Shown here piece after piece: positions 1-64,000 of a stretch of DNA of 64,000 bases. Below the pieces are notes generated by a model. It was given only the letters and a program-made list of their open reading frames with translations, was not told where the DNA came from and searched no databases. The DNA lies in NCBI RefSeq assembly GCF_015709525.1, contig NZ_JADNRA010000019.1:1-64000 (forward strand), written 5' to 3'. This DNA is from Methylocystis sp. L43 (GTDB lineage Bacteria > Pseudomonadota > Alphaproteobacteria > Rhizobiales > Beijerinckiaceae). A program made the translations under genes and the position numbers. How positions within the stretch are numbered: the first letter of the stretch is position 1; every line of letters begins with the position of its first letter.

Positions 1-45
1 TGTCCACCGGCCGGGGCGTCGATCATTCCAGATGGAGAACCTCAC

Positions 46-363
46 ATGACCAAACGAAAAATTAGTTCAGACAATTTCATCGGCGGGCTTGCCACGGCGC
101 TGGGGGGCGGCGCTGGGAGCGTTGCGCGAGAGGCGGTCGGCCGCAATCTGAGCGCCGACAGCGAAGATGGAATCGCGGAAGTCGTCCGCTGGGCAACCGA
201 AAATCTCGACGCAGCACAGGTGCGCCGCTTGGGCGAGGAGCTGATCTCGGCCGCCGACAAGGGCGACGATGGCCGCCAGGCGCAAGACAGCGCATGGGGA
301 CGAAAGCCCGATCCTTTCGAGCAACGCTATCCCGCATCGCGCCGCATCGGTCAGCAATGGTGA
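46..363 (+). CDS. Hypothetical phage protein upstream of tape measure
   Basis: A 105-residue protein of unknown function. The start ATG has a GGAGAA ribosome site about 8 bases upstream. The sequence is soluble: a Gly/Ala-rich stretch near residues 14-28, then an acidic helical middle and a basic, Pro-rich C-terminus. It precedes another small protein and the tape-measure gene in one direction. In tailed phages that slot usually holds tail-assembly chaperones or minor tail proteins, so such a role is inferred from position only. No motif was recognised. Confidence 0.6.
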   Translation: MTKRKISSDNFIGGLATALGGGAGSVAREAVGRNLSADSEDGIAEVVRWATENLDAAQVRRLGEELISAADKGDDGRQAQDSAWGRKPDPFEQRYPASRRIGQQW

Positions 364-430
364 AAGGCTCGCCGCCCAGCAAGCGGCGGCGATCTCTGAA
401 ATGCGACCAATTCCGAGGGGAGTGTGACCG

Positions 431-718
431 ATGAGCAGTTTGGCGAGACGACTGACAAGAGCGAAACGACGCGAACGCCTGTCGCTGCGACGCGACCGCG
501 CTTCGAATTCCGTTGTCGTGAACTTCGGCGGCGACACTCGGACCCTTGATCTCACGCCCCAAGCGCCGCCGCCGTCGATCGAGTCCGCTTTCCAAGGGCT
601 CGAGAAGTCCTTGGCGGAGGTCGACGCCGCCGGGCGTGCGATGGGGCTTTCCGCCAAAAGCCTTAAGAAGGTCAAAGAGGCAATATTGGCTGTGGGCCTG
701 GAGGGTCTGAACCAATGA
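431..718 (+). CDS. Small phage protein, possible tail-assembly chaperone
   Basis: A 95-residue protein with a very basic N-terminus (Arg/Lys rich, residues 5-25) and a helical C-terminus. A GGGGAG ribosome site precedes the ATG. Its stop overlaps the ATG of the tape-measure gene (ATGA), showing translational coupling. Placement directly before a tape measure fits the second tail-assembly chaperone of many phages, but I see no slippery heptamer linking it to the upstream gene. The assignment is positional. Confidence 0.6.
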   Translation: MSSLARRLTRAKRRERLSLRRDRASNSVVVNFGGDTRTLDLTPQAPPPSIESAFQGLEKSLAEVDAAGRAMGLSAKSLKKVKEAILAVGLEGLNQ

Positions 719-2625
719 GCGACGACGCAAATGTTTTGAAGGAATTCGTCGTCGAGCTTGGCTGGAAAAGCGACGCGACACAGCAACGCCGCGTCACCGA
801 TGCGATTGCGTCGGTCACGAAGGGCGTCACGGTCATGGCGACCGCCGTCGCGGCCGCCGAAGTCGCGCTTGTCGGCATCGCGCAGCGTGTTGCTCGAAGC
901 TTTGAAGCGCTCGCCTATGCGTCATCGCGCGTCAACGCCAGCGCGAAGAACATCGCCACCTTCCGCTATGCGATCTCCCAGCTCGGCGGCACCGCCGAAG
1001 GGGCGATGGCGTCGCTTGAAGCGTTCTCGCGCAAGCTGAGGGAATCGCCCGGCCAGGAGGCGATGCTCAAAGGCTGGGGCGTGCGCACGCGCGACGCCAG
1101 CGGGAAGTTGCGCGACTCGACCGAACTGATGAAGGAATTCCTGCATTCGCGGAAGTTCCTCGCCCAACCGGAATTCACCCGGCTACAGCTTGCCGAGACG
1201 ATGGGAATCGACGAGCGCACCTATCGCGCGATGCTGGGCGACGTCGAGAAGTTCACGGCCGAATATCGGGACAAGATGCGCAAAGCCGGGCTGGACCCGG
1301 ATGCGGCTGCGGAGAACGCTAAGAAATTCCAGCAAGCCTGGCGCTCGATGCTTTCGAGCATTGAAGTCATCGTGGACCGCATCGCGACGACTCACGGCGA
1401 AAGGATCGCAAAGCTCCTCGACAAATTCGCCGACTTCGTCGACAAGCACGGCGACCGGATCGCTCGCGGCTTTGAAAGCATCATCGCGCTGATCCTGCGG
1501 GCGGCGGATGCGATCGGCCGGTTCGTTTCTTCTTTCGTCGAATTCATTTCGCAGGCGGACCCTGTCGTCAAAAAGCTGACCGGGATTGAGGGCGCATTCG
1601 AAGCCATCGCCATCGTGCTCTTGGCTCGCCTCATCCCTGGCGTCTCGACGCTGACAACGCTGCTCGCCGGCCTTGTCGGCGGGGCTGCATGGCGGTCATT
1701 CGTCGGCGTCCTCACCGCGCTGGGGCTGGGCGGCGGCGCGTTGGCGATGGGCGGCGCCGCGCTGGGCTTCGGCCTCGGCATGACGCCGGGGAGCGCCGGC
1801 GCCGGCGAGAACGAATTCGAGCGCCAAGAGAAACTCAAGCGCGACCCCGATCATTATAAGCGCCAGCAGCAAGGCGGCGGCGGCAGTCTTTGGGAGCGCG
1901 GGAAGCGCTGGTGGGGCGATCACGCGCCGGCGTGGGCCGGCGGCAACGCCTCGAAGTCAAAAAGCCTTTCCGCCAATCAAGGCGAGGCCTATGAAGCCGC
2001 GATCGCTGACGGGCTTAGCCCGACCGCGGCGCGCGCCCTGGTCGCCAACATGACCGGCGAAGCGCTTCACAAGCCCGGAGATCATCATTGGGATGTCCGG
2101 CATATGTCGCAGGGCATCGTGCAATGGGATCCAGAACGCGCCGAAGCGATCAGAAAGCAATTCGGCAAATATCCAAAGGATATGTCGGTCGCCGAACAGA
2201 CGCGCGCCGCCATCTGGGAAATCCGCAACCACAAGCGCTTTGCCGCGACGAAGGAAGCGCTCGAAGGCGACGATCCGGAGCAAATGGTCAGGGCGCTGGT
2301 CAAGAATTACGAGAACCCCCGCGATCATGGCAGCGCGATCGCGCAACGCCGCGCCTATTACCGGGCGCTGGCGAACATCGGCGCGCGCCGCGCCAATCAC
2401 ACGGGCTTTGTCGGTTCCGCGAATGCTGCCCCTGTTTCCGCTGGCCCAATGGGCGGCGGGAATTCCTTCGTCCACAACATCGCCCACGGGCATTCGATCC
2501 ACGCGAAGACGACCATCAACGTCAACGCTGCTGGCGACCCCGGAGCGACGGCACGGTCGATCGCCGGCATCCAGAAGCGCGTTCACGCCGACACGATCCG
2601 CAACATGCAGGGCGCCGCGCATTGA
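715..2625 (+). CDS. Tail tape-measure protein with tail-lysozyme domain
   Basis: A 636-residue protein. Residues about 1-250 are helical and tape-measure-like, about 290-370 hold hydrophobic Gly/Ala-rich segments, and about 420-540 match the phage tail lysozyme fold (a segment with TAARALVANMTGEA, then GIVQWDPERAEAI). Such domains locally open peptidoglycan while the tail penetrates the cell; the rest sets tail length. The gene overlaps the preceding small gene by 4 bases. No baseplate or fibre genes follow: a terminator comes about 90 bases later and the gene style changes, so this looks like the truncated end of a prophage separate from the Mu-like one at 11-53 kb. The phage tail role is secure; the exact family is less so. 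Confidence 0.8.
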   Translation: MSDDANVLKEFVVELGWKSDATQQRRVTDAIASVTKGVTVMATAVAAAEVALVGIAQRVARSFEALAYASSRVNASAKNIATFRYAISQLGGTAEGAMASLEAFSRKLRESPGQEAMLKGWGVRTRDASGKLRDSTELMKEFLHSRKFLAQPEFTRLQLAETMGIDERTYRAMLGDVEKFTAEYRDKMRKAGLDPDAAAENAKKFQQAWRSMLSSIEVIVDRIATTHGERIAKLLDKFADFVDKHGDRIARGFESIIALILRAADAIGRFVSSFVEFISQADPVVKKLTGIEGAFEAIAIVLLARLIPGVSTLTTLLAGLVGGAAWRSFVGVLTALGLGGGALAMGGAALGFGLGMTPGSAGAGENEFERQEKLKRDPDHYKRQQQGGGGSLWERGKRWWGDHAPAWAGGNASKSKSLSANQGEAYEAAIADGLSPTAARALVANMTGEALHKPGDHHWDVRHMSQGIVQWDPERAEAIRKQFGKYPKDMSVAEQTRAAIWEIRNHKRFAATKEALEGDDPEQMVRALVKNYENPRDHGSAIAQRRAYYRALANIGARRANHTGFVGSANAAPVSAGPMGGGNSFVHNIAHGHSIHAKTTINVNAAGDPGATARSIAGIQKRVHADTIRNMQGAAH

Positions 2626-2710
2626 CGACATGATGGCGTTCGGACTTTCGCGCGCGCGATTTTGTGCATAGAATTCGGTCAGCTGACGGCGATTTTGCGC
2701 CGTCCAGAAC

Positions 2711-2747
2711 GCCCCGACCGTGGATGTAACGGCGGGGCATATTTTTT
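2711..2747 (+). terminator. Rho-independent terminator after the left prophage remnant
   Basis: GCCCCG pairs with CGGGGC around an inner CCGT/ACGG stem, followed at once by ATATTTTTT. It lies 85 bases after the tape-measure stop and would end transcription of the prophage remnant before the AT-richer accessory genes. Confidence 0.75.
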
Positions 2748-2808
2748 AAGGGACAGCGTATTTAAAACAATAATGCACCAGATCCGAAGAGATGAGGCCC
2801 AACGTGTG

Positions 2809-3449
2809 ATGACCCACGATGAACTGCTGTCGGAACTGTCTCAAAGGAAAGCGCTCATCGTGCATTGTTCTCGTCCAGGAAAGAGCGCGGAAGACATCTT
2901 ATTCCCGGATGATCTCCGAAATGCAAGGGAACTTTGCGCAAATGGTGCGGGGCTTAGTTGTTCAGTTATTTGGCCTCAGCACATCAAACTTTTGGGGCGA
3001 TTGGAATAGTTTTGCGACCGCGTTCTACGGAGTCGATTCAATCCCTGCATTCAGGGGACGCGGGCAGCTCGTACGATTCGAAGACGGGGGAGCGAGAGGG
3101 TTTTGGATCAAATTTTTCTAGGAGCGCCGTTCATGATACGTTTGAGAAAGCAGTAGGTTACAATGAGTGGACAGTGCAAGACGCCGATACGATCGGGATT
3201 TTTGTTAATCCGAAAGAGCCTTTAGTTGTTGCAAGGAAGGTCTCGATGGCAGACGTTCCGGGGTATGAACAGGGAATGCCTTTCGAAGACATTATTGGGC
3301 AATGCATAATATCAATTGCAGACGCATCCGCCGCATTCCCAGGATGCACGATATACACGTATATCGACGAGGAAATCGTTGAATTAGATCCCACCAACGG
3401 TTCGGTGCGTGGGACGGTGGATGCCTCTGCGTTATACGGTTTGAAATAG
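2809..3449 (+). pseudogene. Accessory hypothetical gene with apparent one-base frameshift
   Basis: Two reading frames join naturally. The first (ATG 2809, alternative ATG 2773) runs MTHDELLSEL... to a stop at 3009; the second, open from about 2958, continues to 3449. Adding one A in the AAACTTTT run near 2986-2993 would give ...PQHIKTFGAIGIVLRPR..., a smooth fusion. The combined product is about 210 residues, lower in GC than its neighbours, with acidic strand-rich C-terminal sequence. I recognise no family. It sits between a prophage remnant and a defence module, so it may be cargo. The lesion could be a real mutation, a sequencing error or, less likely, programmed recoding. Confidence 0.5.
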
Positions 3450-3508
3450 CTCGAGTGTGAACGACTAGGCTTCTCCTAGCCCGTTGCGGCTCGCATGCGG
3501 AATTGCCT

Positions 3509-3595
3509 GCGGGAAAAACGGGCAGCCAGGAAGATGCTCGCCCTTGCCGAGTGCCCTCATGCGGAAGCGGGCTCGGGCGTGAACGTTTTTCCCGC
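3509..3595. repeat. Inverted repeat with 12-bp arms
   Basis: GCGGGAAAAACG (3509-3520) is the exact reverse complement of CGTTTTTCCCGC (3584-3595). The 63 bases between include shorter complementary blocks (GCCC...GGGC), so the whole can fold into a branched structure. It lies between the frameshifted gene and ietS with no coding potential of its own. It could be a bidirectional terminator, a small structured RNA or a mobile-element relic. Confidence 0.5.
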
Positions 3596-3613
3596 GCAGT
3601 TGGCTTGGTCTTA

Positions 3614-3657
3614 CCGCAGCGGGTGCTTCAATCAACTCATTGAACCACCCGCTGCGG
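3614..3657. repeat. 44-nt near-perfect hairpin across the ietS stop codon
   Basis: CCGCAGCGGGTG (3614-3625) pairs with CACCCGCTGCGG (3646-3657), and inside it TTCAAT (3627-3632) pairs with ATTGAA (3639-3644) around a 6-base loop. The ietS stop codon (3632-3634) is in the inner stem and loop. No T-run follows on either strand, so it may act as an mRNA 3' stabiliser or attenuator rather than a classic terminator. Confidence 0.7.
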
Positions 3658-6247
3658 CACGAACCGCTGTCTGCACGGCCGCGCGCACCTCATCGTAGAC
3701 GGCAATGCCCGAACCGACGGCGGTCTCAAGGCTTATCGCCAGCGCGAACGGCACCCGCTCATCAATGGAGCCCGCTTGGCCTCGGCACGTGACGCGTAAA
3801 CGGAGAAACCCTTCGTCCAGAAACGCTATGGCGCGGTCGCCTTCAAATACGCAGTGGGAAACTGTGCCTCGGTTAATAGCGGAGAGAGTCGGCTGATCCG
3901 GGATGCGGCCAACCGCAAGCGAGAATTTATCATCACCATTCGGAACGACCTCCAGCGTTGCAGCTCTATATTGCTGGTGCCGCGGATTGATGGGCGTGAG
4001 CCACGCAAGAGTTATTGTGAGGCGCCGAACTTGGGTGAACCCCTCAAGGGACGGGGGAAGCGGAATGTCGAATTCGTCCTGGACGTCCTCTATGATGTCG
4101 CCATATGCGAACAGCGTCGCGCGCTCGGCTGAACAATCAAGCACTCGACCAATGTCAGGACGCCCGTAGCCGAGAAAGCGAGATATGTTGTCCCGATGCC
4201 GTTGCCAATCTCGTCCCGGGGGGCCGAATGCTTCTTCGAGACGCTCACCGGCCTCTCCCCAGGCCGCGCCGTGGACCAGCAGCGCCTTCAAAAGCACTGC
4301 CGCGTGGGCGCGCGGAATCTCGTAACCAGCGTCCAACAGGCCATCGTAAATCTGAACCGCGGAACGAGTTAGCAACGCGGTCGCATTGCTCGTGCCAACC
4401 GTTCTCCGCTGAAGATTGAGACGCCCTGTTGCGTTACTATCTGCCGTGGCGGCTAACTGCCCAGCATAGGAACCGCCGCCGTCGACCGTCAGCCAAATAT
4501 GCCCCTCGTCCTCCGATGCGCGCACCAACTCTCTGCCGCCGTCGAATAAGATGTCGGGCTTTACGATGCGACGGTAGCCGAGACCGACGCCAGAACTGAC
4601 ATTCGGCAGACCGCAATTGGGGAATGGATCTGTGAGATTGAGCGGCTCCGGGGGGTTCTCGAACGCATCCGCGTGCCAGGCGCCCACGGCCAATGCGTTG
4701 ATACCTTCGGCGGGTGACAACAGCGACCGAAACGCCTTCTCTCTGTCAAGGGCGGAAATTATGGCAGCCTCGCGCGCCTCGGGCGTCGCGGCATCGAAGT
4801 CTGCGCGCGTGCTGAATTCAGGAACGGGAAGCCAGCTCCGCACGTTGCCGGCGCTCACCAGAAATAGAACTCTGTGCTGGAACGAGAGCCAATCGATTAG
4901 TCTCGCCCACGGGCTCATCCTTCCCGCGAATGGTCGATTAAGATCACCAAGTGAAAGGTTCAGAACGATGATGCTCGGTGCTGAAGCGGGTTCGTTACCT
5001 TCGCCGGCGAGGAGTCGGCGCACCGCAATATAGATAATGTCCAGAGGCAATTTCTCGGGAGGCGTCATTTCCGCGTCTTCGACGACATTATAGATCATCA
5101 CCGGGCGCACGTAGACGGGTCTCGCCAAGGGCGGTTCACCCGCCTGCAAGTCACCATGGACGATCAACGAGGCCATGCTCGTGCCATGAGCTCGTCGAGC
5201 AGCGGGAGTCCTAGCGCCGAAGTCCTCAGGATCGTCTAAGATGATCCGTCCGGCGAGGCGTACGTGATTTGCCAGAGGAACGCCATCTAACAGCCCGGCG
5301 ATCGGCGTGCCTTGCGGCGGGTCTCCGCTGCTCTCCATGAGCGGCTCTTCGGGGAGGTCATCCGGATTTGGAAAGAGCGCGACCGACTGCGGCCGCAAAT
5401 ACATGATGTCGTCCAAACGAGCCAACGTCACGTTCGGATGCTCGAGCAGCTCTGTGACCCGCTGTGCCGGCAGGTCGACGAGCATTCCATGGTAACGGAT
5501 GGGCTCGATTGCCGCGCTTGACACGACCTGTCCGCCCAACGCGGCGACTTGATTCCCGATTTCCAGCGCTGCGCGCGCCCGTCGATCCGTCTGCTTGTGA
5601 AACCATAGCTCGACCTCGAAGCGAACCGGCTCTTCTGGCCGGGCTTTGATGCGCTTGCGCCAGTAGTTTAACGTCTCAGGCAGCACCCGATCTGTTGGTC
5701 CCCATGCCCGCACATCGCGCAATAGGTCGAAAAGGGTCTTCCAAGGGCTGAATCCCCAAGGCATCGATTGACCGGAACTGTAAATCTCCCAGAGCCGGAG
5801 TATCTCTTGCAGAGCACGCAGATCGGGCATGGCCATATATAGGCGCCCCCCAATCGACTCGTCGCGGCGAACCTTCGCGCCTTGCTTGGTCTCAACGATA
5901 TGGAAATTGTCGTCGGGAGAGAGTTCAACGTCATCTTCGAGAAGAAACTCAAGCCCCGTAATACGGCCGGCTTGACTATAGAAATCCCCGAGTGAACCCG
6001 CGACCTCAAACACAATTGCGCGTTCAGGCGCGATCGCGTCGGGATCGGCCCGCAGAGACATGGTTGCCTGTGAAGCGGATTGTGCTGCCACCTGCCGCAG
6101 TCGATCAAAACGAGGGCCCAATCTCTGACCCTGGCTTTGGGGCCCGGGACGCGAGATCTTGGCGTTCGGATCGACGGGTGCGGGTGCTTTTTTTATCCGC
6201 CCGTTACGAGTTGATTCCGGAATCTGAAGAAGTGGTCGCTCGGCCAC
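3632..6247 (-). CDS. ietS: Subtilisin-like serine protease of an ietAS defence module
   Basis: An 871-residue S8-family peptidase. The catalytic triad is visible: Asp321 (AGLLDGVPL), His354 (AHGTSMASLI) and Ser620 (VGTSNATALL), with the oxyanion Asn468 in LVSAGN. About 300 residues precede the protease domain and 230 follow it, probably for substrate recognition or partner contact. No signal peptide is seen, so it should act in the cytoplasm. The start overlaps the end of the AAA ATPase gene by 44 bases, a tight two-gene unit. This arrangement matches IetS of the ietAS pair, first described as a plasmid stability/incompatibility locus in Agrobacterium and later listed as an anti-phage system. 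Presumably the ATPase controls or feeds the protease; the trigger and target are not evident here. Confidence 0.85.
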   Translation of the reverse strand: MAERPLLQIPESTRNGRIKKAPAPVDPNAKISRPGPQSQGQRLGPRFDRLRQVAAQSASQATMSLRADPDAIAPERAIVFEVAGSLGDFYSQAGRITGLEFLLEDDVELSPDDNFHIVETKQGAKVRRDESIGGRLYMAMPDLRALQEILRLWEIYSSGQSMPWGFSPWKTLFDLLRDVRAWGPTDRVLPETLNYWRKRIKARPEEPVRFEVELWFHKQTDRRARAALEIGNQVAALGGQVVSSAAIEPIRYHGMLVDLPAQRVTELLEHPNVTLARLDDIMYLRPQSVALFPNPDDLPEEPLMESSGDPPQGTPIAGLLDGVPLANHVRLAGRIILDDPEDFGARTPAARRAHGTSMASLIVHGDLQAGEPPLARPVYVRPVMIYNVVEDAEMTPPEKLPLDIIYIAVRRLLAGEGNEPASAPSIIVLNLSLGDLNRPFAGRMSPWARLIDWLSFQHRVLFLVSAGNVRSWLPVPEFSTRADFDAATPEAREAAIISALDREKAFRSLLSPAEGINALAVGAWHADAFENPPEPLNLTDPFPNCGLPNVSSGVGLGYRRIVKPDILFDGGRELVRASEDEGHIWLTVDGGGSYAGQLAATADSNATGRLNLQRRTVGTSNATALLTRSAVQIYDGLLDAGYEIPRAHAAVLLKALLVHGAAWGEAGERLEEAFGPPGRDWQRHRDNISRFLGYGRPDIGRVLDCSAERATLFAYGDIIEDVQDEFDIPLPPSLEGFTQVRRLTITLAWLTPINPRHQQYRAATLEVVPNGDDKFSLAVGRIPDQPTLSAINRGTVSHCVFEGDRAIAFLDEGFLRLRVTCRGQAGSIDERVPFALAISLETAVGSGIAVYDEVRAAVQTAVRAAAGGSMS

Positions 6248-7349
6248 GTTTGTCGCTCTTTTTGCTATCGCTTGCAGTTACGCGGGATCTCCAGACGCGG
6301 AGTTCACGGTCGACTATTTCGTTTGGACGACCTTCCCCTAGAGACAACACGACGCGCCGAAGCACGTTGGTGCAGAAATCTTCAACTTCAGCGAAGCTCG
6401 ATCCCCGAAGCGCCCGAGCAAGTTGATCAGGCGAGCGACCCAAATCGCCCGGCAGCGGGCGGACGCTGAAAAACGCGGCTATGAAGTTGGCAATCTGGCG
6501 CTCGCCGGGCGCAGGCAATTCGAGACGGAGCTGAAACCGGCGCCAAGCGGCGCGATCGAGAAGCTCTGAATGGTTCGTCGCAGCGGCGACAATCGTCCAG
6601 CTGGGGAGATCGTCTATTTGCAGCAACAGCGAGCTGACGACGCGCTTGATCTCGCCAGTTTCGTGAATGTCGCCGCGCTCTTTCCCGATAACGTCGAACT
6701 CGTCGAAGAACAGAACGCAGGGTGTCGTGCGGGCGAAGTCGAAGACCTTGCGAAGCCGGCCCGCGGTTTCACCTAGAAAGCTACCAATAACGGCTTCATA
6801 TCGGACTGTGAACAGCGGAACGCTGAGCGCTTCGGCGAGTGCTTCGGCTAGTGAAGTCTTCCCGTTTCCCGGAGGCCCCGCCAATAGAAGGCGATGACGC
6901 GGCTCAAGCCCGTGCGAGCGGAGAACGTCTGCGCGACGCTGTTCCTCGATCAGCTCTTCGCACGCCTCGCGAGTGATTGTTGGCAAGAGCAGGTTCGCAA
7001 GACTTTGCTGAGGGGAGCGCTCGACGAAGAGATCACGGGTTGACGGCCCCCGCGCAACGGTCTCCGAGGGCGGCCCGGCCGTGGGCGTCTGCCCGTTGAA
7101 TTGAGCTTTGAGCGCACCACTGAGGCGATCGGCAAGGACGTTGTGTTGCTTGGCCCGCTCATCGGCGATCAGCGCCTCGGCGGAGGTGCGCGCAAGATTG
7201 CGGTCGCCGGAGGCACCCGCCTTTACCAGTGCTACCAAGAGATCACTTCGAGCCATCCGCCTTTTCTTTCCCGCCGTCTTGGTGGCCTTCTTCTGGGCCG
7301 ATTGACGGCTAGGCTCGGTGGAACGCTCAGCCTGCCTAAACAAATTCAC
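6204..7349 (-). CDS. ietA: AAA ATPase of an ietAS defence module
   Basis: A 381-residue AAA+ ATPase. Walker A is GPPGNGKT (158-165), Walker B is VLFFDEFD (about 212-219), sensor 1 is the Asn of AATNH (259), and Arg residues near 270-271 fit an arginine finger. The lysine-rich N-terminus (1-110) lacks a recognised domain. An alternative start at Met32 is possible. Membrane-associated features are absent. It is the upstream gene of the pair and overlaps ietS, consistent with fixed stoichiometry. In the family the ATPase is thought to regulate the protease or remodel its substrates; that is knowledge of the family plus inference, not visible here. Confidence 0.85.
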   Translation of the reverse strand: MNLFRQAERSTEPSRQSAQKKATKTAGKKRRMARSDLLVALVKAGASGDRNLARTSAEALIADERAKQHNVLADRLSGALKAQFNGQTPTAGPPSETVARGPSTRDLFVERSPQQSLANLLLPTITREACEELIEEQRRADVLRSHGLEPRHRLLLAGPPGNGKTSLAEALAEALSVPLFTVRYEAVIGSFLGETAGRLRKVFDFARTTPCVLFFDEFDVIGKERGDIHETGEIKRVVSSLLLQIDDLPSWTIVAAATNHSELLDRAAWRRFQLRLELPAPGERQIANFIAAFFSVRPLPGDLGRSPDQLARALRGSSFAEVEDFCTNVLRRVVLSLGEGRPNEIVDRELRVWRSRVTASDSKKSDKRGRATTSSDSGINS

Positions 7350-7686
7350 GACCAGCGTTCCCGTCCGCTCTCATCAGCCTCTTGCAGAATTCCAATAAAA
7401 TGAACGTTGCACACCCTAAGATCGGTCCGAACACGCTAAAAGCCATTGCGCATCGAGCTGAAGTCTATCCGCCGGAGTTCGGCCCCGGTAAAGCCGAGCA
7501 TGCCAGATCCGCTTGTCGCGAAAACTAGCATAGGCGACGATTCGGCGACACAGAATGTTGGAGGCCGATCGTCGGATCAAACCAGCGATGCGCTGGGCTC
7601 TTCCCAGGGGAGATGTCCCGTGAAGCGGCCGCACATTGGGGGAAGCCCAGCAATTTGAACCCCCGGATTACGTTGGGGGAGGGAAG
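7350..7686. other. Intergenic region upstream of ietA
   Basis: No convincing gene. It should hold the ietAS promoter, reading leftward, but I see no clear -35/-10 pair. Near its right edge CCCCC (7660-7664) and GGGGG (7675-7679) can pair around a 10-base loop just beyond the stop of the small gene at 7687; on the minus strand this is a weak terminator candidate followed by TTCAAATT. Confidence 0.5.
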
Positions 7687-7971
7687 CTATAACCCACCCA
7701 TCGCATCGAAGAAGAGACGGAGAATTCTCTCTGAAAGATCGCGTGCTTCTCGCTCGGACATCTGTGCGGGTACGTAGTTGGGATCGCAGCCGAGCGAAGC
7801 CTTGGGAAGAGAAGCTTTCAAGGCTGCGAATCGTGGTCGATATTCCTCAGGAATGTCGCGGTCCTGAAGCTGTGTGAGAGGCCCCGCCGCGATGCTCAAT
7901 CTTCGTTCCAAATCGTTATCGCCAACCAAGGCGTTTAACGCCTCGTATAGCTTATTTTTGAACTGGCCCAT
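7687..7971 (-). CDS. Small hypothetical protein
   Basis: A 94-residue soluble, acidic, mostly helical protein beginning MGQFKNKLYEALN. The coding style (balanced charge, regular Leu/Ile spacing, Pro-Glu-Glu-Tyr-Arg motif) supports a real gene. No family was recognised. It lies upstream of ietAS on the same strand but about 340 bases away and separated by a hairpin, so it is probably a separate unit in the same island. Confidence 0.6.
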   Translation of the reverse strand: MGQFKNKLYEALNALVGDNDLERRLSIAAGPLTQLQDRDIPEEYRPRFAALKASLPKASLGCDPNYVPAQMSEREARDLSERILRLFFDAMGGL

Positions 7972-8141
7972 GTTGTTTCGTTCCGTTTCTTAATTCGCCC
8001 GGTTCGCCAATTCCCCGGTGCCGCTTCCGGACGGGGGATTGTGCCGGGTTCAGCGGTTAACGATTCGCTACAGCAGAATATTAGCCCAGACTGAACCTGG
8101 CGCGCCCGTCTATTCATTGTCCAAAAAAGGTGGGCGGAGCC

Positions 8142-8384
8142 TCAATTGCTTAGCGCCCGATACCGCGGCCAGTCGGGCATCAGGTGAACATCCCGGGAGC
8201 CGCACGCCGAACAGACGAAGCGCCGAGACCGCGCCAGGGCGATAAACGGCGTCCATGGCGCCGTCCGCATGGCGTCGAAGGCGACCTTGCGGTGATGGGT
8301 GCAACGAAGCCCGGTGCACCAGACCCAGGCCCCAGCGACGCCCTCGGCGCGAAGATCGGCGATCGTCGGAGGGGCAGGGTGCAT
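8142..8384 (-). CDS. Small zinc-ribbon-like protein
   Basis: An 80-residue protein with two Cys pairs: WCTGLRC near residues 23-29 and FVCSACGSRDV near 58-68, then a DWPRYR tail. This layout (tandem half zinc-binding knuckles, IADLRAEGVAGAWV start) resembles a widespread group of small uncharacterised alphaproteobacterial proteins that probably bind zinc structurally. Function unknown. It is on the same strand as neighbouring accessory genes. Confidence 0.7.
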   Translation of the reverse strand: MHPAPPTIADLRAEGVAGAWVWCTGLRCTHHRKVAFDAMRTAPWTPFIALARSRRFVCSACGSRDVHLMPDWPRYRALSN

Positions 8385-8411
8385 GACGCAAGCGCTCTCC
8401 GGCGGCCGGGG

Positions 8412-8620
8412 CTAAACGTCCGACAGTCTTTTGCGGATCCGGTCTTGCGCTTCCGCGATCTCGGGCGTCAATGCATCGCCAAAGTGCGCCGCTTCATAGA
8501 GCGGACGGATTTCGATCTTGCTTGGGCCGGGCATCGGGTTGGGGCATCGCTTCACCCATTCGACCGCCTCGGCCATATCCCTGACCTCCCAAAGCCAATA
8601 GCCGGCGACCAGCTCGGTCG
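8412..8620 (-). pseudogene. Truncated YCII/DGPF-domain protein
   Basis: The frame ending at 8412 encodes about 67 residues typical of the C-terminal part of YCII/DGPF-domain proteins (AGYWLWEVRDMAEAVEWV, then RCPNPMP and IEIRPLYEA). The normal N-terminal half is missing: upstream the frame reads into unrelated sequence and then into a tRNA gene. No proper start lies next to the conserved part. I read it as a 5'-truncated remnant left by insertion or deletion beside the tRNA. Confidence 0.65.
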
Positions 8621-8811
8621 TCTCTATCTTCAATTCTCGTGATCGCGAAAAGGTGGGGTGGATCCGAGTTTCCATGTCGCATTTCATGTCGCGTGGAGTT
8701 GCCGCGTCTTTTTGAAACTCGTGGGAAATCAATTGTAATCGATGCAACAAAACGCGACATGGGATCGCGGCGCTTGAGTGGTTTTTTCGCGGATAAGTGT
8801 TTGATTTTATT

Positions 8812-8888
8812 TGGTAGCGGAGGAGGGACTCGAACCCCCGACACAAGGATTATGATTCCTCTGCTCTAGCCGACTGAGCTACTCCGCC
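8812..8888 (-). tRNA. tRNA-Met (CAT), elongator-like
   Basis: Full cloverleaf on the minus strand: acceptor GGCGGAG pairs with CTCCGCT, anticodon stem GAGGA/TCCTT with loop ATCATAA (anticodon CAT), T arm GGGGG-TTCGAGT-CCCTC, discriminator A and encoded CCA (8812-8814). The paired 1:72 position and an anticodon stem lacking three G:C pairs argue for elongator Met; a CAU tRNA-Ile precursor cannot be fully excluded. Confidence 0.93.
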
Positions 8889-9394
8889 CCGAGCCGCTTA
8901 AGCGGTCTGGAAGAATTTGCGATATAGGTCGGCGTCCCCGCGCAAGTCAAGGCTGCGAATCTCGCCGTGTCAGGTGTAACGCGACAGATCAGATGGCCTA
9001 GGCGGGTTTAGGTGGGATGGCGCGGGATTGAGTGGTCATATGGCCCGGAAAGGCGGGCGATGGCGCGTTCCGCAGGGCTTTGATAGCGGCATGCGCCGCG
9101 ACAGATCAAATGGCCTAAAATCTCGGGCGGCGCAGCCCCTCGAAAATCGAAAAACCCCGGAAAAGCGGGAATTAAAGTTTGGCCTGGCGCGCGAACTCGG
9201 AAGTCAGCGCTGATCAAGCATGTGAGCATCAACGCAGCTGAACCGTCCAAACATCTAGGGAGAGCGCCCAGTCTGGAATAGTCTAGCGTACTTGTAAACT
9301 AGGAACTGGAAAGGGGCTTTAAAGGGTGGTCGCGGGTCGATTTGAATTCGAAAAGCGCCATTTCCAGACCTTCGTTCAGGTTCCATAATGGGCC
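8889..9394. repeat. Non-coding gap with spaced GATCAnATGGCC repeats
   Basis: About 500 bases with no gene I trust. Two near-identical direct repeats (8980-9000 and 9097-9117, one difference in 21 bases, core GACAGATCAnATGGCCTA) flank a weaker third copy GGTCATATGGCC (9034-9045). Spaced repeats of this size could be protein-binding sites such as transposase end sites or a partition/regulatory region, or decayed repeats beside the tRNA. Confidence 0.55.
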
Positions 9395-9631
9395 TTATGC
9401 GAGGGGTGCACCCAAGCAGCATCCGGCGGCGCGGCCATGCTCTTTCGCCTCCTGAATCGGCGGACATGGCACGTCGCCATAAGAGCAGAAGACGCAACAA
9501 TCCCCAGCCTTCGGCCTGAGTAAGGTCCCGCAGCCCTTGCACTCGTAGAAGAACTGGCAGGCATCCGTTGGCATCGTTTCAGCCGATTGGTGGCCGCAAG
9601 ATGGGCAGGTTATCGTCGAGACCAGTTGCAC
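9395..9631 (-). CDS. GDCCVxC-domain protein of the mercury locus
   Basis: A 78-residue cysteine-rich protein. A first zinc-ribbon-like pair ITCPSCGH (about 7-14) is followed by DACQFFYECKGCG and the signature GDCCVFCSYGDVPCPP (about 43-58). This matches the GDCCVxC family, often found beside mercuric transport genes and including selenoproteins; here the position is ordinary Cys. It starts with GTG immediately after the merT stop (TGAGTG), so it is the second gene of the merT unit. A role in binding soft metals or assisting mercury handling is inferred. Confidence 0.85.
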   Translation of the reverse strand: MQLVSTITCPSCGHQSAETMPTDACQFFYECKGCGTLLRPKAGDCCVFCSYGDVPCPPIQEAKEHGRAAGCCLGAPLA

Positions 9632-10051
9632 TCAGCGCCCCTTGAAAAATTTGAGAAGCACGGGGTCGATATAGCTCCAGCTCGCCGCCAACACCACAAT
9701 GAGCGAGACGCACAGGAGCAGCCCCAGCGTTGCGCGTGATCGCTGCGGCGACGCACACGCCGAACCTGAAGCGCAAGGAGCCGGACGCTTCCACCACCAT
9801 GCGCCCCATCCCCCGACAATGGCCGAGGCGCTGATCGCCAGAAGCGGGACGCGCCATTCGACGACCATCTCAAGGCCGCCGAGAATGCCCGTGCCCGCGC
9901 CGAGCGCTGCAAGGCCGAGCGGTATGACGCAGCACGAGGAGGCGACGACCGCGCCAAGACCCGCGACGAGCCCCAACGCTGCGAACCACGTCGGCGCGGG
10001 AGGAGAAGCAACGGCTGGCGTCGTCGCTTGCGCGGCGTCATTGGTGGTCAT
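9632..10051 (-). CDS. merT: Mercuric ion transport protein MerT
   Basis: A 139-residue inner-membrane protein with three predicted membrane segments (about 22-44, 53-75, 103-125). The Cys pair in VASSCCVIPLGLAALG in the first helix and a second Cys pair in the loop (CASGSAC) are the expected Hg(II) relay. The chosen start has an AAGGAAGGA ribosome site; a longer upstream frame would run through the promoter and merR. It is transcribed away from merR. No merP or merA is present, so Hg(II) would be imported with no visible reductase here; a merA elsewhere is needed for classic resistance. Confidence 0.88.
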   Translation of the reverse strand: MTTNDAAQATTPAVASPPAPTWFAALGLVAGLGAVVASSCCVIPLGLAALGAGTGILGGLEMVVEWRVPLLAISASAIVGGWGAWWWKRPAPCASGSACASPQRSRATLGLLLCVSLIVVLAASWSYIDPVLLKFFKGR

Positions 10052-10087
10052 GGCTCGTCCTTCCTTGATGGTTGGGCTATCCTGCAC

Positions 10088-10104
10088 CCTGTAGTGACTA
10101 CAGG
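10088..10104. promoter_or_regulatory. MerR operator between merT and merR
   Basis: CCTGTAG-TGA-CTACAGG is a perfect 7-bp inverted repeat. On the merT strand TTGCGC sits just upstream and a weak -10 (CAGGAT) about 19 bases after it, giving the over-long spacer that MerR-family activators correct by DNA distortion. It lies between the divergent starts of merT and merR. Confidence 0.8.
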
Positions 10105-10120
10105 CGCAAGAGAAAAATCC

Positions 10121-10528
10121 ATGCAGCCCTTGACGATTGGCAGGCTCGCGGCGACGACGGGCGTCAAACTTGAAACCGTGCGCTATTATGAGCGTATCGA
10201 GCTCATGCCGCCGCCGGCACGGACGGCGAGCGGACATCGAGCCTACGAACAGGCGCACGTCCGAAGGCTCGCCTTCATCCGCCGCGCCCGCGAACTTGGA
10301 TTTAGCATCGAGCAAATCCGCGCTCTCTTGGCTCTTGCCGAACCGTCCCGCGCCTCTTGCGCCGAGGTGCGAGAGATTGCGCGAACTCATCTTGATGACG
10401 TGCGGGCAAAGCTCGCCGACCTCACCAAGCTTGAGCGCATTCTTGGCGCGACCATCGCCCGTTGCTCTGGCGACCTTGCCCCCTCATGCCCCGTGCTCGA
10501 CATGTTGGCGACGACGGAGCGTGCATAA
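10121..10528 (+). CDS. merR: MerR-family mercury-responsive regulator
   Basis: A 135-residue MerR protein: winged helix at 1-70 (TIGRLAATTGVKLETVRYYE, SGHRAYEQAHVRRLAFI), a long dimerisation helix, and Cys residues in SRASCAEV, IARCSG and PSCPVLD, matching the three-Cys Hg(II) site. The start chosen (10121) follows the operator and leaves the divergent promoter free; longer upstream starts would overlap it. It should repress without metal and activate merT and the GDCCVxC gene with Hg(II). Confidence 0.88.
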   Translation: MQPLTIGRLAATTGVKLETVRYYERIELMPPPARTASGHRAYEQAHVRRLAFIRRARELGFSIEQIRALLALAEPSRASCAEVREIARTHLDDVRAKLADLTKLERILGATIARCSGDLAPSCPVLDMLATTERA

Positions 10529-10535
10529 ATCAAGA

Positions 10536-10589
10536 CTTTCGCACGAGTGGCGCGCCCTTAAGCTTTTCAAGAGGCGCGGCGTGCGAAAG
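10536..10589. repeat. Inverted repeat after merR
   Basis: CTTTCGCACG (10536-10545) is the exact reverse complement of CGTGCGAAAG (10580-10589), with an inner GCGCC/GGCGC pairing. Further CGAAA motifs follow (GAACGAAAT near 10600, AAGCGAAAGC near 10796). It may be the merR terminator (no T-run) or part of the left end of the Mu-like prophage, since MuA sites in Mu carry CGAAA cores. The 10529-10780 stretch otherwise has no gene I trust. Confidence 0.5.
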
Positions 10590-10780
10590 ATAGGCGCAAA
10601 AATCGAACGAAATTTCAGCCAAGGCAGCCTTAGGGTCCAGTGCCTCCCAGCGCACGCTTTGTGCGCTCGCCGTCTTCAGAACCAAGCGTCGACACCGCCG
10701 TCTTAAAAGCTCCCGACGCAATGGCGGCACTTGGCCGCCTGTTTGGCGTAGACGATCAGCGCCGCCTCCCACGTCCTGCT

Positions 10781-11008
10781 TTAGGAGCACGCTCGAAGCG
10801 AAAGCACGTGGGTTTTTCTGGTCAGTTGGGCTGTTCCGACAGAGTGACCCTTGCGGTCGCGCAAAGGCAGTTTGTCTTCAGGCGCCAAGCTTTGGTCCAA
10901 CAAATTCGCGGCGACGGCGATTAGAATGTTGGCGAGCTCTTGGCTGCGCGAGATTGAATCCCCGCTAAGCGCCGCGGTGCTACAGTCGATTGTGACCTGA
11001 AACTGCAT
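10781..11008 (-). CDS. Small phage-type hypothetical protein
   Basis: A 75-residue protein starting MQFQVTIDCSTAALSGD with a strong AGGAGG ribosome site. The N-terminal strand plus a helix (SQELANILIAVAANLLD) and a GHSVGTAQLT ending resemble small conserved prophage proteins of unknown function. It is on the repressor strand, downstream of the repressor and the secreted protein, so is probably a prophage-encoded accessory gene near the left end. Confidence 0.65.
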   Translation of the reverse strand: MQFQVTIDCSTAALSGDSISRSQELANILIAVAANLLDQSLAPEDKLPLRDRKGHSVGTAQLTRKTHVLSLRACS

Positions 11009-11092
11009 AAGGCCAGCCTCCTAATAATTCAGATGACGCAATGCGCTCGGCGACAAGGGAGAGGACCGTAAATTACCTTTCTTCGAAACGCC

Positions 11093-11125
11093 TTACAATT
11101 GGTTGTCCCACCATTTCACGCGGCG
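11093..11125 (-). pseudogene. Remnant of a repressor C-terminus
   Basis: These 33 bases read RRVKWWDNQL-stop on the minus strand and are a diverged copy of the last codons of the repressor at 11510 (GRVIWWDNRL-stop); 25 or more bases align closely. The secreted-protein gene (11153-11500) lies between the two copies. This looks like a footprint of recombination that placed a cargo gene next to the repressor or swapped the repressor gene. Confidence 0.7.
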
Positions 11126-11152
11126 CGCGGGTCAGTAGGATTTAAGGCGATT

Positions 11153-11500
11153 TCAGCGGCGCTTGATAACCCCGGGGGCGATCGTGCCATCCGGACCGAA
11201 GCCGTCTTCTATCATCCCGCAAACCACGTCATCGCTCTCCTGCGCGAAGGTCTCCTTAATCGTCTGATACTGACTAGCCAACACGCGGTGAAGGCGGCCT
11301 CCTTCGGCCCAATCAGCCGGCTTTAATTTAAAAGTCGGCGCTACTTGCGCAATGATCAGCATATTGACCCGCAGCTTAGGGCAGCGAGACTCGCCATACA
11401 TAAGAAGAGCAACGTTTCGAGTGAAACGCTCCTGAGCAGCGGTCTGGCCGAACGCTTCGAGTGGCGCGAGCAGAAAAAGGATCAGCGATAGACGACGCAT
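11153..11500 (-). CDS. Secreted or periplasmic hypothetical protein (prophage cargo)
   Basis: A 115-residue protein with a clear signal peptide (MRRLSLILFLLAPLEAFGQ, cleavage expected near residue 18-20). The mature part has two Cys (SRCPKL, VVCGM) that could form a disulphide and is mostly helical. It lies 9 bases downstream of the repressor on the same strand, so is probably expressed in the lysogen. Lysogenically expressed exported proteins often alter the host surface or exclude other phages; that is inference. No family was recognised. Confidence 0.7.
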   Translation of the reverse strand: MRRLSLILFLLAPLEAFGQTAAQERFTRNVALLMYGESRCPKLRVNMLIIAQVAPTFKLKPADWAEGGRLHRVLASQYQTIKETFAQESDDVVCGMIEDGFGPDGTIAPGVIKRR

Positions 11501-11509
11501 GAAATCGCC

Positions 11510-12229
11510 TCACAATCGATTATCCCACCATATCACGCGGCCGATGATCTTGAGGCGCTTGAGGTCGGGGCCGCGCAGAATTTCGGGACTATATTTTCGA
11601 TTGTCGCTCGTCGCGACAATCTCTTTGCCAACACGGCTTAGGCGCTTCACGCGCAAATGGTCCTCCTGCAGGAAGACGAAAATATCGAGGTCGCCAGAGG
11701 CCTTCGGAGCCATCCTCGGCAGCTCCGTTTCGCTCTCATTCACGAGGAGTAGCGCCTTGTCGTCGAAGGTCGGCCACATGCTATCGCCAGACGCGCGCAT
11801 GAAGCTCACCTTGGCGCCTGGCGCCGCGAGCTTATGCAGCATCCAGAGCGGGAACGGCAGGGTCGCATTGACCGCGTGTATTTGATTGACCGATCCGGCG
11901 CCGGCTGCGGCTCTTACCTCGAGCTTGGGAACCCTGGCCACATCGAGCTGCGCGGTCTTCTCGCGATGGCCGGGCTTTGCGAGGCGCGTCGGCGTCGGCG
12001 TCGGATCGTCGCTCGTTCCCGCCAAATAGCTCATTGAGACATTCAGCCTCGTCGCGAGCTTCAGCAGCGTGTCCGACCCCGGATCATTCGCGCCGCGCGC
12101 GAGCCGCGCCAAGGTCGTCGCGGGTATGTCGAGGTCCGAGGCGGCGGCGGCGTAGGAAGGATATTTCGCCAATAGGCCTTTGAGCCGCGCGGGAAAATCA
12201 ACCAAGTTCGGTTCATCTTGGCCAATCAT
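11510..12229 (-). CDS. CI-type phage repressor with S24 peptidase domain
   Basis: A 239-residue repressor. The N-terminal helix-turn-helix spans about 12-70 (YAAAASDLDIPATTLARLARG), and the C-terminal LexA/CI-like S24 domain carries Ser150 (ASGDSMWPTF) and Lys195 (HLRVKRLSR) as catalytic dyad, with an AAG-type cleavage region near 108-111. It should hold the prophage silent and self-cleave after DNA damage via RecA. I chose the 12229 start because the longer 12277 start falls in the operator palindromes. It is divergent from the Ner-like gene, as c and ner are in Mu, though the Mu repressor itself is not S24-type. Confidence 0.88.
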   Translation of the reverse strand: MIGQDEPNLVDFPARLKGLLAKYPSYAAAASDLDIPATTLARLARGANDPGSDTLLKLATRLNVSMSYLAGTSDDPTPTPTRLAKPGHREKTAQLDVARVPKLEVRAAAGAGSVNQIHAVNATLPFPLWMLHKLAAPGAKVSFMRASGDSMWPTFDDKALLLVNESETELPRMAPKASGDLDIFVFLQEDHLRVKRLSRVGKEIVATSDNRKYSPEILRGPDLKRLKIIGRVIWWDNRL

Positions 12230-12274
12230 GCGCCCACGCAAACCAAACTTGATTGACAGTCGTCCAAAGCTCTG

Positions 12275-12296
12275 CAATGTTCGACCAACATTGGTC
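12275..12296. promoter_or_regulatory. Overlapping operator palindromes between repressor and ner
   Basis: CAATGTT-cgacc-AACATTG (12275-12293) overlaps GACCAA-CA-TTGGTC (12283-12296). Two interleaved inverted repeats in the 87-bp divergent gap are the best candidates for repressor and Ner binding, deciding lysogeny versus early transcription. Confidence 0.7.
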
Positions 12297-12316
12297 TAAG
12301 CGAACGGGGCGAGTCC

Positions 12317-12634
12317 TTGCAGGCAAGAGAAATAAAAGGCGGGTGGGATCGATATGCGATCCGGGCCGAGATTAGCCGTCGCGGATCAAGTTTGGCTGAA
12401 ATCGGCCGCGGCGTCGGCCTGCGTCGGACCACGATGGTGTGGGCGTTCATCCACCCGCATCTGCGCGCGAACCTGGCCATCGCCGAGTTTCTCGGCGTGC
12501 CGCTCATCGAGCTTTGGCCGCAGTGGTTCGATGCAGACGGCAAGCTGATCTCCCGCGAGGCGACCCCTCGCCCGGAAAGCAAGCGTATCTCGCGCGGTTC
12601 CAGCCCGTCCAGACCTCGCAAGAGGGCGGCTTAA
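12317..12634 (+). CDS. Ner-like early regulator of the Mu-like prophage
   Basis: A 105-residue DNA-binding protein. Residues 10-70 match the Mu Ner/Nlp helix-turn-helix (WDRYAIRAEISRRGSSLAEI, then TTMVWAFIHPHLRANLAIAEFLG and LIELWPQWF). The C-terminus is Arg/Ser/Pro rich. Start is TTG with GGGGCGAG just upstream; an exact start is uncertain. In Mu, Ner turns down both early and repressor promoters during lytic growth. It is first in the early operon. Confidence 0.82.
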   Translation: MQAREIKGGWDRYAIRAEISRRGSSLAEIGRGVGLRRTTMVWAFIHPHLRANLAIAEFLGVPLIELWPQWFDADGKLISREATPRPESKRISRGSSPSRPRKRAA

Positions 12635-12765
12635 GACATGGTTAACCACCACATCGGGCGGTCTTTCCCCTTGCTCCCGCCCGATTGCGCGGCGGCCGTG
12701 TTCCCGGCCTCCCACAGGCTTCTCCGGCCGCCGCGCTCTTTCCTTTCAAACCAAGAGCCCGCTGA

Positions 12766-13623
12766 ATGAGAGCACAGACCATCGCTATTTCACAGATCGA
12801 CGCCTCCGACCGGCTGCGCCCTGTCGATCCGCTCGTTGTCGAAGCCTATGCGGCGATCGCCGAGCAGCGCGTCAACGAGGGCCTGTCTCCGCTTATTCAG
12901 CCGATCATCGTGCGGCCCTGGCCGGAAGGCGCGAACAGTTACAAGCTCACCGCCGGCGCGCATCGGCTCGCCGTTTTGGGAGCCATCGGCCGTGAAGAGC
13001 TTGTGGTGGGCGACGATGTCATTGTCCGCGCAGAAGGCGATGATAATGCTCGCGACTCGGAGATTTTCGAGAATCTCGCCGACGCCGGACTGACGGCGCT
13101 CGACCGCGCGATTTTCCTCAATGAAGCCAAACAACGCTTCGACGCCAAACGCGGCGAGACGCGGGGGCGCAAACGGAAAGACGTTGAATTCAAAGAGAAA
13201 GAAATAAGGGCGGAATCCGCCATTATTTCTTCTCAGCGCTTCACCAAGGATGCCGCGAGACGGATAGGCCTCGCCGAAGTTGTCGTGAAGGAAGCCGTCC
13301 GCATCGCCAAGGCGCTTGATCCCTTGGTCATTCCGCAGCTGCGCGGGACGATGATCGAGGACAATCAAAACGAGCTGAAACAGCTCGCGGAGCTCGACGG
13401 CGGAAGTCAACGCAAGGCCGTCGCAGCGATCAGAGGCGGCGAGGTCAAGACCGTCGCGCAGGCGCGCGTCGCGATCGGCGTCGACAAGCCGAAAACCGAT
13501 GATCTGCAAGCGCGCATCTACGCCGACCTGCTCGATCGTTGGTCGAAGGCTAGCAACAAGACCAAGCGGCAGTTCATGGCCGACGTCGGACTCGTCTACG
13601 CCGAGAAGGACGAGAAGGCCTGA
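12766..13623 (+). CDS. ParB/Srx-type nuclease-domain protein
   Basis: A 285-residue protein. Residues 1-110 have the ParB N-terminal fold (ISQIDASDRLRPVDP, GANSYKLTAGAHRLAVLGAI), including the GxHR motif that binds CTP or nucleotide in ParB proteins. A basic segment (about 130-145) and a helical middle that resembles the ParB HTH region follow. Such proteins sit directly before gene A in many alphaproteobacterial Mu-like prophages and may aid DNA binding or transposition. The stop is 3 bases before gene A. Confidence 0.8.
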   Translation: MRAQTIAISQIDASDRLRPVDPLVVEAYAAIAEQRVNEGLSPLIQPIIVRPWPEGANSYKLTAGAHRLAVLGAIGREELVVGDDVIVRAEGDDNARDSEIFENLADAGLTALDRAIFLNEAKQRFDAKRGETRGRKRKDVEFKEKEIRAESAIISSQRFTKDAARRIGLAEVVVKEAVRIAKALDPLVIPQLRGTMIEDNQNELKQLAELDGGSQRKAVAAIRGGEVKTVAQARVAIGVDKPKTDDLQARIYADLLDRWSKASNKTKRQFMADVGLVYAEKDEKA

Positions 13624-13626
13624 TCG

Positions 13627-15744
13627 ATGCGCGACTGGCTATCGGCACAAAATCTCGCATCGCTCGCGCTTCCGGGCCTTCCGGCCACGGAGCGTGGCTG
13701 GCGTGACTATGCCGAGCGCGAGGGCTGGCTTGCGCAAAAGGACAAGGTGCGGGCGCGCCAGGGTCGCGGCGGCGGGCTCGAATTCCATATCGATCTTCTG
13801 CCGCCCGCGACGCTCGCCGCCTATGTCTCGAAACACATCGGCGCGGTCGATCTCAAGGCGGAATGTTTCGCGCCACTCGAAACGTCGGCGGCGCAGGACG
13901 CGCAACTTACGCTTCCGGCGGCTGAATCCCGCGATGCCCGTCTCGCACTGCTCACCGCCGCCGATCGGCTCGCGCGCGACGGCAATCTGTCGCGAACAAC
14001 GGCCGACCGCCTATTCGTCGCACGCTACAACCTCGCCAAGATCGACGTTGAAACATGGGTGCGCCAGGCGTGCCCGAAGATCTCGCCGCGCTCGCTGCGC
14101 CGCTGGCGGAGTCTCAAGTCATACCAAGGAATTTCACGGCTCGGCGTAGACAAGGGCGCCGCGCGTAGGGGTAAGGGTGCTCTCGAGTCCGGCGAGCAGG
14201 GAAAGGTAAGAGCGTTCCTGCTCGCCGCCATCGCCAAACAGCCGCATCTGACGAGCGATCATCTCAAAGCGCTGTGCGAAGATCAATTTCCGTCCGTTAA
14301 AGGCATCTCGCTACGCTCGTTCCAGCGTCTGCGCGCGAAAATCGAGCGCGAAGACAAGGTTCTTTTGACCAAGGCGACTAATCCCGACGCTTTCAAGAGC
14401 AAATACAGGCTCGCTGGCTCAAACTCGCATCCCGTGTCGCGGCTCAACGAGCTTTGGCAGATCGACGCGTCGCCGGCCGACGTCATGTGCGTCGACGGTC
14501 GCCATTCGGTCTATCTCTGCGTCGACATCTTCTCGCGTCGCCTTATCGTTTACGTCTCGAAAACGCCGCGCGCCGAAGCCGTGGCGCTGCTCATCCGCCG
14601 GGCGATCCTCGCCTGGGGCGTTCCCGAGCGCGTTCACACCGACAATGGCTCGGATTTCACCGCCAAGAGCACGCAACGTCTGTTCGCCGCGCTCGGCATA
14701 GAAGTCGAGTTGTCGCGACCCTTCCAGCCGCAGGAAAAAGGCCATGTCGAACGCGCGGTGCGTACCTTTCAGCACGATCTTGCGCCGCTGATCGAGGGTT
14801 TCATCGGCCACAACGTCGGCGATCGAAAAGTCATCGAAGAGCGCCGCGCTTTCTCGCAGCGGCTCGGCCTCGACGACGCCGGCGCGATGAAGCCTCAATA
14901 CGCCGGCGCGGAGCTACAGGCGATCTGTGACGAATGGGCGGCCGGCCGCTACGCCAATCGTCCGCACAGCGGCCTGAACGGCGCGACGCCCTTCCAGATC
15001 GCCGCCGCGTTCGACGGCGTCGTGCGGCGCATCGACGATCTGCGCGCGCTCGATCTGCTGCTCGCGCCAATCGCCGGCGGCGACGGCACGCGCATCGTCA
15101 CCAAGAAGGGCGTGCGCATCGATCATTCCTACTATCTCGCGCCGAACGTCATGCCCGAAACGCGCGTTTTCGTGCGCATGGATCCGGAGGACATGGGGCG
15201 CGCCTGGCTCTTCTCCGAAGACGGCGCGGAATTTTTGGGCGAAGCGATCTGCCCCGAACTCGCGGGAATTGATCCCAAGGCGGCGGTCATGGAAGCGCGC
15301 GCGCAGCAGAAACGTCTGCTCGAAGGAAGCGCCGCGCAGCTGCGGGCCGACATGCGGCAGATCAAGCCGCGCGACATGGTCGACGTAATCGTCCGCAAAG
15401 CGGCGAAGGACGCCGGCAAACTCGTCGAATTTCCGAAGCGCCATGAGAGCTATACGACGCGGGGGCTTGAGGCCGCCGGCGAGGCGGCCGGAAGCGTCCA
15501 AGCGCCTCCGCTTCCGATTTCCGATCAATTTGTCGACGCAACATCGGAAGTCGCCCCCGTTCATCAGCTTCCTGAAACGCGCCAACAGCGATTCCGCCGC
15601 GCGCGCGAACTGGAAGCGCATCTCGAAAACAATGAGCGTCTCTCGAACGAAGAGGCGTTGTGGCTCGGCGGCTATCAGGTCGGCGCCGAATATCACGCAA
15701 TGAAGGAGATGTTTGAGGAGTTCGGCGAAGCCGCGTTGCGGTGA
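13627..15744 (+). CDS. A: Mu-type DDE transposase A
   Basis: A 705-residue transposase. The N-terminal Mu DNA-binding domain spans about 3-70 (GLPATERGWRDYAEREGW); HTH domains continue to about 240; the DDE integrase core is 270-400 with Asp280 (LWQIDASPAD), Asp339 (RVHTDNGSDF) and Glu375 (EKGHVERAV). The Mu C-terminal barrel and an MuB/ClpX-contacting tail follow (about 470-705). It cuts and joins phage ends to target DNA for integration and replicative transposition. Length is close to MuA (663). All catalytic residues are present. Confidence 0.95.
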   Translation: MRDWLSAQNLASLALPGLPATERGWRDYAEREGWLAQKDKVRARQGRGGGLEFHIDLLPPATLAAYVSKHIGAVDLKAECFAPLETSAAQDAQLTLPAAESRDARLALLTAADRLARDGNLSRTTADRLFVARYNLAKIDVETWVRQACPKISPRSLRRWRSLKSYQGISRLGVDKGAARRGKGALESGEQGKVRAFLLAAIAKQPHLTSDHLKALCEDQFPSVKGISLRSFQRLRAKIEREDKVLLTKATNPDAFKSKYRLAGSNSHPVSRLNELWQIDASPADVMCVDGRHSVYLCVDIFSRRLIVYVSKTPRAEAVALLIRRAILAWGVPERVHTDNGSDFTAKSTQRLFAALGIEVELSRPFQPQEKGHVERAVRTFQHDLAPLIEGFIGHNVGDRKVIEERRAFSQRLGLDDAGAMKPQYAGAELQAICDEWAAGRYANRPHSGLNGATPFQIAAAFDGVVRRIDDLRALDLLLAPIAGGDGTRIVTKKGVRIDHSYYLAPNVMPETRVFVRMDPEDMGRAWLFSEDGAEFLGEAICPELAGIDPKAAVMEARAQQKRLLEGSAAQLRADMRQIKPRDMVDVIVRKAAKDAGKLVEFPKRHESYTTRGLEAAGEAAGSVQAPPLPISDQFVDATSEVAPVHQLPETRQQRFRRARELEAHLENNERLSNEEALWLGGYQVGAEYHAMKEMFEEFGEAALR

Positions 15745-15796
15745 GTTCCGCCGCTCGACTCGGGCGAATGCGTTGAGTGCGTTCGAAAAAGCGAGA

Positions 15797-15821
15797 GGCG
15801 CGCCGCTGGTAACGGCGCGCC
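15797..15821. repeat. Strong hairpin between transposase A and B genes
   Basis: GGCGCGCCG (15797-15805) pairs with CGGCGCGCC (15813-15821) around CTGGTAA, extended by GAG/CTC outside a mismatch. No T-run follows. It may attenuate transcription or act as a processing site that lowers B relative to A, or stabilise mRNA. Confidence 0.65.
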
Positions 15822-15854
15822 CCTCAAGAACAGAAATAATCAGACGAGGACATA

Positions 15855-16661
15855 ATGTCAGACGCCATTCCAAAAATCAAACCGCCGCCGCCAAGGACGG
15901 GTTCATCGAATTTCGCGGCGCTTAAAAACGTCTCGGGCTTTCGGGAGCTGGTGGCGCGAGTCACCGATCGAGCGCCGAGCCTTCCCAACATTGGCGTGAT
16001 GCATGGCCGCTCTGGCGACGGTAAGACCTATGCCTCGATTTACGCGCAGAACAAGACGCGCGCCATCCGCGTCGAGGTCGGCGACACCTGGACCCGCAAG
16101 ACGCTGCTGACGGCGATCCTGCGCGAAGGCGGTGTCGCGCGCCCACAGGGCTCGATTCCGGAACTTGCCGAACAGGCGATCGCTATGCTCGCCGAAGAGC
16201 CCAGGCGCCCGCTGTTCATCGATGAAGCCGACAAGGTCGTCGATAAGGGCTACGCGGAACTCATGCGCGAGATCGCGATGAGCAGCAATGTGCCTGTGCT
16301 GCTCATCGGCGAAGAGGCGCTGCCGCAGAAGCTCGCAAGGATCGAGCGTCTTCACAACCGCGTGCTCGCCTGGTTTGGGGCCGAGCCTTGCGATTTCGAA
16401 GACGCGCGCAAGCTGGCCGACCTGCTTTTGCCAGTCGCGATCGGCGACGATCTCCTGGAGGACATTCGCCTTCAGGGCGACGGCCGGGCGCGGCGCATCG
16501 CTACGTCACTCGATGGCGTCGCGCAATGGGCGCGCAACGCCGGCGCGAAGGAAGTGACGCGCGCCAATTACACGGGGCCGATCTACACCGGCGAGCCTCC
16601 CAAGGCGCGCGCCTCACGGCTCATCGTCGCGCGCAGCGCCAAGAGCGGGAGGGCGGCGTGA
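15855..16661 (+). CDS. B: MuB-like ATPase, transposition target selector
   Basis: A 268-residue AAA+ ATPase: Walker A GRSGDGKT (51-58), Walker B PLFIDEAD (119-126), then a sensor region (VPVLLIGEEALP) and a C-terminal helical domain. MuB coats target DNA, activates MuA and gives target immunity. It is shorter than MuB (312) and lacks an obvious N-terminal HTH. It follows A, and its stop overlaps the next ATG (TGATG). Confidence 0.9.
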   Translation: MSDAIPKIKPPPPRTGSSNFAALKNVSGFRELVARVTDRAPSLPNIGVMHGRSGDGKTYASIYAQNKTRAIRVEVGDTWTRKTLLTAILREGGVARPQGSIPELAEQAIAMLAEEPRRPLFIDEADKVVDKGYAELMREIAMSSNVPVLLIGEEALPQKLARIERLHNRVLAWFGAEPCDFEDARKLADLLLPVAIGDDLLEDIRLQGDGRARRIATSLDGVAQWARNAGAKEVTRANYTGPIYTGEPPKARASRLIVARSAKSGRAA

Positions 16662-16924
16662 TGGGGGCTCCGACGCTCGATCAAATCATTGAATGTATTG
16701 CTTCGGCGCCGAGTGCGCATATTGGCGCGATCATGGCCGAACTTGTGGTTGAGGGCGCGTCGCCTGCCCATCTGCTCTCGGCCGCTAATGGACTGGCGTA
16801 TGCCGCGATCCTTTCAGCTCTCAAAAGATGCCCTCGGGAAGGGCAGAAGGTCATTGCTGAATCGCAGCTCCGTGATTTGAACAAGGCGGTCATGCGCTGG
16901 TTTGAGAACGAGGGCCACGCATGA
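16661..16924 (+). CDS. Small early-operon hypothetical protein
   Basis: An 87-residue helical protein. Its ATG overlaps the B stop and its stop overlaps the next start (ATGA), so it is translationally coupled at both ends. No motif was recognised. Placement after B in Mu-like phages is a region of small non-essential early genes. Confidence 0.65.
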   Translation: MGAPTLDQIIECIASAPSAHIGAIMAELVVEGASPAHLLSAANGLAYAAILSALKRCPREGQKVIAESQLRDLNKAVMRWFENEGHA

Positions 16925-17541
16925 CCCGCAAGCCCATTCATATCGAAGTCGCCATGCCCTCTGGGCCCGCGCATTACTGGCGGGAGATGATGGCGCGGCC
17001 GAAAGGCTTCACCATTCGGCAAATCGCCCTCTGTTCGGAAGGCGTCGCCTATAAGACGGTCAAGCGCTACGTCGAATTCCTGAAGGCCGGCGGCTTTGTC
17101 GTGCGCATCGGCGCAAAGCGCGACGGCTATGCCTTGCAGGCGGTCTACGCCGTCAAGAAGCGGCAGACGAAGCCGCCGATCAAGCGACCTGATCCGCAAC
17201 ATGCGCCGCTGACCGCCCGCGAGGCGATGTGGAACGCCATACGCGCGCTCAATCAGTTCACCGTCATCGAACTGGCCGTCAGCGCCTCGACGGAGGAGCG
17301 TCCGGTCGCGCAGCGAACAGCGGATCATTATGTGCGGGCGCTGCTGCGCGCCGGCGTGCTGCAGACCGTGTCGCGGCCGCAGACTCACGAGGGTCACGGT
17401 TCGTCGCCTGGCGTCTATCGCCTGGCAAGATCCGCCAACACCGGACCGCTTGCGCCCAAACTCTGCGTCGCGGGCTTCGTCTTCGATCCCAACAGCAATC
17501 GCGTCCTCGGCGACGCCGTCGTTTCGGAGCTTCGCGCATGA
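16921..17541 (+). CDS. Winged-helix-like early phage protein
   Basis: A 206-residue protein with two winged-helix-like stretches: about 25-75 (TIRQIALCSEGVAYKTVKRY, then FVVRIGAKRDGYALQAVYAV) and about 100-155 (AMWNAIRALNQFTVIELAVS). It resembles uncharacterised HTH proteins found after B in alphaproteobacterial Mu-like prophages. A role in early gene control is inferred. Overlapping ends put it in the early operon. Confidence 0.7.
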   Translation: MTRKPIHIEVAMPSGPAHYWREMMARPKGFTIRQIALCSEGVAYKTVKRYVEFLKAGGFVVRIGAKRDGYALQAVYAVKKRQTKPPIKRPDPQHAPLTAREAMWNAIRALNQFTVIELAVSASTEERPVAQRTADHYVRALLRAGVLQTVSRPQTHEGHGSSPGVYRLARSANTGPLAPKLCVAGFVFDPNSNRVLGDAVVSELRA

Positions 17542-17960
17542 GCACGGCCGTTAAGGTTAATTCTTTACCATCAAAATTAACCACTGACTTTCTCGCCAGC
17601 GCACGCGAAGCATGGGGCGACGCGCTGCCCGACTGGGTCGAAGAGCTGGCGAAATTCGCAACGGCGACCTCCGGCGTTACAGCGGCGAAGCGGATTGGCA
17701 TGTCCCGTTCGGTCGTCACCAGCGTCTGCAGGGCGCGCTATTCAGGCGTTCTCGCGGCGGTCGAGGCGCGTGTGCGTGGCGCCCTAATGAATGAAAGCGT
17801 CGACTGTCCCGTGCTCGGCGAGATCGGCCGCGATTATTGCCTCGACGAGCAGAAGAAGCGCCATGTCGGCTCGAGCGCTGTTCGCACTGCGCTCTTTCAC
17901 GCCTGCCGAAGCGCTTGTCAGCATTCGCGCCTCAAAAACGATGGAGGCAACGATGCGTGA
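17538..17960 (+). CDS. Early phage protein with HTH, unknown role
   Basis: A 140-residue protein. A helix-turn-helix-like segment (TAAKRIGMSRSVVTSVCRARY, within about 48-68) follows an N-terminal helix. Three Cys in the C-terminal half (CPVLGEIGRDYCLDEQKK, FHACRSACQ) might bind a metal. The start overlaps the previous stop (ATGA). A transcriptional role is possible but unproven. Confidence 0.65.
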   Translation: MSTAVKVNSLPSKLTTDFLASAREAWGDALPDWVEELAKFATATSGVTAAKRIGMSRSVVTSVCRARYSGVLAAVEARVRGALMNESVDCPVLGEIGRDYCLDEQKKRHVGSSAVRTALFHACRSACQHSRLKNDGGNDA

Positions 17961-18357
17961 GCCTCATCTTTCCGCCGACATCGACGCCGTCGCCGAACTG
18001 ATACGCCGTTTCCAGCTTGGAGGCCTCCATATGACCCCGCAGAACTGTGGGTTCATCGCCGGCGCCCTCGACAAGCTCGCTTTCGAGGCGCGCACGCTGG
18101 AAGCCGAATTCGAGCGCGAGGAGAATTGGCGCCATGCCGCCGACGCTCGAGTCGAGGCGCTGACGACTCCCGACCATGTCACCAAAACCCGGCGAGAGAT
18201 CGCGATCGATGAGGGCCGCCGCGCCGGCGTTGTCGTCGATCTGCGTCCCTATCTCGACCGCGAATGGCCAGAACGCGCGAGCGGTGGCTCCGACCGCCCG
18301 CCGGAAGAGACCGTCGCCGCTGTTGCGAGCGACGGCGGAAATGGAGACGCGGCATGA
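17953..18357 (+). CDS. Early phage hypothetical protein
   Basis: A 134-residue soluble, acidic and helical protein. I chose ATG 17953 because GGAGGC lies at 17943-17948; an ATG at 17941 is possible. It overlaps the upstream gene by 8 bases and the downstream gene by 4. No family was recognised. Confidence 0.6.
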   Translation: MREPHLSADIDAVAELIRRFQLGGLHMTPQNCGFIAGALDKLAFEARTLEAEFEREENWRHAADARVEALTTPDHVTKTRREIAIDEGRRAGVVVDLRPYLDREWPERASGGSDRPPEETVAAVASDGGNGDAA

Positions 18358-19208
18358 GCGCGCAGGTCCAAATCGCCGACATCCTGGACGTCGTCTGCAG
18401 TCGTTACGGCGTTCGGCCCGAGGAGATCAAGAGTCCGCGGCGCAAGACGGAGCTGAAGACGCCGCGGCAGATCGCCATGTATCTTTCAGACAGGCTCGCG
18501 CAACGAAATCTGGTTCAGATCGGCGCGGCGCTTCTTCGCGATCGCACGACCGTGCTGCACGGCGTTCGCAAAATCGAGGCGATGCTCGAAGAAGACGCGG
18601 CGCTGCGCGCGACAGTCGGAGAGCTGGAGATTGAGGCGCTCGCGATCGCGGGTCTTCGTGCGCAGGGCGTGTTGCCGCAGCGCAAGACGGTCGATGCGTT
18701 CCAGCTCGCTGAAAAGATCGTTCGCTCCGGCGATCGCTTCGCCATTCAAGTTTCCGTCGAGGAGACGCGCGCGCTGGCCGAGGCGCTTTTGGCGCAGCGC
18801 GCGACGCAGGAAGCGCCTTGCGACGAAGAACAGCCCTGCGAAGGGGATGACGACCGAGAACCAACCAGCGCGCCGACTGCGCCCGTGATGCTCGACGCGC
18901 CGCTACCGCTGCCGCCGACGCTCGCCGAAATCGCTCACGATTTCCTCGCCGCGGAAGCGGCCTATCGGCGAAGCCCGTCGTTCAACGTGAAAGCGGCGCG
19001 CGAGCGGGCGATCGCGCCACTGCGCATGCATGCCGGCGAGCCCGCCGTCGCCGCGCTGCTCAACGCTTATGACGCGCTTGTCAGAGCCGAATATTCGCTC
19101 GGCGAGCGCGACGCGCAAGAACGCTTCCAAGCCGCCGTAAAAGCCCTTTCAAGACGCTTCTCAGAACTCGTTAAGGAGCCCGCCAGTGTCGAAATCGCCC
19201 AAGGTTAA
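18354..19208 (+). CDS. DnaA domain IV-like protein of the prophage
   Basis: A 284-residue protein whose first 75 residues match the DnaA C-terminal DNA-binding domain: IADILDVVCSRYGVRPEEIK, then TPRQIAMYLSDRLAQRNLVQ and DRTTVLHGVRKIE (the DnaA-box recognition loop is DRTTVxH). No ATPase domain is present. The rest is Ala/Glu-rich and helical. It may bind DnaA boxes to recruit or compete with host DnaA during replicative transposition; inferred. Its end overlaps gam. Confidence 0.8.
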   Translation: MSAQVQIADILDVVCSRYGVRPEEIKSPRRKTELKTPRQIAMYLSDRLAQRNLVQIGAALLRDRTTVLHGVRKIEAMLEEDAALRATVGELEIEALAIAGLRAQGVLPQRKTVDAFQLAEKIVRSGDRFAIQVSVEETRALAEALLAQRATQEAPCDEEQPCEGDDDREPTSAPTAPVMLDAPLPLPPTLAEIAHDFLAAEAAYRRSPSFNVKAARERAIAPLRMHAGEPAVAALLNAYDALVRAEYSLGERDAQERFQAAVKALSRRFSELVKEPASVEIAQG

Positions 19209-19719
19209 AACGCGCGGCGCCAATGTCCCCGTGCCGCAGTCGCGCGAGGAAGCCGCCAGCTTCATTCACGACATCGGCGTGCGCCAGCGCGAGATCGCCC
19301 GCATTGAAGCCGACATGAATGATCGCATCGCTCAGGCGAAAAAGGACGCCGAAGCCGTTGCGACTCCCCTGCGCGAGCAGGTCGAGCGCTTCACCGAGGG
19401 CTTGCGCAATTGGGCTGAAGCGCATCGTGCGGCGCTAACGGAAAACGGCAAGCGCAAATTTGCAGATCTCGGCACCGGCAAAATCGAATGGCGGCTCGCG
19501 CCGCCGCGCGTATCGATCCGGGGCGTCGACGAGGTCATCGGTCGCATCAAGACGCTCGGCCTCTCGGTTTTTCTGCGCACGAAAGAGGAAATCGACAAGG
19601 AGGCGATGCTCCGCGAGCCCGAGAAGGCGCGGCTCATCGCCGGCGTTTCGATCGGCACGGCCGGCGAGAATTTCTCAGTCGAGCCCTTCGAGGCCGAAAT
19701 CAAGGGAGCGGCCGAATGA
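19186..19719 (+). CDS. gam: Gam-like host-nuclease inhibitor
   Basis: A 177-residue protein matching Mu Gam: helical hairpin (about 20-85, EIARIEADMNDRIAQAKKDA) then the FADLGTGKIEWRLAPPRVSI strand region. Gam is related to Ku and binds DNA ends to block exonuclease. It starts at GTG 19186 with AAGGAG upstream, inside the end of the previous gene. Length is normal for the family. Confidence 0.9.
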   Translation: MSKSPKVKTRGANVPVPQSREEAASFIHDIGVRQREIARIEADMNDRIAQAKKDAEAVATPLREQVERFTEGLRNWAEAHRAALTENGKRKFADLGTGKIEWRLAPPRVSIRGVDEVIGRIKTLGLSVFLRTKEEIDKEAMLREPEKARLIAGVSIGTAGENFSVEPFEAEIKGAAE

Positions 19720-19913
19720 ACGCGCCCGCGAAAGGCTCGCCTATCGAGATCGTGCTCGCAGACAGCGCTGGCGGAGAGGACGTCCTTCGAGGCGTGCTGC
19801 TCGGCCGATTCGACGGCGACCATGTCGAAGTGAAATTCGACGATCTGCCCTTCAAAGCCATCGTCGATCGGCGTCTCGTGCGCAAGCTGCAGGTGGAAGG
19901 AGAGGCGTCATGA
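19716..19913 (+). CDS. Small early phage protein
   Basis: A 65-residue beta-rich protein (IEIVLADSAGGEDVLRGVLL, then VEVKFDDLPFKAIVDRRLVR). ATGA overlaps on both sides tie it to gam and the next gene. Function unknown. Confidence 0.6.
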   Translation: MNAPAKGSPIEIVLADSAGGEDVLRGVLLGRFDGDHVEVKFDDLPFKAIVDRRLVRKLQVEGEAS

Positions 19914-20104
19914 AGATCAATCTGCGTAAGACGCAGCTCGCCGCCCGTTACGCGCTATGGCTGGCGCTGTTCTTCTTCATCAGCGTCCCGGCGCTGGCGT
20001 TCGACGCGATCGCCGCCGTCGCGCGCGGCATCGCCGACCGGCTTTGCGATGTCGCGGATTTCGCCGTCGTTCGCGGGCGCGAGCTACGGGAGCGACTGCA
20101 ATGA
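19910..20104 (+). CDS. Small membrane protein of the early operon
   Basis: A 64-residue protein with one hydrophobic segment (YALWLALFFFISVPALAF, about 14-31) preceded by basic residues, so inner-membrane or exported. A 4-base overlap with both neighbours supports translation. Function unknown. Confidence 0.6.
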   Translation: MKINLRKTQLAARYALWLALFFFISVPALAFDAIAAVARGIADRLCDVADFAVVRGRELRERLQ

Positions 20105-20802
20105 CAACTGCCGCGCAGACTCGCGCCATCCACGCCCTGCTGCGGCAGATCCCGCACTATACGGACGATGACTATCGCGCGCTGTTGAAGCGCGAGTTCC
20201 GCGGCGTCTCCTCGTCGTCGCGCCTTTCCCAGGTCCAGGCCGCGAAGCTCATCGAGATTTTGAAGGTGCTCGCCGGCCAGCATCCGGAAGTAAAGCGCGG
20301 AAGCGCGTCGTCGCGCCGCCCAGCCGAGACGGTCACCGGCCCCTATGGCGCGAAACTGCAGGCGCTGTGGATCTCGGCGTTCAATCTCGGCATCGTCGAC
20401 AATCGCGACGATCGCGCGCTGATCGCCTTTATCGAGCGGCAGACGAAGATCGCGCATCCGCGCTGGCTCAACGAGCACAAGGACGCCAAGAAGGCGATCG
20501 AGGCTCTGAAGGATTGGATAGAGCGCGAAGCCAAAGTCGAATGGCCGAGCGAATCCCAGGCGCACAAGCGCGGGATGGATGTGAGCATCGCCTCGAAACG
20601 AGCGGTGATCGCGGCGCAGGCGGCGCGGCTTGCCGACGTCGAGCCTTTCAATCTCGACGACTTCGTCAATGGCTACATCATCTCGAACAAGATCTCGGGA
20701 TTCAGCATCGGCGCGCTGAGCGACCGCCATCTCGACAGCCTGATCGGACTTCTTGGCGCGCGGCTGCGCAAGCGCGTCAAAGCCAAGAAGGAAGCGGCGT
20801 GA
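20101..20802 (+). CDS. gemA: GemA-like regulatory protein (Mu gp16 family)
   Basis: A 233-residue protein of the DUF1018/GemA family: N-terminal helical region (RAIHALLRQIPHYTDDDYRA), SSSRLSQVQAAKLIEIL, a middle with LQALWISAFNLGIVDNRDD, and a basic C-terminus. In Mu GemA alters host gene expression and supercoiling. It is extended compared with short family members. Confidence 0.85.
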   Translation: MTTAAQTRAIHALLRQIPHYTDDDYRALLKREFRGVSSSSRLSQVQAAKLIEILKVLAGQHPEVKRGSASSRRPAETVTGPYGAKLQALWISAFNLGIVDNRDDRALIAFIERQTKIAHPRWLNEHKDAKKAIEALKDWIEREAKVEWPSESQAHKRGMDVSIASKRAVIAAQAARLADVEPFNLDDFVNGYIISNKISGFSIGALSDRHLDSLIGLLGARLRKRVKAKKEAA

Positions 20803-20882
20803 TGGCCCGTAAGCTGCACCGCCGCGCGGCCGGAAACTGCCGAAGCTCAACCCGCCGGCGCGCCGCGAAGGCGGGATCCTAA
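20802..20882 (+). CDS. Possible very small basic peptide
   Basis: A 26-residue Arg/Lys/Ala-rich frame starting at the ATG that overlaps the gemA stop (TGATG). The overlap is the only support; composition alone could arise by chance in GC-rich DNA. Confidence 0.25.
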   Translation: MARKLHRRAAGNCRSSTRRRAAKAGS

Positions 20883-20892
20883 AGATTGCGGC

Positions 20893-21114
20893 ATGACCGA
20901 CGCCCTGCAGCTCGATTTCTTCAAGCGCGCAGCCGCCAAGCGGCCCGCGATGATGAGTTTCTCCGATCGCGGCTGGAACGGGCGCGGCGAGCAGATCGCT
21001 CTGTTCAAATGTCCGCGGTGCGGAAGTCACAGCCCCTGGATCAGCGTCGCGTCGCACGAAGAGGAGCTGAGAGGCGTCCCCTGTCCGAAATGCAACAAGG
21101 AGCGCGCGCGATGA
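20893..21114 (+). CDS. Small zinc-ribbon phage protein
   Basis: A 73-residue protein with a four-Cys zinc ribbon: FKCPRCGSHS (about 38-47) and VPCPKCNKER (about 62-71). Such proteins occur in Mu-like early regions with unknown function, perhaps DNA or protein binding. It lies between gemA and the methyltransferase gene. Confidence 0.72.
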   Translation: MTDALQLDFFKRAAAKRPAMMSFSDRGWNGRGEQIALFKCPRCGSHSPWISVASHEEELRGVPCPKCNKERAR

Positions 21115-21159
21115 CCGCCGAGCACGACCGCATCGTCACGGTGATGAGGGGAGACGAAC

Positions 21160-21960
21160 GTGACGCCGTCGGATAAGGAGCTGCGCCGTCTCGAACTCTT
21201 TCCGACGCCGCCCTGGGCGACGCGCGCGCTGTTTGAATTCGTGCTGCCCATGATCTACGGCGAGCGCGGCCCCATACGTATTGAGAACTGCCGGGAGCCT
21301 GCCGCGGGCCTCGGCCACATGGCCGAGACCATCAAGGAATATTGCGCCCATGTGCTGATGAGCGACGTCGCAGATTATCCGCTCGAAGACGGCTCGCGAA
21401 TGAGCGAGCACGGACTCGTGGTTGAGGATTTCGTTGATGCGTCGGATGAAACGTCGGCGGAGGGATGCGAGTGGTATATCACCAATCCACCCTTTAAAGA
21501 GACTGAGGAATTTCTTCGCCGCGCTTTGAAACTGGCTTCAAGGGGCGTGGCGCTGTTGCAAAAGCAGACCTTTCAGACGGGCGGCGAGCGCTACCGCAAG
21601 GTCTATGTCGAAAGTCCGCCCGATCTCGCGCAATTTGCCGAGTGCGTGCCGATGTGCCTCGGCGGTTATGACCCGCGCGCCTCCAGTGACATGGACTACG
21701 CCTGGTTTATCTGGCTTACGCCGGGCGAACGGCGTTTGTTCTGCAACTGGCTCAATCGACGTCGCGTCAATGCGCCGACCGGCTGGCTCGATGTGCTGCT
21801 CATCCCGCCCGGCCAGCGCGAAGCCTATTTTCGCGAGAGCGATCTCGAACTCGCCGAAAAGCGCCGGCTTCCCGGCTGGATTCTAAATCAGAAAATCAGA
21901 AAGCTGCGCCGCCTTATTCATGCCGAGCGTGACGCACGCATGATGGGAGGGGAGTCGTGA
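21160..21960 (+). CDS. Phage N6-adenine DNA methyltransferase-like protein
   Basis: A 266-residue Rossmann-type methyltransferase. Motif I-like ENCREPAAGLGHMAE is near 45-60 and the catalytic NPPF near 112-115 (YITNPPFKETEEFLRRAL). It starts at GTG 21160. Phage adenine methylases protect DNA from restriction or tune expression. The specificity is not visible. It is coupled to the Mor-like gene (GTGA overlap). Confidence 0.8.
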   Translation: MTPSDKELRRLELFPTPPWATRALFEFVLPMIYGERGPIRIENCREPAAGLGHMAETIKEYCAHVLMSDVADYPLEDGSRMSEHGLVVEDFVDASDETSAEGCEWYITNPPFKETEEFLRRALKLASRGVALLQKQTFQTGGERYRKVYVESPPDLAQFAECVPMCLGGYDPRASSDMDYAWFIWLTPGERRLFCNWLNRRRVNAPTGWLDVLLIPPGQREAYFRESDLELAEKRRLPGWILNQKIRKLRRLIHAERDARMMGGES

Positions 21961-22373
21961 AAGCCGACGTCTCTCATCTGCCGCCGCTCCTCGCCGAGAT
22001 CGCCGAAGTGGCGGGACCTGTGGCGGCGGTGCAATTGGCGAAGGCCAAGGGCGGAACCGAGTGCTACATACCCGCCCGCGCGCCGGACGATCACTGGCTC
22101 GTGCAATGCGTCGGACGCGAGGCGGCCGACAAGCTCTGCGCGCATTTCGTCGCCGCGATCGAGAGCGACTCGGGCAAATCCCGACATGGCGTGAAGATCC
22201 TGCTGCCGCTCGGCGATTCGGGAACGGCCGCCGACGCGCGCCGCCGCGCCCGCGAAGCGCTCGACAATGGCGCGAGTCTCAGTGAAGCTGCGCGGCGCTC
22301 CGGCCTGCACCAGCGCACGGTGCAAAACATTCGCGCCCGCATGAAGGACAGGCGGCAAGGCTCGCTGTTCTAA
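21957..22373 (+). CDS. Mor-like middle/late transcription activator
   Basis: A 138-residue protein like the Mu Mor/C family: N-terminal dimerisation part (LPPLLAEIAEVAGPVAAVQL, then GGTECYIPAR), middle VGREAADKLCAHF and C-terminal HTH (ASLSEAARRSGLHQRTVQNI, about 108-128). It is last in the early operon and is followed by the lysis and structural genes, the same place as mor. GTG start overlaps the upstream stop. Confidence 0.8.
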   Translation: MKADVSHLPPLLAEIAEVAGPVAAVQLAKAKGGTECYIPARAPDDHWLVQCVGREAADKLCAHFVAAIESDSGKSRHGVKILLPLGDSGTAADARRRAREALDNGASLSEAARRSGLHQRTVQNIRARMKDRRQGSLF

Positions 22374-22443
22374 ACAAAAAAGACCGGCCGACAGAAGATC
22401 TTCGGGGCCAATTCGGGACGCGCTCGCGCGTAGCGTTCCGACC

Positions 22444-22944
22444 ATGAAATCCTATCTCGAAATCATCGGTGCATTCATCGCCGTTAGTGCGCTCGCGGTT
22501 GGGGCGATGTGGGTCGCGCCCGCCAAGGCCGATCCGCTGTCGGATTTCCTCCAGGCGATCTTCGAACAGCAGGCCAGCCTGCCGCCCTTCAACGCACACT
22601 TGCGACGGATTCATGTGCGTCCAATCGAAGGGCCCGCTGGCGCCGCTCCGGCCGGCTCCATGCTCGCGTCATACTATGGCGGCGGCGCGCATGAAGGCCT
22701 CAACGCCTACACCGCATGTGGTGCGCGCTTCAATCCATGGGCCCTGACGGCGGCGCATCGCTCGCTTCGTTGCGGCGCGAAGCTGCTCGTTTCGCGCGGC
22801 CCGCGCGCCGTCGTCGTCACCGTCAATGATCGCGGTCCTGCAGCCTGGACCGGCCGCTCTCTCGACATCTCGCGCGGCGCGGCCATGCGCCTGGCCATGC
22901 TTGAGGTCGGCGTCGCGCGCGTCAATGTGCAGGTGCTGCAATGA
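22444..22944 (+). CDS. RlpA-like double-psi beta-barrel protein of the lysis region
   Basis: A 166-residue exported protein. A signal peptide spans about 1-29 (ending VAPAKA). The barrel has LASYYGGGAHEG, ACGARFNPWALTAAHRSLRC and VVTVNDRGPAAWTGRSLDIS with the Asp of the RlpA lytic transglycosylase site. RlpA cleaves denuded glycan strands; here it may help peptidoglycan breakdown at lysis. It overlaps the amidase gene by 4 bases. Holin-independent export via Sec is suggested by the signal. Confidence 0.78.
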   Translation: MKSYLEIIGAFIAVSALAVGAMWVAPAKADPLSDFLQAIFEQQASLPPFNAHLRRIHVRPIEGPAGAAPAGSMLASYYGGGAHEGLNAYTACGARFNPWALTAAHRSLRCGAKLLVSRGPRAVVVTVNDRGPAAWTGRSLDISRGAAMRLAMLEVGVARVNVQVLQ

Positions 22945-24011
22945 CCTTTTCAATTCGCAATCACGTTCTACATCACGGCGGCGCGCCGGTCGCGCAGGCG
23001 CGCACGCCGAATGCTGGCTCTGCTGGCTCGTTAAGATCGCCGACCCTGCTGGTGATGCACTATACGGCCGGTTTCACCGGCGCGTCGGCGATCGCGACCC
23101 TCACCAGCAAAGCGAGAAAGGCCTCGGCGCATCTCGTGATTGATCGCTACGGGACGGTGACGCAGCTCGCGCCATTCAACGTCGTGACGTGGCACGCCGG
23201 CGCTTCGAAATGGAAAGGCCGCAGCGGCTGCAACAGTTTCTCGATCGGCATCGAGCTTGTGAACTGCGGGCCCGTCAAGGTGCGCGCGGACAAGAAGCTC
23301 TTCCCAGAAGTCGCCCCATCCAAGACTATCGATCCGAAGGATTGCGCCGCAGCTCGCCATCCGAACGGAGAAGATACGCCCTTTTGGCAGATCTATCCCG
23401 AGCCGCAGATGGAGGCCGCGATCGCCGTCGCGCGCGCCATCTGCGAGACCTACGGCATTAAGGACATCGCTGGCCATTACGACATTGCGCCGACGCGCAA
23501 GCGCGATCCGGGACCAGCCTTCAACATGCTCTCCTTCAAATCGGCCGTCTTCGGGCGCGACGACGGTGAGCAGGAGACGGTGCGCATCGCGACCAAAAAG
23601 GGCGTCGTCGAGAAGCCGCGCGAAGAAATCACGGCGCGGGATCTGCTGGCCAACGGATCGGAAACGATTCCTGCGGCGATAGTCGTCAAGCGCGCCGCCG
23701 CCACGATCCTAACCGCGGGCGGGTTGACGGCGGGCTCTGTCGCGTCGGACCCCAACGAAGCGCTGCAGCAGGCGCAAACGACGGCGCAGAGCATTTCCGA
23801 CACCGCGACTGCGGTCTCCAATGCGCGCGACAGCGTGAGCGCGCTTTCCGATATCTGGCATTGGCTCGGGACGCATTGGATCGTCGCGCTCGCCGTCTTC
23901 TGCTTCGTCGTGATCCTGGTAGCCGCCTGCTATGCGCTGCGCGGCGGGAGCATCGTCATCGAGAGACGCGTGATCGACGGCCGCAGCGGCGCAAACGTGG
24001 GGCGGCTGTGA
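22941..24011 (+). CDS. Endolysin: N-acetylmuramoyl-L-alanine amidase with C-terminal membrane segment
   Basis: A 356-residue amidase_2 enzyme. Zinc ligands are in VMHYTAGF (about 40-44) and GHYDIAPTRKRDPGPAF, and the substrate region includes VVTWHAGASKWKGR. Residues about 310-340 form a hydrophobic helix (HWIVALAVFCFVVILVAACY), followed by a basic tail. It cuts the peptide stem from muramic acid. A C-terminal anchor is unusual for a classic soluble endolysin and could couple it to the membrane or act in a holin-like way. Confidence 0.85.
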   Translation: MTFSIRNHVLHHGGAPVAQARTPNAGSAGSLRSPTLLVMHYTAGFTGASAIATLTSKARKASAHLVIDRYGTVTQLAPFNVVTWHAGASKWKGRSGCNSFSIGIELVNCGPVKVRADKKLFPEVAPSKTIDPKDCAAARHPNGEDTPFWQIYPEPQMEAAIAVARAICETYGIKDIAGHYDIAPTRKRDPGPAFNMLSFKSAVFGRDDGEQETVRIATKKGVVEKPREEITARDLLANGSETIPAAIVVKRAAATILTAGGLTAGSVASDPNEALQQAQTTAQSISDTATAVSNARDSVSALSDIWHWLGTHWIVALAVFCFVVILVAACYALRGGSIVIERRVIDGRSGANVGRL

Positions 24012-24106
24012 TGTGCGGCGGCGTCGATCCACGGCCCTTGCTGCGCCGCGCCTTCTGGTGGGCGCTCGCCATTCTCGCGACCCTCTATCTCATTTGGAAA
24101 TGGTGA
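24011..24106 (+). CDS. Small membrane protein in the lysis cassette
   Basis: A 31-residue peptide with one membrane helix (AFWWALAILATLYLIWKW). The ATG overlaps the amidase stop (GTGATG), so it is likely translated by coupling. It could be a holin or antiholin component; positional inference. Confidence 0.5.
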   Translation: MCGGVDPRPLLRRAFWWALAILATLYLIWKW

Positions 24107-24107
24107 C

Positions 24108-24749
24108 ATGCCGATCGCAGCCATTCTCGCTGGAGCAAAGACGCTTGCTGAGAAATTCTTCAGCTTCGCGGAGACGTGGGTTGGCGGCGCTCTCATCGCC
24201 TTCGCCGTCGCCTGGCTTTGGTCGGGCTGGCGCCACGACGCCGCGTGCAGCGCGCGTGAAGCGGCTGCCAAAGCCGCCGTGCAGGCGCAAGTCAACGAAT
24301 GGAAAGCGGCTGCCGAGGACGTCGCGAGAGACGCCACCGTGCGCGTCGAGGAGGATGCCAGGGCGGCGCAAGCGCAAAAGGATTTCATCTCCAGCCTGCC
24401 GACAAAGGACAGACCACATGCTCCAAACGCGAAGGATGATCTCGCGACCGATTTTAGTGATCGGCCTCTGTTTCTCGATCCCGATTACATTGCCGTCGTG
24501 CGCGCGTTCGACGCCGCCGGCGATCGCGGCTCCGACCCTACCCGATCCGCCAAAGAACTTCGGCAAGCCGGTGCCCTTGCCAAGTCCGACCGCTGCGCAG
24601 CTCTGAAGGTCTGGGGCCTTCGAAACCGAGCCGTCGCCTCGGAAGCCAACCGCCGCCTCGTGAGCGATGGGCGCTTCTATAACGACGTACTGCGCAAATT
24701 CAGCGCAGGGAGCCGCCGCCGCGTCGCCCCTCCATCCCACGAAGAATAG
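24108..24749 (+). CDS. Rz-like i-spanin
   Basis: A 213-residue protein with an N-terminal membrane helix (about 24-42, GGALIAFAVAWLWSGW) and a long periplasmic coiled coil (about 50-105, Ala/Glu/Lys rich). This is the i-spanin plan. The C-terminal half is longer than in usual Rz. A lipoprotein frame (Rz1) is embedded at 24418-24606 in the +1 frame, the diagnostic architecture. Together they would fuse inner and outer membranes at lysis. Confidence 0.75.
   Translation: MPIAAILAGAKTLAEKFFSFAETWVGGALIAFAVAWLWSGWRHDAACSAREAAAKAAVQAQVNEWKAAAEDVARDATVRVEEDARAAQAQKDFISSLPTKDRPHAPNAKDDLATDFSDRPLFLDPDYIAVVRAFDAAGDRGSDPTRSAKELRQAGALAKSDRCAALKVWGLRNRAVASEANRRLVSDGRFYNDVLRKFSAGSRRRVAPPSHEE
24418..24606 (+). 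CDS. Rz1-like o-spanin lipoprotein embedded in Rz
   Basis: A 62-residue frame wholly inside the Rz gene. It has a basic start, a hydrophobic signal (ISRPILVIGLCFSIPITL) and a lipobox LPSC (Cys near residue 28), then a Pro-rich mature part (PTLPDPPKNFGKPVPLPSP). This is exactly the Rz1 pattern: short, lipidated, Pro-rich, out of frame within Rz. Confidence 0.75.
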   Translation: MLQTRRMISRPILVIGLCFSIPITLPSCARSTPPAIAAPTLPDPPKNFGKPVPLPSPTAAQL

Positions 24750-24761
24750 GGGCGCGGCGCC

Positions 24762-24890
24762 GTGAAGGAATTCTTCGTCTCCGGCCAGCCGGACGTCAAC
24801 GGCGTCCATGCGCTTGTTCGCTTCGCCCTGCTGCTCATCGTCTTCGTGGCGACCGTTTGGAAGCTGAGGAGTCAACGCGATGCGACATGA
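24762..24890 (+). CDS. Small membrane protein, possible holin
   Basis: A 42-residue protein (GTG start) with one membrane helix (LVRFALLLIVFVATVW) and a basic tail. It overlaps the next tiny gene by 11 bases. Lysis-region position suggests a holin or holin modulator. Confidence 0.45.
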   Translation: MKEFFVSGQPDVNGVHALVRFALLLIVFVATVWKLRSQRDAT

Positions 24891-24990
24891 AACGCGCGAC
24901 GCGCTCGGCATGGCGCTCGTCGCCGCGCTCGGCCTCTCGCCGGTCTGGATCACTTTCTTGGCGTTTCTGTTGTCTGGGAGGTTTTGGTGA
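24880..24990 (+). CDS. Very small membrane protein
   Basis: A 36-residue frame starting MRHETRDALGMALVAALGLS with a hydrophobic helix (about 10-32) and ending GRFW. It overlaps genes on both sides. Possible holin component; weak support. Confidence 0.4.
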   Translation: MRHETRDALGMALVAALGLSPVWITFLAFLLSGRFW

Positions 24991-25388
24991 CGTTCGAATG
25001 GGGCACGGCGGGCCAATGGGCGGGAACGGCGGCGGCGATCGTCATCGCAGTCTGGGGAGCGCTGACAAGGCGCGATCAAAAGGCGTTCGACGAATTGAAG
25101 CTGAGCGTCAATGAAGCTGTCCGCGATCTACGCGACGACGACGCGCGGCAGTTTGAACGGATCGACAAGCTCGAATCGGATGTGTCCGCCGTGCAGGTGG
25201 AGATCAAGCATCTGCCGACGCGCATCGAGTTCCACGCGGTCGACGTGAAGATCACCGAGATCGGCTCCGTGATCAAGGCGCGATTCGAGGCGCTGGCCGA
25301 CAAGATCGACACCGTCATCCAGCAGAACGAACGCGCCCAGGATCGCCTTGCCGAGCGTGAAGACCGCGAGCGGGAGATGCGCCGATGA
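24987..25388 (+). CDS. DUF2730-like phage protein with membrane helix and coiled coil
   Basis: A 133-residue protein: N-terminal hydrophobic helix (WAGTAAAIVIAVWGAL, about 9-27) and a long coiled coil (about 35-130) rich in Glu/Asp/Arg. This plan matches Mu-like DUF2730 proteins located before the terminase genes. GTG 24987 with TGGGAGG just upstream is the start. Function unknown. Confidence 0.7.
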   Translation: MTFEWGTAGQWAGTAAAIVIAVWGALTRRDQKAFDELKLSVNEAVRDLRDDDARQFERIDKLESDVSAVQVEIKHLPTRIEFHAVDVKITEIGSVIKARFEALADKIDTVIQQNERAQDRLAEREDREREMRR

Positions 25389-25683
25389 GCATGGGCGACG
25401 TCATTCGCGAACAGCGCGCCTGATTATGCTGCGCGATCTCGCCGAACAGCCGGACGGCCGCTGGAACAGCGAGGCGCTGCGCGAGGATTTGGAGGTCCGC
25501 TGGGCGATCAACCGGCCGCGCGCATTCGTCCACGACGAGCTGCGCTACCTGGAAATGGTGGGGGCTGTGACGCTCGCCGAATCCGGCAGCGTGCTGATTG
25601 CCTCCATCACCCAGAAGGGCCTCGACCATGTCGAGCGCCGCATCCGCATCGAAGGCGTGAAGCGGCCGAGCCCGGAGGCCTGA
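25385..25683 (+). pseudogene. Phage ArsR-like winged-helix gene with one-base deletion
   Basis: ATG 25385 encodes MSMGDVIREQRA and stops at 25423. The shifted frame continues with LIMLRDLAEQPDGRWNSEAL and a winged-helix-like LRYLEMVGAVTLAESGSVLI to 25683. Restoring one C (CAGCGC-C-GCCTG) gives QRRLIMLRDLAE, the expected continuous start of this Mu-like phage family. An ATG at 25426, 3 bases after the stop, may allow reinitiation and a shortened 85-residue protein. Confidence 0.7.
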
Positions 25684-25684
25684 C

Positions 25685-26263
25685 ATGGCCTCCGCTCGCG
25701 GTCGGCTTTCTTCTCTCGATCTCGTTCCCGAAGAGGGACAGGAAGACATCCGCTGGGCCTTCTCGGAGCTGAACAAGCGCGAGCGGTCCCAAAAGGAAAT
25801 CCTTGACGAACTAAACGGCCGCCTCGTCGACAAGGGACTCACCGATTACATCATCAGCAAGAGCGCTTTCAATCGCGCGAGCGTCGCCGCTCATCGCGCT
25901 AGCCAGCGCCTGCAGATGCAACGCGACATTTTTTCAGGCCTCGCGCCGCATCTGACTCCAGAGAAGATCGACGAAGGCAATATCGCGCTGGCCGAGTTCA
26001 TCAAGGCGCTCATCGGCGAGATTATCAGCGAGGCCGAGGGCGCTGGACTGTCGGCCGACGAGGCGATGAAGCTCTCTCGCGGCTTCCTCGCCGTCGTCAC
26101 CGCGCAGAAGCTCTCGCACGACCGCAAGACGAAGGCCGAAAAGGATTTGGCGACGAAGACCGAAAAGGCGGCCGACGCCGTCGCCAAGGTCGCGCGCGAA
26201 GCGGGTCTTTCGGCCGACCAGGTCGCGAAGATCCGCCGGGACGTGCTGGGCGTGCGCACATGA
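25685..26263 (+). CDS. Mu gp27-like protein (DUF3486), probable small terminase
   Basis: A 192-residue protein matching DUF3486: N-terminal RGRLSSLDLVPEEGQEDIRW and KREILDELN-type HTH (SQKEILDELNGRLVDKGL, then ISKSAFNRASV), then long helices. It lies just before the large terminase, overlaps it by 4 bases, and is the likely DNA-recognition subunit of the packaging motor. Confidence 0.88.
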   Translation: MASARGRLSSLDLVPEEGQEDIRWAFSELNKRERSQKEILDELNGRLVDKGLTDYIISKSAFNRASVAAHRASQRLQMQRDIFSGLAPHLTPEKIDEGNIALAEFIKALIGEIISEAEGAGLSADEAMKLSRGFLAVVTAQKLSHDRKTKAEKDLATKTEKAADAVAKVAREAGLSADQVAKIRRDVLGVRT

Positions 26264-27885
26264 GCGAAGGAACGGGCATGGCGCCCATTCTCCCTCGCGA
26301 TCCTGCGAGCCTCCCGGAGGAGCTCCCGCGCGGCGCGGAGATCCCTGAAGATCACGATCCGCTCGCTGCTGGCGTGCTGATGGCGCACCAGCTCGACTGG
26401 ATCGAAGACGAGAGCGACCTGAAGGCCGCCGAGAAGGGGCGTCGCACCGGCGTCACTTACGCGGAGGCGCTCGACGACACCCTGATCGCCGCGAAAAAGA
26501 AAAGCGAAGGCGGCCAGAACGTCTTCTACATCGGCGACACCAAGGACAAGGGCCGCGAATTCATCGGCTATGTGGCGCATTTCGCCAGGATCGTCGCCGG
26601 CGAGCTGGCGCGGATCGAAGACTTCATGTTCGAAGACGAGCGCGAGGACGGCTCTTCAAAATTCATTTCGGCCTATCGCATCCGCTTTTCCTCGGGCTGC
26701 CGCGTCGAAGCGCTGTCGTCGCGCCCCGAAAACATTCGCGGGCTGCAGGGCGTCGTCGTTATCGATGAGGCTGCCTTTCACAAGGACGTGCGCGCCGTGC
26801 TCGACGCGGTGAACGCGCTCCTGATCTGGGGCGGCAAGATTAGGGTCATCAGCACCCATAATGGCGTGCTCAATCCCTTCAACGAGCTGATCCGCGAAGC
26901 GAAGGCCGGAAAGACCCCGTTCAAAGTTCATTTTATCCCCTTCAAAAAGGCCGTGGAGAACGGCCTGTTCAGACGGGTCTGCCTCATTACCGGCAAGACC
27001 TGGTCGGCCGAAGCGGAAGTCGAATGGGAAGAAAAAATCCGCAGCTCCTATGGACCGCGCACGAGCGCCATGGAGCAGGAACTCGACGCCATTCCGTCGG
27101 AGGCGGAAGGCGCGGCGCTCACGCGCGTGCAGATCGAAGCCTGCATGGAGGGCGGGATTCCGATCGTGCGCTGGTCGTTGCCCGACGCCTTCAAGAACTA
27201 TCCCGAACATATCCGTAAGGCCGAGTGCAAGGCGTTTTGCGAGCGCGAGCTGAAACCGCTCCTCGGCGCGCTCGATCAGCGCCGGCCGCATTATCTCGGC
27301 CAGGACTTCGCGCGCAAAGGCGACGCATCCGACATTCTCGTCGCAGCGACAGACGCCTTGCTCACGCGGCGGACGCAATTCATCGTCGAAATGCGCAATG
27401 TCCCCTTCGATCAGCAGCGCGACGTGCTCTACTATGTCGGCGACGGCCTGCCGCGCTTTTCCGGCGCGGCGCTCGACGCCACCGGCAATGGCGCCTATCT
27501 CGCCGAAAAAGCCGTTCAGCGCTGGGGTGAGCGCGCGCTCGAAGTGAAATTCACGGTCGAATGGTATCGTGTGAACTCGCCGCCCTATATCGAGGCCTTC
27601 GCCGATCGCACGATGGTGTTGCCGCGCCATGAGGACGTGCTGCGCGACCATCAGGCGCTCGCCTATGTCAAGGGGATCATCAAGGTGCCCGACGACATGC
27701 GTTACAAGGGCGCGGACGGCTTCGAGCGTCACGGCGACACGGCTATCGCCGGCGTGCTGATGTGGCACGCTTCAACGCTCGGTCCTGTCGAATATGGCTA
27801 TACGCCGGCGCCGCGGGTCGGCAGCGAGCAGCCCGGCGATTGGCTGTTTCCTGAAAACCAAAGCGCGGAGCGATCGATATGGTAG
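26260..27885 (+). CDS. Large terminase subunit (Mu gp28-like)
   Basis: A 541-residue packaging ATPase/nuclease. A deviant Walker A (AAEKGRRTGVT) near residue 60 and Walker B GVVVIDEAAF near 165-174 are visible, followed by a motif III-like VISTHNG and a C-terminal RNase H-like nuclease beginning YLGQDFARKGDASD. It overlaps portal by 7 bases. Mu-like phages package headful from integrated copies, so host DNA is attached to the ends. Confidence 0.92.
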   Translation: MSEGTGMAPILPRDPASLPEELPRGAEIPEDHDPLAAGVLMAHQLDWIEDESDLKAAEKGRRTGVTYAEALDDTLIAAKKKSEGGQNVFYIGDTKDKGREFIGYVAHFARIVAGELARIEDFMFEDEREDGSSKFISAYRIRFSSGCRVEALSSRPENIRGLQGVVVIDEAAFHKDVRAVLDAVNALLIWGGKIRVISTHNGVLNPFNELIREAKAGKTPFKVHFIPFKKAVENGLFRRVCLITGKTWSAEAEVEWEEKIRSSYGPRTSAMEQELDAIPSEAEGAALTRVQIEACMEGGIPIVRWSLPDAFKNYPEHIRKAECKAFCERELKPLLGALDQRRPHYLGQDFARKGDASDILVAATDALLTRRTQFIVEMRNVPFDQQRDVLYYVGDGLPRFSGAALDATGNGAYLAEKAVQRWGERALEVKFTVEWYRVNSPPYIEAFADRTMVLPRHEDVLRDHQALAYVKGIIKVPDDMRYKGADGFERHGDTAIAGVLMWHASTLGPVEYGYTPAPRVGSEQPGDWLFPENQSAERSIW

Positions 27886-29555
27886 AGACCCGCCGCTCGT
27901 CCATTATCGGGCCGGACGGCCAACCTATTATGGTTCCGCTGCTCAAAGGCGAGACGGCCGCGCCCGAGCGCTATGGCGCGCGCGCCCTCATCCATTATTC
28001 GGAAGCCTCGGGACTAACGCCGGCGAGGCTCGGCGAGATCATGAGGGGCGCGAATATGGGCCTCGCCAAGCCCTATCTAACGCTCGCGATCGACATGGAG
28101 GAGCGCTACCTCCATTACGCCTCGCAGCTGCAGACGCGCCGCCTGGCGCTCGACGGCGTGACGATCTCCGTCTCGGCGCCCAAGGGCGTCAATCCGAAGG
28201 CTGTCGATTTCGTCGAGAGCCTGATCGCCGATCCGATGTTCCCCGACATGGTCGCTTCGCTCCAGGATGGCGTCGGCAAGGGCTATTCGGTCGTCGAGCC
28301 GATCTGGGAATATGAAGGAGGCGCGCTGCGGCCGGTCGTCTATCAGCATCGCGACCCGCGCTATTTCCGCTACGACGAAGTGGGCTTGCGCGATCTTTGT
28401 CTCCTCGAGGACTCAGGCCTGCCCGGCCCCAGGATCGAGGCGCCCTATTTCATCAAGCATGAGCCCTATCTGCGCGCCGGATCGCCGGTGCGGCGCGGCG
28501 TCGCGCGCTCGGCCGCCTGGGCTTTCGTCATGCAGACCTTCGCCCTGCAGGATTGGGCGGCCTTCTGCGAGATCTACGGCATTCCCTTCCGCATCGGCAA
28601 ATTTCATTCGAGCGCGACCAACGAGGACAAGGCGACGCTGCTGCGCGCCGTTCGCGCCATCGCCAATGACGCCGCCGCCATCATTCCGCAGGGCATGGAG
28701 ATCGACTTTCAGGAGACCAACGGCAATCGCGGCGAGGCCGTCTTCGGCAATTTCATCAGCTATCTCGACGGGAAAGTCTCTCTGATCATTCTCGGTCAGA
28801 CGATGACCGCCGAAGTCTCCAAGAGCGGCGGTTCGCTCGCGCAGGCGAAGGTGCAGGAGAATGTCCGCATGGACATCGTGCGCTTCGACGCGCGGCAGAA
28901 CTCGGCGACGGTGAATCGCGATCTGATCCGCCCGGCCGTCGCCATGAATTTCGGCCCGCAGGATATTTATCCGACGGTCCAGATGGAACTCGCCGAGAAC
29001 GAGGACCTCGCAGCGCTTGGCGCGTTTCTAGGGCAAGCCGTGCCGCTTGGCCTCAAAGTGAGCCAGAGCTATGTGCGCAAGCGCGCCTCCATTCCCGAGC
29101 CGGACGAGGACGAGGAGCTGCTCGGCGTGCCGCGCGCCGCCGATGTTTCGAGCGGCGCCGAAGAGAAGCCGCCGAAGAAGGAAGAGGCTGCAGCCGCGCC
29201 TAAGAGGGCAAGCAACAAGAACAAGGCGGACGATAAATCCGACGCCCTCGCGTCCTTCGGCGGCGTCTGCCCGAGCTGCGGCGAGATTCACGGCACGCGG
29301 CTTGCCGCTGATGATCCAACGCAGGCGATCACGGCTCTCGACGACACTGACACGCTCGTCGACGAGGCGCTTACCGACTGGCGCGAGATCCGCGATCCGC
29401 TGCTCGCCGGTCTGCTCACTGCTGTCGGCAGGGCCGAGAACTATGAAGAGGCGCTCGCCAATATCGAAAAGGCGGGAATCGACTCCGCGCCGCTTCAAGA
29501 GGCGCTGGCGCGCGCGACCGCCAAGTCGCGCGGCCTGGGCGACGTGAGGGATTGA
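27879..29555 (+). CDS. Portal protein (Mu gp29-like, DUF935)
   Basis: A 558-residue DUF935 portal. Family features include LTPARLGEIMRGANMGL, RDPRYFRYDE, GSPVRRGVARSAAWAF and ILGQTMTAEVSKSGGSLAQA. A small CPSCG knuckle occurs near residue 465. Twelve copies would form the DNA gate in the capsid vertex. A lysine/alanine-rich linker near 425-450 precedes the C-terminal helical domain. Confidence 0.92.
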   Translation: MVETRRSSIIGPDGQPIMVPLLKGETAAPERYGARALIHYSEASGLTPARLGEIMRGANMGLAKPYLTLAIDMEERYLHYASQLQTRRLALDGVTISVSAPKGVNPKAVDFVESLIADPMFPDMVASLQDGVGKGYSVVEPIWEYEGGALRPVVYQHRDPRYFRYDEVGLRDLCLLEDSGLPGPRIEAPYFIKHEPYLRAGSPVRRGVARSAAWAFVMQTFALQDWAAFCEIYGIPFRIGKFHSSATNEDKATLLRAVRAIANDAAAIIPQGMEIDFQETNGNRGEAVFGNFISYLDGKVSLIILGQTMTAEVSKSGGSLAQAKVQENVRMDIVRFDARQNSATVNRDLIRPAVAMNFGPQDIYPTVQMELAENEDLAALGAFLGQAVPLGLKVSQSYVRKRASIPEPDEDEELLGVPRAADVSSGAEEKPPKKEEAAAAPKRASNKNKADDKSDALASFGGVCPSCGEIHGTRLAADDPTQAITALDDTDTLVDEALTDWREIRDPLLAGLLTAVGRAENYEEALANIEKAGIDSAPLQEALARATAKSRGLGDVRD

Positions 29556-30766
29556 TGAAGCCGGCGACGCGCGGGTTCCAGACGCCGCCGGAGATCACGT
29601 GCTACTTCGAGCAGAAGAGCCTCAAGCCGGCGTTCTCCTGGCAGGATGTCTGGGGCCAGGAGCATGCTTACGCCTTCACCGTTGCCAAGGCGGTCGACCT
29701 TGAATTGCTGACGCTCTTCAAGACCAGCATTCAGCGCGCGATCGACAAGGGCGAGGGGTTTGAGAGCTGGCGCGAGAAGCTCATTCCAGAGCTGCAGGCG
29801 CTCGGCTGGTATGGCAAGCGCAAGGTCGACGATCCGACCGGCAAATGGAAGAGCAAGATCGTCGACTTCTCACGGCCGGCGCGGCTCGAAAATATTTTCT
29901 GGTCGAACGTGCGCACGGCCCGCGCCGCCGGCCAGTGGGAACGCATTCAGCGCACGAAGGCGGGTCTCCCCTATCTCCTTTATGTGAGGACTGCGAGCGC
30001 CAATCCGCGCGAGCAGCATCTCGCTTTCGTCGGAATCATGCTGCTGGTCGACGATCCCTTCTGGTCGACCCATTTCCCGCCCAACGGCTGGGGCTGCAAA
30101 TGCAGCGTCCGCCAAATCACCCGCTTTGAATACGAGCGGCTGGCGGCGACGGGAGACTATCTGTTGGAGCCGCCCACGATCGAGACGAGGCCTTTCATCA
30201 ACCGCCGCACTGGCGAGGTCACATATGTGCCCGTCGGCATCGATCCCGGCTGGGGAACCAATCCCGGATTGTCGCGCGCGAAGACGCTCGTCGACAATGT
30301 CGCCGCGCGGCTGGAGGCCGCCGGCGAGGACGCAGCGCGCAAGCGCATCGCCGAGATCGTCAATTCGCCCGCGCCGAAACTCCTCATGGGAATCGGAGAG
30401 CCATTAGCCTTGCCCGTTGCGACGGCTGGACGCTTTCTTGAGGACATGCGCGCGAAGTCGCGCCTCATTGTCGCGTTCAACGCCACGATGTCTCGCAAGG
30501 TCAAAAAGCACGAGCGTGTCGATCCTGACAGCTTCCGGCTCGTGCAGCAGATAGTCGACGGTGGCGAAATCATCGACGAGGATCGGGGAGAGGATTTTCG
30601 GACTCTCGTCGCTGAGATCGAGGGCGCGTGGTGGAAGCTCGTCCTCAAACGATCGGCGCAGCGCTTCTTGCGCGTGCAAACGTTCCTGCGAACCAACTCG
30701 CACGAAATTGGGCGGCTCCGCCGCAAACAGGAGCGGATTGGCAAAACGAAGGCGGGAGAAGCGTGA
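29555..30766 (+). CDS. Head morphogenesis protein (Mu gp30/F-like)
   Basis: A 403-residue minor head protein. The phage Mu F domain is about 60-200 with a SPP1 gp7-like GWGCKCSVRQIT segment. The last 120 residues (SRLIVAFNATMSRKVKKHER, then RTLVAEIEGAWWKLVLKRSA) look like a phage barnase/EndoU-type appended nuclease domain (PBECR-like); that reading is tentative. ATG 29555 overlaps the portal stop. Confidence 0.85.
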   Translation: MKPATRGFQTPPEITCYFEQKSLKPAFSWQDVWGQEHAYAFTVAKAVDLELLTLFKTSIQRAIDKGEGFESWREKLIPELQALGWYGKRKVDDPTGKWKSKIVDFSRPARLENIFWSNVRTARAAGQWERIQRTKAGLPYLLYVRTASANPREQHLAFVGIMLLVDDPFWSTHFPPNGWGCKCSVRQITRFEYERLAATGDYLLEPPTIETRPFINRRTGEVTYVPVGIDPGWGTNPGLSRAKTLVDNVAARLEAAGEDAARKRIAEIVNSPAPKLLMGIGEPLALPVATAGRFLEDMRAKSRLIVAFNATMSRKVKKHERVDPDSFRLVQQIVDGGEIIDEDRGEDFRTLVAEIEGAWWKLVLKRSAQRFLRVQTFLRTNSHEIGRLRRKQERIGKTKAGEA

Positions 30767-31131
30767 CGGGGAGGACGACACCCCTCCGCGGCCTAGAGGC
30801 GGCCGGCTGCTCGGATTTTGCGCCGTCACGACCTCCGATATAGGCCGTTCGCCGCGCCCCTTCAACGGCCCAAAATGAGAACCCCCAGAAACGGCCCGCC
30901 GGCGCCCGAGTCCAAAAATCCGCTGCGTTGCTCCGCGCGGTTTCGAAAAACGCGCCCACGGCGTTCAATGGGCCTTTAACGTCGATTTTAGGGGGAAGGG
31001 ATTGGGCCCGGCGGGCCTCGGCGTTCATTTCACGCCGCTGAGGGCAAAAATCGCTTCGCGGGTTCGGCGCGTCGCGTGACCAGAAAATCTTCGTAGCCAA
31101 GCGGCCCGACGCGCAAGCGCAGTGTGCGCGC
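30767..31131. other. 365-bp gap between head morphogenesis and I-protein genes
   Basis: No convincing gene on either strand; a long minus-strand frame here lacks coding character. In Mu this slot holds gene G, but here a G-like gene is at 34621. It may hold a promoter for the head genes. I see no clear repeat or terminator. Confidence 0.45.
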
Positions 31132-32085
31132 ATGCAGAACGCTCCGCAAGCCGATTTCGCAATCCACGCGCTCGCCGCCGCTCTTCCTACCGGGGACGCG
31201 CCGGCGGAGTGGATCGCGATTTTTCCGCAGGTCGGCCGGATCGATACCCGCGATGGGAGAAGCTACGATGTAGACGCTGCGGCGCTGATCGCGCGCTTCA
31301 AGGCGGATGGCGTCGCCGTGCCGATCGACGTCAATCATTCAACGCATCATGCGGCGAGGACCGGCGCGCGCGCCGACGCGGTCGGCTGGATCAATGAGCT
31401 GCGCGTCGAAGGCGGCGCGCTGCAGGGCAGAGTTGAATGGCTCGCCGAAGGCAAGTCGCTGCTCGCCGCCAAAGCCTATCGGTTCATCTCGCCGGATTTC
31501 TTTCACACGTCTGAAGGCGTGACGACCTGGCTGCGCTCGGTGGCGCTCGTCACGGCGCCCGCCCTCGGCGGCCAGAAGGCGCTCGCCGCCGCATCTTCCC
31601 AGGAGTCGAAAATGGAAAAACTTGCCACCGCGCTCGGCGTGACCGCCGGCGCGAATGAAGCCGCGCTGCTTACCGCGCTCAACGCCGGCTTCGTGCCGAA
31701 GGCGGTCCATGACGAGGCTGTCTCCAAACTTTCCGCGTCCGAGACGAAGCTCAAGAACATCGAAGAGGCCAATTGCAAGGCGCGCGTCGACGCGCTGATC
31801 GAGGGCGCGTTGAAGGACAAGAAAATCCTCCCCGCCGAGAAGGATCATTACGCGCGGCTCTGCGCGACCGACTCCGGCTATGAGAGCGTCAAGGCGCTGC
31901 TCGCGGCGAAGTCTCCGGCGCTGACCAAGTCCGGGCTCGACGAGAAGAAGGAGCCTGGCGACGGCGCGATGCCGGCGCCGGCGCTGCTCGCCGCCGAGGC
32001 GCAAAAGCTCGTCGCAGACGGTAAGGCGCTCAACATTTTCGACGCCGTCGCGGCGCTCGAAAAGAAATATTCCGCCGCCGCCTGA
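31132..32085 (+). CDS. Prohead protease/scaffold (Mu I-like)
   Basis: A 317-residue Mu I-type protein. The N-terminal protease region has IDVNHSTHHAA, VGWINELRVEGGALQGRVEW and AYRFISPDFF; the C-terminal half is a helical scaffold (about 160-317). It is cut or removed as the head matures. An internal in-frame start at 31612 probably makes the scaffold alone. Confidence 0.85.
   Translation: MQNAPQADFAIHALAAALPTGDAPAEWIAIFPQVGRIDTRDGRSYDVDAAALIARFKADGVAVPIDVNHSTHHAARTGARADAVGWINELRVEGGALQGRVEWLAEGKSLLAAKAYRFISPDFFHTSEGVTTWLRSVALVTAPALGGQKALAAASSQESKMEKLATALGVTAGANEAALLTALNAGFVPKAVHDEAVSKLSASETKLKNIEEANCKARVDALIEGALKDKKILPAEKDHYARLCATDSGYESVKALLAAKSPALTKSGLDEKKEPGDGAMPAPALLAAEAQKLVADGKALNIFDAVAALEKKYSAAA
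31612..32085 (+). CDS. Internal in-frame scaffold product (Mu Z-like)
   Basis: ATG 31612 (Met161 of the I-like protein) has AGGAG at 31601-31605 with six bases of spacing, a strong internal ribosome site. It would give a 157-residue helical protein covering the scaffold half. Many phages, including Mu (I/Z), make scaffold from an internal start in the protease gene. Confidence 0.6.
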   Translation: MEKLATALGVTAGANEAALLTALNAGFVPKAVHDEAVSKLSASETKLKNIEEANCKARVDALIEGALKDKKILPAEKDHYARLCATDSGYESVKALLAAKSPALTKSGLDEKKEPGDGAMPAPALLAAEAQKLVADGKALNIFDAVAALEKKYSAAA

Positions 32086-32115
32086 CGCGGCCCGCTCCAT
32101 CTCGAAGAGGCGATC

Positions 32116-32496
32116 ATGAGCGCGAACTCAATCTCCCGCAGCTATGTGGCGGCCGGCGCGATCGGCGCGCGGCTGATCACGAAATACACGAATAATCGCG
32201 GCGAGGTCGCGCAGGCGTCGGCGGCGACGGATCGTCTCGCCGGCGTCACCGAACTCGGCGCGGCGGCGGCTAAAGACATGGTCGACGTCGCGCGCGAGGG
32301 CATGGACAAGGTCACAGTCGGCGGGAACGTCGCCGCCGGCGACTACCTGACAAGCGACGCCAACGGCAAGGCCGTGAAGGCGGTCGGCATCGCCGGCCAG
32401 ACGGTTTTCGTCATCGGCCAGGCCGAGGAGCCGGGCGTCGCCAACGACATCATTCATTACACGATCGCGCCGTCCGTCGTCGTGCTGCCGGCGTAA
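32116..32496 (+). CDS. Capsid decoration/cement protein (DUF2190-like)
   Basis: A 126-residue small beta-rich protein: AAGAIGARLITKYTNNRGEV, VTVGGNVAAGDYLTSDANGK, then FVIGQAEE. This matches DUF2190-type proteins placed between scaffold and major capsid, which bind at threefold sites and stabilise the head. Confidence 0.78.
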   Translation: MSANSISRSYVAAGAIGARLITKYTNNRGEVAQASAATDRLAGVTELGAAAAKDMVDVAREGMDKVTVGGNVAAGDYLTSDANGKAVKAVGIAGQTVFVIGQAEEPGVANDIIHYTIAPSVVVLPA

Positions 32497-32519
32497 TCTC
32501 TTAACCGATCGAGGTCTCC

Positions 32520-33482
32520 ATGTCCGTCGCCCGCCCATTCGTCCGCAACGCCGCGATGACCGCCATCGCGATTGGCTACAGCAATCCCGATGTCGCCTAT
32601 ATCGGCGACCGCCTCATGCCGCGGGTGCCGGTGCCGACCGAGCGGTTCAAATGGCTGGAATATCCGCTCGGCCAGGCGTTCACCGTTCCCGACACCAGGG
32701 TCGGCCGCAAGGGCAAGGTGAAGGAAGTCGAATTTTCGGCGACGGAGAAGGACGGATCGGTCGAGGCCTATGGCCTGCAGATCGTCGTGCCGCGCTCCGA
32801 CATCGACGCCGCCAAGGCGCAGCGCGACCAAGGCCTCTCGAACTTTGATCCGCTGCACTATGCGACGGGGACGCTGACCAACATCATGCAGCTCGACCGC
32901 GAGCTGCGCGTCGCCAAATTCGCGCAGGACCCCGCGAATTACGATCCGGCCAACGTCACCACGATCGCCAGCGCCGGAGATCGTTTTGACGACCCGGACT
33001 CCGATCCCGAGGATGCGATTCACACGGCGCTCGTCGGCGTGTTCATGACGCGGCCCAACACCTGCGCGATGAGCGACGAGGTCTGGCAAAAGCTGCGCCG
33101 CCAGCCGAAGTTGGTCAAAAAGATCAAGGGGACGAACTTTGCCGAGGGTCAGCTCACCCAGCGCGAATTCGCCGAATATTTCGAGCTGCTCAATCTCCTG
33201 ATCGGCACGAGCTGGGTCAACGCCGCTCGTCCCGGACAGGCGCTCGATATGAAGCGCGCCTGGGACAAGCACATCGCCTTCGCTTTCATCGACCGTTCGG
33301 CGCGGCCGGAGGGCGGCGTGACCTGGGGCTTCTCGCCGACATTCGGCACGCGCTTCGCGGGCAGCATGGTCGACCCGGACGTCGGCCTCGAAGGCGGCGA
33401 GGTCGTGCGCGTCGGCGAGCACATCAACGAGCTTGTCGTCGCCAAGGCCGCCGGCGCGCTCATCGTCAACGCAATCAGCTGA
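32520..33482 (+). CDS. Major capsid protein
   Basis: A 320-residue HK97-fold-type major head protein, located after scaffold and decoration genes. Landmarks: FVRNAAMTAIAIGYSNPDVA, RFKWLEYPLGQAF, VVPRSDIDAAKAQRDQG (like the Mu-like/DUF capsid group) and MSDEVWQKLRRQP. No N-terminal scaffold domain, in line with a separate I/Z scaffold. Confidence 0.82.
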   Translation: MSVARPFVRNAAMTAIAIGYSNPDVAYIGDRLMPRVPVPTERFKWLEYPLGQAFTVPDTRVGRKGKVKEVEFSATEKDGSVEAYGLQIVVPRSDIDAAKAQRDQGLSNFDPLHYATGTLTNIMQLDRELRVAKFAQDPANYDPANVTTIASAGDRFDDPDSDPEDAIHTALVGVFMTRPNTCAMSDEVWQKLRRQPKLVKKIKGTNFAEGQLTQREFAEYFELLNLLIGTSWVNAARPGQALDMKRAWDKHIAFAFIDRSARPEGGVTWGFSPTFGTRFAGSMVDPDVGLEGGEVVRVGEHINELVVAKAAGALIVNAIS

Positions 33483-33490
33483 GGCGCCCG

Positions 33491-33748
33491 ATGACCGCGA
33501 ACAACGAACAGGACGCCGCCAAGGAAGCCGCCGCCAAGGAAGCCGCCGCCAAGGAAGCCGCCGCCAAGAAGGCCGCCGCCAAGAAGGCCGCCGAAGAGGC
33601 GGCGGCTAATAAGAAGCAGACCTTCGTCGCGACATTCAGGCTGCTGCTCGACGGCTCTTATGCGGCCCCCGGCGCGACGGTGACGCTCACGCGCGCGCAG
33701 TTCCATGAGCTGAAGGCCCTCGGTGCGATCGAGGGCGATTGGGACTGA
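33491..33748 (+). CDS. Small phage protein with EAAAK repeats
   Basis: An 85-residue protein: N-terminal repeats of AAKEA/AAKKA (about 9-38) forming a rigid helix, and a C-terminal strand domain (FVATFRLLLDGSYAAPGATV). Placement after the capsid gene suggests a head or head-tail accessory. The underlying DNA is a tandem 15-bp repeat. Function unknown. Confidence 0.7.
   Translation: MTANNEQDAAKEAAAKEAAAKEAAAKKAAAKKAAEEAAANKKQTFVATFRLLLDGSYAAPGATVTLTRAQFHELKALGAIEGDWD
33515..33605 (+). repeat. Tandem 15-bp repeats encoding EAAAK
   Basis: About five imperfect copies of GCCGCCGCCAAGGAA/AAG. Such repeats can expand or contract by slippage, changing helix length in the encoded protein without a frameshift. 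Confidence 0.75.
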
Positions 33749-33758
33749 CGAAAGGTTT

Positions 33759-33835
33759 TGCGGGGTAGAGCAGCCCGGTAGCTCGCTTGGCTCATAACCA
33801 AGAGGTCGCCAGTTCGAATCTGGCCTCCGCAACCA
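33759..33835 (+). tRNA. Phage-encoded tRNA-Met (CAT), initiator-like
   Basis: Cloverleaf: acceptor TGCGGGG/CTCCGCA, D arm GAGC-AGCCCGGTA-GCTC (nearly identical to bacterial initiator tRNA), anticodon stem CTTGG/CCAAG with loop CTCATAA, T arm GCCAG-TTCGAAT-CTGGC, discriminator A and encoded CCA. Unlike true initiators it has a paired T1:A72 and only two G:C pairs at the base of the anticodon stem. It is inside the morphogenesis cluster. Confidence 0.9.
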
Positions 33836-33920
33836 AAATGCCGACGACCAAAAAAAACCACGGCGGGGCGCGGCGTCCAAACCCGCGCCCCCGCGAATGA
33901 CAGCACGCAAAGGCAGGCGC

Positions 33921-34154
33921 ATGACACCGACCGTCGGACGCATCGTTCACTACTTTATTGAGGACGCCCACAAGCAGACGTCCGGCATGGGTCAAGGCCC
34001 CTATGCCGCTATCATCACCCGCGTCCATAGCAACGTGATCGTCGATCTGATGGTGTTGCAGCCGGCCGACGTTCGCCACGCCGGCAGCGTGATCAAGCTC
34101 GAGGAAGCATCCGAAGATTCCGTGAGCTACTGGACCTGGCCGCCGAGGGCATGA
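33921..34154 (+). CDS. Small conserved phage protein
   Basis: A 77-residue protein starting MTPTVGRIVHYFI with GPYAAIITRVHSNVIVDLMV and a YWTWPPR ending, a pattern seen in small proteins near tail-completion genes of Mu-like and P2-like phages. The start at 33921 has AGGCAGG upstream; an ATG at 33897 is an alternative. Overlaps the next gene. Confidence 0.7.
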   Translation: MTPTVGRIVHYFIEDAHKQTSGMGQGPYAAIITRVHSNVIVDLMVLQPADVRHAGSVIKLEEASEDSVSYWTWPPRA

Positions 34155-34621
34155 TGGCTGAACCCTTCGCCACCAAGGATGACGTCCAGGCGCGCTATCC
34201 AAGCGACGCGGCGCTGCTTTGCGCCGATGAGACGACGCGCGAGCCGGACTGGGCGCGCTTCGACGCGGCGCTCGCCGACGTCTCGATGGAAATCCGCATC
34301 ATCCTGCAGGCCCGCTATACGAGGGCGCAGCTTAATGATCTCGACGCCGAGTCGCTTGGCGCATTGAAACTCTTCGCCATCGACATGGCGATGTATCGCG
34401 TCGCCGTGACGTTTGCGCGCTCCACCGAAGAAATCAAGACGCGCTACGACATCGCGGTCACGCGGTTAGAGGGCGTCGCTTCCGGCAAGAAGGGCTCGCT
34501 CACCTTCAGCTCCTCGGGCGGCGGATCGGTCGACGGCGCGCCGACGACGGGCTCCCCTGGCGAAGCGATCGTCGTCGCCCCCGAGCGCCAGTTCTCGCGC
34601 GCCTCGATGAGGGACTGGTGA
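34151..34621 (+). CDS. Mu gp36-like head-tail protein (DUF1320)
   Basis: A 156-residue DUF1320 protein: FATKDDVQARYPSDAALLCA, DVSMEIRIILQARYTRAQLN and LKLFAIDMAMYRVAV. In Mu gp36 lies between the capsid and gp37 and is thought to form part of the head-tail connector. Confidence 0.85.
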   Translation: MMAEPFATKDDVQARYPSDAALLCADETTREPDWARFDAALADVSMEIRIILQARYTRAQLNDLDAESLGALKLFAIDMAMYRVAVTFARSTEEIKTRYDIAVTRLEGVASGKKGSLTFSSSGGGSVDGAPTTGSPGEAIVVAPERQFSRASMRDW

Positions 34622-35106
34622 TGGACTTCGGCGTCAAGATCGAAGTCGACAAGCATGATCTCGCCGCGATCCACGCGCTGGTGACGGGTCTTTCCGACTT
34701 CGACGCCGCCCCGCTCGTCGAAGAGATCGTGCAACTCGGCGAAAATCAGACGCGCAAGCGCATCGAGAGCGGCGGCCCGGGTCCTGACGGCACGAAATGG
34801 CCGCCCAATAAGGAAGGCACGCCAATCCTTTTTCGCACTGGCCGTCATCTGCACGACAGCATCGCTTCCACCTCATCGGGAACAAGCGGCGAATGGGGCG
34901 CGGCCTGGGAATTTGCACATGTCCATCAGGAAGGCGCGGTCATTACGCCAAAAAGCGCTGGTCGCCTCGTCTTCATGCTCGGCGACAAGCGCGTCTTCGC
35001 CAAAAAGGTGACGATCCCGGCGCGTCCCTTCGTGGGCGTGTCGGCGGAAGACGCCGAAGAGATCAAGGAGCTTGTCACTGACTATTTCGGGAGACTCCTG
35101 CCGTGA
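34621..35106 (+). CDS. Virion morphogenesis protein (Mu G / P2 S-like)
   Basis: A 161-residue tail-completion protein: VEEIVQLGENQTRKRIESGG, GPDGTKWPPNKEG, ILFRTGRHLHDSI and KVTIPARPFVGVS. These match the virion morphogenesis/Phage_tail_S family acting in head-tail joining. ATG 34621 overlaps the gp36 stop. Confidence 0.85.
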   Translation: MDFGVKIEVDKHDLAAIHALVTGLSDFDAAPLVEEIVQLGENQTRKRIESGGPGPDGTKWPPNKEGTPILFRTGRHLHDSIASTSSGTSGEWGAAWEFAHVHQEGAVITPKSAGRLVFMLGDKRVFAKKVTIPARPFVGVSAEDAEEIKELVTDYFGRLLP

Positions 35107-35624
35107 CGACGCTCACCCGCGCCGAGCTCCTGGCCAATGCCCGCGTAAAGTCTTTGCGCGACGCCATTGTCGCGAGGCTGAAGTCGCGCTTCGTCGATCT
35201 CGACGTGAGGTCGCATCTCGGCAAGCTCGACATCAGCGACGTGCTTGAAAAGGGAATCTTTAATCCGCCAACGATCGCCGTCGCGGCGACGCGCACGAAG
35301 CCGGAGGGGCGACTGTCTGGCGCCGATGATTTCATCGTCGATCTCACCGCCTATGTCGTCACGGAAGATCTGATCGTCAGCGGACGACGAGTTGAGCGCG
35401 ATGAGATGGCGCTCGCGATCTGCGAAGGCCTGTTGCTCTCGCTCACCGACGACGATTTCACGCGTTGGAACGTCGAGGACGTCGGGCCGCCCGAAGACGC
35501 CGAAGCGAAGCCGCTCTTCACCATCAAGGCCGTCGCGCAGGGCGTCGTCTATTACGCCGTGACCTGGAAGCAGACGCTCTTCCATGTCGCGCCGGCGAAC
35601 TTCTTTACTGGAGGCGACGCGTGA
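35103..35624 (+). CDS. Mu gp37-like tail terminator
   Basis: A 173-residue protein similar in plan to Mu gp37/DUF1834 tail terminators: alpha-beta with IVARLKSRFVDLDVRSHLGK and a C-terminal ...AVAQGVVYYAVTWKQTLFHV. It likely caps the growing tail tube. Four-base overlaps on both sides. Confidence 0.72.
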   Translation: MTTLTRAELLANARVKSLRDAIVARLKSRFVDLDVRSHLGKLDISDVLEKGIFNPPTIAVAATRTKPEGRLSGADDFIVDLTAYVVTEDLIVSGRRVERDEMALAICEGLLLSLTDDDFTRWNVEDVGPPEDAEAKPLFTIKAVAQGVVYYAVTWKQTLFHVAPANFFTGGDA

Positions 35625-36277
35625 GCCTTTACACCTCCGAGCTTCGCCGCCTGCGCCGCGAGTCAGTGCGCGTCAATCGTCGCCTGGCGCTCGCTCATGT
35701 CGAGGGACATGTCGCCGAGCGCGACGAAGAGAAGTGGAAAGTGCGGCTCGAACTGGGGACCGACGAGGACGGCAACAAGATCCTGTCGCCCTGGGTCAAG
35801 CCGCATTCGAACTCTTCGGGCGCCTATAAGAATTCTCCGGCGTTGCCGGCCGTCGGCGACCGCATGCGGCTGCATTCTCCTTCCGGCATCATCGGTGCGG
35901 CGTCTTATGCGATCCCTTCGGCCTTCGACGACGAGCTGAAGCGGCCGGACGGCCAGGGCAAGGACGAGGCCGTGCGCGAGTTTGGCAAGACCCGCGTGTC
36001 GCAGACACAAGAAAATCTCACGCGCAAGACCGAGAAAACGAGCGTTGCACAGACGAAGGAAAAGATCACGTCAACGACCGAGAAGACGAGCGTCGAGCAA
36101 AGGAAGGACGAGATCTCGATCAAGGGCGATAAGAAATTCGAAGCTGAGGCCGACGAAGCGCGGATTAAGGGCAAGACCACCCGCATCCACGGCGAGAGCA
36201 TCCAGAATATCAAATTCGTCGCCGGCGACATGACTTATTACATCAACCCGCTCGCGCTCATCGAGACCAGCGCGTGA
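35621..36277 (+). CDS. Baseplate spike protein (gpV / Mu gp45-like)
   Basis: A 218-residue protein. An OB-fold like core is about 35-105 (LALAHVEGHVAERDEEKWKV, then ALPAVGDRMRLHSPSG). From about 120 to 200 repeated TxxTEKTSVxQxKExI segments indicate a triple beta-helix needle, followed by an apex. It pierces the outer membrane. GTG start overlaps the upstream stop. It begins the P2-ordered tail block (V-W-J-I). Confidence 0.82.
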   Translation: MSLYTSELRRLRRESVRVNRRLALAHVEGHVAERDEEKWKVRLELGTDEDGNKILSPWVKPHSNSSGAYKNSPALPAVGDRMRLHSPSGIIGAASYAIPSAFDDELKRPDGQGKDEAVREFGKTRVSQTQENLTRKTEKTSVAQTKEKITSTTEKTSVEQRKDEISIKGDKKFEAEADEARIKGKTTRIHGESIQNIKFVAGDMTYYINPLALIETSA

Positions 36278-36288
36278 AGGAGGAGAGG

Positions 36289-36522
36289 ATGAAAAATCCG
36301 CAAGCGCCCGAAGAGTCGAAGACCTATGTCACCACCGAACGCGCCGGCTTCGTCGTTGCCGGCCGCCGCATTCCGCCTGTCTACGAGCAGGGCGCACCCG
36401 CGCGGCCGACGGTCGGCTTTGAGCTGAAGCTCCTCGACGCCGAGGCCGAGTATGAGCTGGCGCAGAGAACGATCGCGCTCAAGAAAGAACCCAAAAACCC
36501 GAAGGCTGAGAAGACCTCTTAA
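36289..36522 (+). CDS. Small baseplate-region hypothetical
   Basis: A 77-residue protein with YVTTERAGFVVAGRRIPPVY. A perfect AAGGAGGAGAGG ribosome site (36276-36288) selects ATG 36289. It lies between V and W. Function unknown; similar small proteins occur at this site in P2-like tails. Confidence 0.65.
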   Translation: MKNPQAPEESKTYVTTERAGFVVAGRRIPPVYEQGAPARPTVGFELKLLDAEAEYELAQRTIALKKEPKNPKAEKTS

Positions 36523-36533
36523 AAGGCGTTCGC

Positions 36534-36932
36534 ATGGTTCGCTATCGGAACGGGATCGACGCGAGAACAGGCCGGCCGCTTTCTGGCCGCGCCCATCTCG
36601 AGCAATCGATTATCAAGATCGTGATGACGATCCCGACCGAGCGCGTCATGCTGCTCGACTTCGGCATGGATCCGACGCGCCACATCGGCCGCAATATCTC
36701 GGCGGCGCTGGCGGCGCGCTTCTACCGCGACGTCATCGTCGCCGTGCACGCCTACGAGCCGGAATATCGCATCCGCCGTCTGCAGCTCGTCGTGCTCGAC
36801 CGCGTCGGCGCTCTCGGCGTGCTGTTCGAAGGGTCCTATTACCCAGAAGGCCGTTTCGGCAATTACGCGATCGTCGAAGGCGTCGATCTCAACCTGCCGC
36901 TATCCGTCGCCGAATTGCGGGGCGTGGCATGA
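36534..36932 (+). CDS. Baseplate wedge protein W (gp25-like)
   Basis: A 132-residue GPW/gp25 lysozyme-fold protein: HLEQSIIKIVMTIPTERVML, FGMDPTRHIGRNISAALAAR and YRIRRLQLVVLD. It is a wedge component of contractile tails (P2 W, Mu gp46). Overlaps J by 4 bases. Confidence 0.88.
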   Translation: MVRYRNGIDARTGRPLSGRAHLEQSIIKIVMTIPTERVMLLDFGMDPTRHIGRNISAALAARFYRDVIVAVHAYEPEYRIRRLQLVVLDRVGALGVLFEGSYYPEGRFGNYAIVEGVDLNLPLSVAELRGVA

Positions 36933-37855
36933 TTGTCCTCTCCGCCGAAACGATCGACCTCTCCCGCCTTCCGGCGCCGGACGCCATCGAGCGGCTGGAC
37001 TATGGAACGCTGCAATCGGCCTTCATGGAGCGTTTCATCGCGGTCTGGGCTGCCGCACGCGCCATCGATCCGAGCCTGCCGCAATATGACGTCCAGACGC
37101 TCGAAACAGATCCAGCCGTCATCACCAGCGAGGCGTGGTCATATCTGCGCCTGCTTGATCGCGCGCGCGTTAATGACGCGGTGCGGGCGGTGCTCGCGCC
37201 CCTCGCCAAAGGCGACGATCTCGACAATGTCGTAGCGCGCATCAATATCGCGCGTCTCACCGTCATCCCGGCGACCGAGTCTACACCCGCGGTGATGGAG
37301 TCCGACGAACGGCTCCTCCTGCGCTATCTGCTCGCCTTTTCGCGCCCGGCGGCCGGCACGCGCGAGCGTTATCTTTTTGAAGCCTATACGGCGCTCCCGA
37401 TTCTGCATCACGCCGCCGTCAATGGCCGCGCCGTTCACGGCCGTCGGGGCGACATCGACATCGTCCTCGCCGGGCCCGACGGGCGCGATCTTACTGACGA
37501 GGAAATGTTTACCGTTAGCGATCGCCTGCTCGCGGAGGACGTGAAGCCAGAGGCCGTCTCGGTCATTTGCCTGAGAGCCCAGCGCAGGCTCTATGATTTC
37601 GCCGGCGCCCTCGTCGTCGCCAAGGGGCCTGACCTGACCGCGGTCACGAGCGAAGCCGAGGCGCGCATTCGCGCCAGCGCCAAGGAGCGCATGAAGATCG
37701 GCGATTTCGTGCCGGTCAATTCGCTTGCCGGCGCCGCCTATGGTCCCGGAGTGCTGCGCGCCAGCGTGACGGCGCCGGCCGCCGACGTCTCCGCGAATCC
37801 CTACGCGATTCCAATCCTGCGCGACATCACTCTCGATGCGGAGGCGCAGACATGA
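36929..37855 (+). CDS. Baseplate protein J (Mu gp47-like)
   Basis: A 308-residue baseplate_J protein: NDAVRAVLAPLAKGDDLDNV, LLLRYLLAFSRPAAGTRERY, YTALPILHHAAVNG and VVAKGPDLTAVTSEAEARI. It forms the main wedge of the baseplate. The GTG/ATG overlap at both ends sustains ordered translation. Confidence 0.92.
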   Translation: MIVLSAETIDLSRLPAPDAIERLDYGTLQSAFMERFIAVWAAARAIDPSLPQYDVQTLETDPAVITSEAWSYLRLLDRARVNDAVRAVLAPLAKGDDLDNVVARINIARLTVIPATESTPAVMESDERLLLRYLLAFSRPAAGTRERYLFEAYTALPILHHAAVNGRAVHGRRGDIDIVLAGPDGRDLTDEEMFTVSDRLLAEDVKPEAVSVICLRAQRRLYDFAGALVVAKGPDLTAVTSEAEARIRASAKERMKIGDFVPVNSLAGAAYGPGVLRASVTAPAADVSANPYAIPILRDITLDAEAQT

Positions 37856-38499
37856 GCCAAAGAATGAGTTCTGTCGGCGATCTTCTTCCCGGCGCGCGCG
37901 GACTCTTTGAAGAGGCCGTCGCCGCCGGCATGTCCGACGTTCTGCCGGTTCCGATCGAAGAAATCGTCGAAGCGGCGCAAACGCCAGTCGCCTTCCTTCC
38001 CTGGCTTGCCGTCCACTATGGCGTGCGGCTGTGGTTTCCCGATTGGCCGGAAGCGCTCAAGCGGTTCGTGGTGGAAGAAGCGCCGGCGGTCAGTTTCGCG
38101 ATTGGGACGCGCGCCGCCGTTCCAGTTTTGCTCTCCTATGTCGACGCCACGCTCATCGACGCCAAGGCCTATCCGCAACGCTTCGTCTTCGGTAGCGCCG
38201 TGATCGGCCGCACGTCGGTGCGCCATCCGGCCTTCATGGCGCGATATCTCATTCACGTCGAAACGTCGACGCCGCGCATGGGCTTCGTCTACGGCCGCGC
38301 CGTTCTCGGCCGCCACGCGGGTCGCGCGCCTTCGCGTGAGAAGTTCAAACGGGCGCGCGCGGCGCTGCGCGCGGCGAAGGCGCCCGAGACCGAATATCGC
38401 GTCAGTTTCCAGACGAAACAACAAATCACCGTCGCCGACGGCGTCCCGCTCGACGGGACATATACGCTCGGCCAGTTCATCTCGCGCACGAGGCTTTGA
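37852..38499 (+). CDS. Tail protein I (P2 gpI / Mu gp48-like)
   Basis: A 215-residue phage tail protein I: FLPWLAVHYGVRLWFPDWPE, ALKRFVVEEAPAVSFAIGTR are the family landmarks. It links baseplate to fibre. Immediately upstream of the large fibre-associated protein. Confidence 0.88.
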   Translation: MSQRMSSVGDLLPGARGLFEEAVAAGMSDVLPVPIEEIVEAAQTPVAFLPWLAVHYGVRLWFPDWPEALKRFVVEEAPAVSFAIGTRAAVPVLLSYVDATLIDAKAYPQRFVFGSAVIGRTSVRHPAFMARYLIHVETSTPRMGFVYGRAVLGRHAGRAPSREKFKRARAALRAAKAPETEYRVSFQTKQQITVADGVPLDGTYTLGQFISRTRL

Positions 38500-38500
38500 T

Positions 38501-40777
38501 ATGGATGTCGTGAAATTCAATGAGGCGGAAGTCGCCGAACCGGACGATTGGACGAACATCGGCCTCAACGCTCGGGCGTCTGAAGACGCGCTCGTCGCCG
38601 GCGCGATCGACTATCCGGCGCATTGGGCGGACTTCACCGTCTCCAACCAAAACGCCCTCGAACTCACCGTTTCGCCAGGCACGCTATTTTCCGACGGCAA
38701 GCTCTATCGCAACGCCGCGCCGACGACGATCAATATCCAGCAGTATTTGCCCATCGTCTCCGGCGACAATCGCTACCTCGCCATCCTCGCGGACGGCGCG
38801 CTCGAAACGATCAATGAGGAGCGCCTGTTCGAGACGGACGCGGAGACCGAGGAAACGGTCGCGCAGCAGACACCGAAACTGGAGCGGCGGAAGATCAGTT
38901 TCGTCATCGAGTTTGGCGCGGCGTCGCCGACGCCTTTGAAGCCGGAAGTGCCGGCGAACCGCTGCTGCCTCGCCTGGGTCGAACTTTCGACGATCGGCAT
39001 CGCCGCGATCGAGCCGAACCATCCGGCGCGCGTCAAGACGCTTTACGAGCATGACGGCCGCCTCGCGCTCGTCGAAGGCGATCTCAGCGAGACGCGCGCC
39101 GCGGTGCGCACGATCAGGACCGACATCGCCAATATCCAGGCGCGACTTGGCGACATTCCCTCGCCGGCGATCGTCCGGCAGATGAAGCGTTCGATTGCGC
39201 AGCTGCTCGAGCAATCAAACGTGCCGCCGGAGTCGGTCGCCTACGACTATGATCCGGGCCTGGTTGGCGACAAATGGGATCCCACTCACGCCTCCTGGCT
39301 CGCGCGCGTTCGGGAAGGGGTGCGCTTCCCCTTCGCCGCGCAGCGCGACATGCAGCTCGGCGTGATCGATGAAGAGTCGCCGGCGATACGGGTCTCCGGC
39401 AATCTGCTGCTCCCGGCGTGGACGGAAGAGACGCGGCTCGAAGTTGTGAGCGACGGCGGATCGGTCAACATCTCGTCGGCGGTCCACACGATCGTGACGG
39501 CGGTGCAGAAGACGCTCTCGCGCACGGTCACTGAATATGGGCCGAGCGTGACGTTCTGCGAAAACGCGCCGGAGTGGGCCCGCTACACGCCGGGAAAGGA
39601 CGTCGGCGCCATCTTCACCAAGGACGGCGAGGAGTTCGAGATCGTCGCCGCAGCTCCCGACCCGCTCTGGATCTTTCATCCTTATCGTTGGGTCACGGTC
39701 AGAAGGATCATCAAGCGCACCGTCACGGATACCTATTGGGACTACGTCACATCCACGGTCGGACTGAATGGCTCGATTCACGGACAGAGCTGGCTCAACA
39801 CTCAGCCGTCGGTGTTGACCAGCGTCGACATTTTCTTCACCCGGGTCTCGCCGTCCGGTCCCGTGCATCTCCTGATCTGCGAATGCCGCGATAACGGCGA
39901 GCCGAATTTCAAGGCGGTGATCGCGAGACTGGAGAAGGACGCCGAGGATCTCAGCGCCGGCTGGTCGAAATTCGAGCTTGCCCCGACGCTGCTCGACGGC
40001 GGCAAGCGCTATGCCTGGTTCGTCGTTACAACCGCCAATCACGCGCTCGGCACGGTTTCGGGGAACGCGTTCGCGCAGGGCTCGCGCTTTGTCTGTTCGG
40101 ACGGCGCCTGGGCTCAGCCCATTACCGACAATGATTTCGCCTTCCGCCTCAATTGCGCGAAGTTCGTCGCCGCGCGCACGACGGTCGAATTCCTGCCGCT
40201 CACGCTCGATGGCGGAATAACGGAGATCAAGCTGCTGCACGCGGGATGGGAGGCCGCAGGCACGAGCCTTGTCTGGGAAATCAAGGTGCCGTCGATCCCT
40301 GACGCGCCATGGCGTCCGTTGACGCTCGACAATGCGCAAGGAGCCGACGATCTCAACGGGCTTCCCGCGCTCGTGCAGCTGCGCGCTGTCTTCATGGGAA
40401 CCAAGGATCTGCAGCCGGCGATCGTTCTCGACGCCTATGCGCGCGGCATGACTTTCCGGTCGCGCGGCGACTTCGTCGCAATCGGGAAGATCATCGACTT
40501 CGGCGTGGCGACGACGACGGTGCAAACCGACAGCATCATCGACAACTTCGACGCCGGAAAGCACACGGGCTCGCCGAAACTCGTCATTGGAACGACGGTC
40601 CATAATCCGAGCGTGACGACGGTGACCGACGAGCCTTCCGACAATGGCAATCGCCGCAGGATCCTCGCGACCTTCACCGTGCCTTCGACGCAGGTGGCGC
40701 GCTACCGGCTCGACATGACGTCGACCGAAGTGACCGACACGCCCTTTATCCAGAACCGCGCGCTCTACGCGCTTTAA
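38501..40777 (+). CDS. Large tail/baseplate-fibre connector (DUF4815-like)
   Basis: A 758-residue protein. The N-terminal 250 residues (ELTVSPGTLFSDGKLYRN, then NRYLAILADGALETINEERL) resemble DUF4815-type phage proteins; coiled-coil like 200-250 (VRTIRTDIANIQARLGDI); the rest is beta-rich with carbohydrate-module-like repeats. Positioned between tail I and fibres, it probably connects fibres to the baseplate. Confidence 0.65.
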   Translation: MDVVKFNEAEVAEPDDWTNIGLNARASEDALVAGAIDYPAHWADFTVSNQNALELTVSPGTLFSDGKLYRNAAPTTINIQQYLPIVSGDNRYLAILADGALETINEERLFETDAETEETVAQQTPKLERRKISFVIEFGAASPTPLKPEVPANRCCLAWVELSTIGIAAIEPNHPARVKTLYEHDGRLALVEGDLSETRAAVRTIRTDIANIQARLGDIPSPAIVRQMKRSIAQLLEQSNVPPESVAYDYDPGLVGDKWDPTHASWLARVREGVRFPFAAQRDMQLGVIDEESPAIRVSGNLLLPAWTEETRLEVVSDGGSVNISSAVHTIVTAVQKTLSRTVTEYGPSVTFCENAPEWARYTPGKDVGAIFTKDGEEFEIVAAAPDPLWIFHPYRWVTVRRIIKRTVTDTYWDYVTSTVGLNGSIHGQSWLNTQPSVLTSVDIFFTRVSPSGPVHLLICECRDNGEPNFKAVIARLEKDAEDLSAGWSKFELAPTLLDGGKRYAWFVVTTANHALGTVSGNAFAQGSRFVCSDGAWAQPITDNDFAFRLNCAKFVAARTTVEFLPLTLDGGITEIKLLHAGWEAAGTSLVWEIKVPSIPDAPWRPLTLDNAQGADDLNGLPALVQLRAVFMGTKDLQPAIVLDAYARGMTFRSRGDFVAIGKIIDFGVATTTVQTDSIIDNFDAGKHTGSPKLVIGTTVHNPSVTTVTDEPSDNGNRRRILATFTVPSTQVARYRLDMTSTEVTDTPFIQNRALYAL

Positions 40778-40788
40778 GGAGGCTTCAA

Positions 40789-40992
40789 ATGGCGCAGCAT
40801 CCGCATGGCGACGCGACTTCATCCGGCCCTTATGACCCGGAGGCGCTCTACGACGTGCGGCTCAGCCGCACTGTGATGGTCGGCCGTGCGCGCATCAAGC
40901 CGCTCGGCGGCCATCAGATGACCGGCGCGACGCTCAACGCCATCGTCACCGAAGAAGGGACAGACGCCATTGTCTCTGCCAACCCCAGATAA
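40789..40992 (+). CDS. Small conserved tail-region protein
   Basis: A 67-residue protein: PEALYDVRLSRTVMVGRARI, then GATLNAIVTEEGTDAI. An AAGGAGG site precedes it. The end overlaps the fibre gene start by 23 bases. Function unknown; possibly fibre trimerisation or assembly. Confidence 0.6.
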   Translation: MAQHPHGDATSSGPYDPEALYDVRLSRTVMVGRARIKPLGGHQMTGATLNAIVTEEGTDAIVSANPR

Positions 40993-42199
40993 CGACTACG
41001 CCGCTCCGTCCAACATGGCGTTGACCAAGGCGTCGTGGGACGCGGCGATGACGTCGATAGGCCAGCGGCTCCGCGAGCGGGAAGCGCTCGAAGCCTCATT
41101 TCAAGCGCTGATCAATTTAGGCGTCGGTCAGGCGATCGTCGCCGTGCAGAACGAGATAGGCCCGACCGCCGCGCAGGCGCAGGCGGACGCCGCGGCCATC
41201 GCGGCGCTGCTCGACGCGCTGGTCAATGACGGCGTGCCGACGGCGATGATCGAAACATCGCCCGCCGCGCGGTTCGTGAGCGACGCGGAGATGAACGCCA
41301 AGGCGTCAGCCTCAGCGGTCGCCAATCTCATTGCCGCTGTTGCACTCCTGGCGCCGCGCGTCTCGCCCAACTTTCTTGACTCTCCCACCGCGCCGACTCC
41401 GCCCGCCGGCGACAATTCGGCCAAGCTGGCGAACACCGCCTTCGTGAAGAGGGAGATCGCGGCGCTGGTCAATTCCTCGCCCGGCGCGCTCGACACTTTG
41501 GACGAGCTTGCCGCCGCGCTCGGCGACGACGCCAATTTCGCGTCGACCGTGACCGCCGCTCTCGCCGCGCGCCTGCGCTTCGATGCGGCGCAAGCGCTCA
41601 GCGCCGGCGAAAAAACTCAGGCGCGGACAAATCTGGGGCTCGGCTCGCTCGCGACGCAGAGCGCGGTCAATCCCGCCGATCTGCCGGCCGGCGCGTGGGT
41701 GCATCTCGCCACGCTCACCGCGAGCAACAGCGGCGCGCTACAGGACACGAGCAGCTTCACCAGCGCCTACGACGAATATGAGATCGAGTTCGTCGGCCTG
41801 AAGCCGTCCTCCGGTTCGGCGGTCGGGCTCGGATTGCAGCTGCACAGTGGCGGTTCCTTCCGAAGCACGAATTACGACGCCGTATACATGGAGCAGAATT
41901 CCATCGGCTACGCGGGCGGCTCTGACACGTGGCAAATCAATCTGTCGGCGGGCGCCAGGATGACCAACGCCGCGTCCGACGGACTGTGCGGTTCGTTGCG
42001 ACTCTACAACGTCAACAGCGCCAACAAGCTCCCCCGCGTCTCCGGCGTCTTTTCCTTCTACGAGGTGTCGATGACCCCGGCCGTCATCATCACGAGCGGT
42101 CGTTGGAACGGTGGATTCGGGGTCACCGGCTTTCAGGTTTACGCGAGCAGCGGCAATCTTGCCGACGGCGCCGTTCACATTCGCGGGAGGAAGAAATGA
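40970..42199 (+). CDS. Tail fibre protein 1
   Basis: A 409-residue tail fibre. N-terminal helical segment, then the common fibre motif APTPPAGDNSAKLANTAFVK and ALDTLDELAAALGDDANFAS (about 138-195), then ARTNLGLGSLAT. The C-terminal 150 residues (WVHLATLTA ... AVHIRGRKK) form a domain shared with fibre 2 at 42681. Start TTG 40970 follows AAGGGA; ATG 41014 is an alternative. It should bind the host surface. Confidence 0.8.
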   Translation: MSLPTPDNDYAAPSNMALTKASWDAAMTSIGQRLREREALEASFQALINLGVGQAIVAVQNEIGPTAAQAQADAAAIAALLDALVNDGVPTAMIETSPAARFVSDAEMNAKASASAVANLIAAVALLAPRVSPNFLDSPTAPTPPAGDNSAKLANTAFVKREIAALVNSSPGALDTLDELAAALGDDANFASTVTAALAARLRFDAAQALSAGEKTQARTNLGLGSLATQSAVNPADLPAGAWVHLATLTASNSGALQDTSSFTSAYDEYEIEFVGLKPSSGSAVGLGLQLHSGGSFRSTNYDAVYMEQNSIGYAGGSDTWQINLSAGARMTNAASDGLCGSLRLYNVNSANKLPRVSGVFSFYEVSMTPAVIITSGRWNGGFGVTGFQVYASSGNLADGAVHIRGRKK

Positions 42200-42693
42200 C
42201 CTATTCGGCGCGCCGCGAGACGGTCGCCGTCGTGCGCGACTCCGACTGCAGGATCATCGGCCCTGAAATGGAGGCCGAATGGGCCGAATATCAGGCTTGG
42301 GCGGCGCTCGGAAACACGCCCGCTCCCGCGAACACACTGGTCGAACTCAAAGCAGCGGCGCTGAAGGCGCTCGGGGATCGCCGCTGGCGCGCGGAGACAG
42401 GCGGCATCAGCGTCGATGGTTCCCCTGTCGCGACGGATGACAGATCTCAGGCGAAACTCGTTGGCGCATGTCTCGCGGCGACGCTCGACGCCAGCTATTC
42501 GATCCAGTGGAAGATCGCCGACGGCGGCTTCGTGACGCTCGATCGCGATCAGATCATCGCGATCGCGCAGGCCGTCCGTACACATGTGCAGACGTGCTTC
42601 AACCGCGAGGCGGCGCTCGCTGAAGAGATCCAGGCGGCGCCGAACGAACAGGCGCTCGCGACAATCGATATCGAAGGGGGATGGCCGTTGTGA
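42196..42693 (+). CDS. Fibre-associated protein with DUF4376 domain
   Basis: A 165-residue protein: C-terminal DUF4376 ([57 protein letters not shown]). Such proteins sit beside fibres and act as fibre tips or assembly factors. It overlaps fibre 1 by 4 bases and fibre 2 by 13. Confidence 0.72.
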
Positions 42694-44009
42694 GTATGAG
42701 GCGCATCTACCTCTCCAACAACGAGGCGATTTCCCGCAGCTTCATTGTGCGCATGCCGGGCTACACCATGCCGCCAGCCGGCGAATGGAGGATGGAGCTG
42801 CGGCGCAGGGCGATCACAGCAGGCGAGCCCGCCTTCGTCTTTTCCAGCGAGATCGGCAATCTGCGCGTCATCGCCTATGACGCGCCGGCCAGGAAGGCGG
42901 TCCTCGCCATGCTTGCGCCGCCGCAGCTCATCGCCGGTCTGACCGATAGCTATTTCGCCGATCTCGTTTATGTCGACGACGGCCTTTCCAAGAATCTCGG
43001 ACAGTTCGTCTTCAACTTCAGGCGCGGCGTCACGCGGGTCGATCTGCAAGAGCCGCCGCCCGACTATGACGATCTCGCCTCATGGCAGCCGATCGTGGAT
43101 CTTTCCGGCGGCGACGCCGCGACCGTGTTGAGCGTGGTCGAGCGCGGACTGCCAGGCCCGCCGGACGGTCCTCCTGGGCCGCAGGGGCCGCAAGGCGCAG
43201 TCGGTCCTGCCGGCCCGGAAGGTCCGCAAGGTCTCGTCGGTCCTTCTGGCCCGCTGGGTCCACAGGGTCCGCAAGGCCCCGTCGGTCCTTCTGGCCCGCA
43301 AGGTCCGCAGGGCGAAGTCGGGCCTCTTGGCCCAGAAGGTCCGCAAGGTCCGCACGGCGAGGTCGGTCCCGCTGGTCCTCAGGGGCCACAAGGCGACGTC
43401 GGTCCTGCTGGCCCGCAGGGAGCGCAAGGCGACGTCGGCCCTGCCGGACCGCAGGGGCCGGCCGGCGAAGCCGCAACTCTGCCCGCGGGACCATGGATCC
43501 ATCTTGCGACATTGACCGCGGCGGATGTCGCGCAGCTCGCCGATACGACTCACTTCACTGCCGACTTCGACGACTATGAGATCGTTCTCGAAAATCTCGT
43601 TCCGGCGACCGATGGCGCTAATCTGAAGCTGGAGCTGCAGATCGGCGGCTATTGGATGATCGACGGCTATTCCAGCCTGGCGCGCTTGACGAATGCGGCC
43701 GGCTCGATCGCCTCGCATCAGACGGCGTATATCGACCTCTCCGGCGCGACGAGTCCGCGGTTGAAAAACAGCGGGGGCGTAGGGCTAAGCGGCTTTCTTC
43801 GCTTCTTCAATCCTGCCGAAATGGCGAATGTGAAGCGTATCGTTGGACAGACGGGCTTTGGCGATTATTCCGACAGCGGGCAAAGCGCGGTTGTCGACGT
43901 ATCTGCGTCGAGAAACACGACGACGGACCCAGTCACCGGCATGAAGTTCTTTGTCGACAACGGCAATCTGGCGACGGGCAAAATCCACATTTTCGGCCGG
44001 AAGAAATGA
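42681..44009 (+). CDS. Tail fibre protein 2 with collagen-like stalk
   Basis: A 442-residue fibre. The N-terminal domain (1-160) is unlike fibre 1. Residues 163-264 are 34 uninterrupted Gly-X-Y triplets rich in Pro/Gln, a collagen-like triple helix. Residues about 268-442 ([20 protein letters not shown], ending HIFGRKK) are homologous to the fibre 1 end, so the same trimeric receptor-binding head is mounted on a different stalk. Confidence 0.82.
43167..43472 (+). repeat. Collagen-like Gly-X-Y coding repeat, 34 triplets
   Basis: Imperfect 9-bp units with a higher-order pattern of four to five triplets starting GxV (GAV/GLV/GPV/GEV/GDV followed by GPx GPx GPQ). The DNA repeats are likely to vary in number by recombination or slippage in multiples of nine bases, keeping the frame. 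Confidence 0.85.
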
Positions 44010-44488
44010 CGGCGAAATCGATTGCGCAAATAAAGGCGGACATCGACGCGCATCTGCTTGCGCATGGCGCCTCGATCGATCCGTCGCCGATCCTGCGCGA
44101 GACGCTCTTCGACATCCTCGACTCGCTAAAGGCCTATGATACCCCGGATCCGCATTTGATCCGGCTGACCTACCCTGGCATCCCGTCGCCGAGTTCGCTG
44201 GTGCTTGGCGAAGTCTTTGTCGTCGGCGTGGCGTTCCCTGCAAATTTTGCGGGATCGCAGTTTCGCTGCCTCGTCGCCCCGCACGAAACTTACATGCTTC
44301 GTATCCTCAAAAACGGCGACGAGGTTGGCGCAATCGATTTCGCCGCCAGTGAAACAATCGCGACGATCTCGACCAGCGACGGCGAGAGTCTGCTGTTCGA
44401 GACGGGAGACATTCTGCAGCTCGTCACGCAGGCGAGCCTCGACGTGATCTCAGGCATCTTCGGCGCGCTCGCCGGAACCCGCGTCTGA
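44006..44488 (+). CDS. Hypothetical tail-region protein
   Basis: A 160-residue protein: helical start ([20 protein letters not shown]), then an Ig-like or beta-rich part ([36 protein letters not shown]). It follows fibre 2 (4-base overlap). Possible fibre accessory or baseplate protein. No exact family recognised. Confidence 0.6.
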
Positions 44489-44489
44489 C

Positions 44490-46178
44490 ATGCGTCGCTT
44501 TCAGCCAGAATATTGGACCGTTAATTCGAACGTCGAGGCGTCGGCGGCGCTGACGACTCCCGCGCAGGACGCGCTGACGGTCGCTCTGATCTTTCGCTCC
44601 ACCAATGACCTCGTGGGACTGATCTGGGAATGCGACGACACGATCTCGCATCCGCTGTGCCGCTATGAGAGCGCCCACGATTTCAGCGTCGCAGTTCTCG
44701 AATTTGATTTCGAGATGGCTGGCGTCGCCTCCATGCTCTCTGAACGCCCGCCGAGCTTCACGGTCGAACACCTCGACGGATCGGTGAGCTATGTGCTGCC
44801 GGCGGCCTATGCGACGGACATGGCCGCAGACGGAATGTCCGGACATATCCGGTTGGAGTTCTCGCAGGTCGGCGGCGGCTGGGAAGGGACGGAGCCTGTC
44901 GACTGGACAAGCGTCAAGCGGATGTTTCTCTCGCTCATCCCAGAGGATTACGAACTCCCGGCCGATCCGCCGGTTCTGACGCCGCTCGCCGAAGAGGTCG
45001 TCGCCCATTTCTCCATGATCAACATCAGCGTCGAAGGCCCTGATCTCTTCAAATGGCGCGCCGGCGTCGCGCCGCACAAGCTCGGCATGACCGACGGCTA
45101 TGACGACTCCTATCATCTCGCGCCAAAGCGCATCGTCGACGCCGCTCATGATCTCGGCTACCGCGGCTGGTATAATGTTTATCTCGGGCTCTCGCACCAT
45201 CACGCCGTCGCCTGGTCGGAGAGCGAAGAGCGCTTCATCGTCGACATTGATAAGCCGGTCATCAATTCGGCGGCCCGAGCATGGTGGGACGATCTCGTCG
45301 TCAACCTCGTCGCCAACGGCTTCGAGAAGATCGTGGTGTCGATCTCCTATGAGATCATCCATTATCTGATGCCGCTCGCCTGGCGGCAGCTCGATCATCT
45401 GGGCAATGCGGGAAGGTCTGGCTGGAACCCGCCGTCGGAATTCATCTCTCCCTGCCACCGTGATGCGCTCGACTATATCGTGGCATGCGCCGATTATCTG
45501 GTCTGGCGAGTCGTCGCGCTCGGCGGCGAGGCGTATTTTCAGATCGGCGAGCCCTGGTGGTGGGACAACGCGTATGTTGTCGATGGGGGGCCGTGTTTCT
45601 ATGATCCTGAGACTATCTCAGCCTATACGGCCGAGACTGGCTTACCCGTTCCTACACCTTTTTTGGAAAGCACATCTTCAGACTTCAGCGCGCCGGCGCA
45701 GAGCGCCTTCGTGCATTGGCTCGGTGACAAGCTGGGCGAGTCGACGCTCTACATCCTTGACGCCGTCAAAGCGCTCCAGCCGACGGTCAAGACGACGGTC
45801 CTCGTCTTCACGCCGCAGGTGTTTTCGCGACCCATGCTAAAGATCGTCAATCTACCCGTCGCGCATTGGGCGCATCCTGCCTTCGATATCCTGCAGATCG
45901 AGGATTACGACTGGGTCATCGCCGCCGATTGGGCGAAGCATGAGACCACTTACGAGACAGGCTTCGCGACGCTCGGCTACCCACCAGCCCAGACCCAATA
46001 TTTCAGCGGCTTCGTTCTGAACGCGGGGGACGCGGAGTGGGTGTGGCCGCGCATCTTCCTTTGCATTCGCGAGGGCTATGCGCGCGTTTCTCAAACTTGG
46101 GTTTGGGCGCGCCCGCAAATCTGGCGAGAAGGGATCATTTGGCAAGACGCCGAGATGATCACCGTCCAGGGCGACTAG
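44490..46178 (+). CDS. TIM-barrel/glycosidase-like tail protein
   Basis: A 562-residue protein. After a beta-rich 150-residue start, residues about 165-545 resemble a TIM-barrel hydrolase-like domain as found in tail proteins of alphaproteobacterial phages and gene-transfer agents (GYRGWYNVYLGLSHHHAVAW, VVSISYEIIHYLMP, AYFQIGEPWWWDNAY, LQIEDYDWVIAADW). Acidic residues in QIGEPWW and QIEDYDW sit at strand ends as catalytic acids do. It may degrade surface glycans; inference. Confidence 0.6.
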   Translation: MRRFQPEYWTVNSNVEASAALTTPAQDALTVALIFRSTNDLVGLIWECDDTISHPLCRYESAHDFSVAVLEFDFEMAGVASMLSERPPSFTVEHLDGSVSYVLPAAYATDMAADGMSGHIRLEFSQVGGGWEGTEPVDWTSVKRMFLSLIPEDYELPADPPVLTPLAEEVVAHFSMINISVEGPDLFKWRAGVAPHKLGMTDGYDDSYHLAPKRIVDAAHDLGYRGWYNVYLGLSHHHAVAWSESEERFIVDIDKPVINSAARAWWDDLVVNLVANGFEKIVVSISYEIIHYLMPLAWRQLDHLGNAGRSGWNPPSEFISPCHRDALDYIVACADYLVWRVVALGGEAYFQIGEPWWWDNAYVVDGGPCFYDPETISAYTAETGLPVPTPFLESTSSDFSAPAQSAFVHWLGDKLGESTLYILDAVKALQPTVKTTVLVFTPQVFSRPMLKIVNLPVAHWAHPAFDILQIEDYDWVIAADWAKHETTYETGFATLGYPPAQTQYFSGFVLNAGDAEWVWPRIFLCIREGYARVSQTWVWARPQIWREGIIWQDAEMITVQGD

Positions 46179-46261
46179 GCGACGTCTTTCTCCTCATGAA
46201 AAATTTCGTGGCCAAATACGACGGCGAGCCCTCGTAGGGTGCGGCGCGTTTGATCGGGCGT

Positions 46262-46289
46262 CAAGCGAGGTTTTGCAAGCGAGGTTTTG
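46262..46289 (+). repeat. Tandem 14-bp duplication carrying the sheath ribosome site
   Basis: CAAGCGAGGTTTTG occurs twice back-to-back (46262-46275, 46276-46289), just before the sheath ATG at 46291. Each copy carries a GCGAGG Shine-Dalgarno-like core; the second is correctly spaced (six bases). The duplication may raise initiation of this high-demand gene. Confidence 0.75.
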
Positions 46290-46290
46290 A

Positions 46291-47565
46291 ATGCCTGCGA
46301 CCACCCCCAATGTCGGCGTGAGGACGTTCCTCAACCGGGCCGACAAGGTTCCTTTTCTCATCGCCGACATGTCGACGATTGGCGGCGTCTTCACGCCGGG
46401 AACGGGCATCGACCGCTCGAAATTCCCCGTCGATACGCCTGTCCATTTCACGACGAGCGACACGGAGATGGTCACGGCGGCCGGCACCGGCACGCTCAAG
46501 CAACTTATCGAGGCCTGCAACTACTCCGGCATCGTCGCTTCGATCGTCGCCTGCGTGCCCGACATTCTGGTCGGCGACACCGCCGATCAGAAGATGACGA
46601 AGATGGTTGGCGACTCCGTCGCCAAGACCGGCGCCTGGGCGATGATGGCGGCGCAGGGCGAGACCGGCGTCGTGCCCGATCTCCTGATCGCGCCCGACTT
46701 CGCGCATCTGCGGCCGGGCGACGCCGCCAATCCGATCATCGCGGCCTTCGACGCCATCTGCGAGCGCCTGATCACGCCGCTGGCGATCGCCGACACGCCT
46801 TCGGCCGATAAGACCGTGGCAGCCGAATGGGCGGCGGACTGGGCCGAAACGCTCAACGTCATCTGCTGCGGCCAGGGCGTGCGCGTCTCCGAGGGCGGCG
46901 TGCCGGTCACCCGCGCGAGCGCCCCCTATATCGCCGCGCTGATGGCGAAGACCGACAAGCAGATGGGCGGGCCTTACTACAATCCCGGCAATCAGCCGCT
47001 CGGCATTCTCGGGCCTTCGCGCGCCGTCGAGTGTAATTACACCGACCCGGACAGCGAGCATAACTGGCTCCTGCAGCGCGGCGTCAACACGATCGTGCAG
47101 CTGGAAAAAAACCGCACCTCGCGCAGCGTGAATTCGCCGCAGGGCAAGATGTTCTGGGGCTTCTTCACGACGTCCAACGATCCGCTGTGGCGGCTGATCA
47201 ATGTCGTGCGCACGCGCAAGGCGATCCGCGAGGTCATTCCGCGCACGCTCGTTCGCTATCTCGGCCAGAATATCGGGACCAATCTCGTCGTCACGCTGCG
47301 CCAGTCGGTGATGGACTTCCTTGGCGAATTGGCGTCGCTCCCCGAGCCGGCGATCCTGCCCGGCTTCGACGTGATCTGGGATCGCGATCAGAACTCGAAC
47401 GCGGTGCTGCGCGTCGGCGGCCTCGTCTTCAACGCCTATTGGGAAGAGAGCCCGGCGCTTGTCGATCTGCAGCTCTACACCGGCCGGCGCGAGCAGAGCT
47501 TCGACATTCTCGCCTCTGAAATTCAAGCGGCGATGGCGCAATACAACGTGTCGGGAACTCTTTAG
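46291..47565 (+). CDS. Contractile tail sheath protein (P2 FI-like)
   Basis: A 424-residue sheath protein: VGVRTFLNRADKVPFLIADM, VRVSEGGVPVTRASAPYIAA, a long LVRYLGQNIGTNLVVTLR region and C-terminal VDLQLYTGRREQSFDILASE. These are landmarks of P2 FI-type sheaths. It forms the contractile outer tail and supports a myovirus assignment. Confidence 0.9.
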   Translation: MPATTPNVGVRTFLNRADKVPFLIADMSTIGGVFTPGTGIDRSKFPVDTPVHFTTSDTEMVTAAGTGTLKQLIEACNYSGIVASIVACVPDILVGDTADQKMTKMVGDSVAKTGAWAMMAAQGETGVVPDLLIAPDFAHLRPGDAANPIIAAFDAICERLITPLAIADTPSADKTVAAEWAADWAETLNVICCGQGVRVSEGGVPVTRASAPYIAALMAKTDKQMGGPYYNPGNQPLGILGPSRAVECNYTDPDSEHNWLLQRGVNTIVQLEKNRTSRSVNSPQGKMFWGFFTTSNDPLWRLINVVRTRKAIREVIPRTLVRYLGQNIGTNLVVTLRQSVMDFLGELASLPEPAILPGFDVIWDRDQNSNAVLRVGGLVFNAYWEESPALVDLQLYTGRREQSFDILASEIQAAMAQYNVSGTL

Positions 47566-47589
47566 ACCGCGCGCGAAAAGGATTGACAG

Positions 47590-48120
47590 ATGGACAACAT
47601 CGTTCGCGGCTGCAACTGGTATTTCGCCCAGCTCAATGTTTGGCGCGTGCTCGACGAAGTGACGCTGCCGGAGCTGACGTTTCAGACCGAGGATTTCACG
47701 CCGGGTGGCCACATGATGGGCGTCGCTTGGCCCGAGGACATGCAGCCGCTGAAGGCGACGATCAAACTCAAGAGCGACGATCCGCGCATTCGCGGGCTCT
47801 GCGGCAAACAGCCCGGCGATTATGTCACCGCCACTTACTACGAAAATCTGCGCTCTTTCCGGACTGGCGCCAACAAGGGCCGCATCATCACGATGAAAGG
47901 CCTCTTGAACTCGGTGAAGGCGGATGTCCGCAAGGGCGTCAAATCGTCGATGACCGAATATGAGTTCTCCAGCATCGTCTACTACGAGGACATCGTCGAC
48001 GCCGTCGTGGTGCATCGCTTCGATCAATTCATGGGGCCGGGCGCGACCGTCATCGGCGGAGCCGCGCTCTTCGCAGACATGGCGGCCAATCTCGCGATCA
48101 ATGGAGGGACAGCGCTGTGA
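47590..48120 (+). CDS. Major tail tube protein (P2 FII-like)
   Basis: A 176-residue tube protein: EVTLPELTFQTEDFTPGGHM, PLKATIKLKSDDPRIRGLCG and YYENLRSFRTGANKGRIITM, typical of phage major tail tube (FII). It forms the inner tube through which DNA passes. Overlaps the chaperone gene by 4 bases. Confidence 0.9.
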   Translation: MDNIVRGCNWYFAQLNVWRVLDEVTLPELTFQTEDFTPGGHMMGVAWPEDMQPLKATIKLKSDDPRIRGLCGKQPGDYVTATYYENLRSFRTGANKGRIITMKGLLNSVKADVRKGVKSSMTEYEFSSIVYYEDIVDAVVVHRFDQFMGPGATVIGGAALFADMAANLAINGGTAL

Positions 48121-48560
48121 ACGATGCCAAAAGTGGCGTTGAAAGCGCCGTGAAAGCCGATTTTGCGCAAGTGCCGCTCCCTCCCGATGGCGCCGAGGGC
48201 GAGGTGAGGGAAGCGAGCGCTCCGGCCGGCCCGTCGCAGCCGCAAGCGGAAGTCGCCATCCTTGAATTCGAAGATCCGGCGGGCATGATTGAGGAGGTTC
48301 CGCTGAACCATCCCTTCCGCTGGAAGGGAGAATGGCTGCGGAAAGTCTCGATCCGCCGGCTCATCTTCGCCGAAGCGCTCCGCGTCAACGAAGAGGCGCA
48401 GAAAGCGGGCCGCGAGGTCACGTCAATCGACCTGTTTGCGGCGATGACCGCACTGTCGGCGCCCGTGATCCGCGGCATGGAGGCTACCGACGCCGATCGC
48501 GTCACAAAGGCCTGCCTCCCTTTCTTGCCCCTGACCGAGGAGGATCGCGCCTCTCCGTAG
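48117..48560 (+). CDS. Tail assembly chaperone E (unshifted product)
   Basis: A 147-residue tail assembly chaperone: N-terminal acidic Pro/Glu-rich part, then VPLNHPFRWKGEWLRKVSIR and IDLFAAMTALSAPVIRGMEA typical of P2 E-like proteins. GTG start overlaps the tube stop. It carries a slippery heptamer near its 3' end which yields a longer E' by -1 frameshift. Confidence 0.85.
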   Translation: MNDAKSGVESAVKADFAQVPLPPDGAEGEVREASAPAGPSQPQAEVAILEFEDPAGMIEEVPLNHPFRWKGEWLRKVSIRRLIFAEALRVNEEAQKAGREVTSIDLFAAMTALSAPVIRGMEATDADRVTKACLPFLPLTEEDRASP

Positions 48561-48748
48561 ACTGGTCCGATCTGCGGCGCATCGGCCTCCTAGCGTGCCG
48601 CTTCATGAACGAGCCCTGGAGCCGCGTGTTGCGCATGCCGCTCGACGAAGTGATCCGCAACGTCTTCGAGGGACAGCAGATCGAGGATGAGGACGGCGCC
48701 GGCGCGCAGATCAGGCTGCTCAACGAGCTGATGACGAAATTGATGTGA
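48117..48748 (+). CDS. Tail assembly chaperone E' (-1 frameshift fusion)
   Basis: Frame 0 is read from 48117 to the slippery site at 48518-48524; a -1 slip continues in the overlapping frame to 48748, adding about 75 residues (SVDWSDLRRIGLLACRFMNE, VIRNVFEGQQIEDEDGAGA). The second frame has no suitable start next to the boundary and lies directly before the tape measure. This E/E' organisation is conserved in tailed phages; the ratio of products chaperones tape measure assembly. Confidence 0.8.
48518..48524 (+). promoter_or_regulatory. Programmed -1 frameshift slippery heptamer
   Basis: C CCT TTC fits X XXY YYZ with the correct phase relative to the E frame (codons CCT, TTC). After a -1 shift the tRNAs re-pair on CCC and TTT. 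The downstream stop of E is at 48558-48560. A stimulatory stem was not mapped. Confidence 0.8.
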
Positions 48749-48808
48749 GGCGGGAACCGGCGCGAGCGGCTGCGGCAGCGCAGAGCGAGCGACGCAGGAG
48801 CTAAAATC

Positions 48809-51001
48809 ATGGCCGATCTCGACGTCGCCGTAAGGCTCAAATTCCTCACCGATGGCGAAGGAAAGCTGAGGGCGGCGGCGAAGAGTCTTGCCGACTTCAG
48901 CAAGAGCGCATCGAGGCTCTCCGGGCGCGCGACAGGCCGCTTCGGCGGCGATCTCAACAAAGCGTGGCATGCGAGCGTGAAGCTCGGCGGCGCGCTCGAC
49001 AAGAGCGCCAAGTCCGCCGGCAAGACCGCGACCGGGTTGCGCGCGATCGGAACGGGCGCGAGCGGCATTGATCGCACGCGCGCCGCGGTCGATCGGCTGG
49101 CCAAATCAACGAACGCGCTGGGCGCGGCCGATCGAAAGGTCCGGCTCGGCGCAGCCGCTTCGGGCGGAGGAAGCGTTCTCGCGGCCGGCGCGCTTGGCGG
49201 CGCCATGGCCAAGCGAAAGGCCGCGCTGAAAGAAGGCTTCGCGGAAGCCGCCTCGCACGTCTCTCCTGGAGCCGGCTATCTCGTCGGGGCCGGAACGGCG
49301 GTCGCCGCTGGCGCGGCTGTGGGCGGAACCGTCGCAACGGTCGGCGCCGCGATGGCCTATGGAACCAAACAGGCGATCGACTTCGAAAAGGCGATGGCCG
49401 ACGTGAAGAAGAAGGTCACGCTCGATCAAGGCGAGAGCTGGCTCGATGTCGAGCGCGCGATCAACAAGGTATCGCGCGAAATGGGCATGGCGCGGACCGA
49501 TACGGCGGCGCTGACCGCCATGGCTGGGCAGGCGGGAATTGCCTACAAGGACCTGGGCGCATTCATGAGACTCGCCGCTAAGGCGGCGACGGGATGGGAC
49601 GTCGCGCCGAAAGAGGCGTCGGAGCGTCTCGCGAAAATCAAAGCGCAGACACAGTGGACCATTCCACAGCTTGAAGAATTTGCGGACAAAGTGAACGCTC
49701 TCGGCGACTCCTCGGCCTCCGCCGAGAGGGACATCGTTGAGATGTTTCAGCGTGCGGCCGGCGCCGCGAAAGCGGCCAGTGTTCCGCTCGACACGTCGCT
49801 TGCGGTGACGACGGCGCTCAATTCGATCGGTATGCAGGAAGAGGTTGCCGCGCGCTTTTGGAATGCCTTTTCGTCGAAAATGCGCACGGCGGCGTCAGGC
49901 GGCCGCGGCGCGAAACAGGCCGCAGAAGGCTACAAGATGATCGGCTTGACCCTGAAGCAGGTCGAGCAGGGCATGAAGAACGACGCGACGAAGACGATCC
50001 TCGACGTGCTGGACCGTTTGGAGAAAAGCTCCGAAAAAGCTTCAGCGGCCGTGAAAATCTTCGGACAGGAATGGTGGGACGAGGCGGCGCGTAGCGGCCA
50101 GGCGCTGCCCGAAATCCGCAAGAACCTTGAGATGCTCGCCAGCGGCTCATGGAAGGGCTCGCTCGACCAGAATCTCAAGATTGATCTCGACACGACCGCT
50201 AACCGCCTTAATCGCCTAAAGGCGTTGGTTTCCGAAATCGGCGACGGGCTGATGCGTTGGTCGCTGAAGCCCATCGGCGACGCTTCCGAGAAATGGCAGG
50301 CGGCGGCGGAGCGCTGGGAGCGCGCTGCGGAAGCCGACAGGATACTTTCCAAGGCCGGCAAAGAAATGTTGTCGGCGGCGGAAGCCAGGCGCGTGGTCAA
50401 TGATCCGGATCTGCGCGCGAGAATCGAGGCGCAGGAGCGCGCCAGAACCGGCACTGGCGAGTCGCTTGCGGCCTATGAACGGCGACTTCGCCTCGATCGC
50501 CCGGTCAAGGCGCCCGCGCCGATGATCTCGCAAATCGAGGGCGCTACGCCTCATATCGACGCGCGGCAAATCAATCAGGCGGCGGCTGAGAGCGTCGCCA
50601 AGGCCAACGATCTCTATGACGCGCTGCAAAAGCTGAATGTAACGGTAAGGCCGAACGTCGACGGCGCCGGCGCTATCGCACAGATGGAAGTCCTCAAGCA
50701 AAAAGCGCAAGAGACGGCCAGCGCCATGCGCGCGCTGCAGAACTTTGGCGCGCCGACATCAGGAACGCGCGTCAATCCCACATTGACAGGCGCGCCTCGC
50801 GGCGGCGGCGGCTCGACAGGCGGCGGAAGCGCGCCAGCGACGCCGGGAAAGCAGTCGCGGCTCGGACGCGGCGGCCCCATTCAAATCGGAACCGCGCATT
50901 TCCACGGCGTCAAGGACGCTGGCGCCATGCGTCGCCAGCTTGCCGCGCTCGATCGCCGCATCCGCAGCGCGCGCGACAACGCCCTGCATGACATAGGTTG
51001 A
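48809..51001 (+). CDS. Tail tape-measure protein (Mu-like prophage)
   Basis: A 730-residue tape measure of the TP901 type: AIDFEKAMADVKKKVTLDQG, TAALTAMAGQAGIAYKDLGA, AKAATGWDVAPKEAS and VTTALNSIGMQEEVAARFW. Hydrophobic Gly/Ala-rich segments (about 110-190) precede. Gene position after E/E' and before U matches P2 T. Its length sets tail length. Confidence 0.9.
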   Translation: MADLDVAVRLKFLTDGEGKLRAAAKSLADFSKSASRLSGRATGRFGGDLNKAWHASVKLGGALDKSAKSAGKTATGLRAIGTGASGIDRTRAAVDRLAKSTNALGAADRKVRLGAAASGGGSVLAAGALGGAMAKRKAALKEGFAEAASHVSPGAGYLVGAGTAVAAGAAVGGTVATVGAAMAYGTKQAIDFEKAMADVKKKVTLDQGESWLDVERAINKVSREMGMARTDTAALTAMAGQAGIAYKDLGAFMRLAAKAATGWDVAPKEASERLAKIKAQTQWTIPQLEEFADKVNALGDSSASAERDIVEMFQRAAGAAKAASVPLDTSLAVTTALNSIGMQEEVAARFWNAFSSKMRTAASGGRGAKQAAEGYKMIGLTLKQVEQGMKNDATKTILDVLDRLEKSSEKASAAVKIFGQEWWDEAARSGQALPEIRKNLEMLASGSWKGSLDQNLKIDLDTTANRLNRLKALVSEIGDGLMRWSLKPIGDASEKWQAAAERWERAAEADRILSKAGKEMLSAAEARRVVNDPDLRARIEAQERARTGTGESLAAYERRLRLDRPVKAPAPMISQIEGATPHIDARQINQAAAESVAKANDLYDALQKLNVTVRPNVDGAGAIAQMEVLKQKAQETASAMRALQNFGAPTSGTRVNPTLTGAPRGGGGSTGGGSAPATPGKQSRLGRGGPIQIGTAHFHGVKDAGAMRRQLAALDRRIRSARDNALHDIG

Positions 51002-51417
51002 TGATGTCGCAACCGATCGCTCTCATCGGCTCCGCAATCGTCGACGTGATCGGCATCACGCCGCTCGGTTTCGGCGAGATCATGGAAGCCAACTGGGCGC
51101 GTCACCCCGTCTTCGACAGCGATCCCTATTACCAGCCGGCGTCGGGCGGCGACCATATCGAGACCCTCCATCTTGCCTGTCGTCCGCATATTTTCGGCGG
51201 TCTCGACAATTTCCAGTCGCTGAAACGCCACTGCAAGGCGCGCGAGCCGGTTCCCTACATCCGGATGAGCGGGATGGTCGGCGGCTATCAGGGGCTCGTC
51301 GCGGTCCAGACCGTTTCGCGCGAGGAACGCCGCATCGCGCCCGGCGGCGTCGGCTGGCGCTGGGAATTCACCATCGAATTGCTCTTCATCGGCGAGCATG
51401 CGGGAGGCGGGTTTTGA
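51001..51417 (+). CDS. Tail protein U (P2 gpU-like)
   Basis: A 138-residue P2 gpU-like protein: ANWARHPVFDSDPYYQPASG, LHLACRPHIFGGLDNFQSL and GLVAVQTVSREER. It contributes to tail-tip or terminator structure in P2. ATG 51001 overlaps the tape-measure stop. Confidence 0.9.
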   Translation: MMSQPIALIGSAIVDVIGITPLGFGEIMEANWARHPVFDSDPYYQPASGGDHIETLHLACRPHIFGGLDNFQSLKRHCKAREPVPYIRMSGMVGGYQGLVAVQTVSREERRIAPGGVGWRWEFTIELLFIGEHAGGGF

Positions 51418-51620
51418 AACGCCTGATCATCGAGCCTGTGCGGCTCGACATCCTCGCCAGGGAGCAGATGGGATCGGAGCTGGACGGCGCCATGGAGGCG
51501 CTGCTCGACGCCAATCCAGGCCTCGCCAAAGAAGGCTCTTTCGTCGTCGCGCCGCGCGTCGTCGAAATCCCGCCGACGCCGGAAAAGCCGACCATCCCCA
51601 ACATCAATCCCTGGGACTGA
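51414..51620 (+). CDS. Tail protein X (P2 gpX-like, LysM-like)
   Basis: A 68-residue protein of the P2 tail X family: VRLDILAREQMGSELDGAME, ANPGLAKEGSFVVAPRVVEI. Its short LysM-like fold forms part of the baseplate. 4-base overlap with U. Confidence 0.85.
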   Translation: MKRLIIEPVRLDILAREQMGSELDGAMEALLDANPGLAKEGSFVVAPRVVEIPPTPEKPTIPNINPWD

Positions 51621-51629
51621 TCTCTCCCC

Positions 51630-52646
51630 ATGTGGCGCAAGCCGATCCTCATCATCAACAACAGCTCGGGACGAAATATTCTTCCCGGTCTCTCGGGCCT
51701 TTGGCTGTCCTGCAAGGTGACTGAGCAGGCCGGCGACGAGAGCGACGAAGCCGAAATCATCTGCGTTGGCCCGCCCTCGAAATCCGGCCTTCCTGGCCGC
51801 GGCGAGAAATTCACGATCCTCGGCGGGTGGGAGGACGAAGGCCCGGTGATGCAGGGCGAATACACCGTGCAGAAAATCGTCTGCAGCGGCGATCCGGAAG
51901 AGGGAGACCGGATCACGATCGTGCTGCGGGCGGCCGACTATGTCGACAAGCTGAAAGCTCACGCCTCGAAACATTACGACGACAAGACCTATGGCGACAT
52001 CATCGAGGACGTCGCCAAACAGGCCGGGCTCCAAGCCGAGGTCGACTCGGACGTCGCCAAGATCAAAGTGCCCTACCGGCTACGCTGGAACCAGTCGCAT
52101 ATCGATTTTGCGACCGAGCTCTCCGAGGAGGTGGGCGCGATCTGCAAGCCCACGGGCGGCAAGCTGATCGCGGTGAAGCGCGGCGCCGGCAAGAGCGCCT
52201 CTGGCAAGAACCTCACGCCGATCGAGATCATACGGCGCAAAGGCTTTGCCTACGAGATCGAGATCGAACCGCGCCCAGAGGTGGGCGACGTCGCCGCCAG
52301 CTGGCACGACGAAAAGGCGGGCAAGCGGAAGGTCGCGAAACACAAGACCGGCCGTAAAGGACCGCTGCACGCCCTGCCGCACCCGTTTCGCAGCGAGGAC
52401 GAGGCGAAGAAGGCGGCCGAGTCGGAAGCCTATGAAATGGGAAACGACACCGGCTCGGGGCACTTCGACGGCCCCGGCCTGCCGCACGCCCATGCCGAGG
52501 CGATCGTTAACGTCTCAGGCTTCGGCAAGCCGCTCGACGGCCGCTGGAAGGCCGAGACCGTCGAAAAGATCTGGGATGCGACCGGCGGCTTCGTGACCAC
52601 GGTGCATGTGAAGGCGGGCGACGACGAGAAAGGGAAGAAGGCGTGA
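51630..52646 (+). CDS. Late control/tail hub protein D (P2 gpD-like)
   Basis: A 338-residue P2 gpD-like hub protein: GLSGLWLSCKVTEQAGDESD, ILGGWEDEGPVMQGEYTVQK, YGDIIEDVAKQAGLQAEVDS and IDFATELSEEVGAICKPTGG. It sits between baseplate and spike. It is last of the P2-ordered tail block. Confidence 0.9.
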   Translation: MWRKPILIINNSSGRNILPGLSGLWLSCKVTEQAGDESDEAEIICVGPPSKSGLPGRGEKFTILGGWEDEGPVMQGEYTVQKIVCSGDPEEGDRITIVLRAADYVDKLKAHASKHYDDKTYGDIIEDVAKQAGLQAEVDSDVAKIKVPYRLRWNQSHIDFATELSEEVGAICKPTGGKLIAVKRGAGKSASGKNLTPIEIIRRKGFAYEIEIEPRPEVGDVAASWHDEKAGKRKVAKHKTGRKGPLHALPHPFRSEDEAKKAAESEAYEMGNDTGSGHFDGPGLPHAHAEAIVNVSGFGKPLDGRWKAETVEKIWDATGGFVTTVHVKAGDDEKGKKA

Positions 52647-52847
52647 GCGAGCGAGCAACAGCCCTGGGTTGTTCGCGTGGCACAAGCCGGGGACGCCCGC
52701 CAATGTAGAGTTCGTAGCGGGGCCGGGTTGCCCCGGACGCGGGTCACAGCGTGGCAGCAAGATCCCGCGCAGCGCACCGAATCGATAACGCTCCCCGCCG
52801 CCGTCGTCGACGACACGGGGAAGATGCGGACTCGGGATTAACGAAGA

Positions 52848-53597
52848 ATGGACGATTTATGCGAATGGCGCGACGTTGCTCCCGTCTCGCCGGCAGCCGG
52901 CTGGATTGGCGGGAAAAAGCAGCTGGCGAAGCGCCTCTGTGCCCTTATCGAGGCGACGCCGCACAGGGTCTACGCGGAGCCCTTTGTCGGTATGGGCGGC
53001 GTCTTTCTGCGCCGCCGGCAGGCGGCGCGCGCCGAGGCGATCAATGACGCCCTCAAATGGCAGGTCGCGAGCCGCGCCGACTTCGAGCGTCTGGCCGCGC
53101 AACCGCCGGAGCTTCTCACCGATCTGGAGCGCGCGGCACGGTTTCTCTATCTGCAGAAACTCACTTTCGGGGGAAAGGTACGGAGCAAGAGTTTCGGCAT
53201 GGACACGCATGGGCCGGCGCGCTTCGATCTCAATAGGCTCGGCGGCGTGCTGGAAGCGGTCCATGAGCGGCTTGGCGGCGTGACGATCGACTGTCTTGAT
53301 TGGCGCGAGTTCATCGCGCGCTGGGATCGGCCGGAGACCTTGTTCTATGTCGACCCGCCCTATTACGGGACCGAGGGCTACTACCGGGCGGCCTTCCCCC
53401 GCGCCGATCACGAGGCCTTGGCGGCGCTTTTAAGGGGAATAAAAGGGCGCTTTGTACTGACCATGAACGACAGCAAGGAGACGCGCGCCATCTACCGGGA
53501 GACGGGCGGCAGGATCGAACGGGCTGAGCTGACCTACACTGCCGCCGGCGGATCGGGCGCGAAGCGCGCCGCCGAAATTATCGTGAGTCGGTTGTGA
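52848..53597 (+). CDS. Dam-like adenine methylase (D12 class), internally shortened
   Basis: A 249-residue D12 class methylase: WIGGKKQLAKRL, motif I VYAEPFVGMGGVFLRR and motif IV FYVDPPYYGTEGYY. Compared with related phage enzymes, a segment of about 20 residues that normally lies between EAINDL and the LRWQLxSRxEFERL region is missing (here AEAINDALKWQVASR). The core motifs remain but target recognition might be altered. It follows tail D by 200 bases, in the place of late DNA-modification genes of Mu. Confidence 0.82.
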   Translation: MDDLCEWRDVAPVSPAAGWIGGKKQLAKRLCALIEATPHRVYAEPFVGMGGVFLRRRQAARAEAINDALKWQVASRADFERLAAQPPELLTDLERAARFLYLQKLTFGGKVRSKSFGMDTHGPARFDLNRLGGVLEAVHERLGGVTIDCLDWREFIARWDRPETLFYVDPPYYGTEGYYRAAFPRADHEALAALLRGIKGRFVLTMNDSKETRAIYRETGGRIERAELTYTAAGGSGAKRAAEIIVSRL

Positions 53598-54072
53598 GGT
53601 ATTGGCCTATTTTGAGCGTTGCGGAACGCTTGCCTTCTGTTTCAACGCTCTTAGCTTCTAAGTTTAAACCTAACAAAATTCCGGGTGGCCGAGCGCTGTC
53701 CCCTTACGCGGATACATTCTCCTTGGGACGGAGGCTGAATTGAAGACGGACGAGATCGTAGCGTTTAGCTGATGAAGTATGGGCAGGAAGTCCCGAGCCA
53801 AGGTGAAATCACGCAGCTGGCGAGAGTATGAGGCCGGGAAGTGAGATCGAGGCTTATACGCAAGTGTAAACCGAGGGATAAGGTCCGTTACGAGAACCTC
53901 GTTCGCAGCAGGAGAAAATACGGCCCGGTGAGGGGCGGTTCAATGGCGCTCTCTGCGTCCATCCTGCAAGCGGCACAGCCATGGCATAGGGCCTCCCTAG
54001 CGGAAGGCTGCCGGCTAGCATAGATATAGAGGAACATTTTGGGATATTGGCCATGCGTTAGCTGGTTAGATT
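53598..54072. other. Gap containing the probable right end of the prophage
   Basis: 475 bases without a credible gene. A short hairpin AGCGTT-GCGG-AACGCT (53615-53630) follows the methylase, with no T-run. Between about 53780 and 53930 are self-complementary stretches (CGAG-AAC-CTCG) that hint at structured RNA or a decayed element. The right end of the Mu-like prophage and the promoter of the KaiC-like gene must both lie here or close by. Confidence 0.45.
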
Positions 54073-55572
54073 GTGGAGAGCGCCACAGTGTCTGTGCCGA
54101 TAGAGAAAACCCCGCGTTTTGCGACAGGCGTTCCGGGGCTCGACAGCGTTCTTCACGGCGGTCTTCCGCGCGGCTCTCTCATTCTTCTCGAAGGCCCGCC
54201 CGGCAGCGGCAAAACGACCGTGGCGCTTCAGTTGCTGATCCAGGCGGTTCGCGCAGGTGAAAGCTGTCTGCTGGCGACGAGCGCCGAGTCGCCGCATCAG
54301 TTGCGGTCGATCGCCGCATCGCACGGGTGGAGTCTCGACGGAGTTAATATCACGGGCCTGGCCGAGCCATCCAGCGCGGAAGAAGGGCTCGATTACACGA
54401 TCTTCCCGGAGGCGGAAGTCGAGATCGGCGAGACGTTCGACCATCTTTTTTTCGAAGTCGAGCGGTTGAAGCCGAAACTGCTTGTGCTCGATACAATCTC
54501 GAGTCTGCGCGTTTTAGCGCCGACGGCGGCCTTCCATCGGCGCCAACTGAAACGTATTCGCGACTTCATGGCGGCGCGCGACTGCACGACGGTGATGCTG
54601 GATGAAGTGTCGATGACGGAAAAGGATCTTCGCAGCAAAACTTTGTCTGACGGCATCATTGAATTGCGGCAAAAGCAGTCTTCTTACGGTGCCGACCGAC
54701 GCGCATTGCGCGTGAGCAAACTGCGCGGCTGCAGCTATGTGAGCGGCTCGAACGATGTAACGATCGCCGCTGGAGGGCTGACCGTGCACCCTCGCCTCGT
54801 CGCACACAGTTTTTCGGCCGTCGTGGCGTCACCGGCGCTCGACTCCGGCAATTCAGAAATTGACGCGCTTGTCGGAGGTGGGCTTCCCCGCGGTTCTAAC
54901 ACGCTCATCATGGGGCCTGCAGGCGTTGGAAAATCAACGCTATCAGCGGTCTACGCGATGGCCGCGGCCAAACGCGGCGAGAAATGCGCGGTTTTGCTGT
55001 TCGACGAAAACGAGGACAGCTATATCGCCCGCAGCGAGGGCTTGGGCTTCGACATACGCGCTGAAGTCGAAGCCGGCCGCATTGAACTCAGGCATCTTGA
55101 TCCGGCCGAACTGAGCGTCGGCGAGATCGCCGACCTGGTCATGGATCGAGTCGAGAAGCAGGGCGTGAAGCTCGTCGTGATCGACACGCTGAACGGCTAT
55201 CTGCAATCCGCGATGGAAGAACCGAGTGTTATCCTTCACATCAGGGAGTTGCTCTCCTTTCTGAGCCGTCGTCAGATTGTAACCATCATGACGCTAACCC
55301 AGCACGGCATTTTCGGAACGGAGCTCTCTTCGCCTATGGACTTCAGCTTCCTGGCGGACAATGTGTTCCTGCTTCGTTTTTTCGAGCTTGACGGCGCGCT
55401 GCACAAGGCCTTTTCGATCGTCAAAAAGCGCAGCGGCCAACATGAGCACACGATCCGGAAACTGACGATGAGCGCGGGGGGCGTCGACGTCAGCGAGCCG
55501 CTTACAGGCTTTACAAGCGTCCTGACGGGGACGCCTGTGTATCATCCTGAGTCCATCGTTCCGATTCAATGA
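54073..55572 (+). CDS. KaiC-like RecA-superfamily ATPase
   Basis: A 499-residue protein with two RecA/KaiC domains. CI: Walker A GPPGSGKT (41-48), Walker B LLVLDTIS, catalytic Glu region LDEVSM. CII: GPAGVGKS (about 283-290) and LVVIDTLNG. It couples ATP hydrolysis to signalling; non-cyanobacterial KaiC homologues often lie beside histidine kinases with no kaiA. The GTG start at 54073 is the most upstream; ribosome site is weak. Overlap with the kinase (ATGA) shows joint function. Confidence 0.88.
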   Translation: MESATVSVPIEKTPRFATGVPGLDSVLHGGLPRGSLILLEGPPGSGKTTVALQLLIQAVRAGESCLLATSAESPHQLRSIAASHGWSLDGVNITGLAEPSSAEEGLDYTIFPEAEVEIGETFDHLFFEVERLKPKLLVLDTISSLRVLAPTAAFHRRQLKRIRDFMAARDCTTVMLDEVSMTEKDLRSKTLSDGIIELRQKQSSYGADRRALRVSKLRGCSYVSGSNDVTIAAGGLTVHPRLVAHSFSAVVASPALDSGNSEIDALVGGGLPRGSNTLIMGPAGVGKSTLSAVYAMAAAKRGEKCAVLLFDENEDSYIARSEGLGFDIRAEVEAGRIELRHLDPAELSVGEIADLVMDRVEKQGVKLVVIDTLNGYLQSAMEEPSVILHIRELLSFLSRRQIVTIMTLTQHGIFGTELSSPMDFSFLADNVFLLRFFELDGALHKAFSIVKKRSGQHEHTIRKLTMSAGGVDVSEPLTGFTSVLTGTPVYHPESIVPIQ

Positions 55573-57167
55573 TGGCGGAGAGTAGCGCAGCGAAGCTCGT
55601 CCCGAGAGCCGAGGATAGCCTGCGGGTTCTGATTTTGACGCCGACGGGACGCGACGCCGCCCTCGCCGAAGACGCGCTCAATCGTAGCGGTCTTTCCAAC
55701 TGCATTTGCAGCAACGAAGAAGAGCTACGCCGGGAGATCGCGAAAGGCGCGGGCTGCGTTCTTATGGCGGAGGAGGCGTTACCGCGTGGTCGCGCTGTGA
55801 TCTGGCGTGACCTGTTCGGTCCTGAACCGGCGTGGTCACAGTTGCCCATCATGTTCCTTCTCGCCCGCGGCCACGCTCAAAGGGATTGGGCGTTACTACG
55901 AACCATCGAAAAGCGCCCTAGTATTGGCTTCATCGAACGCCCTGTGCAAAAGCGCTCGCTGATCAGCGCGCTCAAGAACGCAATTGAAGCCCGTCGACTA
56001 CAATACGCCATTCGCGATGCGCTGGACGCGCTGCAGACCGCCGATCGCCGCAAGGACGAGTTCCTCGCCGTGTTAGCCCACGAGTTGCGCAATCCTCTAG
56101 CGGTGATTTGCGCGGCGATTCACATCAAGCGGCGCTCAGCCGGCGGCGATGACGATATGCTATCGGCGATCGAGAGGCAAACTCAACACCTCACTCGTAT
56201 TATCGAAGAACTCCTCGACGTCTCGCGCATCACCCGCGGCAAGATAGAGCTTCAGAAGGAGCGCCTGGATCTAGTCTCGCTCGTGCGCGAAGTGTTCGAA
56301 CATGGAGCCGACAAACTTCAGGCCGGGAAACATCGCAAACAGCTTTTTGCGCCCCCGACGCAGCTTTTCATCGACGGCGATCCCGTTCGTCTCGGTCAGG
56401 TGTTTGCCAACATCCTCAACAACGCCGCCAAATACACGGCGGAGACTGGCGCCATCGATGTGACGGTGGCGCAGGATGGCGGTTACGCGGTCGTCGCGAT
56501 TAAGGATGCTGGCGTCGGAATTCCGCCCGACATGCTAGATCGCGTTTTCGAGATCTTCGCGCAGGTCGACCGCAATCTCGGGCGGGCTCAGGGCGGGATT
56601 GGGGTCGGACTATCGCTCGCCCGCAGCCTTGTCATGTTGCACGGAGGCACAATTGAAGCCCGAAGCGGCGGCGCGGGCATGGGCAGCGAGTTCATCGTCC
56701 GGCTTCCGTTGAGCGAAGCGCCGGTTGCGGCGAATGTCGAACCCGCGCAAGAAGCTGCGCCAGATACAGGGGAGCGGCGCGCGTCCCCGACCAAGGTGCT
56801 GGTCGTCGATGACGATCAGCTTGTCGGCAAGCTCACTGGCGAGTTGATCGCCTCCTTCGGGATGGAGGTGCGGGTCGTTACTGGCGGCGCCGAGGCGCTG
56901 GAGGTCATCCCGAAATTTCAGCCCCGCGTCATCTTTGTCGATCTCGGCATGCCCGGGATGGATGGTTACGAAACGGTGCGGAGGATCAGACAGCTTCCCG
57001 GCGGAGAGTCGCTATTCGTCGCCGCGCTGTCGGGTTGGGGCCAGGCCGATTACCTTGAGCGAAGCGCCGAAGCCGGCTTTGACCGGCATTTCGTCAAACC
57101 GATCAAGATCTCAGAACTGGAAAAGCTGTTCGCTTCGGAGTCGCCAGCCAAAGCAGATGGCGCGTGA
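55569..57167 (+). CDS. Hybrid histidine kinase with receiver domain
   Basis: A 532-residue kinase. The N-terminal 1-140 is a pseudo-receiver-like domain; His171 lies in the HisKA motif FLAVLAHELRNPLAVI; the HATPase has RLGQVFANILNNAAKY and IKDAGVGIPPDML; a C-terminal receiver starts VLVVDDDQLVGK with phospho-Asp in IFVDLGMPGMDGYE and Lys in HFVKPI. No membrane segment, so a cytoplasmic sensor, perhaps reading the state of the KaiC-like partner. Confidence 0.88.
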   Translation: MMAESSAAKLVPRAEDSLRVLILTPTGRDAALAEDALNRSGLSNCICSNEEELRREIAKGAGCVLMAEEALPRGRAVIWRDLFGPEPAWSQLPIMFLLARGHAQRDWALLRTIEKRPSIGFIERPVQKRSLISALKNAIEARRLQYAIRDALDALQTADRRKDEFLAVLAHELRNPLAVICAAIHIKRRSAGGDDDMLSAIERQTQHLTRIIEELLDVSRITRGKIELQKERLDLVSLVREVFEHGADKLQAGKHRKQLFAPPTQLFIDGDPVRLGQVFANILNNAAKYTAETGAIDVTVAQDGGYAVVAIKDAGVGIPPDMLDRVFEIFAQVDRNLGRAQGGIGVGLSLARSLVMLHGGTIEARSGGAGMGSEFIVRLPLSEAPVAANVEPAQEAAPDTGERRASPTKVLVVDDDQLVGKLTGELIASFGMEVRVVTGGAEALEVIPKFQPRVIFVDLGMPGMDGYETVRRIRQLPGGESLFVAALSGWGQADYLERSAEAGFDRHFVKPIKISELEKLFASESPAKADGA

Positions 57168-57541
57168 TACACGGCGTCGATCCGATCATCGCCAGGGCTG
57201 GCCGCGACGTTGGGCGGCAGCCTAGAGTTACCTCAACCATAGTGGGATAGCCACCTAAGCCGCCAGTCAAGCCGGCACCGCCCATGAGATGGCCTCAGCC
57301 GCGCTTTAGGGCGCGGCCATCCGATCTGTCGCCGGAGGCCATTTGTTTTGTCGCGCTACATCAGGGGGCTTGCGTCACCACGGTTGTGGCTCCGCAGCTG
57401 CGGCCTCACCTGCGCAGGTCGCGGAGCGGGAGCCTTTCCTTTGCCCGCGCGCCGTGCGACAAGCCGCCAGAGCCCCCGCGGTCGGCCGGCCCGCCGCAGG
57501 CCGCCAGTTCGCCTTGCTCGTAGGGTCCGGGTCGCGCGCCC
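57168..57541. other. Intergenic region upstream of the cbb genes
   Basis: 374 bases with no convincing gene, though several frames stay open by GC bias. It should contain the cbb promoter; I see no clear T-N11-A LysR-type (CbbR) site that I would call. Confidence 0.4.
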
Positions 57542-58417
57542 ATGTCGGTCAGACATCCGATCATCTCCATCACCGGCTCGTCCGGCGCCGGCACGAGTTC
57601 CGTCAAGGCGACGTTCGAGCAGATTTTCCGCCGCGAGCGCATCGAGGTCGCCTATGTCGAGGGCGACAGCTTCCATCGCTACGATCGCGGGGAGATGAAG
57701 GCGAAGCTCACCGAGGCGCATGCGGTCGGCAACCAGAATTTCAGCCATTTCGGGCCCCAAGCCAATCTGCTGCCGGAGCTCGAGACGCTCTTTCGCGAAT
57801 ATGGCGAGACGGGCTCCGGCCGCTACCGCCATTACGCGCATGATGAAAACGAGGCGGCGAGGCTCGGCGTGCCGCCTGGCACATTCACCGATTGGGAAGA
57901 ACTGCCGGCCAATACCGACGTGCTGTTCTATGAAGGGCTGCACGGCGCGGTCGTCACCGACGACGTCAATGTCGCGCGCTACGCGGATCTCAAGATCGGC
58001 GTGGTGCCGGTCATCAATCTCGAATGGACGCAGAAGCTGCATCGCGACCGGCACTCGCGCGGCTATACGACCGAGGCCGTCACCGAGACGATTCTGCGGC
58101 GCATGCATGACTACGTGCATTATATTTGTCCCCAGTTCTCGGAAACGGACATAAATTTTCAGCGCGCGCCGACGGTCGACACCTCCAATCCCTTCGTGGC
58201 GCGCTCGATTCCGACGCCCGATGAGTCGATCGTCGTCATTCGCTTTCGCGATCCGCGGGGGGTGGACTTCCCCTATCTCGTGTCAATGATCGCGGGAAGC
58301 TGGATGTCGCGCGCCAATTCCATCGTAATTCCAGGCAATAAGCTTGATCTCGCGATGCAGCTGATCCTTACTCCGAGGATCCTCGAACTGGTCAGACGCA
58401 GGAAAGGCGTGACGTGA
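57542..58417 (+). CDS. cbbP: Phosphoribulokinase
   Basis: A 291-residue class I phosphoribulokinase: P-loop [13 protein letters not shown] (about 10-22), substrate loop [31 protein letters not shown] and [16 protein letters not shown]. It makes ribulose-1,5-bisphosphate for RuBisCO. Length and motifs are normal for proteobacterial CbbP. First of the operon; its stop overlaps the transketolase GTG (GTGA). Confidence 0.95.
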
Positions 58418-60432
58418 ACGACACTATATTGACGGCGGCCAAGGAAATTTCGGCGACGGACGCAAAATCCGATCCGGGGCGCTACGCCAACGCCATTCGC
58501 GCTTTGGCGATGGACGCTGTCGAAAGGGCGAAATCCGGCCATCCCGGCATGCCGATGGGCATGGCCGACGTCGCGACCGTGCTGTTCCAGCGCTTCATGA
58601 AGTTCGACTCCAGCCAGCCCGACTGGCCGGACCGCGACCGTTTCGTGCTGTCCGCCGGCCACGGGTCGATGCTGCTCTACGCGCTGCTCTATCTCCTCGG
58701 CTATCCAGGCATGGGCCGCAAGGAGCTCGAAAATTTCCGCCAGCTCGGTTCTCCCACGGCGGGCCATCCCGAATATGGCCACGCCGCCGGCATCGAGACC
58801 ACCACCGGTCCGCTCGGTCAGGGACTCGCGACCGCGGTCGGCATGGCGATCGCCGAGCGCCTCTCGGCGGCGCGCTTCGGCGACGATCTCGTCGATCATT
58901 TCACCTATGTGATCGCCGGCGACGGCTGCCTGATGGAAGGCGTCAGCCATGAGGCGATCGACCTCGCCGGACATCTGAAGCTCTCAAAGCTCGTCCTCTT
59001 CTGGGACGACAATTCGATCTCCATCGACGGGCCGACGAGCCTTGCGACCTCGACGGACCAGATCGTGCGTTTCGCCGCCGCCGGCTGGCACGTGGCCCAT
59101 GTTGACGGCCATGATCCTGAAGCGGTCGCGCAGGCGATCGCCGCGGCGCAGGCCGATCCGCGGCCTTCGCTCATCGGCTGCCGAACGCTGATCGGCTATG
59201 GCGCGCCGACTAAGCAGGGCAAGGAAAGTAGCCACGGATCGCCGCTCGGCGCGGCGGAGATCGACGGGGCGCGAGAGGCGCTCTCCTGGCCGCATGCGCC
59301 GTTCGAATTGCCCGACGACGTGCTGGAGGCCTGGCGCGCGGCGGGAGGGCGCGGCGCAAAGGCGCGGGAAGCCTGGGAGGCGCGACGCGCCGCGTCGCCC
59401 AAAGGCGCCGCCTTCGACGCTTTCATGAAAGCCGACGTCGCGGCGGAAATCGCCAAGCCGCTCGCCGAGTTTCGCGCCATGCTCGCCGCCGAAAAGCCGA
59501 AAATCGCCACGCGCAAATCCTCGGAAATGGCGCTCGGCGTCATCAACGCCGCGACGCAGGCGACGATCGGCGGCTCGGCCGACCTGACGCATTCGAACTT
59601 CACCATCACCAAGGGCATGGGCGAGGTCGCCCCGGACGATTTTTCCGGCCGCTACATCCACTACGGCGTGCGCGAATTCGGCATGGCGGCGGCGATGAAC
59701 GGGATCGCGCTGCATGGCGGCTTCGCGCCCTACGGCGGCACCTTTCTGGTGTTCTCCGATTATGCGCGGGGCGCGATCCGCCTATCGGCGCTCATGGGCC
59801 TGCGCGTCATCTATGTGCTCACCCATGATTCGATTGGCCTTGGCGAAGACGGGCCGACGCATCAGCCGGTCGAACATCTGGCGGCGTTGCGCGCCATGCC
59901 GAATCTTCACGTCTTCCGCCCCGCCGACGCGATCGAGACCGCCGAATGCTGGGAGCTGGCGCTGGCCAGCCGCCACACGCCGTCGGTCTTGAGCCTGTCG
60001 CGGCAAAATCTGCCGACGCTCGAGCGGCCGATTGGCGAAAACCTTTCCGCCAAGGGCGCCTATGTGCTGCGCGACGCGGCGGGAAAGCGCGATGTCACGC
60101 TGCTCGCCACGGGATCCGAGGTTGAAATCGCCCTTGCGGCCGCCGACATTCTGGACACGCAAGGACTGAAAGCCGCCGTGGTCTCTATGCCCTGCTGGGA
60201 GCTGTTCGAGGCTCAGTCCGAGGCCTATCGCGCCGAAGTGCTCGGCGCCGCCCCGCGCGTCGCGGTCGAGGCGGCGGTTCGGCTCGGCTGGGACCGCTGG
60301 ATCGGCGAGCGCGGCGCTTTCGTCGGCATGAGCGGTTTTGGCGCAAGCGGGCCGGCCGGCGAACTGTATAAGCATTTCGGCGTCACGGCGGAGGCTGTGG
60401 CTGACGCGGCCCGTACGCTAGTTAAGACGTAA
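58414..60432 (+). CDS. cbbT: Transketolase
   Basis: A 672-residue thiamine-diphosphate transketolase. [15 protein letters not shown] near the start, the ThDP motif [13 protein letters not shown], and the pyrimidine-domain [13 protein letters not shown] with [16 protein letters not shown] are all present. It rearranges sugar phosphates for ribulose regeneration. Sharing an operon with cbbP marks it as Calvin-cycle CbbT. Confidence 0.95.
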
Positions 60433-60450
60433 GAGATAGCGGAGGCGACA

Positions 60451-61533
60451 ATGGCTCTCATCACCCTGCGGCAACTGCTCGATCACGCCGCCGAGCACGA
60501 CTACGGCGTTCCGGCGTTTAATATCAATAATATGGAGCAGGGCCTCGCCGTCATGGAGGCGGCCGCGTCCGTTGAAGCGCCGGTCATCATCCAGGCCTCG
60601 CGCGGCGCGCGCAGCTACGCCAACGACATCATGCTCGCCAAGATGATCGAGGCGCTCGCGGCGATCTGGCCGGACATTCCGCTCGTCATGCATCTCGACC
60701 ACGGCAACGCCGAAGCGACCTGCGCCAGCGCCATCCGCTTCGGCTTCACCTCGGTGATGATGGACGGCTCGCTCAAGGCCGACGGCAAGACCCCTGCCGA
60801 TTACGATTACAATGTGCGCGTCACCCGCAGCGTCGTCGACATGGCGCATTGGGTCGGCGCTTCCGTCGAAGGCGAACTCGGCGTGCTCGGTTCGCTCGAG
60901 AGCGGCATGGGCGAGAAGGAAGACGGGCACGGCGCCGAAGGCAAGCTCTCGCACGACCAGCTTCTGACCGATCCGGCGCAGGCCGAGGATTTCGTCGCCC
61001 GCACCAAGGTCGATGCGCTGGCGATCGCCATGGGCACCTCCCACGGCGCCTATAAATTCTCGCGCAAGCCCGACGGCGCCATCCTGGCGATGAAGGTCGT
61101 CGAGGAAATTCATCGTCGCCTGCCCAGCACCCATCTCGTGATGCATGGCTCGTCGTCGGTGCCGCAGGACTTGCAGGACGCTTTCAACGCCGCGGGCGGC
61201 GAGATGCCGCAGACCTGGGGCGTGCCGGTCGCGGAGATTCAGCGCGGGATCAAATATGGCGTGCGCAAGATCAACATCGACACCGACAACCGCATCGCCA
61301 TGACCGCGGCGATCCGCGACGTTCTCGGCAAGAACAAGGGCGAGTTCGATCCGCGCAAATATTTGAAGCCCGCGATGGAGGCGATGCGCGCCGTCTGCAA
61401 GCAGCGCTACGAGGAGTTCGGCACGGCGGGCCAGGCGTCGAAGATCAAGCCGATCCCGCTGTCCGAAATGGCCAAGCGCTACGCCAGCGGCGCGCTCGAT
61501 CCGCAGTTCGCCGGCAAGAAGGCGGCCGAGTAG
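60451..61533 (+). CDS. cbbA: Class II fructose-bisphosphate aldolase (Calvin subtype)
   Basis: A 360-residue zinc aldolase: [16 protein letters not shown], zinc ligand His in [40 protein letters not shown] and VMHGSSSVP. It joins triose phosphates to fructose- and sedoheptulose-bisphosphates. GGAGG lies upstream of ATG. Follows cbbT by 18 bases. Confidence 0.94.
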
Positions 61534-61537
61534 CGTC

Positions 61538-62218
61538 ATGACCGGCGTCGTCATCGCGCCCTCGATTCTCTCGGCCGACTTCGCGCGGCTGGGAGAGGAG
61601 ACGCGCGCGATGGCCGACGCCGGCGCCGACTGGATCCACCTCGATGTGATGGACGGGCATTTCGTGCCCAACATCACCTTCGGGCCCGGCGTCATCGCCG
61701 CGCTGCGGCCGGTGACGAGTCTGACGCTCGACGTGCATCTGATGATTTCGCCGGTCGACCCCTATATCGCCGCTTTCGCGGAAGCGGGCGCCGACGTCAT
61801 CACCGTCCACGCCGAGAACGGGCCGCATCTCCACCGCTCGCTACAGGCGATCCGCGGGCTCGGCAAAAAGGCCGGCGTGTCGCTAAATCCGGCGACGCAT
61901 GAAAGCGCGCTGCAATATGTGCTCGACGATATCGATCTCATCCTGGTGATGAGCGTCAACCCCGGTTTTGGCGGCCAGAGCTTCATCCCCGCGCAGCTCG
62001 ACAAAATCCGCGCCATCCGCGAGATGATCGGACGGCGCGCGATCCGTCTCGAGGTCGACGGCGGCGTGACGCCGCTGACGGCGCCGCAGATCGTCGAAGC
62101 CGGCGGCGACGTTCTCGTCGCGGGCTCGGCCGCTTTCCATGGCGGACAGGTCTGCTACGCCGACAACATCGCGGCGCTGCGGCGCGCCGCGGCGAGCGCC
62201 GGCGCGATCGTCGTCTAG
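61538..62218 (+). CDS. cbbE: Ribulose-phosphate 3-epimerase
   Basis: A 226-residue TIM-barrel epimerase: [63 protein letters not shown] and RLEVDGGV. It converts xylulose-5-P to ribulose-5-P. Starts 4 bases after cbbA, closing the visible cbb operon. Confidence 0.94.
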
Positions 62219-62301
62219 CGCGGCGGTGTCATCGGGTTGCACCCCGGACGCCCCGGCAGTTGATTGTCGCGGCCGGGCGCGCTATCGCCTCACCTGCGCA
62301 T

Positions 62302-62376
62302 TGGGGCGTCGCCAAGTGGTAAGGCAGCGGATTTTGATTCCGCCATACGGAGGTTCGAATCCTCCCGCCCCAGCCA
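62302..62376 (+). tRNA. tRNA-Gln (TTG)
   Basis: Acceptor TGGGGCG/CGCCCCA, D arm, anticodon stem GCGGA/TCCGC with loop TTTTGAT (anticodon TTG), T arm GGAGG-TTCGAAT-CCTCC, discriminator G and encoded CCA. Confidence 0.95.
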
Positions 62377-62652
62377 GACATCTTGCAGTTTCGGAGATTT
62401 CGCGACCGGCGGCCGAAGGCCCCTGGTTCTGCAGCCTTTTCCGGGACCAAAGATCGCAGACGCGTAAGCACGCGTCTCTTTTCGCAGATTTTGCCGCGCG
62501 GTCTCCAATGGAGATTTTGAAATCTCCGGAATTCCGGCCGTTAACAAGACCCCTTGAATCCTGCGTTCTGGCGCGCGCACACGACCGATTACTCGCAGAC
62601 CCAAGGCGACGCAAATTGGCGGGATGCAGAGAGCGAGGTCCGTGAGATTCGG
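62377..62652. other. Non-coding flank of tRNA-Gln
   Basis: No gene I trust. This is the usual target side for integrating elements (tRNA 3' end), and a recombinase fragment follows, but no perfect repeat of the tRNA 3' end was found within the window. Confidence 0.4.
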
Positions 62653-62761
62653 CTAGCCTGATCGCGGCGGTAAGGAACGCCCGACCAGTTTGGCGAAGTC
62701 GGCGAGAGACCGGGTGAGTCGGTCCACCTTATAGACCACGATCACGTCGATCTGACGGGCG
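62653..62761 (-). pseudogene. Serine recombinase (resolvase/invertase) fragment
   Basis: Minus-strand frame reads RQIDVIVVYKVDRLTRSLAD then FAKLVGRS and a stop. VVYKVDRLTRSLxDF is the conserved core of large and small serine recombinases. Both the catalytic N-terminus and the rest are missing, so it is a decayed piece of an integrative or transposable element. Confidence 0.75.
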
Positions 62762-63034
62762 CCTTCACGGCGGACGCGACGATTTCCTTGAATTGCTTGT
62801 CAGCGCCGCTGAGCACATCAGAATTCACGTGCTCCCCCTGACCGTAGTGATTGCGAATCGGCGCCTCAAGCGAGGCCACACAACCCGAACGCCATAACCC
62901 GGATGATGGGGTCGATCGGAACTAAGAAATTAGCGTTGGCGTCGCGTGCAACGCAGAGAAGCCTTGCGATACGGAGCTCGAGTTGAGCGCTTACGAAGCC
63001 GCTAGGCTGCTTCTCGTTGCGGTATCGAAGTGTC

Positions 63035-63232
63035 CTAACTTGAATTTCCGTCGCCCAAATTCCATAGCCGATCCAGCAGTATTTTCAGATCGGCGTGGCA
63101 GCGGTCGATATGCTCTCGAATGACGACTCGGTCGTCATGCGTCAGAGTATCCAGCCTGATGTCAAACCACTCGCGTCGAATCGTCTCACGCAGCAAGTCT
63201 ATTTCTCGTATTAGCTTCTCAGTTTCGGTCAT
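63035..63232 (-). CDS. Small hypothetical protein
   Basis: A 65-residue helical protein (KLIREIDLLRETIRREWFDI, then VIREHIDRCHADLKILLDRL). The regular charged heptads and clear ATG suggest a real gene; similar small proteins are common in alphaproteobacterial genomic islands. Function unknown. Confidence 0.6.
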   Translation of the reverse strand: MTETEKLIREIDLLRETIRREWFDIRLDTLTHDDRVVIREHIDRCHADLKILLDRLWNLGDGNSS

Positions 63233-63382
63233 CGTGCGGACCTGTGTTCAGCCACAATCACCGCTCTCACCGCGTCCTGTGGCGGCCTTATCCCACCCAA
63301 ATGCAGCACCGCATAAAAACGCCGCTTAGAGGAAAAGGGTGAAGTTCAGATTTCCAGCAACTGTTTGACTATGTCGTCGGCT

Positions 63383-63655
63383 TCAAAACTCGTGAGACCG
63401 ACGAGAATTTGATGGTTCATCTTCCTGCGCGCTCAACAAACGAAGATCGGCCTGATCTTTTCCCACATTTTGCGAAGCTGTCGCGTCGGCCGCACCAGCC
63501 TTCGCCTCTTCAATTAAGTTGGAAAGCTGCTTTCTAAGAACACGCCCTTCAATGTGGCGCCCATCATAGCCCTCGCGCTCAAGGCGCGCGATGATCTCGC
63601 CAATCCTGCGACACGCTCCGGAGCGTGCAAGGTCAAACGCTCGCTCGTTGCTGTC
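63383..63655 (-). pseudogene. Hypothetical ERAF-type small protein lacking a start
   Basis: A 90-codon open frame begins just after a stop and reads ERAFDLARSGACRRIGEIIA, REGYDGRHIEGRVLRKQLSN. It matches in style small alphaproteobacterial proteins (ERAFxLARSGxxxxVxxI). No ATG, GTG or TTG codon lies before the conserved part, so the start seems lost. Confidence 0.45.
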
Positions 63656-63775
63656 TTATTCGGATGCATGGCGATCCGATCATTGGGAGATAGGCGTCAT
63701 TTGGCTCCCGGACCCGACGCGTCAATGGGCGCGCCGGACATTAGCCGACGCAAAAGTAATCGCTCGAGTGCTGGT

Positions 63776-63982
63776 TCACGTATCTCCTAACCCAGGTCGT
63801 CGGGGGGTTATGGCGCGCCCCTCCGGAAGGCGTGCGACGAAATCGACCATCTGATACGCAGAAGGGGATTCTTCAGGGCGCCGCACTTTCGAGATCGCCT
63901 CGTCATCAACGCTTTGCTTCGTCATCTTGAGCATGGACGCGGATCGCGTCGATGAATCGGTTTCCAGCGGAAAGAACTTCAC
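63776..63982 (-). CDS. Possible hypothetical protein
   Basis: A 68-residue frame (MKFFPLETDSSTRSASMLKM...) with mixed composition. No motif and no strong ribosome site; the opposite strand is also open. Kept only because no other gene explains the window edge. Confidence 0.25.
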   Translation of the reverse strand: MKFFPLETDSSTRSASMLKMTKQSVDDEAISKVRRPEESPSAYQMVDFVARLPEGRAITPRRPGLGDT

Positions 63983-64000
63983 GCCGCCTCCGACATTTCC

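Follow-up and report, generated by a model that had tools for sequence, protein, structure and literature searches.

Anti-phage activity of ietAS was reportedly demonstrated by Gao et al. 2020, and the pair on pTiC58, a protease toxin with an ATPase antitoxin, is said to have been the first described. That pair is cited as such in the portions of PMC5006074 and PMC8562856 available to us, the latter also citing it for plasmid stability. In the same portions, the documented activity of the homologues is that of a toxin–antitoxin system. The sgiAT genes of Salmonella genomic island 1 (SGI1) are described as a functional toxin–antitoxin pair in E. coli that promotes maintenance of the island (PMC5006074). 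For mycoplasma T133, a loss of 5 logs in E. coli is described; with a dual plasmid the loss was 3 logs, and A132 neutralised it fully (PMC8562856).

The window, by which we mean the whole analysed stretch of 64,000 nucleotides from Methylocystis sp. L43, carries an AAA ATPase gene and a subtilase gene that can be set beside these three systems by description, not by sequence: in SgiAT, likewise on an integrated island, the gene of an AAA antitoxin precedes that of a subtilisin-like toxin, but that island is mobilised by conjugative plasmids and is not phage-like (PMC5006074, available portion); TA132/3 of Mycoplasma mycoides subsp. capri is likewise an AAA ATPase/subtilisin-like pair with a toxic protease and a neutralising ATPase, but its protease is shorter (757 aa) and its host distant (PMC8562856, available portion); and IetAS of pTiC58, alike in combining a protease toxin with an ATPase antitoxin, is plasmid-borne. 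With ietAS as modelled in PADLOC, the locus shares gene order, an overlap or near-overlap, the combination of an AAA ATPase with an S8 protease, and near-full-length profile matches, the best being to PDLC04231-04234. The NCBIfam equivalog cut-offs (NF042956 / NF042959) were missed, at 46.6 vs 900 bits for IteS and 231.3 vs 510 bits for IteA; the pair is thus not an equivalog of that group, and it is placed in the family by the PADLOC models and its anatomy. Judged by sequence, it is an ietAS pair, of a lineage that falls below the NCBIfam model cut-offs. It is one more well-preserved member of an already known system.

The two genes and their products

Both genes lie on the minus strand and were identified by PADLOC, Pfam and structure models: ietS (3632–6247) encodes an S8 subtilase of 871 aa, and ietA (6204–7349) a classic AAA ATPase of 381 aa when read from a GTG. 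The end of ietA and the start of ietS overlap by 44 bp (6204–6247, minus strand), as the original prediction had it, and its description of both partners as intact also holds; both reading frames are full length and the catalytic residues are present and invariant in 30/30 aligned sequences. That prediction had proposed an HMM search against ietA and ietS profiles. Run against PADLOC, the search matched both proteins over nearly their full lengths (IetS to PDLC04233, E 1.1e-299, residues 2–864 of 871, profile 2–850 of 855; IetA to PDLC04232, E 1.3e-142, residues 32–364 of 381, profile 1–327 of 330); Pfam Peptidase_S8 matched IetS at 5.7e-12 and Pfam AAA matched IetA at 3.9e-29. The best profile matches were IetA and IetS, not unrelated housekeeping proteases, and both genes were found together in other genomes. 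The ietAS identity is thus borne out by PADLOC profiles, domain anatomy and co-occurrence.

IetS consists of an N-terminal region, a propeptide (I9)-like unit at ∼208–286, the catalytic domain and a C-terminal beta-rich region at ∼709–842. The propeptide-like unit has the order beta-alpha-beta-beta-alpha-beta; after it come a conserved LRPQS and a variable linker. Residues D321 (in LLDGV), H354 (AHGTS), N468 (AGN) and S620 (GTSNA) showed no variation in 9/9 aligned sequences and were likewise invariant in the alignment of 30, which includes the window's own protein. The AF2 model (pLDDT 86.9) gave Foldseek matches to 3afg, 1wmd and 3whi; the top match, 3afg, is a subtilase structure that includes the N-propeptide, and the unprocessed pro-subtilisin 3whi stands at rank 18. 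With 3afg the fold agrees in part (rmsd 8.7; query-length TM 0.39), the alignment of the propeptide parts not being visible in the output.

IetA has a three-helix N-terminal domain and a single AAA module with a pore-loop motif. We take the roles of its motifs from general knowledge: Walker A GPPGNGKT (158–165), Walker B FFDEFD (214–219), a pore-loop-like FLG (191–193), the sensor-type Asn259 and the arginine-finger candidates R270/R271. K164, T165, L192, G193, D216, E217, N259, R270 and R271 were all invariant in 30/30 sequences. Foldseek matches of the AF2 model (pLDDT 82.6) were to proteasomal ATPases, p97 and FtsH. An ATG at 7256 is a possible alternative start, giving 350 aa, and the PADLOC profile begins there, but all four of the nearest relatives keep the reading frame of the 32-aa Lys-rich extension that starts at the GTG at 7349. 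No hydrophobic segment was found in either protein (highest 19-residue Kyte-Doolittle means 1.63 and 1.27), and a scan for sigma-70-type promoter-like sites gave none, where 2.2 would be expected.

The arrangement of the two genes recurs. In 20 of 23 viral relatives ietA adjoins ietS upstream, and in the other three IetS lies ≤364 bases from the contig end. In the IetS scan, the 20 viral loci with both genes have A-to-S distances between −149 and +22, compared with −44 in the window. Of the seven genomes in the class, own one included, in which PDLC04233 matches below 1e-50, six have IetA upstream of IetS. The closest group to the pair is L046–L049, for which we know of no functional test.

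The carrying element and its tRNA-Met site

The pair and the phage genes lie on one integrated element of ∼17.8 kb, whose attachment site is tRNA-Met (cat; 8812–8888, minus strand; found by ARAGORN). A 48-bp repeat equal to the 3′ half of the tRNA (8812–8859, plus strand) has a second, 100% identical copy on another contig of the genome (C26:132690-132737), where it adjoins a tyrosine integrase (phrog_1, E 1e-61). The end of C26 overlaps the start of the window contig by 956 bp at 100%; the C26–C18 join is based on this overlap and on synteny, in an assembly that is not closed. For the empty site, ten relatives were compared from 39 genomes searched (own included). Sequence from ∼57.4 kb of the window onward directly adjoins tRNA-Met in 5/10, the C26 stretch lies within 1.5 kb left of it in 2/10, one relative shows both sides, and neither side is clean in 4/10. 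Attachment repeat, integrase and empty site together bear out the prediction of an acquired island beside tRNA-Met.

Two small ORFs (46–363 and 431–718, plus strand) within the 956-bp stretch common to the C26 end were without match in the PHROG search. They are followed by a tail tape-measure-like protein (715–2625, plus strand; best PHROG tail family match 9.4e-34) with a C-terminal tail-lysozyme domain (Pfam Phage_lysozyme2, 1.6e-13). On the other side of the pair, a small ORF (8142–8384, minus strand) falls in a stretch, 8153–8382, that has five more matches and one shorter match in the same genome, one of them on a sister element on C21. The tRNA-proximal end of the element holds a YCII-like ORF (8412–8846, minus strand; Pfam YCII 2.2e-5), counted as partial because the match spans only 51–85 of the 95 profile positions. 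This stretch recurs in a sister element (window 8360–8625 vs L087 9928–10187, 86%), where it lies near a tRNA-Glu (L087 10618). The truncated tRNA neighbour of the original prediction is therefore partial, as described, but belongs to the element, and the placing of the pair between a prophage remnant and the tRNA has to be given up, phage genes, pair and YCII stretch all being parts of one element.

Related elements have a large terminase, and their cargo differs. A search with PF04860 and PF05065, confined to HK97-type proteins, found no portal or capsid near their terminases; both profiles matched in 6/6 genomes, the nearest match ∼20 kb from an element terminase, and the element's own C26 sequence includes an N run. 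The ORF in the small-terminase position gave no match in the PHROG search and is therefore not named TerS. PICIs and cf-PICIs are alike in being small and tRNA-integrated, with an integrase, a terminase gene and variable cargo at one end, whereas the window element has a large terminase with no HK97-type portal or capsid found, and a tape-measure gene of its own. We infer that the element family resembles phage satellites. At the end where the window element has ietAS, one sister element has an OLD-like ATPase. Ten sister-element cargo proteins were scanned with PADLOC; eight gave no match, and the two that did, both from G018, matched an OLD/AriA-like ATPase and, weakly, a PD-T7-5-like protein (1.6e-5). 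A natural carrier of the pair is an element family with an integrase, a large terminase and a variable end, occupied by ietAS here and by an OLD-like ATPase in a relative. The find is mostly ordinary, yet it links ietAS to a little-studied type of mobile element.

Restraint, addiction or activation

With the identity of both partners, their intact active sites, their co-occurrence, the element anatomy and the structure models established here, our preferred reading, held with moderate confidence, is that ietAS is cargo of a satellite-like element in tRNA-Met in which IetA restrains IetS, and infection or element loss frees a toxic protease. IetS would be a cytoplasmic subtilase with a propeptide-like unit directly before the catalytic domain and without a secretion signal. 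IetA, an AAA ATPase presumed to form a ring and to use its pore loop for threading, would be made from the overlapping upstream gene and so be present before and with IetS; by binding IetS it would keep it harmless, and the propeptide-like unit may share in the silencing. Phage takeover could free IetS by disturbing IetA itself, its production or the ATP it needs, and loss of the element could do so too. Freed IetS would then cut cell proteins, leading to growth stop or cell death before phage release. The toxic and neutralising roles are drawn from the homologues and the defence role from the family; that IetA forms rings, that IetS is restrained and released in this organism, the trigger and substrates named, and the anti-phage effect are all put forward as expectations. 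The partial 3afg match, the missed NCBIfam cut-offs, the low identity (21–29%) of S8 proteins beside IetA in phage records and the 0 promoter-like sites speak against this explanation, as does the resemblance of IetA to an active translocase, which goes beyond the needs of a passive antitoxin.

Alternatively, the pair may serve chiefly as an addiction module that secures the element in the chromosome, any protection against phage being a by-product. The two roles are mutually compatible, and we regard this alternative as possible though somewhat unlikely. It is favoured by the closeness of the pair to an integrated element's attachment site, by the presence of related IetS on 68 of 72,556 plasmid records, and by the island maintenance and plasmid stability noted above for sgiAT and the first described pair. 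However, sgiAT under its own promoter on a test plasmid gave no post-segregational killing, according to the available portion of PMC5006074, and both the type I restriction genes (named by eye) adjoining the close relative L046 and the OLD-like ATPase of the sister element fit a defence slot.

The retention in IetA of Walker A/B, sensor, arginine fingers and pore loop, its fold like that of proteasomal ATPases and FtsH, and the propeptide-like unit and conserved LRPQS kept before the variable linker in IetS would also suit an ATP-driven protease, in which IetA acts as an activator that feeds proteins of phage or host into IetS or removes its propeptide-like unit. We find this doubtful, as the studies of two homologues assign toxicity to the protease and neutralisation to the ATPase (PMC5006074, PMC8562856, in the portions available).

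It is very improbable that the pair is a decayed passenger lacking a present function. Its carrier does look satellite-like or defective, and small unassigned ORFs and the partial YCII ORF flank it, but neither gene is truncated, every catalytic residue is kept, and both proteins align end to end with their four closest relatives (IetS at 71–73%, IetA at 80–83%). That a housekeeping AAA protease merely happens to lie beside an unrelated subtilase is ruled out by profile matches, score gap and co-occurrence: the IetA profile also matches housekeeping AAA proteins, in 289/289 genomes, but in that search window IetA scores 473 bits and FtsH-sized frames (∼650 aa) ≤118.5; the match of the subtilase to IetS spans the entire protein, and the gene arrangement is conserved. 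Because the profile matches in every genome, IetA-only matches carry little meaning; the own genome has four other AAA matches, two of which, at contig starts, were read as FtsH by eye.

IetA without IetS on viral contigs

Seven IMG/VR viral contigs carry IetA of the window's lineage without IetS. Three of these proteins have the N-terminal domain (L118, L123, L137) and four are AAA-only (L133, L136, L144, L145), and they are nested among paired ones in a tree built without duplicate proteins, matches scoring below 110 bits and five rows with a contig end too close to judge. Sixteen rows had at first been counted as solitary. L160–L165 and L168 were removed because they fall outside the group of the paired rows (branch at 89, midpoint-rooted), two scanned rows among them matching IetA profiles at 6e-52 and 8e-47; L116 was removed for an IetS remnant and L157 as a member of another, distant lineage. 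L115 was counted as paired, yet only an IetS fragment is present.

The solitary viral IetA is possibly a stolen antitoxin. A bolder proposal, which we offer tentatively and think rather unlikely, is that ietAS is a toxin–antitoxin defence of satellite-like elements against competitors and that a solitary phage IetA neutralises IetS and so serves as an anti-ietAS gene. A literature search on solitary phage IetA or the mechanism of this ietAS lineage, with subscription papers and preprints mostly outside its scope, gave nothing among the matches listed. The solitary proteins make the question of antitoxin versus activator directly testable: if IetA is an antitoxin, the phage protein is expected to save cells from IetS and to let phages form plaques again.

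Among 50,697 records of isolated phages, IetS of the window's lineage had no match at E 1e-5, and IetA matched 65, seven of them with at least 80% of the query covered. All five records inspected have a neighbouring S8 gene or 2.3-kb ORF, and the case for a solitary IetA therefore comes from the IMG/VR contigs only. The S8 proteins beside IetA in the five records align to window IetS at 21–29% over 119–462 columns (two not significant), and the 2.3-kb ORF is recognised by the wider IetS profile.

The ietAS pair and its relatives

The subtilase gene ietS lies at 3632-6247 and the AAA ATPase gene ietA at 6204-7349, both on the minus strand; the two ORFs are intact, encode 871 and 381 aa, respectively, and overlap by 44 bases, as originally predicted. 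Judged by sequence, the GTG at 7349 is a plausible start for ietA, since the Lys-rich extension DLFG...KKKRM stays in frame in the relatives L046-L049. The proposed identification as an ietAS-type pair was upheld by a PADLOC profile search, which assigned IetS to PDLC04233 (E = 1.1e-299, residues 2-864) and IetA to PDLC04232 (E = 1.3e-142, residues 32-364); the Pfam matches are Peptidase_S8 and AAA. The predicted protease residues, D321, H354 and S620 with Asn468, are invariant in alignments of 9 and of 30 sequences, and the predicted ATPase motifs (Walker A Lys-Thr, Walker B Asp-Glu, the sensor Asn and paired arginines) are likewise invariant in the 30-sequence alignment, as is a pore-loop Leu-Gly. 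The pair is real and well preserved, a known type of system in a setting new for it; the interest of the find is moderate and comes from the carrier element and from a lead on solitary IetA.

The IetA profile alone matches in all 289 genomes of a class survey that included our own, so pairing is the decisive test. At a threshold of 1e-50, the IetS profile matched in seven of these genomes, with IetA adjoining in six; in the remaining one, G265, IetS is shortened and the stretch viewed contains no IetA. IetA lies directly upstream of IetS in 20 of the 23 viral loci with IetS (distance -149 to +22), and in the other three IetS starts at most 364 bases from a contig end. The two genes thus co-occur elsewhere, as expected. 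PMC10924106 reports an 'ietA' with an FtsH-like extracellular domain, in keeping with FtsH being picked up by IetA-only calls.

The pair falls far short of the NCBIfam equivalog cut-offs. S8 or unnamed proteins adjoining IetA in five phage records are 21-29% identical to our IetS over 119-462 columns, two of the five alignments not being significant, and a wider-group IetS profile recognises all five (53-111 bits). Therefore, the pair is a member of the ietAS family on a branch for which we know of no experimental test. Relatives at 71-73% occur in Sphingomonas, Methylocella, Bradyrhizobium and Methylobacterium records. Their contexts, named by reading ORFs without profile search, appear mobile or defence-like: L046 has type I restriction genes, L047 and L049 have a serine recombinase gene immediately upstream, and L048 has an integrase beside tRNA-Glu. 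Of 72 556 plasmid records, 68 match, mostly rhizobial and every one below 60% identity.

Predicted structures and mechanism

As modelled by AF2 (30 sequences; pLDDT 86.9, pTM 0.89), IetS starts with an N-terminal region and continues with a beta-alpha-beta-beta-alpha-beta unit (208-286), after which come the catalytic domain and, C-terminally, a region rich in beta structure. The topology of the 208-286 unit is that of a subtilase propeptide (I9); at its end is LRPQS, then a variable linker, with R285 conserved in 22, P286 in 27, Q287 in 21 and S288 in 18 of 30 sequences. Among solved structures, Tk-SP with its N-propeptide matches best (3afg, E = 2.1e-18; TM 0.39 by query, 0.62 by target; rmsd 8.7), ahead of KP-43 (1wmd) and PCSK9, with unprocessed pro-subtilisin (3whi) at rank 18. 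The predicted IetA fold resembles proteasomal ATPases, p97 and FtsH in a structure search. Hydropathy gave no signal peptide-like or membrane segment in either protein.

IetS would then be a cytoplasmic protease kept silent by IetA and released upon infection or loss of the element. This proposal draws on homologous pairs in which, according to PMC5006074 and PMC8562856, the protease is toxic and the ATPase neutralises it, alongside the model and hydropathy data. That IetA is instead an activator of IetS remains a serious rival, because the IetA motor is intact. A Pf phage carrying ietAS is described in PMC11878078, where lysogens could not be made and hence no direct test was obtained. In phage PfAC08 (L187, 216-3526), the deposited names are swapped: IetS is given for the ATPase and IetA for the S8 peptidase.

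The carrier element and its sisters

Contig C18 begins with the window, whose first 956 bases match the end of contig C26 of the same genome without a difference. The 3' half of tRNA-Met (window 8812-8859) recurs exactly, over 48 bp, at C26:132690-132737. A tyrosine integrase (phrog_1, 1e-61) adjoins that copy, and after it come genes for a RuvC-like resolvase, for replication initiation and for a large terminase (phrog_2, 2.9e-17); past the overlap follow a tape-measure/tail-lysozyme gene, ietAS and tRNA-Met. Repeat to repeat, the element measures about 17.8 kb, across a C26-C18 join without closed assembly and a run of N in the C26 part. Between the tape-measure gene and ietAS, a short stretch (2706-2746) recurs many times in our own genome and in related ones of the genus and resembles a dispersed REP-type repeat.

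The site was compared in ten relatives with a tRNA match, from 39 genomes searched. The window from ~57.4 kb onward, by eye a Calvin-cycle operon, directly adjoins tRNA-Met in five, and a C26 stretch lies within 1.5 kb on the opposite side in two. G006 alone has both flanks; therefore, in at least one relative that lacks the element, the same tRNA has C26 sequence on one side and C18 sequence on the other. In our own genome, the C26 stretch matched in G006 is about 9 kb away from the repeat, so G006 underwent further changes at the site; that of G023 is 1.6 kb from the repeat. Three relatives match at the tRNA alone, with neither flank, and L053 has different matches, otherwise arranged.

A Mu-like prophage (11510-53597, ends approximate), with a repressor (11510-12277) and Mu-type transposase (13627-15744) identified by PHROG and head and tail genes named by eye, lies between tRNA-Met and the Calvin-cycle operon and is an insertion separate from the ietAS element. 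It contains a second tRNA-Met (cat; 33759-33835), clearly unlike the copy at 8812-8888. MerT-like membrane protein (-) and MerR-like regulator (+) genes, named by eye, occupy 9632-10528, between tRNA-Met and the prophage.

Of 39 genomes of the genus, 10 carry the element's terminase family, including our own, which has three copies. A second element, on contig C21, has the tape-measure gene in common (91% over window 1-2629) and ends near tRNA-Asn, its variable end containing a KilA-N gene; one in G018 ends near tRNA-Glu and carries an OLD/AriA-like ATPase (AAA_15, 9.9e-22; PADLOC AriA, 2.3e-23). All six genomes searched contain the HK97-type portal (PF04860) and capsid (PF05065) families, and neither lies within about 20 kb of the element terminases in these six, the contig of the G017 element being just 11.9 kb; the nearest match is a capsid, in G350. 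A PHROG scan of 20 element proteins gave integrase, helicase, replication, terminase and tape-measure genes and no portal or capsid, several proteins having no match. Read from their genes, the elements appear satellite-like. Elements with an integrase, a large terminase and variable cargo and with no HK97-type portal or capsid close by (L080 10106-19922, L081, L082, L087, L088 and L174-L181) form a family that is possibly an undescribed kind of phage satellite.

IetA without IetS on viral contigs

Scanning viral contigs for IetA yielded 62 loci. A quick tree pooled these with IetS-scan and bacterial loci, leaving out identical proteins, matches below 110 bits and five rows truncated at contig ends; of its 59 rows, 43 were paired and 16 lacked IetS. 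Eight unpaired rows and eight called paired fall into one group (SH-aLRT 98, no bootstrap); L115, called paired, has an IetS fragment only, and L118 groups with the paired L092 and L107 (support 100). The wider IetS profile, run at full sensitivity on the eight unpaired rows, found an IetS remnant in L116 and no IetS in L118, L123, L137, L133, L136, L144 and L145. All seven solitary proteins match PADLOC IetA at 2.7e-88 or better, the N-terminal domain being kept in L118, L123 and L137 and absent or replaced in the other four. Phage neighbours were found in all four solitary loci checked: IetA immediately precedes the small terminase, large terminase and portal genes in L136, and it lies near a small terminase in L133, near an exonuclease and endolysin in L118 and near an Erf-like annealing protein in L137. 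The single neighbour scanned in L123 weakly matches a helicase-loader family (1.1e-5).

These solitary proteins fit a stolen antitoxin, for which DarTG offers a precedent (PMC11481870). We give this reading a modest probability, since simple loss of IetS, or a different use for IetA, fits as well, and all five isolated-phage records opened hold pairs.
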